64,000 nt of DNA, from contig JASSKH010000028.1 of the NCBI GenBank assembly GCA_031763025.1, positions 10,431,359 to 10,495,358 of the forward strand, read 5' to 3'. The stretch comes from Macrocystis pyrifera (taxonomy: Eukaryota; Sar; Phaeophyceae; Laminariales; Laminariaceae). The notes beneath the pieces are model-generated. The model was not told where the DNA came from. It did not search any database and was given only the letters and a program-made list of their open reading frames with translations. This document shows, in pieces, positions 1 to 64,000 of the stretch. Position numbers and translations under genes: made by a program. Numbering within the stretch: the first letter of the stretch is position 1; each line of letters starts with the position of its first letter.

Positions 1-989
1 ATTGGAAGTAAGCAAACCTTGTCTACGCACGCCTCCAAAGAAGTCCAACGACAATCGGCTGCATACCGCGCTGGGTTGAGTTTCACCGCGCTTGGCTCTT
101 TTTGGCAGAGATGCGTTGCCACCGTTCCCGTCCTGCGTCCCCCCGCGGACAGTGTCGCGTACGGAGACGTGTGCGTGAACCGGCGGAACCGGTGCATGGG
201 GGCTGAGGGGGCTGCGACGATAGCCGAGCGTGCGTCTTGGACCCAGCACTCACGAGTAAACCCTGGGGCGTCCGTGCTGTTGCTGGGACCTAGGTTTACC
301 TGTAGCTGTCTGCCACGTGCTGCTATTGGCTTTACACGGCACCTGTAGTTTTTCCCAGCGACAGGAAGTTGTGTCGGCGCCGCCATCTCTGTTGTGTTGG
401 CCGCCTGTTCTTGGCCTCGTATGTCTGCCCGCTGCCCTAAGCCCTTGAGGGCGCGAGCCCCGGCCTGAGTTTGATGCCGGTGTTTGCTATGCCTCCATTT
501 GAAGGTGGTGATGGCGGTGGTGGCGGCGCGTTCAGACGTCCAGCCAGCTTTGCGAAACGTATCTGCCTGTCTCCGTTTCGCTCTCCGCGCTCCGCCTGTT
601 TTGGTTTTCATTGTGTTGGCGTCGTGGTGGCGCGGCGACGAATCAAGACGAGACGAGACGACACTAATATGCACGAACGAACCGAAACGATTCGAAACGA
701 AACAAAACGAAATGAACCGAACCGAACCGAAACGAAACGACACTAAAATTAAGTGAACGGGACGAACCGGAACGACACGGAACGAAACGGAACGAAGAAA
801 AACGAAGCAGGACGGAGCAAAACGAACCGAATTTGGACGAAACCAAACGAAACCAAACGATACGAGACGGCACAGCACGAGATGAAACGGAACGAAACGA
901 AACGACACAAAATCAAATCGAACGGTACAAACAAACCGAAACATCTCTTCTCGTACGCGTTTCTCTTCTGGGCGGGGTACCCTGTACAG
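1..989. other. Region upstream of the first recognised exon
   Basis: I see no convincing coding exon here. The first placed exon downstream begins at a 3' splice site, so earlier exons of the plus-strand gene must lie here unrecognised or left of the window. Open frames here have irregular composition and lack the alanine-rich helical character of the later exons. The right third is filled by a pentanucleotide-like AACGA array. Confidence 0.5.
653..945. repeat. AACGA / AACCGA simple-sequence array
   Basis: About 290 bp is made almost wholly of degenerate AACGA, AACCGA and GACGA units. It probably lies in the intron before the exon at 990. Open frames through it in several frames are artefacts of the repeat. 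A related array of the opposite strand sense (TTCGG units) sits in a later intron of the same gene at about 16,500-16,860. Confidence 0.85.
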
Positions 990-3900
990 GTGGCGCACCC
1001 AGCCGCCCTCTCTCGAGGGCGCTCGATCATGCAGTACGTGGCGCTTGTCGAGTGCCTGCAGCTGGTCCGAAAGCTGGCGGCGAAAGCCGGGGGGGTGGTG
1101 GCGGCGGCAGCGACGGCGGCAGCAGCAACTGCGGCGCCAGGCAAGGTGGCAAACGCCGCGCAGAGAGGCGGAGTGGCGGCGGCAGCTGGCCCCGCGGCAG
1201 TGAGGGGCATGGAGGACCTCGCGCACGCGCTTGGCGCCCTGGAAGCGCTGCTTTCGGAAGGGGCGGGTGATACCTCTGCCTCAGGTGAGAATGGCGCGGG
1301 AGACACCGGAGGAGCTTCGAGCCGTTGGTTGGGGTTCCGTTGGAGTTGCCGTGGGGGTTGCCGTAAGTAGACAGATACTGCTACCTGTACGGTAGTATTC
1401 GGAGCCTCCTGCGTGGCGTGGATGCTTATCGTTTTTGTGTGCCCTTGTTTGCTGCGCTCCCGGACTCCCGTCGACGATGTTGCAGTGTGCGTGGTACGGC
1501 GTGTGTGTATTGCGAATTTGCGCGTCCGTCTTCTGTCCGCTGCTACGACGAAAACCGAAAAAATAAACGCGATGATGCGCAGATTGGTCAGGAAGGACAC
1601 ACGGCAGCACCCGCCGTGTACCTCCGTCCCGCGCCTTGCCGCTTGATTAGCCCTTCGCGCACCAGCCGCGTCTACGGAGCAAACCCCTCTCAAATACCGC
1701 CTAGCCATGCGCAGATACGCGAAAATACCCCAAGCGGCGAGCACGGCAGCGTTTTTTTTTTTCGTGGTGGTGATTTTGTTCTAAACGCGCTGGCTTTGCC
1801 TCTACGGACGCCCCCCGTTGACCCCCTTCAGTATCCCCCCCGAGGGTCTACGTATGTCCATACGACTACGGCCATGCATGACATAAGTACACCCCCCCCC
1901 CTCCCCTCTGAACGCGACGCGATAGGCATCCAGCCTGGTATCAGGAAGGGAGACCGGAAGAAGCGCTTGCAAGGGTTTGAAGTGCTCCTGGCAAAGGCGG
2001 AGGCGAAGACCGGTGCTTCCGACGCCGCCGCCACCCCCACCACCGCCGCCGCTGCCGCCGCCGCTTCCCCCAGCGTCGACGAAGAAGTCAGCAGCGATAA
2101 CCCTAGCGTGGCCGCCGCCATTTCGGCCCACCGCGGACGGGAGGCGGCGCGCGATAAGCGCCCTCGTGGGGGTCTGGCGCCGTCGCTTGTGAGGCTCCTC
2201 TGGGAGCACCAGCTGCCGGCGGCGCTCGCGGCTGGGGTGGCAGCAGCCGCGCTAGCCTCCGAGAAGGAGGCGGCGGTGGCGGCGATGGTGAGGGCGAGAG
2301 GGGATGCGGCAGTGGCGGCGGCGGGGGGTGTGGGGGGGGCGGGAGCGGGCGGGGAGAGAGAGCGGAGGCGAGGGCGGGGAGGAAGGGCCCGCTTCGGTGG
2401 CTGCCGCACTTGTGTTCACCGCTGTCCGGCAGGTGATGAAGTTGTCGTAGTTGTTGTCGTCAATGGTGGTGTTGATGTTGGGGGTATTGGTGGTGGAGGT
2501 GGTGATTGTTGTTGTTGTTGTTGTTGTTCTGAACCCGACGATGATGATGAACCCGATGAACCCGACTACGCCCGCGTTGCATCGCATCGGCTGTACCAAG
2601 ACCGCCTCCCCAAATCTCCCCACCCTATGTGCATCTTCGTGTCTCCGCCGAGTCGCCGTCGCCCTCCCTTCCTCCCTCCCTCCCTCCCTCCTTCCTTCCT
2701 TCCTTCCTTCCCCCCCCCCCCGTCCGTCCGTCCGCTGCCGCTTGTCCTTCCACCGTATCTCCCGATCGACTCAACCATACCCAACCCGACCCGACCCATC
2801 CTGACTCCACCCAACCCTATCCGGATATCAGGTAACGCTGCGGCTGCTGCGTGGCGCGGGCGACCCTCTGTCAGGCGCGCTTGTGTTCGCCGGACAACCC
2901 AGGTCAATGGCTGCCCTCGCGTACGCCCTAGATCCTTCCTCTCTCGTAACTCCTGTCGGACCGGAGGGGTCGGCCACTATGGAAGCTCTGGCAGACGGGC
3001 TCGACGAGGTGCGTACCGCTGCTGCACTGCGTGATTTGCTAGGTTGCTGGTACGTTATTGCTGTGCTGCTGCTGGCACGTGACTGCTGTTGTGGTGCTAT
3101 TGATACGTAACTGCGGCATTGCTGACACGTAGCTGCTGAGCAGCTGAGCGTGGCTGCGGCGATGATACGTAGCTGCTGTGCTGCTGGCACGTAACTGCGG
3201 TACTAAAACGCGCCGACTGAGGGTGCAAGCAGGCACGCAGCCAGGCAGGGACTTCATTGCGTTCGGTTCCGTTCGGTGGCGCCGATGCTGTTGCCCGAGC
3301 AGGCTAATGTAGCGCAGCCGGGCAGTTGTCTTGCTCTTACAGGTCAACGCCTGTGATTTTGCGGCACGTCTTGGTGTGTGTAGTGATATTTGGCTGGCTT
3401 GGTTTTGGTGCGAGGCACGTTGTATCAGTCTCGGTAGCCGTGCCGCTCGCTGGTTGGGCGCTTTCACGTGTAGCGTATGAAGGTGGGAGGCGATACGGTG
3501 GGACAGACTATTATAGTCCCCTCCCCTCCCTCCCTCCCCGAAGCCTGCGCCACTCGGTTGCCCCTGACTGCTTGCTTTCTTTCTGTGCAAGCAAGAACTG
3601 CAGTAGGCGGAACTACGATGCCCACCGCTCCCCGCCTATATACCTTGAAAGGCTTTTTTGGAATATTTTGCGGGGGCGGATTAAGTGACGGACCGAGCAA
3701 GTACGGCAACTTAACTCAGCTCAACTCACCCCCCCTTTCCCCCCTGCGCCCTTTCCCCCCTCATTTCCCGCCCTCCTTCCTTTTTTGCCTTTTTGGGCCC
3801 CTTTATTTTTATTTTTATTTTCTTCCACGCTTGATTGTTGATTGGTTCATTGGTTGGTTGGGATGCGGGGCGGCAGACTCTTGTGACGCCAGGAGGGACC

Positions 3901-6900
3901 GCCCGCTTGCTTGTGCGCAGCTGCCAGGCGTTGTCGGCGGCGGACCTCGCTCTCACTTCCTACCCCAGCGGTGCAGACACCGTCGGAGGGTCAGCGGGCG
4001 GCGCAAGTGACGCTGGGGGCGGCGGCAGTGGGGGAGCGGGCGGGGTCGCGTTCTTGTCTGGAGGCGCGGAGGGGGACATGACCGCGACTTTGCGGAAGCT
4101 GCATGAGCTGGGGCCGTCTCTGGCCGGCAGGTGTGTTGGTTTTCGAAATAGACTAGCTGGTCGTGGGTGTTTCGACCGGGCTGATAGAGACAAGAAGAGG
4201 AGGGAGACGGATGCACCGTTTCACGCTTGAGCGGCAAAACTAAGTGTTGTTGTTTTGTATTTCTCGTTCTTGTTGTTAATCTGTCGTATCTTGAAATCAA
4301 CATATATATATATTCATATTTCGCCTTTGGATCGTTGTCTGCCCCGTGTTGTCGCTCCCCGCCTGCCTACCCTGCCCTGCCCTGGTTTTTCTTCGCCCTG
4401 CTTTGCTCTGCGCTACCCACAACGAAAGGTCCTCCGCATGCGAGGTCATCTGCCGGCACACGCTGTCAGCGGTGGTGCACCCGCCGCCGGGGGGGGGGCG
4501 GGCGGCCGTGACCGTGACGACGTCGCTCCTGCTGTGGGTGCTCGAGGCGGACCAGGAGTCCTGCTCGGACGTGTTGGCGGAGCGGTGGGGGTCGCTGAGG
4601 GCGAGAGTGTCGACGCTGGCGGGAGAGGTAGGCGGCGAGAGGCAGTAAGTAGTGCCAGGTACCTGGTAGTGTTTAGTAGTGTGTGTGGTCATACCTGGTA
4701 GGTACAACTTGTCTTTTCGTTGAACACCATGGTGCTTGCAGAGATTGTGCGTGTGTTGTTGTTGCCTTGCGCCTTTTCCAGGAGGCAGCGGCGACACATG
4801 GCTTTGAGGGAGGTGGAGTTTGTCGGTGACTAGAGAGGGGGGGAGAGGGAGGGTGGGCGGGGGGGGGGGGGGGGGAGAGCGAGGCTTTGTGTCGAGACGG
4901 CGGAGGTAATGCCTCTTAACGGAGCGTCGTTTTTAGTATTGAGACTTTTTGACGTGCTTTATGTTTGTTTGCTTGTTTGTGCTCGTTTTTTTTTCGTCAG
5001 TCTTGAACAATCCTGTTTGATTTCTGTTCGACTCGCCACTTGGTACTCCTGTTCACATCGGCTCGCTCTCCTCCCCCCCCCCCCCCCTCCCTGCTGACCC
5101 CTCTCTCTCCCTCTCTCTCTCCCATATCCCTGTCTCCACCCCTCCCTCCGTCCATTTTGCCCCCAAACTTGTCGCGGTGGGCTGGATCCGTCGGCACTAC
5201 GCATCGCGCATGGCACCTCCGCTCCCTGCAATGACATTAATGAATTATTCCTCGTCTTGAAAAAGGTTGGCTGGGCGGACAGCCTCTCCCACCGCCTGTA
5301 CCTGTTCTCTAAGGCCATGGAGATGGTGGCCTCGGACAGGGGGGAGAGGGGAGGGGCCGTCGACAAGAGCAAGGGTAAGGGTGGCAGCGGCAGCGGCAGC
5401 GGCAGCGGCAGCGGCGCGGGGCGCGGCACGGGGGACGACCTGCCGCGCGCGGGGGAGATGATGGCGGGACTGGCGAGGCAATCCCAAACACTCGCCGTCT
5501 ACATCGGCCTGGAAGATGCACCGGACGCGTCTGGTGAGAGAAATGCCGCAGAAAAGTTGGCCGTGCCGTGTTTATATCGCGGCAGGGTGGGCGGGCTTAG
5601 TGGGTCTGGATGGAGGAAGGAAGGGATAGAGGAGGGAGTACCCACCCCCACTTTGCGCTGTGTGTGCTTTTGCCGAATTCACTTGAGGTTCGTTTTCTCT
5701 AGTTTTTTTCATTCCCACGGACTGCGTCTCAGTCGTTGTCCGCGTTGTTGGCGTTGTCCGCGAGGCGGAGCGTTCTGCGTGTGCTGGGTACCGAGGGACC
5801 GGATCTTGTGTCTTGGTGCGCTCCAGAGGTTTTGTCCCCTGCCTCCCGCGTTGTCCCACGGTTGCGTTTTCGCGCCATTGCACCACCCCTCCTCCCGAGC
5901 GTTGCTCTGCTTGTTTTTTGGTGCACGAACTGGCCCTTTTATGTCGCCTTTGCTGTCCAACGTGCTCACGGTGCGCTCACCCCCTCACGTTTCCCCGTCT
6001 CACCCCTGCCCCAAACCCACCCTTCTAAACCTCACCCGACCGCCCCTCCCTCCCCCTGTTTGTTCCGACCGGGGCGTGGACGGTAACACTAGGGGCGGGA
6101 GATGCGCCGCCACGCGACTCAGCCGCTACCGTCACCGACGGTCGCACCAACGGGGGGTCCAGGAAGCCACCTGCTCCCGCCCTGCAGCCCCGGACGGAGG
6201 AAGAGCGACGCCGCGCCGCCGCGCCGGTGATCGTCGCCCTCACCCTCCGCCTCAAGGTCCTGGCCCTCGCCGCGTCGCGGGGCCTCGGCGCGAGCTACCC
6301 GGCTTTCGCGGGCGGCGCAGCGGTTCCCGCGCTCGCGGGTTTGGTAGAGATTCTGGCGTTTGGGCTGGCGAAGGCCGGGGCTAACCGCGCGCTGGCGCAC
6401 CGGGTGCGACTGGCACGGGCGGGGCGTGCGGCAGTGGCCGCCAGGGCGGAGCTGACGGTGGCTTCCGCCCGCGCTCGCTTCTCCACCGCGCGCCTTCGCA
6501 AGGCGGAAGAAGAGAAGAAAGCCGAGGCGGCCGTGGCAGCTGCTGCAGAAGCTGCGGCTGCTGGTAAGAAAGCGGAAGCTGAGAAGACAGCGGCGGCGGC
6601 AGCGGCGGCCGCGCCGCCGCCGCCGCCCCCCCCTCCACCGCTATCGGCAGGCGGTCCGCCAGGTCTGCTACCGCTCCCACCGCCGCCGCCACCACCGCCG
6701 CCGCCGCCACCGCCGCCGACGGTGGCGGCGTCGCCCAAGCCTTCGTCGCCGTCACCGCCTCCGCCCCCTCCGCACCCCACGGCTGCGGCACCGGTGGCGG
6801 CTTCGGATCCTTCCCCTCCCCAGCAGCCTCCACGACTGAAGGACCCGTCGAAGGAGCCGCTGCTGCTGGTGGGCGACCTGTTCACGACGCCGGGACCCGG

Positions 6901-9900
6901 AGAGGCGGAGGAGGCTGAGCTCCGCTGGGAGCTGGAGGATGGAGGGCGCGTTTCGGAACAAAGGGGACTCGAGGTAGGGTCCTGGGGGTGGGATGGGGAG
7001 AGTGGATTGAGGGGGGGGGGGGGGGGAGGGGATTGGAGGAGGAAGAGTGAGTTTTTTTTTGTGTCTTGTGTTTTTCTCTGGCTGACGTTGACGTTGGGTT
7101 TTCGTGTTTTGCTAGAACAAGATGAGCGCTTGTGTGGATTCGCTCGACGTTTCCGCTTTTCTGTAATATGGTGCCGCGGCGACAGCGACAGCGATGTTTG
7201 GTGTTTGCCCCCTGTCAGTTTTTTTTTTTTTTTTTTTTTTTGGTGTTCTTCCGAGGCATTGCCTACCGTAGACTCGCCGCAGAGAGTCCCTGGCCACCAT
7301 GGTGATTTTCAATCGTGGTAGTTATAGTTGTTGTCGGTGAGACGGGGTGTCTCGTAATTGGGGGGGGAGGGAAGGCTTGGGCCTTTGTCTCCGATCCCTG
7401 CTCGCCGTCCTCCTCCGAGTCGTCCAACAATGCATTGCCCCAGTCTACTGTAGGCTGATCGCTACTTCTGATTATAATTGTTGGCATCAACGACGACGGC
7501 TTTGACGGCCTTGCAGCTCCTCAGACGGGCAATATAATAGGACGAGACCCTGACGCTCATGGTCCGTGTTGGTTGGGTCGACAACAAGTATCACCACGCT
7601 CACGCTCACGCTCACGCTCACGCTCCCCACGTCGTCTTCCACCGCTCCCTTCCCCAACACGTACACGCTTATGTCCGTGTGCTGTGTGGGTAACGTGTGT
7701 ATGTGGTCAGGCGGCCGAACACGAGGCGCGTTTGCTGGCCTGCGCGTTGCCGGCTCTGCGGCTGCTACGGCACTGCCTCGGCCGCCTTTCTGACGCGGGC
7801 GCCAAGCCTCCGGTGGGGCCGCTGGACGCCGTGGGGGCTCTGCTGGACTTTGAGGTGGGAGGGTTTGGTTTCGTTGTTTTTAGTGTTTTCATGTGTGTGT
7901 TGTGTTGATTTTATGTTGATTTTATTTCACTGCCATACGTTGTTTTTTATATTCGTTGTTCATCCTTTTGTACTTTTTGTTCTGTTTTTTTTCTTGTTTT
8001 TTTTTTACTTGTCGGTGGTTACTTTTTGCGCGTTGTGCTGTTCTTGGCGAGGCAGGACAATTGCGAACTTTCACGGAGCTTAGCTACCCAGCCAGCCAGC
8101 CGAACTTCGTGCCCGTAGCCCAATTCGCGCAAAACTCGTCGGGCCCCTCGTCTACCCACGGCTTATCCCTTTTGAGACCTCAGAAGGGAAATGTGTAAAA
8201 AATCTGCCACGATTACTGCCTCAACAACACGCAACATCCCGGACTGGTGGGGGGTTAGGAAGCGTGTCAGAAGTGCAACGCAAGGATACGTAAAAACAGG
8301 CGCGCAGCGTGCTGATGCATGTACTTCTGCACGGAGTTCCTAGACGGGTGCATGTACCACTTTTTCCGTGTTTTAGGTCGCTCTACCTCTTATGTCTGGG
8401 TCCCAAAGAGTTGATTAATCATATGCGGTTTCAAAACCTCGAGGTGCCATGACCCCCCCCCCCCCCCACACTCTTGTCCATTGGCCCTTTCTTTCTAAAC
8501 CAATTATCCCTTGTTGTCCACGAAGTTCTACCTCCTCACCCGCCCCCCCTTCCCCTCCCCCCCTCCCCCGTTTCCTCTGGCTGTTCTTCCTTCTTCCCCT
8601 TCCCCTCATCCTCGTTCTCATCCTCCCTCCAGGCGGCACTGGCGATGCTCCCCCTGGACCCTCCTTCTTCCCCGCCGCCTGGACCCGGAGCGGCGGCGAA
8701 GACCCCGGCGACGGAGCCGTGGGACTTCGGCGCAACACCCTCGGTGGGCCTCGCCTTGCGCGCCGAGGCCCTCGTGCTCAGTTCCTGCCGCCTGTGGTGC
8801 CCGCCCCGCCCGTGGTCCCGGCTCCGCAGCGGCGGCGTCGGCGGCAGCGGTGGCGGCGGAAAGAGGTTTGGCGGTAGCTTCCTCCACAGGGCGTCCGCGC
8901 ACGCGCTCGCATGCCCCGCGAACCACGCCAGCGGAGCGCGTCTCCTTCTTGCCCTCCTTCCCCCTGAGAGCCCGGCGCCACTGCACCGGCTGGTGTTGCC
9001 GGTGGCCACAGCGGCCGCTGCTGCGGCCGGAGTAGCGGCAGCCGCGGCGGCTGACGCCGCCGCCGGCGGTGGTGGCGATGGAGGCACGGAGGGGGGGGAC
9101 AGCGGGAGGGCGAGCCTGGGGCGGCTGGTCGGGCGCGTGCACACGGCGGCTGCTTTGGAGAAGTCGGAAGGGCTGCGGCGGCAGGCGGTGTCGGCGCTGG
9201 AGAACCGCGTCGGAGAGATGCTCAAGAGTTGGGATACGTGTATCGCCGGGGATCTTTCCCGGGGTGGTGTTGGTGGTGGTGAGGATGGGGATGCTTCGCA
9301 GGGGGAGGATGAAGATGAGGCGTCGGTTGGCGGTGGGGGTTGGGGTGGAGGCGGGAGCGGGTGGCGGCCGTCGATTGAGGCGAACCCTCTTCTCGCCGTT
9401 ACCGCTCCCGAGCTGGTGAATGTGCCGGCCGTGGTGGTTAGCCTGTGCCACTCGTCCTCGCCGGTGCTGCAGCGGAGGGTGCTGGACCTGGCGAGGAGGT
9501 GCGGTGCAAGAGACACACAGAGTGGCTGGCAGAGAGAGAGGCGGAGCGAGAGGCCGAGAGAAGCAAAGGGATAGAAAGAAAGGCAGAGAGAGGGTGAAAG
9601 AGGGAGAAAACATATCAGAGAGACGCAGAAAGAGAGATAGACAAGGGGACAGGGAGAAACATAAAAGAGAGAGAGCTGGGGGAGGAGGAGAGAGAGTGAT
9701 ATTGCGAAAGAGACCGTTGTCAAGACGGGGCGGTGGCATGGCGTCACCGTGCGCCCTTGCTGTTACTGCGTGCGCATATATATAAATATGTATATGTATA
9801 TATATTCCACTTACGCCTCCACGAAACCCGCCATTACGGCTTATTTACTCTCAACTCTCGGCGCTTGTTGCTAGATTCCTGGATTCGTGATCCTTGGTTG

Positions 9901-12837
9901 TGTTTTAACCTGTTTTTTTTTTATTGTTGACTGTTGCGAACACAGGGCTGTGGGCATCGGACCGATGACGGCGCGGGCCCTCTGCGCGGCTCTCGTGCGG
10001 TCGCTGATCGGCTGCATCGAGCGCTACATCGAAGAGGCGCAGCCGCTCGGAGGAAGGGTAAGCCGTTGTCCCCCGTGTGCGCCGCGCCCCAGCCCCCGCC
10101 CCCGATATCGACCCCGACCCCTATCAGTAGCGTTTACGACTTGGCTCGGCTTCGAAAAAATCGATAGTCCACACTAAGTCCTCATTAAATCTTCTTTCCG
10201 ATAAAATTCTCAGTCGGTCGGGGTTAGGTTTATTACGGAGGACCATATTAAATGGACCCAGCGGATTTACTTTTGATTTGTGTCGTTCCAGAATTTTTAT
10301 CTCCGGGCCCATTTTTCCCGTTGTTTTATGGAGGAAATATATCGGCATCTGGACTATTTATCACCGATAAAGATTTACGCAGGGATGCTATATAAGCGTG
10401 GTAGGTTCCACAGAAAGCTAAGGACTTCAGCTTTCCAACGATGCTACTTGTAGGCGAAAGTGTGGAGTTGGGCATGAGGCAGAGGTGGGCTTAGTGGGCA
10501 GTGGTGTCCGTCTTTGAACGCGTTTATCTCAGAAACTACCGGGAGTCTCGGCAAACTTTTCTGTTTGTTCTGCGCCCCGTATTGTAGGGATCCCAGCAAT
10601 GCCAAATATTCGTCATTCGTATGAGACCTCGGCTTGAAAACTGCTCCCGCCTTCGAAAACAGTAGATTGTGAGGACACATTTTCACCGACCTTTACCTCA
10701 CCCTCAACCATATACCTTCGGCTATAAGTAGCATCGTTGGAAAGCTGGGTTCTTCACCTGTCAGTAGGTGCTACCCATGCTTTAAGCATCGCTGTGTGTG
10801 TCTCTGTGGCTCCGAATTAGTCCAGCTGTAAGTTCGTTACTTCGTAAAATATGTACTGAGTGTATGTCGCAAATTCATAATTTTGAAACGAAAAAAAGAA
10901 ATCCCGTGGGTCCATATGTTATAGTCCTCCGTAATAGTGTTCACAGTAAATTATACTTGAATTCTACTTTCGTCGGAGCGGGGCCAAGACCTAGACAGCC
11001 CTCAACCCCGACCCCTTGCTGACGCCCACTTACGTGTTATCTACACCAACCATAGTTCTGCGCCGGTGTACGGCTGGTTGATATTTCCACTGCCGATTTC
11101 ACATCAGTAGCGTTTTTTTTTGCGTTGCCGTTGCTGCCGTATATAGTGAGGGGTGCTCGAAGGCAAGACGCGCCTTGCGCTCCTTTCGGTGCCGGTGCGT
11201 TTTTTTTTTTGTTCCTTGTTTCTGCAAGATGCCGAGCGTTTTTTGTGTGCAGGCAGCCAGCTCCTCGAGTTTTGTTTCTCGCCGATCTGCCGCCGCAGGC
11301 AGAAGGGAGGGGGAAAGGTCAGCTAGTGGTGGTCGTGGGTCAACGTTGTTTTTGGTGTTGGTTGTGTTGGTGGTTCATGTGGTGATGGTGGTGGCGGCGT
11401 TTTTAGTGGTAATGTTGTTGTTGGTGGTGGTGGTGTTGGCGTAGGTGTTGTTTTGTTGTTGTTTGAAGGAAGTCAATGCCGAGGGAAGGAAGCGGCGGCG
11501 TCAGCGTCATTTTTGGTTGAAAAGCAGAGGAAGGGACAAGACAAGTCCTGCCCGCGCACGCACGGCTCCCCCCCCCCCGCCTCATGGCCTTCCCCCCGAA
11601 CGCCTTCCCGCCTATACCTCCACACGTATTGATACCCTCCTCCTGCTCCCTCCCTCCCTCCTTTCCCCCCTCCCTTCCTCCCTCGCTCCCCTCCTCGCTC
11701 TCCGTCTGCCCTCGCATTCTCTCCTTCCAACACATACGCAACCGAAACAGTCCGAGAAAGACCGGGACGCTTCTCGGGAGTGTGTGTGCCGCGTCCTCGG
11801 GGTGATCATGGCTGTCGCAGACAAGCCTCGATCGGCGGCGGGTCGGGTTGGTCTGCTTCTCGGCGGCGTGGTGGAAGCTTTGATGCCTTGCCTGGGCCTG
11901 CCCAAGCCGGAGGTCATTCGCTCCGCTCTAGAGGTACGTTTGTATCGCCCCCCCCCCCCCCAGCTCTTCCCACGAGATACGCGTCGTGAGGATAGTGCCA
12001 GGTGTTGATTGTTACCAGGTATTTTTGTATTTTTTGCATCCCATGCCGACTTGAACGAGTGTGGTACTTAAAGTCGTAGGTGTTGATCGGTGTTTCTGTT
12101 TTTTTTTTGTGTTTTTGCTTCCCATGCCAACTTTTTACGAGTCACCAGCGTCTTTACTATGCGCGCTCCACCCCCCCTACTGTCTTGTCTGGCCGCTTCT
12201 GCTCCTACTCTATCTGCTGCGATGTACACCTCCTCTGGGTACCACAGCATGGTGTCGCCGCCGCCGCCGCCCATCACCTCTTTCCTCGGCCTACTGTGAT
12301 GCGGCGCTGCCTCCATCCCTGTGTCCGTCCCCAGTCAAAGATCGGAGACGTCGGTTGACAAGCAGCCGTGAAGGACCGCCCTACACTTGAAGTAATATTT
12401 TTTTAAGTGACAAAGACCTTCACGGAAACTTGACGGGAACTTGACGGGTCAAAACTACTGGCACAGGGGGCCATAGTAATCAAAATCTACGATTGGAAAA
12501 AAAAAAAAACACATAACCGGTATTCCCCTAGTATGTTTACCTACCACTTTTGGTTTTGATCACTAATGTGTATCCCTTCGTGACAGCGTAGACCGTCAAC
12601 CGACACGTTTTCTTCCCGTTCTCCTTTGCTGACCGGATTGTAGGTTCTGTGCTGCTTTGTGGAAGGCCCCCGGGTTTCGGAAGTGAGGCGTTATTCGGAG
12701 CCGGCCTGCTCTTTCGGAACGCTGGCGACAGCGGCGAGGAACGTCGTGGCAAAGTGGTGCGTGGGGCGTTGATGGTGTTGGTGGTGCTGGTTTGGGTCTT
12801 GCGATTGTTGGGGTTGGCGTTGTTGAAGTTTTTGTGC

Positions 12838-12876
<39 letters not shown>

Positions 12877-14369
12877 TTGTTGGTGTTGGTGGTAGGGGGC
12901 TTACCTGGTCGTGGTTGCATGTGGTATTCGCATTCCTTTGCCCGCGCACACCCGTTCACTCCCCTTTTCACCTTCACCTTCCCCAGCCCCCCCCCCTCCC
13001 TCAAATCCATCCCTCCCGAACCCCACCCTCCCCCTGTGTACCCGCCCCCGTGTTTGTGTATTACCTGCTTAAAATAACTTATTGAGTTGTTTGAGGTGTC
13101 TTTACTAGGAGTAGGAACAGTGCTCCATCTCGAAAGGAATGCGTGGTCAACGGTCAAATGACTAAAGCAAGCAGCAAATGAGAACCCCTCCCCCCGCCCC
13201 TGCCCACCCCCGCCTCCGCAGGCACCGCGTCGACCTTCACGTGCACGCCTGGGGAGCCCGGCTTCTGGCGACGCTGGCGGCCCAGCCATCATGCGCGGCT
13301 GACGCTCTGCAAGCCCTCAAGCCGAGGGGGGCAGAAGCGGCGGGGGTGGAAGCGCAGGAGGGAAAAACCACCATGCTCCTGCCGCGCCTGTACGCGGGTC
13401 TGCAGAAGGGCCTGGAAGATACAGGTCAGGGGAAGGGGGTGCGGGGCTGGAGGTTGGGGTGGGATGGGGGGCCGGGGGGGGGGGGAGAGGTGGGAGGGCC
13501 GGGGGTAGGAGGCGGAAAGCGAGGGGGGGGGGGGGCTGATGGTTGGCTGGTGTAGAGGGGCGGGGGGGGGAGGGTTTGGGGGGGGGGGGGGGGGGGGGGG
13601 GGTGGGGGGGCGTACTCACTTGTTGCTTGCCGTAGTAATTTGGCCATTGACCACGCATCCCATTCGAGACGGAGCGGGGGGAGAGGCGTGTACTCGGTAT
13701 CATGCGTGGCCGCAGTCGTATGACGAACGGGGAGGGGGAGGGGGGGATCAGGATGGACGAGGGACGAGGTCCAGTATTTCTTGTGAATAATATACTGGTA
13801 TTGATATTATCTTGGACTGAGCACTCGGTACGTAGCTTTTTTTTTCGGTTACTGTGGAGCCCCCCCACTGCTGTCCCTTTTGTGGACAAAAGCATACCCC
13901 CCCCCGCCATATGGCCCAGCACCATCACTATTATTCCCCATCCAATGATGATATTTTGGTGTTGATTGTTGTAATGGAGTCACTCTTTGCTCGGTCTATT
14001 CGGTATGGGTTCCTCTCACGCGGTGTGGGTGGACATGAAATACACAGTTTCAAAATCACAATCAATCCCGTTGTCGAAATCACAATCAAAATTAAAACCA
14101 AATCCGATCTCAAAATCAAAATCAAGATCAAACTCAGAACTCAAAATCAACGTGAAAACAGGTAATCGCTACCGGCACCGGCTGTCCCTGTTGAAGGGGG
14201 GCAAGGCGCAGGAGCAAAAGGGGCTGGACCTGGACAGGAAGGTCCTCCGTCTCGTCAGAGCCGCTTGTTGGGCAGTACAGGTGTGACCCTACCCGCGCAT
14301 GTTATGGAGGGGAGGGGGGGGGGGGGTTGGAGGGGTGGAGGGGAGGGGAGGGGGGGGGAAGGGAGGGAG

Positions 14370-14420
<51 letters not shown>

Positions 14421-17400
14421 TTGCTGGCAGCGGCGACTTACAGCAGCGGTCGCAAGGAAAAACGAAACCATTGACGCTGTCGCTACCGACTCGCTCACAT
14501 GTTTTTTCGTCGGATTATTTTTCGGTATATTATCTGTCGGTATATCAGTCTGTCAGCCCGTTTTGTCGGTTGAGCTGTGATCTTCGGTTTGAAGTTGGTC
14601 ACAGCCACAGACAGACGTCGCTGCCGTATTGTTTTTTTTTTTCCTTGCCGTCGTTTTTTTTTTTTTGTGTGTGTGTGTGTGTTTTTTTTTTCAGCGTAGT
14701 CTTCCTCGTATTCGTGTTTGTTGTGCTCTTGTGCAGGTTCTTGTTCCTTGTTCGTTTTTTCACGTGCCGCGTTCTCGTTGGCGCTCTTGGCTCTTGGCTG
14801 TTGGCTCTTGTTCCTTTCGTGTTCCGTGTTTACGTTTCTTGATGTTGTGCATGTTCTTCATCTCGATGTTGGTCTCGTTCTTGCTCTTGCACGTGACCTT
14901 CTTCGTGATCTTGTTTTCGATCCTGATGCTGTCATTCTTGTCTCGTCCGATCCCTTGCGTGTGTGTGCGCGCGCGCGCGCGCGAAAGGTCCCGCTGGCCC
15001 TGATGGAAGAGGGGCTCGTGGACGCCACCGTGGTCGCGGGGGTTCTGTCGCCGAAGGGCAAGGCGTCGCCCCAGGAGGAGCCGCTGTTCAAGATCAAGGC
15101 CGCTGCGGAGGCCTTCCGCGACATGCGAAAACTCATCGCCGAGACCCTGGAGGTGAGAGACGAGAGGAGAGCTACAGTGCGTAAAATGCCATATACATCC
15201 TGATGTTTTTTGCCTTCCAGGTACAGCGGTGCGAAGTTTGGTGTGCTTTTTTTTTGTTGTTTCTGCGAAGAGTTTAGTTTTCTCTTTCTTGATTTATTTA
15301 CGTAGCAAAGAATTTTGTTCCTGTTTATTTCCTGTTTTAATGTACCTGGTGCCTGGTATGTACGCAGCAACTTTTTTTTAGGCGTTTTTTTTTTTGTTTG
15401 AGCAATAATTTTCTTGGCTCTTTTCTTGTTTTAGCAAGAATTTTTCTTGGCTTTGTTCTTGTTTCAGCAAGAATTTTCTTGGCTTCGTTCGTGTTTTAGC
15501 AAGAAATTGATTTCTTGCCGGGTACGTAGTGGCATGTATTTATAGGTAATGCTTACTATCTGCCTGATACATACGTATCCTTGGTGGGTGGGGAAGGGAG
15601 GGCGGGGAGGGGGGAGGGGGTGGGGGATGTTGCTTTCCTCCCGAAGCCGGGCATCGGGCATCCTGCGCTCTGTGAACTGCCGCTAAATACCCCTGCACGG
15701 TTAGTGCTTGTACTATTAATAGTGCGATTGTTGCTGACTTTGCTTCTACTGTTGCTGGTTTTGCTAACTGATGCTGGTGATCGGCTGCTGCTATTATTAC
15801 TACGACTGATGCTGCTGCTGAAACTATATTTCGTGTAAAATGCTACTACTGCTGCTGCTACTACAATTACGACTGCTGCTACTATATGTTTCGTATACCA
15901 TACTATTAATACTGCTGCTGCTGCTACTACTACACTACTACTACTACTGCTGCTGCTGCTACTACAACTAGTAGTGCTCCAACTCATATTTCCGCTGTTT
16001 TACACTACAACGACGTATCAGTACCAGGTATGTGTTGCACCTGATATTACTTCTCAGGTGCCTGGTATGCATTAGTAGCAATGCTACTACTGCTGCTGCC
16101 ACTGCTCTTTCTACTACTACTACTAAAACTACCACCACCACCACCACCACAAGTACTGGGGACCATATTTACAGTGATCGGGACCCATCATACACACTAA
16201 CCCTATATATTCCAGTATTTTTTACTACCAGTATTAATTGCTAAGCGTATTTGGTCCTGACTACTGTGTTCCCCCGCGATTCTACAACTGCTTCCAGAAC
16301 GAGGCGTCCAAGTCGATAAAGTCAGGAACGGCGACCGGGGGTATACACGTCCCGGGAAAGGCAAAGGGTGCCCACGGCTTGCTCGCGGCGCTGTACGCGT
16401 CCGATCGGTACCTGGTTGCCCTGGTCAACGGGACGGAAAAACTGTGGGCGGCATGCGAAGCGGTTAGTCCCTATTGGTGGATGTTGAATTTGGTTCCGTT
16501 TAGGTTCGGTTTTGAGTTTGGTTTCGGTTCGGTTCGGTTCGGTTCGGACCGGTCGTGTGCTGGATTTTTTGCCTTCGTTTCGGTTTGGTTTGTTTCGGTT
16601 CGGTTCTGATGTGATGGGTTGAAAATTTGTTTTCTTAAACCTGGTATTCGGTTGCAGTTCGGTTCAGTTTTACTCGAATCTGGTTCGGTGTGTAGGTGTA
16701 AGGTTTGCTTCTGCTCGGCCCCACTCGGTTATTTTCGTAGTTTGGTTCAGTTCGGTTCAACTGGGTATGATCCGGTTCGATTGGACTCGATTCGGTTCGA
16801 CTCGGTTCGACTCGATCCGCGTCGGTTCGGCTCTGTTCTGCTTTGGTTCGTTCCGATCGGCTCCTCTCGTTTTGTTCACCCATCTATCTACCTCGCGACG
16901 ATGATGAATGAGGCCCGCTGATATTTGTTGTGTTTTGCTCGGAAGGTGCGCGGCACGTCGACGACCCGGAACCCGGCGCCCAACAAGGACGACCACAGCG
17001 GGGGCAGCCACCCAGCCGAGGAGTGGTTTTCTTCCGAGTCTCGAAGGCTCGTCGCCACCTGGCAGGTAATGTCCACCACCACTGCTGCTGCTGCTGCTGC
17101 TCTTGTTGTTGTCGTTGTGGTGGTGGTCGTCGTGATGCTTGTTCTTGTTTAGTTTCTGCCGCCGCCGCTCGCGACTCCGTGGGTTGTGGGTTGGCCGTCT
17201 TCTCGAGCGTCGCTAGTTTTCGATGTCGGACTCCACACTGTCCCAAGACGATTTCAACCGCCCCCCATCGGTACAACCACCACTCAACACCAACACCACC
17301 ACCACCCCTTGAAAAATAACACAACCTCCCGCTTCATGACACGATTGCACCCCCCCCCACCACCTCAACTACAGCCAACACTATCGAGATTGCACCAACA

Positions 17401-18730
17401 CTGCCCCCCCCCCCCCCCCCCAACCACCACCACCACTCTCCCCCCCCCATCGCCATCTCTACATCCCACCCACCACCAAAACCTCACTACCGTATCCTCA
17501 AAGATCAGTGTGCACTGCCCGCAATCCCCCCACACCCGAAACGCCTCACGGCGCTTCGCGCTATTAATAGGTGCGAGCAATTCCTGTCTGGTCCATGAAA
17601 ACCCGACGTGCTCCATCCCGGCATTGTGGGGATACTAGGGTCTATGGTCCTACGACTACGGCCATGCATGATAATGAGTACACCCCCCCCTCCCCTATGT
17701 TTGTAGGGATGCGAGGGTCTATGGTCATACGACAACGGCCATGTATACCATGAATACACTCCGTCCACCCTCCCCCCACACACTCGCGACTGTTCAGGCG
17801 GGGAAGGGGGCAGCTTGGGGCGGTGTAGGAGACAGCGGCGGCTGCGGCGTCGGGGTGTGGGAAGAGTTGCGGCCGGGGCGGGAGGCGTGGCTAGAGCGAG
17901 GGCCTTGCATGGGCCGGGGGCGACTGGCGGCAGTGATGTCGGACGAGGGGCTGGCGGCGGCGCTACTGTGGCGCACGGAAAGGACGGAGCTGGAAAAGGT
18001 ACCCACCTATGGTTAGGGAGAAGGGGGGGGGGTGGAGAAGAAGAGGGAGGGGGGGGAGATGAGGAGAGGAAGGGGAGATGAATGGGAAGGGGTGGAAGAA
18101 GGAGGGGGAGGGAGTGCATTTGTGCACCCTTGTGGTGTCACGGTTAACGGATGGCATAAATGGGGCGCTGGCCTTGTGGCGTCCTTGCGCCGTCGGTGAC
18201 AAGCAATGCAAGTAGGATAGGATAGGGTCATTTCTTTTCCGTGCGAAACAGTATGGCGCTTACCATCGTACAAAGTATTGGCACTGTCCGCCCTGAGGAT
18301 AAGCCTTGAGCCTCCCTCCCTCCCTCCCTCCCTTCCTCCCCCCCTTCAACAGGTGTTCGAGTACAAGCTGGTCCTAGACAAGGTCAAGTCCGCCCACGGC
18401 CTCGAGCCTGTTGACACCACGGCGGGCCGGCTTTTCAAGCGCGCGCGCCCGGCCTTCCTCTCGGAACGCCGCGGCGCCGCCACCACCACCAGTGGTAGCA
18501 GCAGCAGCGGCGGCGGCGGCGGCGACCATGCCGTCCGCTTCCAAGCCCGACCGGCGGCTCGCGCCGCGGGCTCGGGTTCGGGCGTGGCGGCTGTTGCGGC
18601 CGCTGCCGCCGCCGCCGCCGCGGCCTCGGGTAACGCTACCCGCAAGCGAGCGAGGGACGGCGGCGGCGGGAGGGGGCTGGCGTTCGGGGCGGGGCTTGTG
18701 GCGCGAGGGACGGGGGGTGGGGCGGGAGGT

Positions 18731-18765
<35 letters not shown>

Positions 18766-19570
18766 GGGGCGGGTAAGGGGCTGCCAACGACGCTGGCCGC
18801 GTTGATGGCCCTGGCCGGCAAGGACCCGACCGAGTTTGCGAGGGTGAGGGGTATGGTAGGGGTGAGCTGGGGTGGGGGGGGTAATGGAGGACAGTTTGGT
18901 TGGTTGGTGATGTTGTTTGATTGGTTGTGTGGTTAATTGGTTGTGTTGTTGGTTGGTCGACTGATTGACTCTAGCATTCGTTTGCTCTTGTTTATTGTTT
19001 GCATGTTTGTGTGTTTGTTTGCTAGGCGTGTGTGTTTGTTGTTTTTCTCTTCGAATCAGCGGTAGCGTTTGCCTCAAGTATACGGAGGGTCTTGTTGTTT
19101 TGCGCGATCAACGAGCTGTAAAACGCTGTGACTGTTCTGGTAGCACCCTCCGGAGTATGTTCCTCAGGAACCCCCCGACCCCAGATTTCTAGCGCTAACC
19201 CTGCAGCAGCCCTACCCCTACCCCTGTAGCAGCTTTAACCCTAAACCGTCCCCCCTCTTTAATGTGTACTCCCCTCCGTCCCCCCCCCACCCACCTAACT
19301 CTCCCCCCTCACCCCGATGCCCCCTTTTCTTAGTTGATCGAAGAAAACCCTCGTCTCCTCGAGCAACTAGAGAGAAAGGCGGCAGCCAGCGCGAGTGGCG
19401 GTGGCGGGAGTCGAGGACCTTCGCAGCAGCAACAGCTCTATCGACAGGGAAGCGGTGGTGTTGGCGGTGGCGGTGGGGGGGCGGGGACTGGGGCTGGGGA
19501 CCCAAGGCGCGCCGCCGACCCCCGACGGGCTGACCCGCGCCGAGACCCGCGGCGCCAGCAGCGGAAATGA
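990..19570 (+). CDS. Large intron-rich gene for an alanine-rich helical protein of unknown function (5' incomplete)
   Basis: I do not recognise the family. Phase-compatible exons: 990-1284, about 1974-2432, 2832-3008, 3877-4130, 4429-4627, 5266-5533, 6093-6973, 7711-7854, 8633-9498, 9946-10057, 11751-11933, 12644-12756, 13222-13424, 14162-14280, 14988-15152, 16298-16462, 16946-17065, 17798-17998, 18353-18843 and 19334-19570 (TGA). All introns are GT-AG. Most products look like Ala/Leu-rich amphipathic helices, reminiscent of HEAT/ARM scaffolds. The 6093-6973 exon carries a KAEEEKKAEAA-type charged helix, then long proline runs. Near 18,640 there is an RKRARD stretch resembling a nuclear localisation signal, followed by a poly-glycine tract, and the C-terminus repeats DPRR. 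NLS plus DPRR motifs hint weakly at an RNA-processing scaffold (symplekin was considered), but I could not align it. The frame changes inside two G-rich exons (about 2290-2390 and the 34-G run at 18,731), perhaps through homopolymer length error or an unseen small intron. The exon at 1974 is the least certain. Confidence 0.72.
1838..1905. repeat. Short X-type repeat ending in a C run
   Basis: This contains the core GAGGGTCTA then ACGACTACGGCCATGCATGA, followed by a GTACACCCCC run. The same core recurs at about 13,687, 17,540, 51,651, 54,990, 58,378, 58,883, 61,405 and 62,036. The copy lies in a presumed intron of the plus-strand gene. Confidence 0.75.
10233..10934. mobile_element. 702-bp TA-flanked inverted-repeat element (Stowaway/Tc1-mariner-like MITE)
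   Basis: The ends read TTACGGAGGACC and its complement, are flanked on both sides by TA, and stay similar for about 40 bp. A second, internal inverted pair (around CTTTCCAACGATGCTACTT at about 10,433 and its complement near 10,725) makes much of the element a long imperfect palindrome. It is more AT-rich than its surroundings, lies inside the intron between the exons ending 10,057 and starting 11,751, and encodes no recognisable transposase. The TA duplication and terminal motif resemble the three small MITEs in the fimbrin gene. Confidence 0.8.
13112..13180. repeat. Y-type repeat copy
   Basis: The motif CTCGAAAGGAATGCGTGGTC, then a GTCAAATGACTAA-type segment and a C-rich end, matches copies at 13,610, 44,499, 50,728 and 58,795 in one or other orientation. 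It is intronic and ends about 40 bp before the splice acceptor of the exon at 13,222. Confidence 0.75.
13610..13730. repeat. Composite Y-X repeat bounded by G runs
   Basis: A Y-type unit (GCGTACTCACTTGTTGC through CATTCGAGACGGAGC) is followed after a G run by a shortened X-type unit (GTACTCGGTATCATGCGTGG). Long G runs lie upstream (about 13,560-13,610) and between the two units. The same order recurs at 58,795-59,040. Confidence 0.75.
14045..14155. repeat. AATCAAAATC simple repeat
   Basis: Degenerate TCAAAATCACAATC units fill the intron immediately upstream of the splice acceptor at 14,160-14,161. No coding interpretation is supported. Confidence 0.7.
14373..14418. repeat. 46-base poly-G run
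   Basis: An uninterrupted G homopolymer lies in the intron after the exon ending 14,280. Exact length is likely unreliable in any assembly. It is preceded by G-rich sequence with scattered A. Confidence 0.9.
15700..16160. repeat. Degenerate CTG/CTA trinucleotide region
   Basis: Imperfect TGCTGCTACTACTACT-type trinucleotide repeats occupy most of the intron between the exons ending 15,152 and starting 16,298. Two copies of the TACCAGGTA/CCTGGTA motif sit inside it. Long open frames here are repeat artefacts. Confidence 0.75.
16500..16860. repeat. TTCGG simple-sequence array
   Basis: Dense GGTTCGGTTC units fill most of the intron between the exons ending 16,462 and starting 16,946. It is the strand complement of the AACGA/AACCGA-type array near the left end of the window. 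Confidence 0.85.
17540..17765. repeat. Full X-type repeat plus a second tandem core
   Basis: This holds the longer X unit (CTCACGGCGCTTCGCG, then AACCCGACGTGCTCC, then ACGACTACGGCCATGCATGA, then a C run). A second GAGGGTCTATGGTCATACGA core follows directly. It lies just upstream of the acceptor of the exon starting 17,798, so its C-rich end merges into the pyrimidine tract. Confidence 0.8.
18731..18764. repeat. 34-base poly-G run inside a coding exon
   Basis: The run encodes poly-glycine in the penultimate placed exon. The convincing frame before it (from 18,353) and after it (GLPTTLAALMALAGKDP) differ by one step, so either the homopolymer length is wrong in this sequence or the allele is out of frame here. 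Confidence 0.8.
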
Positions 19571-21454
19571 ACAATGGGCGATATGTTTTATTTTCGTAAT
19601 TGCCAGCCTTTTGCGATGTATGGATGGCAACCATTTGTATTTTTATGATTGGCAGCCCCTCGTACTTTCGTGAATGGCAACCATGTTTTTTTTTAGCAAG
19701 AATGGCCATCATCTGTTTTTTCATGAAAACAAACAACTTTTGTTTGGAGCGGAGCTGAATCTGCGCCGTCTGTGGGGGGGGCGTCGTGTCGTGTCGTGTC
19801 TTGTCTTGTCGCCGCGTCTCCGGGGGTGCGGATGGCCGCTTTGGATGGTGGGTCTGCTTGCTTCCTTGCTTGCTTACCTGCCTGTCTGCTTGTTGTCCGC
19901 TTGCTTGCCTAAGCATGTCATTTCCTTTCATTTTTTTTCCTGTTTTTAAGCAAGCGTGCAATTTTGGGTCTTGGTCCGGCATCACGGTTGGCTAGGGTAC
20001 TTACAGAAGAACGAGGGCAAGAGGTATACAGGAAGCTGTTCCAGTGGCCATGCCTTTGAAGAACCGATGTTGTCCAATGTCCTCACATTTCCGTTCACCG
20101 TCGGAAGGGCTAAACGAGGGGAAAGTAGCACCGGGGGAGGAGGGGACGGGGGCGGGATCAGTATGAGGTCTCGAAATGTAGGCTGACGGTGAACCAAGGA
20201 GCCTGGGTGGTGGCACCACGCTTGATAATCTGACGACTTTGTCTCTCGCCGGAGGCGGAGTCGAACAGTCGGTTGGTGTGCGCGCGTGCTATGCTGACCT
20301 GCGGCCGAAGTTGAAAGACGGTAAACGACCAAACGCAGGTCGCAGATGGAACCTGCGAATCAGCCGCTCCGCCAGCGCCCGACCGGGCTTGTGTACTCTT
20401 TTACGTATGATTCGATTCTTAGCTCCATGAATTTACATATCCCTTTAGGGTTTAGTTTTATCTTTCGGCTAGAACGAAACCGCTGCGTTTTTTTCTTGGC
20501 CGCAGTTTTGTTACCGTGGTTTGTGTCAACGTGTTTTTTTTACAACGGTTGATAAATTCCAGCTCAAGAAAGCCGCAGCCGCGCGCTCGCGGCGGTGGCT
20601 CCACACATGCCGCCGCTACCTATTGTCGGAAGTCTCGGGGTTGTGCTCTTTAAGCTCGGCGAGGAATCCGAGTCCGCGTCTGCATAAAGCGTAGATCGTT
20701 TGATTGAAAGGCTAAAATCTCTATTTTCGAGACAATCGTGAGGGCTCGAAACGTCGATTACAGACTAAAGTCTCAGGCACGTATATTTTTAAAACAATAG
20801 TATGGACTATCTAGTCTCTACCAGGCAAATGCATGTAAAATACGCTTTCTACAACAAGACCCGAATGAAACACACCAGCAGCTATTATTGCATCAGCCAC
20901 ACCAAAACACACACTAGCAGCAGCAATCAGCAACGGTCACCCACTACCAGCACGCAGTAACGCTCGGAAGGGGGTTTCTGCTTGGGGTGTGGGTGGCATT
21001 TTTGTCGAAAGCACGTCTGGCCGTCATTTCTGCAGTAACCCAAGGAGATAGTTATAAGCACTGCTGCGCGGCCACCGAGGCCAACTCGAGACGGCTCACG
21101 ACGAAACAAGCACCACGAAGTAGCGCAAGCTCGCCTGCTTCTTCTGCGAACGCTAAGTTGGTCGAAATCGGGTATGTATTGTTCCCGCAATGACGATGAC
21201 GTAAACCGTAGCAAAAAATAAGACAAACGGACAGAAGGGAGGCAAACATAGAAGACAGAAGAAAACGCCGTTTCAGATGTCCCGTTGTACATTGTTGGAC
21301 ATTGGGGATTTACTTGCATGAGCACAACAATAACAGCGCGGGACGATCAACGCAATGACCTATCGCTGCATCCCCACTTGTTAGCTTTCAGGCACGGGCC
21401 GCCAAAATTAAAAAAAAAAACTGTGTGCCCGTTCCTATGTTCGTTTGCTGCCGC
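19571..21454. other. Intergenic region after the plus-strand gene
   Basis: I find no supported gene. Positions 19,195-19,245, just before the last exon, carry a short telomere-like CCCTAAACC patch. At about 20,567-20,690 a short GC-rich stretch after a TTCCAG acceptor-like site reads as a plausible peptide (for example PHMPPLPIVGSLGVVLFKLG) ending in a stop. It could be an exon remnant but has no partner. The rest is AT-richer sequence without repeats that I can place elsewhere in the window. Confidence 0.45.
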
Positions 21455-21732
21455 GCAGGAAAGAGGTCTTAAGGTCTTAGTCCGTAGGGCTACTGGCAAA
21501 AGGTTAACCAATCGCCTACCTAACCTAAGCCTTACAACACTCTCGCCCCCTGGAACGGACCGGTATACGGATCGACGTGCCACCAACACGCGCTTCCAAG
21601 TTTTGGGGATCCAGAAGTATTTTTTTAGATTCTTGACATGAGGAAATTCACTATTCTTTAAAAAGCGATTTCATGATGGACTTGAGATTCGAACTCACGT
21701 CCAACGACCCATGTCTTGCCGACGATGCCTCA
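21455..21732 (-). repeat. Two pieces of a tRNA-derived SINE-like repeat
   Basis: The part near 21,460-21,550 matches the outer half, and 21,655-21,732 matches the T-arm half, of the repeat seen whole at 30,140-30,285. The T-arm half contains GAGATTCGAACTCAC, on the minus strand a B-box-like GTTCGAATC. The halves are in swapped order relative to the intact copy, so this is a rearranged remnant. Confidence 0.6.
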
Positions 21733-22443
21733 TGTTAAGATCAAGGTCGGGACACTTTGTATCCCTGGACAGGTTTACCTATGAAGCCGGTACGAAGGAA
21801 GCGCTCATGTCACGTCCAGGCCATACCGCATCAATTCCCTCTTGGCCAAAAAAAGTGGAGGCCACCTTAGACCAGTACCTGGCGGCAGGCCTCATCCAGC
21901 ACTCGACTTCTTCGTACTCGATCCCGCTGGAGGTCATCCTAAACAAATCTGGAGGCGTTCGGATCACCTTGAACTGCAAGAAACTCAACAAAATCAGCAG
22001 CCTCAGCCAGCTGTCTATTCCTCGCGTGGACCAAGTCCTCGACTCCCTGGGGAAGGGACAGGTGTTTTCCCTCTTTGATTTGGCCTCCTCGTTCCACCAA
22101 ATTATTACCGCGCACAAGGACACTGTTCCCTCACGGCGTTTTGCACTCCCACGGGTCTCCACAAGTGGCTCGTCATGCCCCAAGGCGGCAGTGCTTCGCC
22201 CGGCTAGCTCGTCAAGGTCATTAACGAAGTCATTAAAGGTTTGGCACACGTGGCGGCCTACCTCGATGATGTGATCGTTTTCGACTCTGATCCGATGGCC
22301 CACGTCAAGACGATACGAACCCTCTCCGAACGTCTGCGTAAACACAACCTCAGCTCTCCCCCTCGAAGGCTCGCCTAGGCACCACGGACGCAATTTTTCT
22401 GGGACACTCCATTTCGCCAGCGGGTATACGCCCAAATGCGGAA
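21733..22443 (+). mobile_element. Fossil Ty3/gypsy retrotransposon fragment with reverse transcriptase
   Basis: A truncated LTR start (TGTTAAGATCAAGGTCGGGA) leads directly into a reverse transcriptase segment. Family features are YLAAGLI, SGGVRI, KLNKI, IPRVDQVLDSL and FSLFDLASSFHQI, which are the opening blocks of Ty3/gypsy-type RT. The copy is partial and broken, with few visible breaks. It shares its LTR family with the elements at 22,746-23,254, 35,098-37,955, 38,771-39,728 and 40,280-40,380. Confidence 0.8.
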
Positions 22444-22449
22444 AAAGTT

Positions 22450-22745
22450 CACTCGTGGTGCTGCGCGGTGCGCGGTTCGGGAGAGCGGCATTTGGCGTGC
22501 CTGCTCTCGTGCCCAGGCTGCGGGGAGCGGCGTTGGAGGCGCGGGCTCCCGACGCCAGGGGAGACGCCCGGGGGTTCCCCGGTGATTCAAGTGAGGTTGA
22601 GCCGCTGCGTCGGTCCGACGTACGGGGCAACGTGCGGGGTGAAATCGGGGCAGGTCGGCGCTGACCGCTGCGCGAGCCTGGGACACAAGAGCAGGAGCGC
22701 CAAACGCCGCTCTTCCGAACCACGCACCGCGCAGCACCACGAGTG
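22450..22745. mobile_element. 296-bp hairpin (terminal inverted repeat) element
   Basis: The two ends are near-perfect inverted copies for about 75 bp, starting CACTCGTGGTGCTGCGCGG and ending with its complement, with a short GC-rich centre. It is wedged between the RT fragment and the reverse-oriented LTR leader. I see no clear target duplication and no coding capacity. It is probably a non-autonomous DNA element, family unknown. Confidence 0.7.
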
Positions 22746-23254
22746 CCCTACCCACGTTGCGGGTGTGGCATGGCGATGGCTTTCGTTGACGATTTATTCC
22801 TGCCCCTTGAGGCTAGGCCTTCCTTTTTTTCTCTTCTTCACGTACCTTGCCGGCTTCGTTGCCTTCCCGTTCAGAGGTGTGGGAGTGGGTTTTGAGAAGC
22901 CACATTTTCGACTCATGTTCTAGTTCGTGGAATCGGGGTTTCCACGAATTTCCCACAGTTCTGCATATACGGCTCATCAGAGTGGGCTAGTGTTATGGTA
23001 CTGCTTTGAATGAGGCTGAAAATCCCGTAATTCCCTGGGTTCAGGTAGTGGGATCGTATTTGTAGTACTTGGGAGGCGTATGTTAGGTAGAAACCAGGGG
23101 TTTTCCCAGCGAGACATAACCTTCGCTTGCACGAAAGGAATAAAGCTGCTCTTCTTTTATCTGTAAGCAAACAACACACGTGAGTGCCAACGAGTACCGG
23201 CTTAGTAGGCAAACCTGTCCAGGGATACAAACTGTCCCGGCCTTGATCTTAGCA
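22746..23254 (-). mobile_element. Fossil LTR (22,991-23,254) plus adjoining leader, reverse orientation
   Basis: On the minus strand this reads TGTTA-type LTR (264 bp, here bounded TGTTATGG and TTAGCA on the plus strand), followed by an untranslated leader. LTR and leader match 35,098-35,590 in the opposite orientation. The remainder of the element is absent; it looks like an old broken 5' end. Confidence 0.8.
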
Positions 23255-23500
23255 GAGGAGGATTACATGATACGGCCGAAATTGACGAGCTGCATCATGT
23301 ATATATGTATGTGCAGATGGACCTCACAGTGCACGTCACAACATTCGTTCCAATACATGAGGCAATTGACCGGTCAAATTTACCCTTGCAATCAGTACAT
23401 TGTACTCCTATATCTGGTATCGGTTCTGACCTCGCGCATTCTGGCTCGCTTTCGCCGCGCTCTTGCCGCGAAGAGAGCGAGTCGGTGTAGATATGACCTT

Positions 23501-23867
23501 GGCGAAGAACGAAGATGATTTTTAGTATTATTCTCCCGGCACAGTAGAAACAGAAATGAGGGACCACGTGGATCTCACGTGCACTCACAGAATCAACTAA
23601 GTAACCCATACTAAACGATATCCCTAATAGTTGTTATTTCATGGTGGACGTGAGATTCGAACTCGCGACCAACTACCCATGTTCTGCCGTCGTCGCCATT
23701 TGTTAAGTCCGTTGGGCCAAAGGTAAAAGGTTAACTAATCGCCTACCCAATCTAAGCCTCATAGCATAGTCATGAAACTGCCATAATGCTGAACAACAAT
23801 ATTCGAACACACATGAACGCACACTACCTGATGCTGAACAACCACGTTCGAACACATTCCCTGGTTT
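23501..23867. repeat. Dispersed repeat copy A, interrupted by a SINE-like insertion
   Basis: The sequence from GGCGAAGAACGAAGATGATT to the CTGAACAACCACGTTCGAAC segment matches 24,824-25,040, apart from a 139-bp insertion at 23,631-23,769. Inside the unit a block of about 50 bp (CTGAACAAC, TTCGAACACA) is itself repeated. Nature of the unit is unknown. Confidence 0.75.
23631..23769 (-). mobile_element. tRNA-derived SINE-like insertion with an empty-site control
   Basis: On the minus strand it carries a tRNA-like head: an A-box-like region near GGCCCAACGG, a B-box GTTCGAATC within a T-arm whose stem pairs, and a GTCCACCA end resembling a tRNA acceptor terminus. It is flanked by the four bases ATAG on both sides. 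The related repeat at 24,824-25,040 lacks exactly this block and has one ATAG at 24,957-24,960. This is direct evidence of insertion. No poly-A tail is obvious. Confidence 0.75.
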
Positions 23868-24823
23868 TACAGCTAAACATCAGTGACGATTCAGGACAAT
23901 AACACAAAACTCATCTTCATAACCTAAATCACCAGGTCCTGTAGCATTTGAGGGGAAACCTGTACCATGCAGGCGAGAACTTCTCACTCCCGTATGAAAC
24001 TATTGCAGATCTCCCACGCACCAGCTTAATGCCCTAAAAGCGAAAAAAAAAACGATAGATAAATAATAGAGCTCGCGAGGACCCCGTTCCCGCGGACGCA
24101 CGCCTCCCTGTGCCCCCTACTTCCGTCACAAATTCTCAGATCGTAGTGGTAACGCGAGATACCAAATATATTTCCCTATAGAGTTAGCCCGGTGCTTACT
24201 ATTCCCGAAACAATATCCGTTTGTGGTCAGAACCAAAAAACACTCCATGTTTCTGTTTAGTTCACTAGCTCTCCTTGTTCCATGAAATACTTTATCTTCC
24301 TCGTCAACCAAGTTTTTCATCACTCATGATGCTCTGTTGTTTCATCACCCACGAAGTTTGGAAAAACAATAATAATAGTGCTGGTAAAATAACCAATCAT
24401 CATGAATAAACTTATATCCTTACCCACAACAATTCATCTTCCGACTCGCGAACAAAATTCCCATCACCCATCAAGTTCGGAGATACAGTATTGACGGTAG
24501 AACAACCCATCATCAAGAATATGCATACCCTCCCATGTTCTGCAACCAATAGACAGCAGTACAAAGACAAATCCCTGCAAAACTCAATGAGATTTGTGTC
24601 CACCACTGCCGCTGCATCTGCGATACACCTCTCAAGGTGCACCTACGTACTCTTAATTCGCTAATCCGTGAAAACAATAAATATCAGTTCCACCGGTCCC
24701 CTTATGGTCATGTCACAGACATACCACAAATATATTCTGATTTGAGCATGAAGATAAATTTCGAAACTCCAGGCAAAAAAAGGCTACATATACCGTCCAG
24801 GACGAGAGTGTTGGTAAGTCCCA
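23868..24823. other. AT-rich intergenic stretch
   Basis: I see no gene, RNA or recognisable element. Two similar short phrases (around CATCACCCA and a GAAAAACAAT/GTTCGGAGATAC context at about 24,340-24,500) suggest an old internal duplication. Open frames are short and of AT-rich composition unlike host exons. Confidence 0.4.
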
Positions 24824-25040
24824 GGCGAAGAACGAAGATGATTCAGGTTTTTAGTATTATTCTCCCGGCAGAGTGAAGACAGAAATCAGTGAACACGTGG
24901 GTCTCACGGGCACTCAAAGAATCAACCAAGTAACCCATAATAAGCCGATATCCCGAATAGCCATGAAACTGCCAAAATGCTGAACAACCACATTCGAACA
25001 CACATGAACGCACACTCCCTGATGCTGAACAATCATATTC
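24824..25040. repeat. Dispersed repeat copy B (empty site)
   Basis: This is the uninterrupted counterpart of 23,501-23,867. The junction CGAATAG/CCATGAAACTG at 24,960/24,961 is where copy A has its SINE-like insertion. Confidence 0.75.
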
Positions 25041-26259
25041 TATCAGCCGGCGCGGCGCGAGACCACGCTTTCCACTCTCGTACTACTCCACTGTGCCACC
25101 CACCCCCTGGGCACTCGCCGAAAAAATGGGCCGAAACGCCCCAGAACCACGCATCCGCAAGACCACACTAAACTATGTGAGACACCATAGACACCAAAAG
25201 CACCACCAGCTACAATAACGATGCTGGTACTTTTCTGCAACGTGTGCCTTCAATGACAATGCAACCGTACAATCGTCCAGCATGTAACAAAACGAGTGTC
25301 ATACGCAATCTGAAGGGGAACATGCGCCGAACAAGTTGCTCGTGAATCCGACAACACTCGGCATTTAGGCGCTGATCCCCCCGCCTGTCGTCTACACAAC
25401 GGCCGGCGCCGAACGTCATACCCACCTGCACGGTGTGGCGCCACCGGCGTGCCCTCCTCCAAAACAAGGTTACTTACGTATGTCTCCCTACCTGTTATCT
25501 CCGCCCCCCCCCCCGTAAACCAAGCCACCACCTACGAAAACACAAGGTGGCAGATCAAAACCCCTGCAGCGGTCGCCGCCAATGCCACGGTCTGCTGGTC
25601 ACAAAGTGACGACCGACGGCACAAACCCTCCACCCCTCCGCCCCCCGTGCTTACACAGAAGACCCTTACAACAGACGCTGCCATCAGGGCCGACATGTTA
25701 CATACCCTGGTCCTCTTCTGTTTCTTCTCTCGGCAACCCCATCACTCCCAGACATCCACAGCTCGGTGACAACGGCTGAAGGGTGGTATGCGCATGACGA
25801 CGGTCCAAAGAAAGACAGCCAGCTCCATATCGGTCTTGATCGGTTTCCCAGGCTGATTCTGACCCTAAGGGGGTCACGGACCGCGGGATATCCTGTCGGG
25901 TTCGCTTGTAGGCCGTCCCGCCGGTGTTGTCGTGGTGCCTCCGCAAGACACGTGAGGCGCGACAAACTCCCATGCTGCTACCCATCCCCACGGCAGTGGG
26001 AATGACTTCTCCCTGGAAGAGGCTATGATCGAGGCCTTGCGTGCGCTACTCCCCGTCAAGTGCCGACTTTGATCGTTTCCGACAATCCGTCACCCCGCAC
26101 GAAAATTCGAAGTTCATCGCCGAGCGACCCAAACTATCGATCTTGCATTGCCGAGTGAAAACTACAGCCGACGCGTTAGTTGGTACACTCCATGCCGGCC
26201 CCACTGTGGACAACAGTTGAGTGAAGATTGCCTGGTGCGGACGTCCACAATGCCGTCCT
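25041..26259. other. Intergenic stretch left of the EsV-1-7 array
   Basis: No gene is supported. Open frames of 60-100 codons exist on both strands but have no recognisable motif, and none is extended by splice-compatible neighbours that I can find. Composition is intermediate between host exons and the AT-rich blocks. Confidence 0.4.
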
Positions 26260-27560
26260 TAACATATTATTTGCAGTGCCCAGTCACCTTGCACTCGACA
26301 ACATACGTCGGTAGCTTGTTCCCAGGGTCACGTAAAAGCAGCTCTTGCTGCGGACGTTCACCGTGCCCTTCTCAGCATGTTGCTTGCAGTACGACGGCAT
26401 CTTGCTGCCCTCGGCATTAAAGCTCGGTATCGTCGTACACGAGTCATGCATGCAGCGTTTACTCCAGACGGTCACCATACCGTCCTCAGCACATTGTCTG
26501 CATTACACCGGCGTGTTGCTGCCCTCAATATTAGCGCTCGGGTTCTTCGTGCCGGAGGCGTGTGAGAAATGCCTACCGTAGATGATATGCATACCGTCCC
26601 CAGCATATTGCTTGCAGTACGCCGGTGTCTTGCTCCCTTCGACATAAAAGCGAGGGTTTTTTGTGCAGGAGTCGTTAGAGCAACGCTTGTCAGCGACGTT
26701 CACCTTACATACTACGGCATGTTGCTTGCAGTACAACGGCGATTTGCAAGCCCTCGAGGTTGGAAATCAGTCTCTTCATGCAGGGGTCGTGAGGGCAATG
26801 CTTGTCGCCGACGTTCACCATGCCATCCAAGGCGTGTTGTCTGCAGCACACCGGCGCATTGTTGCCTTCGACGCTGAGGTTCGACCTCGGTATGCAGGAT
26901 TCATGCATGCAGCGCTTACTGCAGACGTTCACCATGCCGGTCTCAGCATGTTGCGTGCAGTACACAGGCGTCTTGCTGCCCTCGACATTAAAGCTCGGTA
27001 TCTTCATGCAAGAGTCATACGTACAGCGCTTCATGCAGACGTTCACCATATCGTCCCCAGCATGTTGCCTGCAGTACACCGGCGCCTGGTTGCCCTCAAT
27101 ATTACAGCTCGGGTTCCTCGTGCAGGAGTCGTGTGAGCAATGCCTACCGTGGATGATAAGCACGCCGTCCCCAGCATGTTGCTTGCAGTACGCCGGCGTT
27201 TTGCTGCCTTCTACATTAAAGCAAAAGTTTCTCGTGCAGGAGTCGTGCGAGCAACGCCTGTCATGGACGTTCACCATACCACTTACGGCATGCTGCTTGC
27301 AGTACACCGGCGTCTTGCTGCCCTCGACACTAAAGCCCGGTCTCGTCATGCAGGAGTGATGTATGCAGCGCTTACTGCAGGCGTTCACCATACCGTCCTC
27401 AGGACGTTGCCTGCGGTACACCGGCGTCTCGCTGCCCTCAAACGTTAATTTTCGGGCTCCGCAGGAGTCGTGTGAGCAATGCCTACCGTAGATGATAACC
27501 ATGCCGTCCCCAGCATGTTGCTTGCAGTACGCCGGCGTGAAAACAGCATATATCTGGTAA
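26260..27560 (-). pseudogene. Decayed EsV-1-7 cysteine/histidine repeat gene
   Basis: About twelve tandem units of close to 114 bp (38 residues) encode C-X4-C-X16-C-X2-H-X12, the EsV-1-7 motif. Typical residues are CSHDSC, then EGSKTPVYCKQH, then A-D-GMVNV. Seven units from about 27,560 to 26,780 lie in one open frame. The remaining units use other frames and lose some cysteines or histidines toward 26,260, so the array is broken, with about two or three visible breaks, and is treated here as a fossil. EsV-1-7 proteins are a large brown-algal family (the Ectocarpus developmental regulator IMMEDIATE UPRIGHT is one) and one member is encoded by virus EsV-1. I see no phaeovirus genes nearby, so a host origin is more likely. 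No promoter, start region or splice partner was found. Confidence 0.88.
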
Positions 27561-29390
27561 ATTTTTCACAATCGTTACGTACTTCGATTGTGACAAAAAC
27601 ATACCCAGAAAAAACCGGGGTTCTTGGGAAATCCATGATACCGTGAGGCACCGCCAATTTTCTGAACCCCATCCAAGCGTACCGTGCTGACAATGGTTCC
27701 TCATCACTGCGCACGAGTACCGTGCACGAGAGGATTTTTCGGTACGGTACAAACTTTATACGTACACCGCGCCAACTGATGCCTGCCCTAGAAATGTGTT
27801 TTTCCCACCATTGCGCAACGCGAGCTTCATGCGGGCCTTGACCCACCTCACTCCTCAGAGAAGAAGCTCGAATCCATGTTGGGCTTCCCGCTTCGGGTTT
27901 TCACGAGCATGTTATCGTGATTGGTGATTGCGGTTTGGTGATGGTGAATGTGTTTAACGACAATAACCATTGTACTTTAATTCGGCACACCACTTCGGAG
28001 TAGCGGGGGCTTGGTTGAAGGCTTGGCGGTTGTGAATGGATGAGTGTAGCCGTTAACTTTGGCTTTGCGCCCAATTTTTTTGGGTCATGGAGTGCTTCAG
28101 GTTGCTGACCGCAGAGCAGGTGCTGTGCTGGCAGTCCGGTACTGTGTTGGGGTGGCGCTGGAACAAGTAAACATATCGTTGTCCGGTCTGAGTATTAGGC
28201 TGTTAGGGCGTTCGTGGCAAAAGAGCCGCGCGATTTCAAAGCGGTTCATGGTTGCGACCCATCGGTGGTAGTAGTGCCGGCCATAAAACACGTCGAGACA
28301 AACAATCCGCAAGACGAATTTCCAACCTGCTTTTCTCGACCACGGAGAGAGCGAACAGAATACGCCGAGACGGTACGTCTATGGAAACATCAACGAGATC
28401 CTCCCAAAGCCACCACGTTCGTTGTGTGCGCCCCCCCCCCCCCCTCCCCCCCCAGAGAACATCGACTCGGAAATTCGTCCCAAAAGCAGGTGTGTTATCT
28501 TACCACCGGTGTGATACATGAGTAGAACCACCACCGTGCATTGCCATCGTGAACCGCATTGGACCCTGAAGACTATTAGTTTGTATACCAGGCACCGATA
28601 CATTTTCTGTTCCAGTGCGTTGTGTTGGCAAAGTAGGCCCACTGCCTGATCTTTCACACCTCGAGGACAAGCGACTTCGAATTCTCTCCGCAATGTGCTC
28701 TGCCCCCTGGGGGAAGCAGCGTTGGACACGGTGGTGGCGTGGGCGCCGGTATACACGGGGGTAGAGGCTGTTTTTCAAGTAGCACAATTCGGTGTTCTCT
28801 ACACCATATATACCCAATGCCAGTGTGTTTTCATGTTTTCTCACACCCACGCTAAAGGCAACACAATTTTCTCCAATTATATTCCCACGGTTGATTCCGT
28901 AGATAGGTGTGGCTCTGGAGATGCTCATACCGCTGCTATGGTTTCGGGGGAAATACTACTACGAGCGAAATGGGAGTATCGCTACGAGCGCAGCGAGATA
29001 ATAACTTCCAGGACAGACAAAAATAGGAGCGCCTTCGAAATGGCTGAAGCGGTCGACCGACCGACCGACCGACCGGGATGCAGTTTATGACATCACAAGT
29101 TCCCTGCTGCGCAAATTTCTAGCACCTAGCGACAGCGCGGCACCTATCTGTCGTAGTATGACGTATCAGGCTGAATAGCTTATCCCACGTTGTCAACACG
29201 CTGCGGTCGACGCTGATCAGCACTCAGTTCGTCGTGTTGACGAACGACGTTCGATCTCGGGATGGAATCAACCGATGGCCAACCCACTTTTGGCGTCGGA
29301 CAAAGCCAGAGGATTAAGAACATACTTGTATTTAGATATTTTGACAATTGGCATTAAAAAATATGCTGCAAAAAAGTAAGTGTTCGTGTT
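27561..29390. other. Intergenic stretch with one dispersed repeat
   Basis: No supported gene. Positions 28,310-28,440 (TTTTCTCGACCACGGAGAG to a GTGTGCG C-run) match 50,559-50,690 in a fimbrin intron. A short GACC tetranucleotide tract lies at 29,056-29,077. The remaining open frames lack motifs. Confidence 0.45.
28310..28440. repeat. Dispersed repeat paired with 50,559-50,690
   Basis: The shared path is AATTTCC, TTTTCTCGAC, a GGAGA block, CGCCGAG, GTACGTCTATGGAAA (GTGCGTCTACGGAAA in the partner), and finally GTGTGC followed by a C run. Both copies end in the C homopolymer, as do the X and Y repeats. Confidence 0.65.
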
Positions 29391-30110
29391 AAGTTTCGAG
29401 CGTGCTGGAGTCGTCGGCCACCAGAGTTTGGCCCGCGACCACCTCGCTTACTGCGGTTGAGCGACGGACCGCCAGCAGCGCGCGTACGATATTGCTCGCG
29501 AACACCACGCCCTCACTGTTGCTCGCGTGAACCGCCGCAACTCCGCCCTTTCCGACGCACTACGTCCTGTCCCCAAATTCACCGTTGGCGGCTGGGCGTG
29601 GGTGTACAATACGGTGGTTACCATCCGCCAGGGCGCGAAACCTGACACGGGCGCCAAGGTTCTCAAGGCCAAACTTTCACTCAACTGAACGGGCCCCTAC
29701 AAAGTCCTCGCAGTTAGCTCCTGCTCCTCGCCGGACACTCCGGGTGGATCTCCTCTCGGGGCAAAGCTCCTATATTGCATCTCCCTTCCAATATCCCCGG
29801 CGCTGATGCCCGCCGGCGCGTCTTAGTTCAACGCTTCAAGCCCTGTGCCATTCCCCATGACCGTGGCGACATGCCGAAGTATTACCCAGCGGGGTTGACA
29901 CAATACGTGCTCAACAACTTCTCCAAGAGATCCCCCCCGTACCACGTCACCCAGGACGACGTTGGGCGTCACCGGCAGAGGGCCGAAGTAGTCTACGCTG
30001 ACGGCAATGCCGGGTCCTTTTGGCAGTGGCGACATGATGGTGGGCCACCGGACCGTCTGCCCCTCCGTCGCCAGAGCCTCGGATACTGCCGCCAGTGCCT
30101 CCGAGGACAT
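29391..30110 (+). mobile_element. Fossil Ty3/gypsy integrase-end fragment, rearranged
   Basis: This parallels about 36,918-37,480 of the LTR element to the right (shared stretches include GCGCGCGTACGAT and CGAACACCACGCCCTCAC). A short piece corresponding to the integrase region (PKGPGIAVSVDYFGPLPVTP) follows in the opposite orientation. It is an old, broken and rearranged copy with several breaks. No LTR of its own is visible. Confidence 0.7.
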
Positions 30111-30139
30111 GAGGAAATTCACTTTTCTTTAAAAAGCGA

Positions 30140-30285
30140 TTTCATGGTGGACGTGAGATTCGAACTCACGACCAACGACCCATGTCCTGCCGATGATGCC
30201 ATATGTTAAGGTCTTAGCCCGTTGGGCTATTGGTAAATGGCTAACCGATCGCCTACCCAGTCTAAGCCCTATAACATATGCGCCT
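30140..30285 (-). repeat. Most complete copy of the tRNA-derived SINE-like repeat
   Basis: On the minus strand it contains TAGCCCAACGGGCTAAGA (D-arm/A-box-like) and GAGTTCGAATCTC (T-arm/B-box-like), ending GTCCACCA. The flank AGGAAATTCAC...TTTAAAAAGCG is also shared with the 21,655 copy, so a longer unit was duplicated. It is not a functional tRNA: the spacing between arms is too long and no matching acceptor strand is evident. Confidence 0.65.
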
Positions 30286-33139
30286 GGTTATAACAAAATT
30301 TATTTGTCTTTTAACGACCATTTTACTGCTCCGATACCCACAGTTCGCCATAGTATTACCCTGTCTCGAGCATTTTGTGACAAATGCCGACTTATAAGCC
30401 TGAATAATTTATTAGAGCCGAAAAGACAACGACCACAACTACACTCGGTCGGTCAACATCCCTTCAGGACAAAGGTACCGTGTTTAGTTGGGCGACTGAA
30501 CCCAGAGGTGCTCCAAATTTGACCTCTTGAAGAGAACGTGTTGCATCGTCGGTGCATTGCATGTACTTGGAGCTGTCGCCTTGATCCTCGGCTGAATGCA
30601 GACGGGCACAAGTCAACCGCGGTGTCCTCTCGAATGGTACCGCCCGTTGCCATTACTGTACGGAAGAGATGTCCGCGCTGAGCTTCGTATGGTGGGGCGC
30701 GCGGTGTGAGATGTGATGATCGCGGATCCCCCTCTGGCTTGCGCCATTTTTGTTCGTCGACCTACGAGTACAGATTTTATACCGGCACTGTCTGTGGCCC
30801 ATTTTAACGAAGGACACGTTTGAATCGAATTGAATGCACATCCACTTACTACTTAGTTTATGATTCCGATCGATTTCGACTCGATTTGGTGGGAAGATTT
30901 TGCTTTGGTTCCTACCGGGAAGCGACACATCCCAGCGTAATGCGCTTGATTGGTTAACATCCCTCCGGTCCTATGAGGTGTACTATGGGAACACCCTCAA
31001 AAGTTTTTTTTTAAAATTATTTTCTTCAATGGTTGGAAGAAAAAAAATGGAACGCTAATTGGCCTGTACTATGGGGCGCCAGGTAAGACCATGGGCGTGC
31101 CGCCCGCTCTCTCCGACGGATCGAGGCCGGCGTCGCCTCCAGCACGCCACCCATAGCTGATCCCTCTATTTTAAAGTTAATGTCGATTGCGCCGCATTTC
31201 TTTCATCACCACCTCCCTCGCCCGGGTCGGCCCGAGCCCTAGCTCCCGCGGCGGGAGAGGGCCGGTTCTGCCCTGCGCAGACCCCTGCCTCCCTGCCCAC
31301 GCGAACTCCGGGGTTGAAACACCCCAGATCAGCGTTTTCGCAAAAGCCATACCAATCCAGGTATTCCGACCCACTGTACTACGGCCTACGGCTTACGACC
31401 TACCTGGCACAGCCTACGCTTCCGGCTTTCTTCTGTTTTACAACTAGTATGTGATAAGTGCGCGGGGGCGTGAGGGCCGGTCTGGCCAAAAACAAAGAGG
31501 CCTCGCCGCGACGCAAATAACAAGTAGGATCACATGGGAACAAAATCACGATTATTCGTGACTTTTTGGCGTGAAAAAAGATCACGATCCGTGACATTTC
31601 AGGAACAACAAAAGCTGAAAAAAACGTCACGTTTGGTGATATTTTCAAATTGTAAGAATTATGATATTTCAAGTTCAACGATTCTTGAGAGTGGAGCCAA
31701 CTCTCGCGAGTAGGGCACGGCCCGTGATACATTCGAATCACGGGCCGAAGCCTGACCCAGACTGCAAGGTTCCAATCTCACCGACCGCCGGCCAAGCCCG
31801 GTCCGCGAGATTCGATCTCACAGGCGGTCCGCTCGGCCTGGCTTGTGACATTCTCAGATCATTTTCGTTTTTGTCTTCGAGCTGTGGCTCCTCCTCCCCG
31901 AAGTTTCGAGGCCACAACCTCCTCGTTAGCCCGCACCCAGCGGTGTCTTTGTGTAGCCGCCCGTTGTCCACAAGCGGCGTACAAAGCAAAGCCTGCCATG
32001 CCGCTATACCGGCTTTCTGATACCGTTGGTGCGCATGGGTTGCGTAGTACGTAATCAGGCGTATTTCGAGACATGACAAAATGTCACGAATCGTGATTTT
32101 TTTTTTTTCGAGGGGAAGAGCTAACAAAGTTGGCCTCTGTCTTTCCAGCGTGAAGGTATTACCTATGAGCAGTACCGTAACACCAGTTCAACGAACTTCA
32201 CGCGTCGTCAACTTCTTTTTTTTTCTTAAATCGTCACGTTCACTTTCCAGCTTAACTCGTAGGAGGTTTTACCCTCAGCGGTCTTCTTCTGGGTAAACCG
32301 TGGTCACAGGTGTCGTCCCTTCTCCCCCTCGGTACGCATAGGATTTATCATTCCCACTGCTCGCCGGTTTTCATCGAAGTAGCTAACTAACGCTTTCGCG
32401 CTTTCCGCTGATCAATCTCTTTTATGTAAGAAAAAGTCCGTACGAGTATGCACTCGGTGAGACTTGAACCCACGAAATTTTGGTCTTAGTAGGCACGTGG
32501 ACCACCTACTAAGCCACCGGGGACGCCGGCAACTCTATGACCCTCTTGCCCATCCCCTCTGTTCAAACATGCCAACGATTCAACACCTCTCCACAAACCC
32601 TAGATTTCGTCCGTTCAATCTCCCACGGTGGTCATGAACCATGCCTTCGTCTCCCGGAATTGAAAAAATATATACCTATCACGTGCTTTGGTACCTGGCA
32701 CTACTGCTGTAGGTACATTTATTTCGTCATGATTCACGTTAAAAAAAACACGATGCTTGAAAAAAAGCACTCATGAATAATCGTGTTTTTTTTTTTAATT
32801 CGTTAGGAATAAGCCTAATCAACATACTAGGTATATTAGCTTTCATGCGAGAGAAGACGATACGATAGGAGCACATAATACCAGGCTGGTACGAGTAATA
32901 TATACCAGCACCAGGATACTGCTGTTGTAGCAGATGCCTACAGCAGCAGTATTATCGCCATCACACAGGAATGACGCACGGAACGAGACCGCCTGCAACT
33001 CTGGGAGGGATCAAGCCATTCCAGCTCTAATACTACCGTATACACTGCCCATTCATTCCTAAGGCACGGATTCCGGCTACTTCTTGTGTCGATGAAGGCC
33101 TCCGGCGGACACTTCCCCGTGTGTATTGCTGGTCTGTGC
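30286..33139. other. Intergenic stretch with CACGAATCGTGA-type palindromes
   Basis: No supported gene. Between 31,540 and 32,800 several short inverted motifs recur, such as CACGATTATTCGTGA, GTCACGAATCGTGA and an AATCGTG next to long T runs. This suggests one or more decayed palindromic elements. A tRNA-like sequence lies at 32,441-32,526 (separate entry). Positions 31,080-31,340 are GC-rich but without a convincing frame. Confidence 0.4.
32441..32526 (-). other. Degenerate tRNA-like sequence
   Basis: On the minus strand GTGGGTTCAAGTCTCAC forms a proper T-arm and TGGCTTAGTAGG resembles a D-arm. However, the presumed acceptor strands pair poorly, and CTTAGTAGG and CCTACTAAG pair with each other to make a competing long hairpin. 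It is more likely a tRNA-derived repeat than a working tRNA gene. Confidence 0.35.
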
Positions 33140-33141
33140 TA

Positions 33142-35025
33142 GAGTTGCACCCCGGCCTCAAAAATTTAGAACCGGGTACCCGACCGGGTCGGGGGGGGGG
33201 GGGGGGGGGGGGAGGGGGGGGGCGTACTCATTCCGGGTGGGGGGGGGGGGTTGAGCCGGAATCGGAATCGGGTACCCGGGTACCCGGATTACCAAAAACT
33301 CTTTGCTCCCCTTTTAGCGCTTGGGCGGTGGCGGGTAAGGCGTACACGGGTACCATACACTATTTGCTCCCTTTTGCGTTTGAGCGGTGGCGTGTTAAGG
33401 CTGACACGAGTACCCCGGTTACCCGGGTTATCATACACTATTTACCCCCCTTTCAGCTTTTCAGCGGCGGCGTGTGTAAGGCGGAAGGTGAGAAGGCATG
33501 ACTTCATTCTGCCTCTCTCGGTGAATCATGTCAAAGAAAGAAGGTAGAAGGCAAGTAGTTAGGGGTATTCTCTGCGGGATCGAGCAGAGAGTGGGGGGTG
33601 AGGAGTTGAAATAAAGGCAATCATGGAATGTAATTTTCCTTCCACCCTTAGTTTTCTCGTCAAGTCATCAGGAAGATCCTTCGAAGATAGTTGGTTGCAT
33701 CACACAAATCATGCGACAAAAACCCACACACCCAGAAACAACGAAGAGAGGAAGAAATGCTGGGGAAATATTCGCCTATACTGCTGCAACAAAAAAAGTT
33801 AAAGCATGTACCAGGTACATATCAAAACAGACCTCGCTGTAAAAATCCTAAAATGTATGAACCCAGACCGATATCCGTCCAATCATCTGATCAAAGGTCC
33901 AATAGCTATCCCGCGGGGAAACCATGGTGTTCGATTTCATTGCCGCAATCACATCGACCTCTCTGCGAACAGCAACATCGAGAGGTTGGGGCCAAACACG
34001 TGTCAGGAGAGAGCACTTTCACCCCTTGACAGGCAGCAATTTTTCCTTGACATACTGTGAAGCGGTGACAGAGGTAGGGTAAGGGTAAGGGACGCAGGTG
34101 GTTCTGGCAGCTGGGAAGCAGTGATTCGCTTCTTCTGGTGTACATCTTCTTATTGATGGCGAGAGCTGAGGAGATGCTCTGGTAGGGAAGAAGTGAGAGG
34201 TAGGGGGAGGGACTCGACGCCCAGATATACTCGTCCCACCCCACGCCACAATCTCTCCTAAATTCCTCTTTTCTGATGTACTCCTACAGAACTTTCCTAT
34301 GGCGATCGATCGTTTTTTCTGCTAATATAGAAAATTCTGACGTGTGGTCCTATCTGCGTTAAGGAACATTACTCTCGTCTAACGGGCCATCCACCCTAGG
34401 GAATAATCCTAAAAAAAAAAACGTTCCTCTCGACTAACGGAATACCCGCCGGGTTAATCCATTCTTTGGATCATTCTCGTATTCGTGAGACTACAAGACT
34501 GCAACATATTATCTATATCTGTAGCCCATGAGTACTCCACTCATGTAACAATACCTTGACTTGACTCCAATTTACTAGTTTTTAGTGTGAAACAACCGGC
34601 CCTACACCCTTGACAGCGCTCGTTTTGCTTTGCTTGACATGTCTCCTGACATCTTCGGTTGGGGTTTCTTGTGATTGGTCTATCTCCTGGTTCATAGTAA
34701 AGCAGGGCCGCTTACGCTGACAGGGGTATCATGTAATGTGTGTGTAGCGTGTTGTACGAACGCAGGTAGGGGTATTCTCTACTCTCGGTCTGTAGTCTGC
34801 ATGGGCGAGAGGCGAGAGTCTGGGGGTACAGCCGCTGCAGTGTATGCATAAATCACGTATACCCCAGTCTTGGGAGCTTGGTATAGAATAAATGACGAGT
34901 ACCCGGGTACCCGGGTACAAATACCCGCGATTCCGTGAATTGGACCGGGACGGTTCCGGTTCCGATGGTTCCAGGTACCCGCCACCGGATAGGTACCCGG
35001 TTCTCGGTCAGACGGGGTGCAACTC
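33142..35025. mobile_element. 1.9-kb TA-flanked inverted-repeat element with GGTACCCG subterminal repeats
   Basis: The ends read GAGTTGCACCCCG and CGGGGTGCAACTC, each flanked by TA (33,140-33,141 and 35,026-35,027). Just inside both ends are clusters of GGTACCCG/CGGGTACC and AACCGGGTACC, in mirrored arrangement. The centre (about 33,500-34,850) shows no transposase and only short frames. A 30-base G-rich run lies at about 33,190-33,220. It is interpreted as a non-autonomous DNA transposon. The 5' LTR of the next element starts 72 bp further right. Confidence 0.72.
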
Positions 35026-35097
35026 TAGTCTGTGCAGCTCACGGTTTTATATTAAATTCTGCACCGTCGCCCTAAATATGGGGACAGGGGATGATAG

Positions 35098-37955
35098 TGT
35101 TAAGACCAAGGTCGGGACACTTGTAGACAGGTTAGCCTATTAAGCAGGTGCTCGTTGTTATTTTATGCACTTGCGTTGTTTGCTTAGAGAAAGACGAAGA
35201 GCAGCTTTATTCCTTTCGTGCTCGCGGAGGCTGAGAGAAAGACTCGTGCCTCGCTGGGAAAACCCCTGTGGTTTTCCATCTAAAGTACGCCTCCCAAGTA
35301 CTATAAATACGATACCAATACCTGAACCCAGGTAGTTACCGGGTTTTCAGTCTCATTCAAAGCAGTACCATAACACTAGCCCACTCTGATGAGCCGTATA
35401 TACAGAATTATGGGAATTTCGTGGAAACCCCGATTCCACGAGCTAGAACATGAGTCGAACATACGGCCCCTCGAAACCCATTCCACACCTTTGAACGGCA
35501 AGGTACGTCCGAAAAGATTAGACAAAAGAAGGCCTAGCCCTAAGGGGCAGGAATAATTCGTCAACGAAAGCCATCACCATGCCACCCGCAACGTGGGTAC
35601 GTGGGTAGGGCGAGAAAGTGTCACTGAAAAGCGACCCCTAGACCATTCGTCCGGCGTGCTATTACCCCTCCACGAGGTGCACGGTCGCGACCGCCCGCAT
35701 CCGTCGTCATGGCCCCAGCTCCTGTCGCCTTGCCGATCCCGTCAGTACCCATCCCGCCCGACCGCGACCGCGCCGAGCCCTTCCTCCGCCAACTGACGCA
35801 CCGCCTGTCACGGCGACCAACTTGGATGCCCTCGGCACAGCTGCCGAATTTCAGTCCGGTGATTCCGCAGCGCGCTAGTTGCACGCCGACTGGGTTCGGG
35901 AATAACAGGCCGAGTCCGCGTGCAACGCTGCCATGCGCTACATAGCCCTTGGCCGGCCGGAAGCTTTACCCGCCGATTTTTTGTCGTGCTTCCCTTCATG
36001 CCAGCGCCCTCTCCTTTCGGGGATTCAGGAGCTAGCTAGCAAAGGCCGATTGCACACCAACGACGCGGGTATCGTTCTACTCGTCCGACACCCGTCTCCC
36101 CCTCCTGCGCCGGGCAGCACTCGCCGGGTAGCACACAACGACCGGTGGGTCGTACGGCCTGTTTATTGAACGACGAGCCTATTCGCATTTATGTGCCGCT
36201 GCTCATGCGCCCCTGGGTCATGCAGGCTTGCCATTCTACAGCTTCCTGCTACCTAGGAACCTCACGCACCCTACGTATGCTCGAACGCTTCTATTGGTGG
36301 ATCGGTATGAGCATCTGCACCCGGTAGTGGTTACGGAACTGGTTGAAGTGCCAAGCACGGAAAACGTCGCGGCAGAGGGTCCGGTGGCCCACCATCACGT
36401 TGCCCATGCCAGAAGGACCCGGCATCGCCGTCAGCATCGACTATTTCGACCCTCTCTCGGTGACGCCTCGGGGTAATACCTACAGATTGGTTTTCACTGG
36501 TCCTTTCAGCCGCCGAGCCGGCATGTTCGCAATCACAGCGGCTGAGGTCACCGCTAAGGGCACGGCTAACATTCTCAGCAACTGGTATATTCCCCTCTGG
36601 GGATGCCCGCGCAGCATCCTCTCAGACAACGGCCTCCAGTTCTGCTCCAAGCTTTCGCACGCCGTTTATCAGCTTCTAGGAATTCACAAAATTGCCACCA
36701 GCTCCTCTTAATATCACCCTAACGGCAACGGTGGGGTGGAACGTGTAAACCACACCATGGCCCACAGATGCTGAAATGGTCGTCAACGAGCTCCAAAACA
36801 ACTGGGATGAGCAGCTCCGAATTTGCGTACAACAATTCCGTCAGCGCCGCCACGGGTTTGGCTCCCAACGAAGTCCATTCAGGTCGGCTGCCACGCCTCC
36901 CTCCCACAATTTTCGGGCGTGCTGGAGTCACCGACCACCAGAGTTTGGCCCACGACCACCTAGCCTACTTTTGCGACGGATCGCCAGCAGCGCGCGTACG
37001 ATGTCGTTCGCGAACACCACGCCCTCACGGTAGCTCGCATGAACCGCCGCAACTCCGCCCTTTCCGACGCACTGCGTCCTGTCCCCAAATTCGCCGTTGG
37101 CGGCTGAGCGTGGGTGTACAATACAGCGGCTACCATCCGCCAGGGCGCGAAGCCTGACACGGACGCCAAGGTTCTCAAGACCAAACTCTCTCTCAACTGG
37201 ACGGGCCCCTACAAAGTCCTCGCAGTTGGCCCCTGTTCCTCAGCGGACACCCCGGACGGATAGCCTCTCGGGGCCAAGCTCTTGTATTTGGATCTTCCTT
37301 CCGATATGCCCGGCGCTGATGCTCGCCGGCACGTATCGGTTCAACGCTTCAAGCCCTGTGCCAACCCCCACGAGCGTGGCGACATGCCGAAGTACTTGCC
37401 AGCGGGGTTGACGCAGTACGTGCTCAAAAACGTCTCCAAGAAATACCTCCCGTACCATGTCGCCCAGGACGACGTTTCGACCTCTCTTCAATGATTCGAC
37501 GTGAAAAGATTACCGGACACCAATCGGTTCGAGGTCGAGGTGGCGTCATCACGGTGATGTGCGAGACGCACTAGACAGGATTATCCCGACCATCCTGGGA
37601 ACGGGAAATGGACTTGCAGCTTTCTCGCCACGAAATTTTGCGCTACTGGGTCGGCACCTCGAACTACGACGCCACTTGTTAAAATCAAAGTCGGGACACT
37701 TTGTATCCCCATAGACAGGTTGTCTATTAAGCAGGTACTCGTTGGTACTCAATTGCGTTGTTTGCTTAGAGATGGAAGAAGAGCAGCTTTGTTCCTTTCG
37801 TGCACGTGGAGGCTGAGAGCAAGGCTCGTGCCTCGCTGGGAAAATCACTGGTACTCCATCTAAGGTACGCCTCCCAAGTACTACAAACACGATCCCAATG
37901 CTTGAACCCAGATCATTACAAGGTGTTGAGCCTCATTCAAAGCAGTACCATAACA
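35098..37955 (+). mobile_element. Fossil Ty3/gypsy LTR retrotransposon with both LTRs
   Basis: The 5' LTR is 35,098-35,375 and the 3' LTR 37,677-37,955, both starting TGTTA and ending TAACA. After the 5' LTR comes a leader to about 35,700, then a short proline-rich frame (MAPAPVALPIPSVPIPPDRD) that could be the start of gag. An integrase-type region follows: a zinc-binding segment around 36,160-36,330 (ending FYWWIG), a catalytic core around 36,400-36,715 (GPGIAVSIDYF, CPRSILSDNGLQF) and a C-terminal part to about 37,490. Protease, reverse transcriptase and RNase H are not represented. The element is short for the family and clearly broken, with many breaks. The two LTRs differ at many positions by eye, so it is old. 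No exact target duplication was found. Confidence 0.85.
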
Positions 37956-38770
37956 GTAGGGTATATTTGCAAGAAGAGAGGGCAGAGAGCCAAGCTCGTA
38001 TCTTTGCAAGGAAGAACAGAGAGAAAAAACGAGGCATCTGACTAACACCTACCTGCCACAGTTTTCATCGCGGCGCATCAGAACCGACGTGCACCTAACT
38101 GCTGCGACGCTATCACTTGTTCAACACCCCCAGCCAGCTATCCAACGACTGTCTTCATGAGTAGCTTAGAAAATACCCCCTGGTATGAAACAACTGTAGT
38201 GCGTAGTGCAGGGCCAATGAAGGCATTCGTGTGCTGTTCCCCAGTGTACATTTTAAAACTTAGATTGGACGGTCGTACGAGCTACTGTAGTCCACATCTA
38301 GCTGCTGCTGATGCTGCTATGTGTTGCAGGTGAGGGAGAGGGACGGAGAGGGGGCGGGAGGGGGGGATACACAGTGCAGACCGTCACGCGTGAATATGGG
38401 ACGAGCCTTTTCTAGGCATTACTCACTGCGTGTTTATGCTGCACCACCAGGAAGGTATTGATGCCAATATTGATAGTCATATGTTGTACGTGTTCTCATT
38501 ATTTACCAGGCATTTATGCATTACTACTACTGCTTGTTGGTGCTGCTGCCCTTTCTCTGGTTATGTCTGGAATGTTGTTGGTTTGTGTTGCTGGTGGTAC
38601 GACAATGGTTGCTGCGTCGGTGATATGTGTGGTAATCGTGTTAGGATGTGGTGGTTCTGATTACGGGTGCTTTGCTTGTGCTCCGCTTAGCTAATAGGAT
38701 GTTGCCGTTGTTGGTCGTTGTTGATTTCACGTTTGATCCTTGTAAAATAGACCCAGGAGACGTGAGGAAT
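37956..38770. other. Intergenic stretch between LTR elements
   Basis: No supported gene. Around 38,430-38,690 a hydrophobic open frame exists, but its composition (TGTTG-rich) and the lack of motifs make coding unlikely. A short G-rich run lies near 38,340-38,370. Confidence 0.4.
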
Positions 38771-39728
38771 TGTTATGATACTGCCTTGAATGAGGTTGAA
38801 CGCCCGGTAATTACCTGGGTTCAGGCACTGGGATCGTATTTGTAGTACTTGGAAGGCGAATCTTAGGTGGAAAACCAGGAGTTTTCCAGAGGGGCACGAG
38901 CTTGGTCTCAGTCTCCGCGTGCACGAAAGGAATAAAACTGCTCTTCTACCTCTAGGCAAGCATCACACGTGAGTACCAACGAGTACCGACTTAATAGGCA
39001 ATCCTGTCCAGGGATACACAGTGTCCCGCCTGCATGATCTTAACAAGTGACGTTGGGGCTGGTCTAGGTAATCAGGCCACTCATTTGTGACCCAGGACGC
39101 GTTTTCAGAGTTGTGGGCTGGGTTTAGGTGGTTCTTGTTGTCTTCCGTGTTATTTTTCTTCTTGTTTAGGTGTTCACTTTTCGCTTTTCCATGCATTGTC
39201 CTCGCCCCCCCCCCCTGTGCGGGTGGCGTGGCGATGGCTTTCATTGACGATTTCTTTCTGCCCCTTAAGGCTAGGTCTTCCTTCCAATTTTTTTTACATA
39301 TTCTGCCGGCTTCGTGGCCTTGCCATTCAGAGGTGTGGGAGTGGGTTTTGAGGAGCCGCATCTTCGACTCATGTTCTAGTTCGTGGAATAGGGGTTTCCA
39401 GGAATTTCGCATAATTCTGCATATGTATACGACTCATCAGAGTGGGCTAGTGTTATGATACTGTCTTGAAGGAGGCTGAAATCCCGGTAATTACCTGGGT
39501 TCAGGCACTGGGATCGTATTTGTAGTACTTGGAAGGCGCATCTTAGGTGGAAAACCAGGGGTTTTCCAGAGGGGCACGAGCTTGGTTTCAGTCTCTGCGT
39601 GCACGGAAGGAATAAAACTGCTCTTCTATCTCTAAGCAAGCATCACACGTGAGCACCAACGAGTACCGACTTAATAGGCAAACAAACCTGTCCAGGCATA
39701 CAAAGTGTCCGTCTGCATGGTCTTCACA
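38771..39728 (-). mobile_element. Fossil LTR-leader-LTR remnant, reverse orientation
   Basis: In minus orientation: a 5' LTR at 39,451-39,728, a leader down to about 39,180, then little else before a 3' LTR at 38,771-39,045. Both LTRs and the leader belong to the family of 35,098-37,955. Almost nothing internal is left and it is plainly broken. The LTR pair is more alike by eye than that of the larger element, so this copy may be younger. Confidence 0.8.
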
Positions 39729-40279
39729 GAACGTACCACCTTGGGACTTCAAGTACATACAGAAGTCGCAACAGGTAGTTTGTTACTGTGAATGCGAGTA
39801 CTGCCAGCACAAGAAAGTCTCTTCCTGCTGAGGAACACGCACAGGGCCCCTTGCGCACCAGAGGTATTATAGTAGATAAATTTGGTGCACGCGGACAGGG
39901 CTCGTCGGGCTCCATATATATATGTAAGATATATCTACACGCGTAGCGGACGGATCCGTCCGCTACGCTCGCTTACGCGAGGAAGAATGGGAACAGACGG
40001 TTCAAACAATTCGGTGCAAACTCGCGACTTGCAAATGCCAAGAGCTCCATGCTTCATCGACTCGACTTATGTGCAGCTGCATCCTGCACATTTTTTTTTT
40101 TTTTTTGTTTTATCCTCCGGCGGATTGGTAAAAATAAAGCTTAAGCTCACCACACTTCCACGTTCCCAATTTCGTGTCGTGTGTCAATTTAGCCCAGTTG
40201 GGCACAAAACTTTGTGCGGGATGCGGTTCTTGTTTTGTCAAGGCGGATCTTTCGGCCGCCCGGTGTTTTTTTGGAAAAA

Positions 40280-40380
40280 TGTTAAGATCAAGGTTGCGGG
40301 ACACTTCGTATCCCTGGACAGGTCTGCCTTTTAAGTCGGTAACCATTGGTACTCACGTGTTGCAAAGCAGTATCATAACA
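40280..40380 (+). mobile_element. Shortened solo LTR remnant of the same family
   Basis: It starts TGTTAAGATCAAGGTTGCGG and ends AAAGCAGTATCATAACA, matching both ends of the LTRs at 35,098 and 37,677 while being much shorter. It is a broken, old remnant without internal sequence. Confidence 0.75.
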
Positions 40381-40600
40381 AAAACGCCACCAAAACACGC
40401 GGCGAAGCCGCGCGACTGTCCCTGCCGACCTCGACCCCCCCAAAGGGTTGGGGTTGGGGTTTGGGTTATAGGGTTAGGGTCAGGCCTGGGTTCGGGTTGG
40501 TCTGGGTTCATGTACAAGGTTGAAATGGACGGCATACGTCCTGCAAAACTTTTGTGCAGGATGCAGCTGCAGATGGCGGGAGCCAGCTTGGTCACAAAAA
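40381..40600. repeat. Telomere-like GGGTT/TTAGGG patch
   Basis: Positions about 40,441-40,500 are made of GGGTTGG, GGGTTT and TTAGGGT units, a short degenerate telomere-like tract far from any chromosome end seen here. The rest of the interval is unremarkable. Confidence 0.6.
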
Positions 40601-40619
40601 TAAGCACCGTATGAATGTT

Positions 40620-41267
40620 CTTTAGCAACCCAAAACGACCCTTATAGACTCGTACATAATATACCCAGCCCCACACCAGCAGGCCAGACAAAGCAACATT
40701 CATGCTTCCCTCGTATCTCGAGGCACACGCGACGCCCAGGCACGAAAACGGCGACCGCGCTCCGTCCAACTCCCCCTCTACCCGCCAGCACCCGCTGACA
40801 CCCGACGCGGCGCCGGGCTCGCCCGCGGTGCCGTGCTCTGGGTTCACGCACTCACAAAAACAAAAGAAGAGAAAAGGAAAGAAAGGCTCTCGCCGGCAAG
40901 TAAGAGAAGGATGCGGTGTCCAAGTGCGAGCTCTGAGAGGCCAGGGACGTACCAACCGAGCACATTCAGAGAGAAATACATCTTTAACTAAGTCTATATA
41001 ATACCATATAACTATTTACATGTATGCGGTGCTGTGCGTGTGTTCGTCAAGTGGAATACGAATATTGTGCGGAATGAGCAATAGACAGAAGTAAGCTATC
41101 GATACTCGTACTGTAGTATCATGTGGGGGGCATTCGTTCGATATCGGGTTGGCGAGAGTCACGCCTGGGTTCATATAATATTTTAGGCTCTGGAGACCGC
41201 GGTTGACTGCGGAGTAAGACGCTGCCGCCGCAGCCGGAGCCACCGCCACCCCTGCCCCGGCCATCAA
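40620..41267 (-). other. Possible small two-exon gene or remnant (weak)
   Basis: On the minus strand an ATG at 41,267 opens MMAGAGVAVAPAAAAASYSA, a plausible host-like N-terminus. Further down, at about 40,870-40,625, a GC-rich frame contains a hydrophobic segment (ALSGLLVWGWVYYVRVYKG) like a single membrane span. I cannot show a splice pair that joins them in phase and recognise no family, so this is only a candidate. Confidence 0.2.
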
Positions 41268-41545
41268 CCACCTTACCGTACCTTATGCCGGTACTGTACC
41301 CTACCCTGAGGCTACCAATGCTCTACCCTCTGCTACACTATTCCCACCTCACGCATGCTCTGCTGCAGCAACACGCAAGGAGGCACGAAGCGAAGTCAAC
41401 CAGGAATGCCTACGAGTATTGGCAGGAAATGAGGGTGTACATCACCAAGCAGTACCTGTCTACCGTTCTTTAGGCCAGGCGAGAGGCGGACAACTTAATT
41501 TTGTATTAATAATATCGAACGATTAGTTTTGGCTTTTGATCGGGC

Positions 41546-41672
41546 ACCCCACCCACCCACCCACCCACCCACCCGCCCACCTCACCCACCCACCCGCCCA
41601 CCTCACCCACCCACCCACCTCACCCACCCACCCACCACCCACCCACCCACCCACCCACTTCATCCACCCACC
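41546..41672. repeat. CCCA tetranucleotide microsatellite
   Basis: Near-continuous CCCACCCACC units with occasional CCTCA interruptions. Open frames rich in His-Pro-Pro-Thr across it are artefacts. Confidence 0.9.
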
Positions 41673-44353
41673 CGGTCATCCGTGGTGCATACGCGAGGGT
41701 TTTGAAGAGGAGGCGGTCATTAACCAGCCAGTCAGTGCCGGCCGACAAATACAAAACACGCCTACTTGACAACACCGCCACCTACTGTAGCTATCACGCG
41801 GTAAGGCAAGACAAGACAACGCAAGGCAAGGCATGGCAAAACACAGGAAAAGGAGGCAGGGTGCATAAAACAACAGAAACGGGGAAAAAAAAAACTAAAT
41901 CCCTACCTGGTACTCTACAGAAACGTTGTGGCCGTGAAGGGAAAAAGACGAACGAAAAAAAAAAAATGACGGGGATTACATCATCAGGGGAAACAATCAC
42001 GTGAAAATTAAAGAAACGAAGAGCAGCAAGCGCTGGTATGGAGGGGGGGAAAAGGGTTTCCATTCACTCCTGTTGCTTTTCGGCGAGCACCTCGCCCCCC
42101 GGTCCCTTCCCCCCCTTCCTCCCCCCCCCACCTCCTTCCCCATCTCGGCTTCGTGTTCTCGACTCGACAACCAACCGCTTCCTTGACAGAGCGACCGCAC
42201 CCACTCCGCATCAAATAGGATAAAACCATCGAGCAAATATTACGAATACGACATCCATCATCGATCGGTGTATGGGGGTACGACTCGCAGAGGGCAGAAC
42301 AAGAAGAGGAAGAAGCCGCTGTTCGACACAATTTTAACCCAGTGCCACCCTTCTCTCTCGTTCCCTCTTTCTTGTGCAATTCTCCGTGAACAGACGGGCA
42401 GCAGCTACCTGCGATACGATAACCATGTCTATTAACTGCTGCAACACGTGTGTTCGTGTGCGAGCTACTGTAGTAGCTTTCCATTGCAGAAACCCCCCCC
42501 CACCCTCCACCCCCCGCCCCCCCCCCCCCCCTCCAACCCCCGCCCCCCCCCCCCCCACCCCATCCCCCATCTCCCACCCGATGCCTCAACCGCCTCACGC
42601 CTATTTCGCGGAGAAGCAAATATGAATCGATCATCGACGAATAAATCGATCGATCGATCAAAAATGAACGGACCGATAGACCGAATTACCGACCGACCGA
42701 CCGACCGACCAACGTTGGCGGCAAGCCGAGACGGGTACACGCGATTCACGTCCTCGAGGCAATGACTCAACCAAAAATTGAAAAAAAGAGACGGGGAAAG
42801 GGAAGAGAGGCGTCGGAGGGACAGATACCACGACGACAGCGAAACACGACAGACAGCTAGAACACCCCCCTCCCATGGTACGTAATCAGGTTATTTTGAC
42901 AAGACCAACACACAAACCCACCCACCCACCCCTCCACAGCGCCCACTCGTCTCGCCCCACGGGACCACGGCGCCGGGCAGGCCGGCAAGAGCCATCCATC
43001 CATTCAATACCCGTAAACATATCTGAAACCGAACTCCTCGTGCCCAAGGCAAGGGCAACGCTACGATAAGAGTCGGGGAGAGGGGGAGGGGTGTAGTGGC
43101 CTCAAAACACAAAAAGTAAAAAAAAAAAAACACCTTGCGCACGATGAGCCAAACACAAGCGCGCAACCTGTTTTCTTCGATTCATTCTTTGTTTGTTTTA
43201 ATATCTCCCCCTCGCGAGCAAAATGCAGTCAAGTGTGTGCCGGCCGGGGCCGTGTACTATTAATAAGAAAAAGCGCAGAACCAAGGAGGAAAACAAAAAC
43301 AACAAAAAACGACGACCGAAACTGAAAAAAAAAGAAAGAAAGAAAAGCGGCGAGCTGCAACCGGCGACGGCGGCCGCCACGACTCAAAACAAGTTCCTAC
43401 TGCCGCGGCGGCCGCAACAAAAGCATAGCTAACGCAAACCAAAACTACCGACCGATACTCTTCGCACAATTACACGATGCAAATACTGTACCCCCCCCCG
43501 CCCCGCTTCCGCTTACGCCTCCTTCCGCCCAACACTAAAACAACCCGCCTCCTACCCCCCCTCTCTGCTTCAAGTTTTTCCCCAATAAACACATGAAAAG
43601 AAAACAACAAGAGCTAGGCCAAATTGGTCGCAACACACCCACCACACAAATGGCGGCGCTCTCAAAGAGCGATCACCACAACATCAAGCCACCGCACGAA
43701 CGTCGGAAGCAAACACGTCCGAATTCAGTCCCTCCCCCTCCCCTCGACGGTTACCGCCTCCTCCAAAATCTACCCCAAGGTACAGGGGCACACTCCGTAT
43801 CCTACCCCCCCCCCCCGTCCGTCCGTCCGTCCGCCCGTCCCCTACCCCCGGTGCCGCAAACCATCACCGATGAATTATCTCGATGATTAGACTAAAGAAA
43901 GACATTTCGTGCCCGCATTTCTACCGGCTCAAGACTAATTAATACGACGACAACAACACGAACGGGCTACGGTACGCTACAACCCCCGACTAAACCGCTC
44001 TTAATAAGCGAAAGCGCAGTGGGCTTCCCCCTCCCAACCCCCCCCCGACGCCCAACCCAACCCCCCACCGCCTCCAACTCCAGCTCCAACACCAACCCAA
44101 CCCTCCCAACCCCCACCCCCTATCATACCCAAGCGTGTCTCACTACTGTAGTTCGCCAACGCACTGTTACGTAACGAACGCCTACGCCATCGGATGCTTG
44201 CAAGGAAAACAGGAATAAAGGGTACCAGGTACAGGGTAAGGAAAAGGTACAAGGGGGGATGGATGGACGCAGTTGGGCCATGAGCATCACCGAACCACAC
44301 TTTCGTGATGGAAGAGTGAGGCGGAAAAGGAGGCGGAGCTAAGGAGGGCGCCT

Positions 44354-44402
<49 letters not shown>
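44354..44402. repeat. 49-base poly-G run
   Basis: Uninterrupted G homopolymer followed by further G-rich sequence to about 44,425. It lies just beyond the fimbrin 3' end. Confidence 0.9.
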
Positions 44403-44403
<1 letters not shown>

Positions 44404-44498
44404 GGGGGCGGGGGGGGGGGGGGGGCGCCGACACAAAACCACAAACAACCCCAATCACTCCCCAACCAAAACCCCCCAGAAAACGCACTGGGGGGGTT

Positions 44499-44570
44499 CG
44501 CGTACTCCTTTGTTGCCTGCCATAGTCATTTGACCATTGACCACGCATCCCTTTCGAGACGGAGCCGGGG
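44499..44570. repeat. Y-type repeat copy
   Basis: GCGTACTCCTTTGTTGCC through TTTCGAGACGGAGC, followed by a G run; the same unit as at 58,795. It ends about 110 bp beyond the fimbrin stop codon. Confidence 0.8.
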
Positions 44571-44675
44571 GGGGGGGGGGGTGGGAAGGGAGGAAGGTAT
44601 CGAGGGGTAGGGGAAACGGTAGGGGGTGACCGCCGGTCGTGATTTCAAAAACGGGACGGCGCCAACTCTCGTTTC

Positions 44676-47095
44676 CTAAGCATCCCATTCCTGATCGGTG
44701 ACCTCCACGGAATCCGTGCTCAGGGTAGGTTGAAGATTCATGGTCTTCATCTTCTCCTCGGCCAATCTGGACGGCACAGCGCGGAGCGAGGGGGCGGGCA
44801 CAAAAGCGCATTAGTGCCAACGCGAGGTGGGGGAGGGAAAGGAAGATATGGGAACATCGCGCACGCTTTCAAGAGGACGGTGGTGCGTGTGCCCGGGCGA
44901 ACACGTTGCCGCCGCTCTTGTTTACCTGATGATAGGACAGTACTGGTGTATGCATGCATGCGCCCAGCATACAGGAACAGCGTGCCGCCGACATCCATGC
45001 TGAGGGAGACGCACGTGCTTTGCGACGACACCCACCACGCAAAGGGCAGCGTCGAACGGCTCGCGGCGAGAACACGGCTCGCGCACGACCGCCGCCAATA
45101 CACACTCCCTTGCCATACCCTACCCTACCCTGCCCTACCCTATTGGCTTATCCTAAACTGCAACCCCCGCCCCTCCCCGCCTCACCCCACCCCACCCCAC
45201 CAACTACACTCCACCCAACAGTGGCCCACCTGATCCCCTCTGCCTCCGCCTGTCCGGCAACCCTCGACGCCTCCGCCTCCGCGGCCGCCGCCGCCTCCGC
45301 CTCTGCCTCCGCTGCCGCCGCCTCCGCCGCCTCGACCATCGCAGCCTCCGCTTCTTGCTCGGCCGCCTGCCGCTCCTGCTGCTGCTGCTCCTGCTGCTGC
45401 TGCTTTTGCTGCTGCTTTTGCTGTTGCTGCTGTTGATGTTTCTCCTCCTGCTGCTGCTGTTGCAGCCGCGAGATCTTCTCCTTTTCCCCATGGGCCTTCA
45501 TCGCATCCGCGCTCGTCTCCGCGTTAGCAGCGAAAGACGTCAGAGCCGCCTGCACTCCCAAGGGAAGAAGTCCAAGGTGTCAAGATGTCAAGTTCAAGCT
45601 CAAGTGCACGATCAGGTCCAAGTTCAACTTAAACAAGAAGAAAAAATTGTCGTTTTACCTCTCGTGCGTCAACCTTACTGTTACAGCATAAAGCAACTAA
45701 AAACGTCAAAGGTCGTCATACCCCATCATATGACATACACGAACTGATCGTGGGTTGTGATTTGTTGTGGTGGGTGCATGGATGACCGGATTAGTGGACG
45801 GATGAATGGATGGCTGGATGGATGGCCTCGACGAGTAGAGAACCGGCACCCGAGAAACTAACCTCCTGTTCTTGCTGCTGTTGCTTCCACGCCTGGATTC
45901 TCCTCTTCGTCTCTTCGTCCGCCTTGCGCTGGGCCTCCTTCGCCGACATGGGCGCCGCCGGCGCCGCATTGAAGGGTAGTGAAGATGTGGTGGGCTTCAA
46001 CCACGTCGGTGAAGACGAAGACGAGAACGACTGTCATCATGTCCACGACAAGGCAAGGCAAAACAGCAGACGAGCCAAGACAAGACAATACAAGCCAAGT
46101 CGAGACGAGACAAGAGAGTGAGAGCAAGAGCAGAGTGGAGAAAGGGGAGGGGAGGGGGGGGGGAGGGGGGCGAAGAACACAACCAAGCACGGCGACAGAG
46201 GAAATGCAGAGACAAGGAGGGAGTAATAAACTGGAGGAACTAAACACTGAAGGGGCGAAGGGGAACAGAGTAGCCGGCAGCGAACGGTGATGGAAGAGCT
46301 TCGTCGACACTCCCGGGCGGGAAACCATACCGACTGTACAGTTCAAGTCCCCACTGAACCCACCCGCGCGCCCACCCCGCCCACCCGCCTACCCTCCCAT
46401 TCACCCATTCCCCCAAAACACCTGCAAAAAAAGGCAACACAACCAGTACAGTACGAGAACGAATCGCTTACGTCACCCCCCCGCCTACACAAGCCTCACG
46501 GCAAACCTACCCCCTCCTCCCCTCCATCCCCCGCCCGCCTCCCCACCCTATCAACCAAACCGTCATAACCCCCCACCCCTTCTCCCCCCCACCCCGCTAC
46601 CCAAACATGCGCACGCACCTGAGGCGTCGACAAAACCGCCGCCGAAGTCGGCGTCTCGGCACCCCCCCCCCCCAAGCCGGCTGCACCTCCCCCGCCGCCG
46701 CCGCCGGCAGTTGCTCCTCCGCCCACCGTTCGCTCGTTCTCGCAGTGCCACAGGCTGGCGCAGAAGAGCATAATCATCCTCGACATCACCTGCACGATGT
46801 CCTCGGCCACCACGAAGACGCAGGCGCCCAGCTTGCGGGCGACGCTGATGGCGTACTTGGCGTTGTTGGCCTTGTCTTCCTCGTTGCCGGGCTCCGTGAC
46901 CACGAGGTCCCAGTTCACCACGGATCGGTCGATACCGTGGCACACCTTTTCGTTTTTTTTTTTTTTTGCGTTTTTGTTGTTGTGTTTTCGTTACCATTTT
47001 TTTGTAGTTTATGGTTCATTATGATTCGAATAAACAAAAAGGTGTGCCGCCGCCGCGAAAGAGCGGGGGGCGAGAGGCAGGAAGGCAGGAAGGTA

Positions 47096-47151
<56 letters not shown>

Positions 47152-50100
47152 AAAGACGCACTTGTTGGTTTCAATGACCACCACGAAACCAAAAGCTGCA
47201 GCAAGAAAAGCATCGCTTCGCTCCGTTTCATTTCTTTGGCTTTTTTTTTTTGTTACAACGTACCCGGCACCAGGTATTACACAATCGCTCTCGCACATAG
47301 GATTAGCTGGGTGACTCTTGTCTGTCCCCCCTGCCTTTGGTCGCTTGAAAATACACCATGCCCGACCAGGTAAAAAAATATCAACTTCGTAGACTACAGC
47401 AGCGACGGTGCGCGTTTTTGCAGAAGCAAAACAACACACATTGACTGACGGATTCGGCTCGGTCCGGCTCATCACCACCTCCTACCTCTACCACCACCAC
47501 CACCACCACCCACTACGGCCGACACCACCACAACACAAGCACCATCACCACCGCCAGCCACCCTCGAAGTCGGGTTGGGTACACCGCTGTGCTTGTTTAC
47601 CGCTACGCAGCAAAACCTATCGGTAGGTATGCTCTCCAGCTGAATCGGCAGCGCGTCAAGGGGCTATAGCTGTCCTTCTCTTTGCTTGACTAAAAGACAA
47701 GGTCCAAGCTTCAGCTCCGGCAATCATCCTAGTAATATTACGGGGGTCCATAGTTAATAGGACCTACGGTATACACAAATACCTACCAGGTACGTATTTA
47801 CCTATTTTTACTAACAATATTTGGTCCTATTTACTACGGTCCCCCGTAATAGCAACATTTAGTACCACTCTCGGCGGCGGTAAACATAAGGACCTTTTAT
47901 CTTCACATATTAAAGTCTAGAAGTTCCTTATATTTCCGTCCACAGTGCTACGTCTTACCAGGGTACTTACTGTGCCGCTATTTTGTCGTCCCCGATCTCC
48001 GAAAAACATTACCTATCAAACAAACCCCCAAGTAATAACCAACCCCCCCCCCCCCCTGTTCACACGACAGTTTACGAATTATTACCCCTCGTGTTTTCGC
48101 AAAAATTATGAGCGTCATGCTGCCTGTACTACCCTGTCGTTCCTGAAGGCGACGGCCATGTGTTATGTCTGCCTTTGCAAAAAAAAAAAGTTAAAAAATG
48201 GCCAAGCATGGGAGAACCGTATTTCTGAGCACAACTATACAACAGCTCCCTTCGATGATAGCGACGGTGTCAATCAACAACAACAAAAACGAAATCGTTT
48301 GGGCCCATGCCGGGGGCGTATTATTTGTTTCTCCTAAAATACGTTTTCAAAATGTTTCAGTTTCCTACCTTGAGCAGGAAGACCCCCGTGGACAGCGACG
48401 GGTCCGCGAAGCTTCGGATCCTGGACCCTTCCACCTTAGAGTTCGCCCACGCCACAATCTGGGGATCCTCTATCCTCTTGCCCTTCGTCGACAGGCTCTG
48501 CATCATTTCAGTTCGTTTCGATAGAAGCACATTGCGGGACGCAACACGCGGTGCAGTGGGAGGCGGGCAGACGGGCAGGCACGTACGTCAATTTTTTGGT
48601 CTGGCTATACACGCATTGGGTGTACGAAGGGATACCTACCAGGTATGTGGTGCATGTGGGTACGGTGCACGTAGTATGGCAATAACAAGACAACAAGACA
48701 ACAACAACAACAAACACAAAAACAAAAAAACAACAACAACAACAACAACAAACAACAACAAAAACCTGTTCGTCATGGGGGTTTAATGACGGGACGGAAG
48801 GCATTTACCACTGTACTTTAAGGCGCACTGTACCTGGAGGAGGTTGAGGGTGTGCCGACGCATGAGCTGCCACATGATTGCCAGCGTCATCTTGTGGTTG
48901 CCGTCAATAATGTCCAGCCCGCCGACGTTTACCACGGTGAGACCCATCACCTGTGCACACGTCAAAAACACAGCATACACACCACTCGAATCATACAAGG
49001 CATTCAAATCATACGAAGCTAAAAAAGAACGTAGAAAACAAAAACAAAACATCGCACACATAATCACGAAGATCACACGACACAAATCCTACCAACTACA
49101 CAAACTACATAAACCAACGCACAACACACCAGGGCAGTTCATAGCAACGCTCACCACATCAAACTCAAGGGACAAACACGAACGCGACCATCCAGTCCAT
49201 CCTTCGCCGTCGTACTACCGGATACTTGCGTCAAGACCCAGACCAGATCAAAACCGACGAACGAACACTTGGTTGAACGACCACCGAACTGCGGCAGGGA
49301 ACGAACGAATAACCGACCGACCGACCGACAGACCGACCGACCGACTGATCAAACCGACCGACGGACTGACCTTTGCGATATCGATCACGTAGTTCCCGTT
49401 CTCCACCTTCTTGTAGCGGTTCTTGGGGTTGATGTTCACGCGCTTCCACCTCACGACCCCGGGCTGGATGCGGTCCATGACCTTTGTTCGCAAAAAAGAA
49501 AAGGGAGAGAAGGGGCAGAAGAAACATGAAGAGGCGACAAAACACGATGACATGCCACAGAAGTCGGCGCGGCCAGGGCATCTACTGTAATGCATCTCCC
49601 TTCGGGCTTTGGGGCAAAACGCGAAACAACCAATGTTCATCTCTCGAAAATTGGGTCGCAGGAAAACGGAAAGTACTGATTGACTTGAAGAAATTCCATC
49701 ATTTCGTGATAATAGAGATGATAAATTTCGCAGAAGAGGGACACGATACGTCTAAACAATGAAAACGTCACCAATCGTCGCATGGATGGACACATGGATA
49801 ATTGACATCGTACGCACCGCATCGGTTTCCCAATCCGCCGAGGCTCCAATTGTACGATCGATTGTGGACGTTCCCATTCCAACAACAGCAATCGCTGCTG
49901 ACGTTGTTGTAGTCAGGTACAGACTTACATTGTCTCGCGGACAAGAGATTTACCAACGACCAGTCAAAATGACCTTGGAATGCCGACCGAGGTGAAAGAT
50001 CCTCCCCTTCGTCCTCACTCTATCGTTCTCGCTCACAAGGTGGACCAAGCCAAGCCGTGCTTGATCCTACACCAAGATAAGGCGGGTACTCCCGCGCGAC

Positions 50101-50678
50101 CAAAACCAAGGTGGGGAAAGTACCACAACCCGTCGAGTCGAACCAGGCGTATCTAGAAAATTGGCACGCTTGCGCAAGTCACATACTTCAGCATATCCAT
50201 GCACTGCAGCGGATGAGGGTAGGGTTTTAACACTACTATCCATGAGACATGGTGGCGTCTGGGCCATCCTTGGATATCCTATTGATTGCAGGTTTCCTAT
50301 CGATACGTAGGCCTGACTGCGCGGCGTCCGGGCCATCCTAGGTTACCCTAGCGGGTTTCCTACTGATACGTACGCCTGCATGCGGCATGGATATACCCGT
50401 TGGGAACGTACATACCAGGTATACGACTCTTGTCCGTTGCTACCTGCGTGTGTTTTTGCGCGTCCATCTACATAGCCAGGTGCGCAGCGATGCTAGCCCC
50501 GGCCCCTGGCTGAGCTCAGGGGTATACCGTGTTAACACTCAAGATAGCACACACACCCTCAGACGAATTTCCACGGTGGTTTTCTCGACAGCGGAGAAGG
50601 TGCAAACGCCGAGCGGTGCGTCTACGGAAATATCTCGACGACATCATATTTCTTCCCACCGTCGCGATTTCCGTTTTG

Positions 50679-50714
<36 letters not shown>

Positions 50715-50794
50715 CCCCCCCCCGCCGCTGCTCCGTCTCGAAAGGGATGCGTGGTCAATGGTCAAATGACTAAGGCAAGCAACAAATGAGTACG

Positions 50795-50826
<32 letters not shown>

Positions 50827-53800
50827 CCCCGCTTCCCCCCCCGCCGCCGTCCCAACTTCGGAAAAACTTGTCGCGGGAAAAACTATCGTCCCAGACGGGG
50901 TGTCGTTTCATCACCCATGCGATACGGTAGGTTCATAGGTGTGGAGGAACGTTTATTAGCGTGCCCCAAATGCCGCTCAAGTGGGGCACTAAGGTGCGGT
51001 GTAAACACGGATGGTGGTGCGCGCACCTTGAGGATTGCGTAGCCGTTCTGCACATCGGCGAACAAGTTGTTGATGTACAGGTCACCGTTGTCAACGGCAA
51101 GGCTGTTGATCCACATGCGGAACACCTTCTCCTCTCGGGTGTCGCCTAAAAGAGAAAAACAAAACGCACATATACACAAAGCAGCAGCAGTAACAGCAAC
51201 AGCGTGAGGTCGGTATCGTGAAGCGAATCCCAGCCGTTCAATATGACAGCATCCGTCGAAGCCCACAAGTATTCTAGGAACATCAAACTATATATAAACA
51301 CAATACACGCACCACACCAACACAGGAACAAAACAAAGCAAAACAGACTACATCACAAACACACCGCGCCAACCCGAACCAACCCCAACCAAACCCAAAC
51401 CACACAAATAACTATCATTGACATAACATCTCCAATATCTCTCAGTTTCTCTCTCTCACCCCCCTCCCTCTCCGGCTCTCCCCTCCTGCTCCTCTAGCTG
51501 ACCCTACGCCGACATGAGGAGAGCACAAAACAACTACCTGGTACCTGGTACACGGCAGCACCCCAGCACAAGAAAAAAAAAACGACAGTGCCCCCCCCGC
51601 CCCCCGCCCCCGGCAGGAGTTCCACGCCTTGTAGGAGCCACCAATAGATCGGGCGGGGGGGGGGTACTCGATATCATGCATGGCCGTACTCGAATGAACA
51701 TATACGTGGTACCTTGTACACGACAGTTCCCCCGGCACAAGAAACAAAAAAGACAGTAACCCGCCCCCGCCCCCGCGCCACGGCCGGAGTTCCACTCTCT
51801 GAAGAAACGGCCAACAGATGAGGGGGAGGGGGCTCCGAAACTCATACATTCCTGCACTCCGAAACTCTCAAAAACCGTGAAATGTTGGTGTCAGTCATAC
51901 AACAGCTCACCCTCGTCGTCATCCTCAAGGTTGGCGAAGTCCTCAGTGAACTGTTCCATCACCTCTTGCTGAAGACGCCAAATCCACACCAACAGCCAAA
52001 CCCGGAACACGAAACAAAAACAAAAAACACAGCACAAAACACAAAGACGAACCGAGAGGCCGGGGTCAGTGTCGGGTCAGTCAGGGTCGGGGGGGGGGGC
52101 AGGGTCTGGATTCAAAGACAAAAACTATATTGAAAAAACAGCAACAACAACAAACATACTTAAGGGCGGGGAAACAAAAGCAGATCACCATTTACGGACA
52201 AAAACGACGGCAAAAAAAAAAAACAATATTTTTGTGCGAAAAATCAGCCACCGCCGCGGCCGGGACTCGTGAACTGGGTGGGTAAGCGCACGGTCGGTAC
52301 ACGCACACACTTTGCCTGCCCTTCAGCTTCGGCCCCAGCGAGAACGTGGGGCAAGACGGCAGAGCAAAGGCAGCAATGCAGGAACCGGCCACGCGTGTAC
52401 AAAACAAACGCTACATTGGCGCGCCGCGCGGCATATACACTGCTCAATCTACTGCTGTCGTATACCCATTGCCAGGTACCTGGTACATAGTACTTGTATA
52501 GTGCAATACCATGCTGTGTGATGAGGTGTAAAGACAACCCACGACACACAAATACACAAACAAGATAGTCTGGCTGGCATGTGGCATGCAGCTGCTACTG
52601 CAAAATGCAACCGGATGTGTGACACGCAACTGGTCAGTTGGTCGGTCGGTCGGTCGGTCGGTCGGTAGGTTTTTGGTCGGTCGGTTGATCGGTCGGTAGG
52701 TTTGGTCTGTCGATCGATCGGTCGGTCGGATAACCCTTGCTCGATGTCGCCGCGGGGGCAAAAGGCGTCACGGCGCTCGATGCCGCACGCAAAAATTAAA
52801 CAACACGAGGAAAAACGAGAGAAAAAAAAAAAAGTTCAACTTACAACAAGAAAAAATGGAATCAAGTCTGAAAAAACGATTTTTAAAAGCAACCGACGCA
52901 TGGACGGACGGAGATGGGCCAACGAATGGGCGGACGGATGAACAAAAGGATGGATGGATGGATGGATGGACAGGCTGAGTGCTTTTATTTGCACACCTCG
53001 ACGGTGAGGTTGGGCTTGGTGTTGAACAGCTGGGCGCAGAAGGCCAGCAGCAGCTTCTTGTTGGCGTTGATGATGTCCGCCGGCTGGATGAAAGTCTCCA
53101 CGCCCATCGCCTGCGCCAAGACAGACAAACACACAAACGAATTAACAACAATACGCGCACCCCCCAACAGTTAGTAAAGGTAGGTGAATATACGGGTGTA
53201 CTACTACACGGGGGAAACACAATAGTCGGAACCCAAATATGCTGTGTAGACCTAGGCGGATAATAAGTTTTTTTCGGGTCCATCGTGGGTTCTGATTCTT
53301 ACTACAAATGCCCACCCTACCTCAATACCAGTATCACAGTATCATACACACCAGAGGGTTCTGATACAGTATTGACTCCTTCAGAACTGCAGTCCTGTTT
53401 CGGGGACGAAACCACCCAAAAAATCTACTGGTAAGCAGTTTGTCCCCAAAACGGGACTGGTCGTAGTCATACAAGGGTTAAACGGAAAAAGTTCAGGGAA
53501 TGTGTAGTGTCCCTCTCACTGTTGTGACCGTGAATCAGTGGGGGGGGGGGCGGGGGGGGGGGGGGGGGGGGAAACAAAAAAAAACAGGTGCAACAGAAAA
53601 GAGAAGGACTGTTACAAAAAGCAGTCGAGAAAACGGCAAGAGTATATATACTACAAAAGGTCCAAGAAAGCAATGCAAGCACTCGTAGTGTGGATACCAC
53701 GTCCCTTTCCCCTGGACAGTACCGCCTCAGTACACAGAAATCCAAAGCTCTTTTTTTTACACAAAAGAACGAACACCACCGGCGTTTTTTTGGTTGTTTC

Positions 53801-54664
53801 CCGAAAAAAAAAAATAGGTACCAGCTGCAAGACAAAGCAACTGTTACAGTACGGTTATACGTACACTAGTTGGGGCACAGCTAAGCAAGACTGCAAGCAC
53901 CACATTTTCTTCGCGTACACATGCAACCAAACTATTTGTCGACATTTTCAAACAACGTATATTCTCATTACGTGCAGTTGCGTTTTTTTTTTTTCTCGCA
54001 GCAATCTTTTTTCACATGCGTACCAAGTACTTTTTTTCACCCCCACCCCCTCACCTTGGCGTTACGGATGATATGCCTCGCTCGGGCTTCGGACCTCGGG
54101 GGCTCGGTGCAGACGTCGCACACGGCGGGGTCGAGCTGGTTGAGCAGCAGGGAGAGGGCCTCGCCGTCGCGAAGGTCCGACCCGAAGTTCTTGACGCGTT
54201 TTGTCGAGGAGGACTGCTCTCGGGTACAGTCGCAAACCGCAACCGTGACAGTAACCGTAACCGAAGCCGTAACGGTGACAGTAACCGAAACCGTAACCGC
54301 AACGACAACCGGAACCGCAACCGTAACCGTGACGATAATCGTAAACCGTAACCACGACCGTACCCAACCGTAACCGTAACCGTAACAGAAAAACGTAACC
54401 GAAGCCGAAACGGTGACAGTAGCCGAAACCGTAACCGCAACGATAACCGTAACCGCAACGACAACCGCAACCGTAACCACGACCGTAACCAACCGTAACC
54501 GTAACCGCAACGATAACCGTAAACGCAAACGTAACCGTAAGCGTAACGATAACCGTAACCACGACCGTAACCATAGCCGGAACCGAAACCGTAATCATAA
54601 TCGTACCCCACACCGAAACGCAAGAGGCAGGATAAAAGAGCGCGCGGGGGGGGCAGGGGGAAGG

Positions 54665-54696
<32 letters not shown>

Positions 54697-54892
54697 GGCG
54701 GGGGGGGGGGGGGGGGGCAGGGCGAGGTGGGGGTAATGGAGGAGGCGGGGAAGGCAAACGAAAGTAGGGGGGAGTGCGATAAGTGCTACGGGTATATCAT
54801 ACCGTAGCGTCTGCACAATAAGAAACCATCCAAGGGGTAGCGGTGCGGGGAGCGGGGGGGGGGGGGGGGGGGGGGGGGGTATACTCATGTCA

Positions 54893-54923
<31 letters not shown>

Positions 54924-57900
54924 GAGATAAATGAACCTATTGCACCGCCGCGAGATGCAGGCGACAACTTCCCTCTAACCCGCCGCCCCAGCGCTTCGCG
55001 CTTGGTGCAAGCAAGGTCTGCCTGGTCGGTGAGAACCCGACGTGCTCCGTCGCGACATCGACGTTGTAGGGATGCGAGGGTCTATGGTCATACGACTACG
55101 GCAATGCATGACATGAGTGTGTACCCCCCCCCCCCCCCTCACACGCCTCCCTTCCGTCAAACCCCCGCAAGCCGAGCACGCGTCAGCAAAAATTGACCAC
55201 AGAAGAGGGGGCCGTGTATGTCCTTCGTCTTACGCCCCGACGCTTTGGAGAGGGTCGAACTTACCCTGAAGAGGAAAAAACGACCGTTCTAAGAATTCGT
55301 AAACTAAAGAAGTGTTATCTGTCACACCCTATCACATAATATACTTCGAAGTAAAAGCATAGCACAGCATAGCATAGAATACACCATAAAAAAAAATAAT
55401 GTCATATCACATGATATCATATCATCTGATTATATCATATCATATCATAGCATATCATATCATTTCATATCATATCATATATCACATCATATAATATCAT
55501 ATCATATCACAGCACAGAAAATCATAGCATATCCATGTTCATATCATATTCCTATAACAAATCATGCGGTAGCATATCATACCTATCAAATCAAACGGTA
55601 TCAGATCATATGACATCATGTATGATATCAACACCACACCTCACCATACCATACGATATCAGCTCACATCAAGCCACATTGCGTGTAACAACATCACAGA
55701 ACATCATGATACCGTACAATATTATATACCACTTTGTCCCTAAACAAAAGAACCGTTTTCATCCAATATTAGTTTACAAAAGTTTACTGTATTTAGTGAG
55801 ATAGTGGTATGCCATATACTCCACACGAATTATCATACCATACGAAATATCATACCATAACAAGTATCATACCATACGAAGTATCATACCACACAAAGTA
55901 TCATACTATACGTCATCACCTCCTATCAAAGCACGTGGCGCATACGAACATACCAGGTAAAAAAAACACCAAATCATATCGTACGAAGAGACATCGCTGG
56001 CTGGGGGGGGGGGGGGGTGTCGACAGTCGCGACAGCCGATAACGCTCTGACACTCTGCTCTCTCTCTCTCTCTCTCTTACCCTCTCGAGGTGGTAGTTGA
56101 ACCAGCGAACCAAGATGGCCTCCGGCTGCAGCGCCAGCAGCCCGTCAAGCTCCTCTCCTTCCTCCAGGAGGCAGACCAGCTCCGGACAGGACGTCAAGCT
56201 GCCGCCGTGCCGGGGGTGAAAAACAAGACAAAAAATGAAGCGAAAAAAACCCCCCAACAAAATGACAACACAAATCAACAAAAACCAAACCAACAAGGAA
56301 ACAAGAACAATAACAACCAAGAGCAAACAGCCAGAACAAACACAAGAACAAAAAACGCAGGGCAAAAAAAAAAAAGAAGCCGAAAGCAAACAGAGAACCA
56401 AGCTTGAACCCCTTTTCAAGCCTGCAGTCCCGTGATGGGGACAAACCTCTTCAACCGTACCACTCTTGTCCCTGAATGTAATTTTGATTAGATAATAGTG
56501 AACAAACGGTCATTATTGTTAAGAGACAGAGTGATACCTGGTAGGTAGTTTGCCCCCCTAAACGGGGACTGCAGGACTGAAAAAGGTTGACTCCTTTAGG
56601 ACCGCACTCTCCCATCGTGGGGGCCAAATAACTTGGGATTCGAAACAGATAATATGCATACATGCGCAGCAGTGCACCAGCGAAAACGGGTTTTAAGCTT
56701 TCCACTATCACGGCCGGGCCCCCCATCTACCCACCCAAAACCACCGTCCGGACCCTGAAATAAACTTTCTCAGCCGAAAAAAAAAAAAAAAAAAAAAACC
56801 GTTACAAAAACCGTTACAAAAAAAACCCGACTCAAAACAGATGCAAAACTAACATACCCGATACCTACAATGGTTGTTTCCAAACCATTTAAAAACGCAA
56901 CCATTCATCCTTTCACTAACCGCTGCACAATACGTAGTTTTTGCTTGCGCAATGGAGACCAACGAACGACCAACGACCACGCCTACGTCGCAGCATCGTC
57001 CAAACGGGGAGGCGCGCGTGCGTGCGGGGGCGCGGGGTGGGGGGGGGGGGGGGGGCACCGACACATCCCCCGCTGAGATAGCCCGTCAAGCAAGACACAC
57101 GCCATCCTGGAAGGAAACATGAGGACCACTCGGTATACGGTGTTCCCGAAGAATTTGGTTGGAACCAATTGGGGCAAGTGCCTTGCGGTCTGTTTCCTGC
57201 ATAAAAGTGACCCCGAGCCATGGACCTTCCTGCTATTAATAATAAACGTTACAACTCGACCCAATAAATGACTAGGGTAGGTTCAAAGTTACGTTCTGAC
57301 CAAAAAACAAAATGCCCCAACCTTGAGAGAGGAAGATTTTGAAAGCGGTTCATTTTTACACACCATGTATTAAATAAAAACAGACCACGAGAAACCTAGA
57401 CCAAATAACTCGGTTTGAACCAAATCATTCCCGAACACCCCATTGATGTCAACGATTGTTACGTCCTTATATTTTCTCATCCCGAAAGGTACAAGTAATT
57501 GGTATGTGCCGGTATATCCCCATGGTATACTTGCCTGATGGAGGATAGCAGCTGTATCCGGATGATTTGCCAGATCAGCCCGAGGATGAGGATGGAATTG
57601 CCGTCGATGATGTCCTGCGGCGCAATCGTTCCACCAATCACAGACGTCCACCAATCACCATTCACAAAAAAAAAAAACGGACAGTGCACGCAACGAGCCA
57701 GAAAAAGGATCGAGTTTCATCGATTGTGTGTACAAAAAAAAAGGTATTGTAAGGTATGTAGGAATGTGAAAAGCGCAGCGAAACAAGGAAAGACTCGAGC
57801 TCCATAGCAGTCTCACTAGGAATTGCCCTGCCACTGTGCTAACTCCCCCCCCTCCCTTCACGCGAGGAGGAGCAACTGCCATGACTGCGCAGCAGCAGCC

Positions 57901-60900
57901 GAAATGGCTTGCGCTGATGTGTTGATATCGTCGTCAACTGCATCACAAACACCACAAAACGCGAACAAAAAAATCACAAAGCACCACAAAACGAAAAAAA
58001 ACAAAACCGCGAAACTTCACACGACCACAAATATCGCGAGCATCCCAACCATCCCAACCATCCTAAATACCCCCACACATCTCTAATGTCCCACACATCG
58101 CACTTATCCCACCCATCCAAAAATTTCCCACAACTCCCCAACATAACAAACACGTTCTAAAAACATCCAACATCTACGCTACATACCAAACACACCACAC
58201 ACCACATAAACACTACACTTCGATTTGTATGCAAGCATCACAAACATCACAACCATCACGGCCATCACACACACCACAATCATCACAAACAGCATCAGCC
58301 TGCACCCGCCCCCCCCCTCCCGCCCTCGACGGGGGGATACTTGCAACTCCCACCTCCCACGCGACTTGCTCAACACCTCACGGCGCTTCGCGATTGGTGC
58401 AAGCACTGTCTGCCTGGTCGGTGAAAACCCGACGTGCTCGGTCCCGGCATTGTATGTAGCGATGCGAGGGTCTATGGTCGTACGATTACGGCCATGCATG
58501 ACATGAGAGTACACTCCCCCCCCCTCCCCTGGCCTGGCTCGGCCCCGTCTAATAGGCTAGGCTAGGCTAGGCTAGGCTGGGCTAGGCGGCGTGTATACCT
58601 TGGCGTTAACGTTGGTGACGACGCATCCAATTGATCGCGCAGCGTTGAGGGCGAGGTTCATGTTTTCAATCTTTTGGAAGATCGACAGCTTCGGTCTCTT
58701 GTCCGAAACGATGTTCATGGCCCTGCGTGTCACACAATCACAAGCAAAGACGAACCCAGACAAAGAGGAAGGAGACGGGGGCAGGGGGGGGGGGGCGTAC
58801 TCATTTGTTGCTTACCTTAGTCATTTGACCATTGACCGCGCATCCCTTTCGAGACGGAGCAGCACGGGGGCAGGGTGGGGGGGGGGGGGGGGTACTCGAT
58901 ATCACGCATGGCCGTAGTCGTTTGACCATAGACATTCGCTTCCCTACAACGCCGGGACGGAGCACGTCGGGTTTTCACCGGCCAGGCAGACATTGCTTGC
59001 ACCAAGCGCGGAAGCGCCGTGAGGTGTTCGGCGAGTCGCATGAAGGGTGAGCTGCATCCTCTACTAAGAGCCGCTTGTGAGGCGGACTTGCGCAAGGGTG
59101 ACAGCGCCAATGAGTCGATTTACTTTCCGGTGTGGCCACTTCCAGAGACAGCAATGGGGGTACTACATAACTGCCTCGTGGATGCCTTACCACAAACCTA
59201 CCTGGTACCTGATACGATCATTCCTACGAGAAAACTATCCACGCGGTCACGCAGAGGAAAGGCTCCTCCCGACAAAACGGACATGACCATGTTTGCTTTG
59301 GTTCTACAGCCGAAAACGACATTCGAAAATTACACAATGAGGAAGAAAGAGCCAGACGCCATTCAGATACCTGGTACGATACGTACAAGCACAGAGCCCT
59401 ACAACAATAGCAGCAACCGCATCAGCAAAAGCAACAAACAACAACAGCAACCGCAACGACCACAGCAAAATCGACAGCAACCAAACCAACAACGAGAACG
59501 ACACTATCATCACCACCAGAGCCTAAACCCGGTCCCACGATACGCCACCTCCTTGCTCCCCCGCGAACAATCCACGCCCAGAGCACTACATCACTAGGAC
59601 ACCAAAAAGCCCAAAACCACCAAACCAGACCAAAACCACCAATGCACTACCAGGTATACACCAAACACACCAGCACACGACCAAACCATCAAACCACTAA
59701 GGCGTGCGGCACCTATCAGTCCATACCTCGCGTCGATGGTGTCGAACTCGGCGAGGTTGATTAGCTTGCACAAGATGAGGCCGTCGGAGGTTTCCGTGAA
59801 CAGCGCCTCCGAAAGCGGGTCCATGGGCAAGCGCGCCCCCACCACCTGAAAAAAAAAACACACACACACATACATACACAAAAAACACAAAAAAAGCGGG
59901 ACAAAACACACAAAAAACACACAAAGAAAACACGTGTAAGAAAACACACACAAAAATCGACCCCCGTTACTTGGAAAGTGCATTCATTTTGTGAGGGACG
60001 ACACTAGTTGGAACTAAATGTAGTACCTGGTATATACCAGGTACGGAAATTTTTTTTCCACACGTGAAAACTCAACTTGCGACGGCGGTTTCGACGTCAG
60101 GCTTCTTTTCCAACACAAATCAACAAAAATTCGAGCACGGGAATACTGGTTTCAACGTGTATGGTGGCATGCATTGGATGTTCTCCCTTGTACAATATGT
60201 GTCCTGTTGATACCCTGGATCGTGACGTGGGGAGGTTTTGCTGGGTTTTTTCTTGCGGGCAAATTCGGAAAAGTTATAAACCCTCAAGTCAGTGACGGTT
60301 GCTTACCACTTGTCCGAGAAAATGATTTGACACTCACCGTGTACGAGACGAATAGAACTAACCCTAGCCCTAACCCTAAGCCAATCAGAGCAGCCCTAAC
60401 CCCAACCCTGAGCCAATCAGATCAACCCTAATCCAAACCCCAAGTCGATCAGAGCAACCTTAACCCCACCCCTAAGCCAATAAGATCAACCCTAACTTTA
60501 ACCGCAAGCCAAGCAGAGCATCCCTAACCCTGACCCTGAGCCAATCAGATCAACCCTAACTCTAGCCGTAAGCCAATCAGAGCAACCCTTAACCCTGACC
60601 CTGAGCCAATCAGACCAATCCAATATCGAATTAAGTGGTAAGCTCCACCGCAGTCAGTTCACTTCACGTCGACGGCTGTTGTTGTGCTTCTTCTTTCGTC
60701 ATCATTTTATAATACGAACATCACATAAATACAGTGGGTGCATGCGCGTGTCGGAGAAGGCGTTGAATTCAGCGACAGCAAAATCCACATCACACCCGGG
60801 TGGATCAAAGGGTGACCAAGACAACAACACACTCGCACAAGGTACATACACATGCGCGTACTCGTGTCATATTACGGGGGACCCTAGTAAATAGGACCTA

Positions 60901-63896
60901 CGGTACCCACAAAAACCTATACATTTCCCTATTTTTACTCACAATATTTGGTCCTATTTACTATGGCCCCCCCCCCCGTAATAACACACCTCGAAACACG
61001 AGGGTGCGCACGAAGCAGAATGTCCTTTTCTGAGACACAACTTTAACCTAATAAAACCCTCCGAGAACTTCAGTTTCTCACACCAAACAGACGAGATAGA
61101 TCGCATAGATGAGGTGGATCATCTACAGCAGACCGCAACCCGCCGCCATCATCTGCTGTAGTACAGATCCGATCGATGAAACCCTAAGTGATTATCTAGA
61201 CCATCCAGATTACACAGCTCCCATCGGGCAACACGACCTACTGCAGATCGGTACGGATGAAGAATACATCTACCGTGAATGATCTAGATCATGAAGAGGG
61301 AATATATGATCTATCTGATCTGTCCGACGTGCGCATTGTTTTGGTTGTATAAACTCCTCTACCTCTACCCCACCCCCCCTCCCCCCCCCACACACAAAAA
61401 TATATATATGGCCATACGACTACGGCCATGCATGATATCGAGTAAATCTCTCCTATCGAGTACCCCACACACACAAAAATACCAGCCATAAGACAACCCG
61501 GTCTGAATCCCACATTTCGGTGAGTACAAAAAACAAAAAATATTCACCAGCCATATTACAACCCAGTGCGAATCCCACATGTTCGTGGCGAGTTACAAAA
61601 AAAACAAAAACCGTTGCCAGCCACATTATAAAACCCCGTCTGAATTCCACATGCCAGTGGTGGGAGTGGTGGAAGACCGGCCATGTCAAGTTCTCAAGCG
61701 TCGCAAAAGTGGCATGATTCTGTCCCGGAATATAATGCGCCTTTCGTGTTCAGATTACAGTCCGAACGAGTTGTTGTTGTTCTTCTCGCATTAACTCATC
61801 GCCACAACGCAATGCATCGAGTGACTACCAATCTATTCCCGGCAAGAGGCGAGAGTGGTACGTAAAGGTTTGAGGCTACTGGTCGTACCGTGCTGTACTC
61901 CCCCTACGGTACAGTAGTAGCACCAGTTGTCAGCTGCAACTAGTCGCGAGTCGACGAGGGAAGAAAGCGTTCAACCTTTATCGTGATAAAACAGCAAGGC
62001 ACGTACGTACGTGCCGTGCTTGTAGCGAGAGGGGTGTACTCGATAGGAGAGACGTACTCGATCTCATGCATGGCCGTAGTCGTATAACCATAGACCCTCG
62101 CCCTCGCATCCCTACAATGCCGGGACGGAGCATGTCGGGTTTTCACCGACCAGGTAGCGAGGGGGGGGGGGGGGGGGGGGGGAGAGTCTACTTCTACTAT
62201 TACGGGGGTCCATAGTTAATAGGACCAAATATTGTTAGTAAAAAGAGGTAAATATATATCTTTTTATGTATACCATAGGTCCTATTAACTACGGACCCCC
62301 GTAATATGTGACCCGCGGCCTGAGCTACGACTAGGGAGGGAGCAGGAGAAAAAAAGGCGACAACAACAACAAGTGGGATGAAAAAAATAGCAAAAAAACA
62401 AGTATACTGCTTCTAGTACCAGGTATGGTATAGTTTACGACAAGCCTTCTCTTTCTCACCGGGTCCGCCGCGAGACTGTTGTTGATGTGCTCCGTGAAAG
62501 CCATCCGCTCATCGTCCGAGTACGAATGGTACGCCATGCCTCCGGAGTGCTGCAAGCGGTTTTACAAAAGCCAAAAAAAAAAACAAAGAAGGTGTAAAAC
62601 GCGTACGTTTGTTTCGGTGCGTTATGGCGTTTGTTTCGCTTCGTCACGTGTCGCTAATGAATAGGTAAGTGGCGTTCCCGACAGCCCGACAGCGTCCCTG
62701 CCTAGAAACATGCCGCCAACGTACAGCCAGCTCAACAACTACACACGTCGGACACACAGATCATGCACAGATAGATCATCTTCAGATAGATCCATGTACA
62801 TCCTAGCCTATGCCATTGTGAGATGTTGTGCAGGGTGTGTGTAGTACAGATCCGACCCAGGAAACATATGCTAGATCGTGCAGGAGTACACGGCTCCCAC
62901 GCGACAACATGAGCTAGATCACACAGATCATACTGATCAGAGGACCGTTTCTGCCCTCAAAGGTCTAGATCATGAACTGTGGGAATTGATGATCTGTTAG
63001 ACGATCTGTCCGACCCGTGATAACCGAAGCATTTTCAGCAGCTCGCCCGCAACAAAAGTGTGCACCGGGGTACCACTCAGTGGTACGCCTGACATCAAAC
63101 ACACCACACTGGTGGTCATGTACTCCAAGCACGTGAAAGTAGAGGCAAAACAGTCGTTCGTCGGTATCAACGTACAAGAAATCACTGAAACAACATATGT
63201 CAGTGTTGATGCGTGCATACTATAATACCGTTACAAACTAGACGTAAGTATCAACGTGCTAATACTCTACAAACAGACGTCAGCACATCCGAAATATCAC
63301 AACGCAAGCAGACGCCAGTCAGCGTCTACCGTACACAGCAGTGGCCCCTCAATAGTGCCGGCTGCCCGCTGTAGTGCCTGTGAAGTCGCTTGGCACAGAT
63401 GGGATCAACCAGTGTGGTACTAGTTGGTGTGCGGAGTAATTAGTGCCGGTTCCCGCTCTAGTATAGTTAGTGCCTGTGATTTCGCTTCGCACAGATGGGA
63501 TTCACCAGTGTGGTACTACGTAGTTAGTGTGCGGAGTAATTCGTGCCGGTTCCCGCTATAGTATAGTTAATGCCTGTGATTTCGCTTGGCACAGATGGGA
63601 TTCACCGGTGTGGTACTGGTTAGTGTGCGGAGTAATTAGTGCCGGTTGCCGCTATAATAGTGCCGGTATTTGTTGGCTCGCGCCTACCGGCACTATAGAG
63701 GGACCACTAATCATGATTTATATCAACCGCAGTTGCGAGGTGGCGGATTGGTGTTCACCTGAGCGGGCGCCTTGTGAATCTTGCGCACGTTCATCGAAGA
63801 GGCGGTGTTGTCTTTCTTGAGCTTGTGCATGATAGACACCACCTCTCCGAACGAAACGGACCCTCCGTTGTATACGTCCGCTTCCTTCATTGCATC
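44676..63896 (-). CDS. Fimbrin/plastin, actin-bundling protein with four CH domains and a long C-terminal extension (5' incomplete)
   Basis: Fimbrins cross-link actin filaments through two tandem calponin-homology (CH) pairs. Exons in coding order: 63759-63896, 62460-62549, 59727-59845, 58599-58722, 57535-57614, 56081-56198, 54055-54213, 52997-53110, 51911-51968, 51027-51145, 49371-49481, 48834-48950, 48369-48497, 46619-46945, 45863-45994, 45230-45549, 44676-44766 (TAG). All phases agree, giving 781 residues plus stop. Residues 1-46 are the end of an EF-hand region (GEVVSIMHKLKKD). CH1 is about 55-185 (HSYSDDER, DGLILCKLINL, NMNLALNAARSIGC, LILGLIWQIIR); CH2 about 200-312 (RWFNYHLER, FGSDLRDGEALSLLL); CH3 about 332-447 (EEKVFRMWINSL, MTLAIMWQLMRRHTLNLL); CH4 about 455-564 (NNAKYAISVARKLGA). 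Residues 565-781 form a Gly-rich, then Gln/Ala/Glu-rich coiled-coil tail ending DQEWDA, beyond the usual fimbrin end. The intron after 57,535 has a GC donor. Missing first exon(s) should encode the first EF-hand. Confidence 0.95.
47096..47149. repeat. 54-base poly-G run in a fimbrin intron
   Basis: On the coding (minus) strand it is a poly-C tract about 150 bp upstream of the splice acceptor for the exon starting 46,945. Length in assemblies is likely unstable. Confidence 0.9.
47738..47849. mobile_element. 112-bp TA-flanked MITE, TTACGGGGG family, copy 1
   Basis: The ends are TTACGGGGGTCC and its complement with TA on both sides. Inverted arms extend through AATAGGACC. It has no coding capacity and lies in the fimbrin intron between exons 48,369-48,497 and 46,619-46,945. 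It also contains one TACCAGGTA motif. Confidence 0.88.
50559..50690. repeat. Dispersed repeat paired with 28,310-28,440
   Basis: GACGAATTTCC, TTTTCTCGAC, CGCCGAG, GTCTACGGAAAT and a final GTGTGC plus C run parallel the intergenic copy. It is intronic in the fimbrin gene and joins directly to a C homopolymer and a Y-type unit. Confidence 0.65.
50728..50795. repeat. Y-type repeat copy between two C runs
   Basis: GCTCCGTCTCGAAAGGGATG through GCAACAAATGAGTACGC, bounded left and right by C homopolymers of about 20-35 bases. It lies in the fimbrin intron upstream (in coding sense) of exon 49,371-49,481. Confidence 0.8.
51651..51700. repeat. Short X-type repeat copy
   Basis: A G run followed by GTACTCGATATCATGCATGG. 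It lies in the fimbrin intron between exons 51,911-51,968 and 51,027-51,145. Two nearby TACCTGGTA motifs flank it. Confidence 0.75.
53380..53455. repeat. Partial copy of the CTGCAGTCC foldback element
   Basis: CTTCAGAACTGCAGTCCTG, then GGGGACGAAACC, then GTTTGTCCCC and ACGGGACTG mirror the element at 56,407-56,590. Intronic. Confidence 0.6.
54232..54605. repeat. CCGTAAC minisatellite in a fimbrin intron
   Basis: About 370 bp of degenerate AACCGTAACCG and ACGATAACCG units. Its left end lies about 20 bp from the 3' splice site of the exon starting 54,213. Open frames through it in five or six frames are repeat artefacts. Confidence 0.88.
54668..54928. repeat. Cluster of poly-G runs
   Basis: Several G homopolymers of 15-30 bases (about 54,668-54,695, 54,701-54,717, 54,857-54,880 and 54,892-54,922) are separated by short unique spacers, including a GTATACTCATGTC spacer between the last two. 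Intronic in the fimbrin gene. Confidence 0.85.
54990..55136. repeat. Full X-type repeat copy
   Basis: CGCTTCGCGCTTGGTGCAAG, AACCCGACGTGCTCC, GTAGGGATGCGAGGGTCTAT, an ACGACTACGGCAATGCATGA core, GTGTACC and a C run. Fimbrin intron. Confidence 0.82.
55395..55545. repeat. ATATC microsatellite-like tract
   Basis: AT-rich CATATCATATCAT units. Further scattered CATACCATAC units run to about 55,910. Intronic in the fimbrin gene and very different in composition from its GC-rich surroundings. Confidence 0.85.
56407..56590. mobile_element. 184-bp foldback element
   Basis: The outer arms AACCCCTTTTCA and CCTGCAGTCCCG are mirrored by CGGGGACTGCAGG and GAAAAAGGTT at the other end. Inner GGGGACAAAC pairs with GTTTGCCCCC. 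The centre contains TACCTGGTA. It has no coding capacity and is intronic. A partial relative is at 53,380-53,455. Confidence 0.7.
58378..58520. repeat. Full X-type repeat copy
   Basis: CACGGCGCTTCGCGATTGGT, AACCCGACGTGCTC, GATGCGAGGGTCTATGGTCG, core, then GTACACT and a C run. Fimbrin intron, about 80 bp left of exon 58,599-58,722. Confidence 0.82.
58795..59040. repeat. Composite Y-X repeat bounded by G runs
   Basis: G run, Y unit (GCGTACTCATTTGTTGC to TTTCGAGACGGAGC), G run, GTACTCGATATCACGCATGG and the rest of a full X unit in the opposite orientation to the 58,378 copy. The two X copies in this intron region therefore face each other around one exon. Confidence 0.82.
60358..60625. repeat. 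Minisatellite mixing CCCTAA units with a CCAATCAG block
   Basis: About eight units of roughly 33-35 bp each have a telomere-like AACCCTAACC part and an AGCCAATCAGAGCA/ATCA part. Fimbrin intron between exons 62,460-62,549 and 59,727-59,845. Confidence 0.85.
60872..60981. mobile_element. 110-bp TA-flanked MITE, TTACGGGGG family, copy 2
   Basis: TTACGGGGG and its complement at the ends with TA on both sides, an internal AATAGGACC, and TTTTTACTCACAATATTTGG like copy 1. The right arm carries an expanded C run. Fimbrin intron. Confidence 0.87.
61405..61445. repeat. Minimal X-type core
   Basis: ATACGACTACGGCCATGCAT preceded by a C-rich run and a TATATATA tract, followed by GATATCGAGTA. Fimbrin intron. 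Confidence 0.7.
61490..61680. repeat. Three tandem units of about 65 bp
   Basis: Three units share CCAGCCATA/CCAGCCACAT, then TCTGAATCCCACAT/GTGCGAATCCCACATG, then an A-rich segment with AAAAACAAAAA. The copies begin near 61,485, 61,550 and 61,615. Intronic; no other match in the window. Confidence 0.6.
62036..62155. repeat. X-type repeat copy, followed by a G run
   Basis: GTACTCGATCTCATGCATGG, ATAACCATAGACCCTCG, GGGACGGAGCATGTCGGG, then a G run of about 22 bases starting 62,160. Only about 40 bp separates it from MITE copy 3. Fimbrin intron. Confidence 0.82.
62200..62304. mobile_element. 105-bp TA-flanked MITE, TTACGGGGG family, copy 3
   Basis: TTACGGGGGTCC and complement ends with TA on both sides. 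Internal order is inverted relative to copy 1. It lies in the same intron as copy 2, about 1.2 kb away. Confidence 0.88.
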
Positions 63897-63901
63897 CTGT
63901 G

Positions 63902-63902
<1 letters not shown>

Positions 63903-63970
<68 letters not shown>
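63903..63970. repeat. 68-base poly-G run adjoining a splice acceptor
   Basis: On the coding strand this is a 68-base poly-C tract immediately followed by GCACAG and the exon starting 63,896, so it occupies the position of the polypyrimidine tract. It is the longest homopolymer in the window. Confidence 0.92.
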
Positions 63971-63973
<3 letters not shown>

Positions 63974-64000
63974 AGAGAACGACCAAACGAGCGAACGTGC

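Follow-up and report, generated by a model that had tools for sequence, protein, structure and literature searches.

Reviews describe the EsV-1-7 family (PF19114) as expanded in the brown algae, with the developmental gene IMM among its members (PMC7457493; PMC12993054). In Ectocarpus 90 members have been reported, and these have been hypothesized to be zinc-finger transcription factors (PMC12629598). The locus considered here lies in a stretch of 64,000 nucleotides of Macrocystis pyrifera DNA, referred to below as the window. It shares with Ectocarpus IMM and its approximately 90 relatives a tandem series of C-X4-C-X16-C-X2-H units and a match to PF19114, but it lacks the 5′ end, its reading frame is broken and roughly half of its units no longer carry every ligand. 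We are confident that it is a 5′-truncated, frame-broken pseudogene of this brown-algal family. The features on which the description depends are as follows, in window coordinates.

26708–27565, minus strand: open frame of 286 amino acids holding partial unit 0, units 1–6 and the beginning of unit 7
27538–27539, no strand: 5′ break, where repeat-unit homology stops at unit position 19
27538–27482, minus strand: partial unit 0, inside the 286-aa frame
26738–26797, minus strand: first part of unit 7; the frame changes within the unit
26341–26682, minus strand: units 8, 9 and 10, which as a block share about 83% identity with units 3-4-5
26230–26340, minus strand: unit 11, degenerate, with an in-frame stop and an apparent frameshift
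25814–26195, minus strand: decayed C-terminal tail with one stop and one frame change; paralogues L011 and L046 have homologous tails
25381–25796, minus strand: 3′ flank common with the sister locus on contig C125, collinear, in pieces of 70–75% identity

About 12 tandem units of approximately 114 bp run along the minus strand from 27538 to about 26230. The earlier note, made from the bare sequence, had described about twelve units near 114 bp on this strand, and 12 copies of a 78-nt core are indeed found between 26210 and 27538, spaced at 113, 114, 115 or 111 bp. In contrast to the interval 26260–27560 given there, the array starts mid-unit at 27538 and the remains of the gene reach beyond 26260 to about 25814. 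Membership of the EsV-1-7 family was borne out by profile search: the EsV-1-7 cysteine-rich motif PF19114 matches the 286-aa frame (27565–26708) with an E value of 5.3e-58 and 193 bits against a cut-off of 25, and two later fragments of the array also match (E values of 3.2e-9 and 2.4e-17). Against a profile of the unit derived from 350 distinct paralogue units, units 2–6, 8 and 10 scored 45 to 76 bits on the minus strand and the damaged units lower; when the window was shuffled 20 times under a first-order Markov model, the top domain score reached 10.9 bits. No PDB relative was found at E ≤ 0.1. A Pfam match to the Spt5 CTD (29.4 bits) was judged to be a by-product of the repeats.

The assertion that each unit reads C-X4-C-X16-C-X2-H-X12 was too strong, since a strict search finds all four ligands intact in only six of the approximately 12 units (2, 3, 4, 5, 6 and 10), although the motif itself is present. 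Units 2–6, within the 286-aa frame, keep every C/C/C/H ligand. The His is gone from units 1, 8 and 9; unit 1 lacks the third Cys as well, and unit 9 lacks both of its first Cys residues and has an in-frame stop in addition. Nor does the exact 38-residue register hold: unit 1 has 37 residues, and there is a frameshift in unit 7 and apparently another in unit 11. The shift in unit 7 is evident from the unit profile, which matches frame 0 at 26797–26738 and frame 1 at 26748–26683.

What a working gene would possess, a continuous frame with a start codon just before the first unit and leading to the C-terminal tail, is absent here. The array begins mid-unit, at unit position 19 (27538), and no upstream half-unit scoring above chance was found on either strand within the window, the best stray match reaching 7.8 bits. 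The frame changes in unit 7, stops occur in units 9 and 11, and unit 11 is apparently frameshifted as well. The 5′ half is open: besides the 5′ truncation and a single residue missing from unit 1, the frame lesions found all fall in the 3′ half. Decay at one end, as had been read from the sequence, is supported. Beyond the array, positions 26195–25857 match the tail of the intact paralogue L011 (E value of 5e-11); for the tail of L046 the match (E value of 6.5e-9) is divided between two frames and extends as far as 25814. The C-terminal tail is therefore present but broken.

The kelp genome contains many relatives with which this copy can be compared. In a PF19114 search 150 of 1585 candidates were scored, and all 150 lay above the cut-off. 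These, together with 80 further listed matches and with those judged to represent the same locus left out, give at least 89 EsV-1-7 loci, counting that of the window, spread over 21 contigs; the number is a lower bound because the broken copy on C125 is absent among the matches listed. A neighbour within 250 kb accompanies 67 of the 89 loci. The window locus has none, and its contig carries no other locus among the matches listed. Many members are long open frames; the longest, on C204, has 1700 amino acids. We note there, at about 3889741–3894841 of G000:C204 (L012, L015 and L022), that the 1700-aa open frame is rich in EsV-1-7 units. By eye, at least 17 of 33 non-window entries, several of them cut or overlapping views, have a Met within a few residues upstream of the first unit, and that unit is often imperfect.

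The nearest paralogues found are about 70% identical to the window copy in DNA (40 of 143 candidates scored). The intact paralogues L046 (C218), L027 (C194) and L011 (C204) have a unit array like that of the window but, unlike it, lie in long open frames, and the window tail resembles the tails of L046 and L011. The intact relatives probably work as arrays of small predicted metal-binding modules followed by a C-terminal regulatory tail, as the ligand pattern and the transcription-factor hypothesis in the literature would suggest.

A sister of the window copy, L066 (4167–5016; C125:3976166–3977015), is also a broken array and has the tail and the 3′ flank in common with it. Five candidate places were found for the 3′ flank and all five were scored; the only collinear partner is on C125, with flank pieces 70–75% identical. 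The best array and array-to-tail alignments between the two are about 67% identical, in one case over 677 bp. The array of L066 is split into more separate frames than that of the window copy, and the stops in the two tails are at different places; over 107 codons the tails give a dS of 0.51 and a dN of 0.34, a ratio of 0.67. The C125 tail also matches those of L046, L027 and L011. The description of the window copy as recently dead finds partial support: its 5′ half remains open for 286 codons, but identity to the nearest paralogues found is about 70% and to the sister about 67%.

The same open half, with its internal Met, counts against a pseudogene. A still-working short member could be expressed from the 286-aa frame, or from the part after an internal Met, perhaps with an undetected 5′ exon, and the 286 open codons with five fully ligated units in succession speak for such a gene. 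In principle a 5′ exon could have escaped detection. We nevertheless consider a working short gene unlikely: the window holds no upstream half-unit above chance, the frame ends in the shifted unit, and the tail is both broken and out of frame. Retrocopying was considered and rejected; no poly-A-like run follows the tail in the three-frame translation of 26300–25300, and C125 shares flank beyond the tail. Intron loss is uninformative in this respect because the relatives examined are themselves long open frames.

It seems very improbable that a transposon carried the array and broke it, as could happen after capture within a mobile element. The surroundings are repeat-rich, and an EsV-1-7 domain fused to a TcMar transposase is known in Ectocarpus (PMC12477816). 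Against this, the 3′ flank, with its five scored places, is not high-copy, the tail and the arrangement of units match what ordinary members of the family show, and no element was found at the edges (best 40 candidates scored per search). A dispersed repeat at about 28313–28519, 0.8 kb upstream of the array, has copies of 70–83% identity (best 40 of 371 candidates), and a high-copy element at 29394–30061, 1.9 kb upstream, recurs at 39 other places with 88–90% identity (best 40 of 3157); these are the nearest such repeats found on that side, and neither touches the array. The suggestion of disruption by a transposon is not supported: flank searches of the best 40 candidates each placed no element inside the array or at the break at 27538, though an old or rare element at that break is conceivable. 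A phaeovirus-like insertion, in place of a host gene copy, is scarcely credible. The motif does take its name from a gene of the virus EsV-1 (PMC7457493), but the nearest relatives found are paralogues in the same genome with the same tail; viral contigs were scanned with 227 aa of the window frame and with an 11-row profile, and neither scan gave a confirmed relative.

The array retains some record of how it was built. Units 3-4-5 and 8-9-10 form a block pair of 83% identity, and a 78-nt piece comprising unit 0 and the start of unit 1 has 96% identity with the corresponding part of units 3 and 4, so that exchange or copying there was recent. The block pair has a dN/dS of 0.68, a value reached by 0.4% of random triples. 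Within open arrays, 292 unit pairs of 78–90% identity give a pooled dN/dS of 0.31, a ratio lowered by the requirement for intact motifs without stops. Per-unit values across the block pair are 0.30, 2.51 and 0.54, so that unit 9 accounts for most of the excess. Among single open arrays the values run from 0.17 to 0.79, the highest being L046 (0.79, three pairs), a near relative of the window copy by its tail. Given the dependence on unit 9, this range and the bias of the comparison set, the ratio fits a late relaxation of selection on the array but does not prove it.

We envisage a gene that would have grown by duplication of multi-unit blocks in 114-bp register and been copied at the DNA level with its 3′ flank; the 5′ end would then have been lost and the copy left to decay, making no product. 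The window copy is best seen as a dead and quite ordinary relative of many intact copies, in a family that is already known. To that family, whose expansion in brown algae had been established before, it contributes one dead gene, and it displays block duplication in 114-bp register and, on the history just outlined, copying to another contig and then loss.

The tails of living members may matter more than the dead copy. We examined 26 distinct tails of intact kelp members, taken from open arrays of at least three units (loci L002–L046). The pattern [VILMF]KxE, which we take to be like the SUMO-acceptor consensus, occurs within the last 60 residues of 17 of these, against 0.7 expected from composition shuffles; this is no clean test, because the choice of pattern followed inspection of the tails, which are moreover related to one another (L017, L018, L024 and L025, for example, are near-identical). 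It does sit in visibly different tail types. The other nine tails lack it in the last 60 residues, L020 among them having a match further in. The window tail reads IKTD and the C125 tail IKTE. No mention of SUMO was found in PMC12993054, PMC12477816, PMC12629598 or one further paper that names EsV-1-7. Our tentative suggestion, which we hold to be somewhat doubtful, is that kelp EsV-1-7 proteins have a conserved C-terminal SUMO-acceptor motif across several tail types and may be SUMO-regulated, probably nuclear, zinc-finger-like regulators evolving by birth and death, with the C209/C125 pair as casualties. If this is true the family would be a large set of SUMO-regulated regulators, and the motif offers a cheap, testable hint on the regulation of its living members.

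The surroundings of the array had been described as a block with no other gene. This stands only for seven nearby open frames of at least 151 amino acids, which have no Pfam match at E ≤ 0.01, transposase domains included. A frame at 21642–22271 resembles reverse transcriptase by eye, with no Pfam match at the same threshold. Direct repeats at 23485–23854 and 24808–25045, 83–89% identical and 1.2–1.3 kb apart, are possibly the ends of a small LTR element, and the high-copy element at 29394–30061 has an arm in the opposite orientation. Further along the window, at 60360–60618, lies an array of 32/64-bp units rich in AACCCT.
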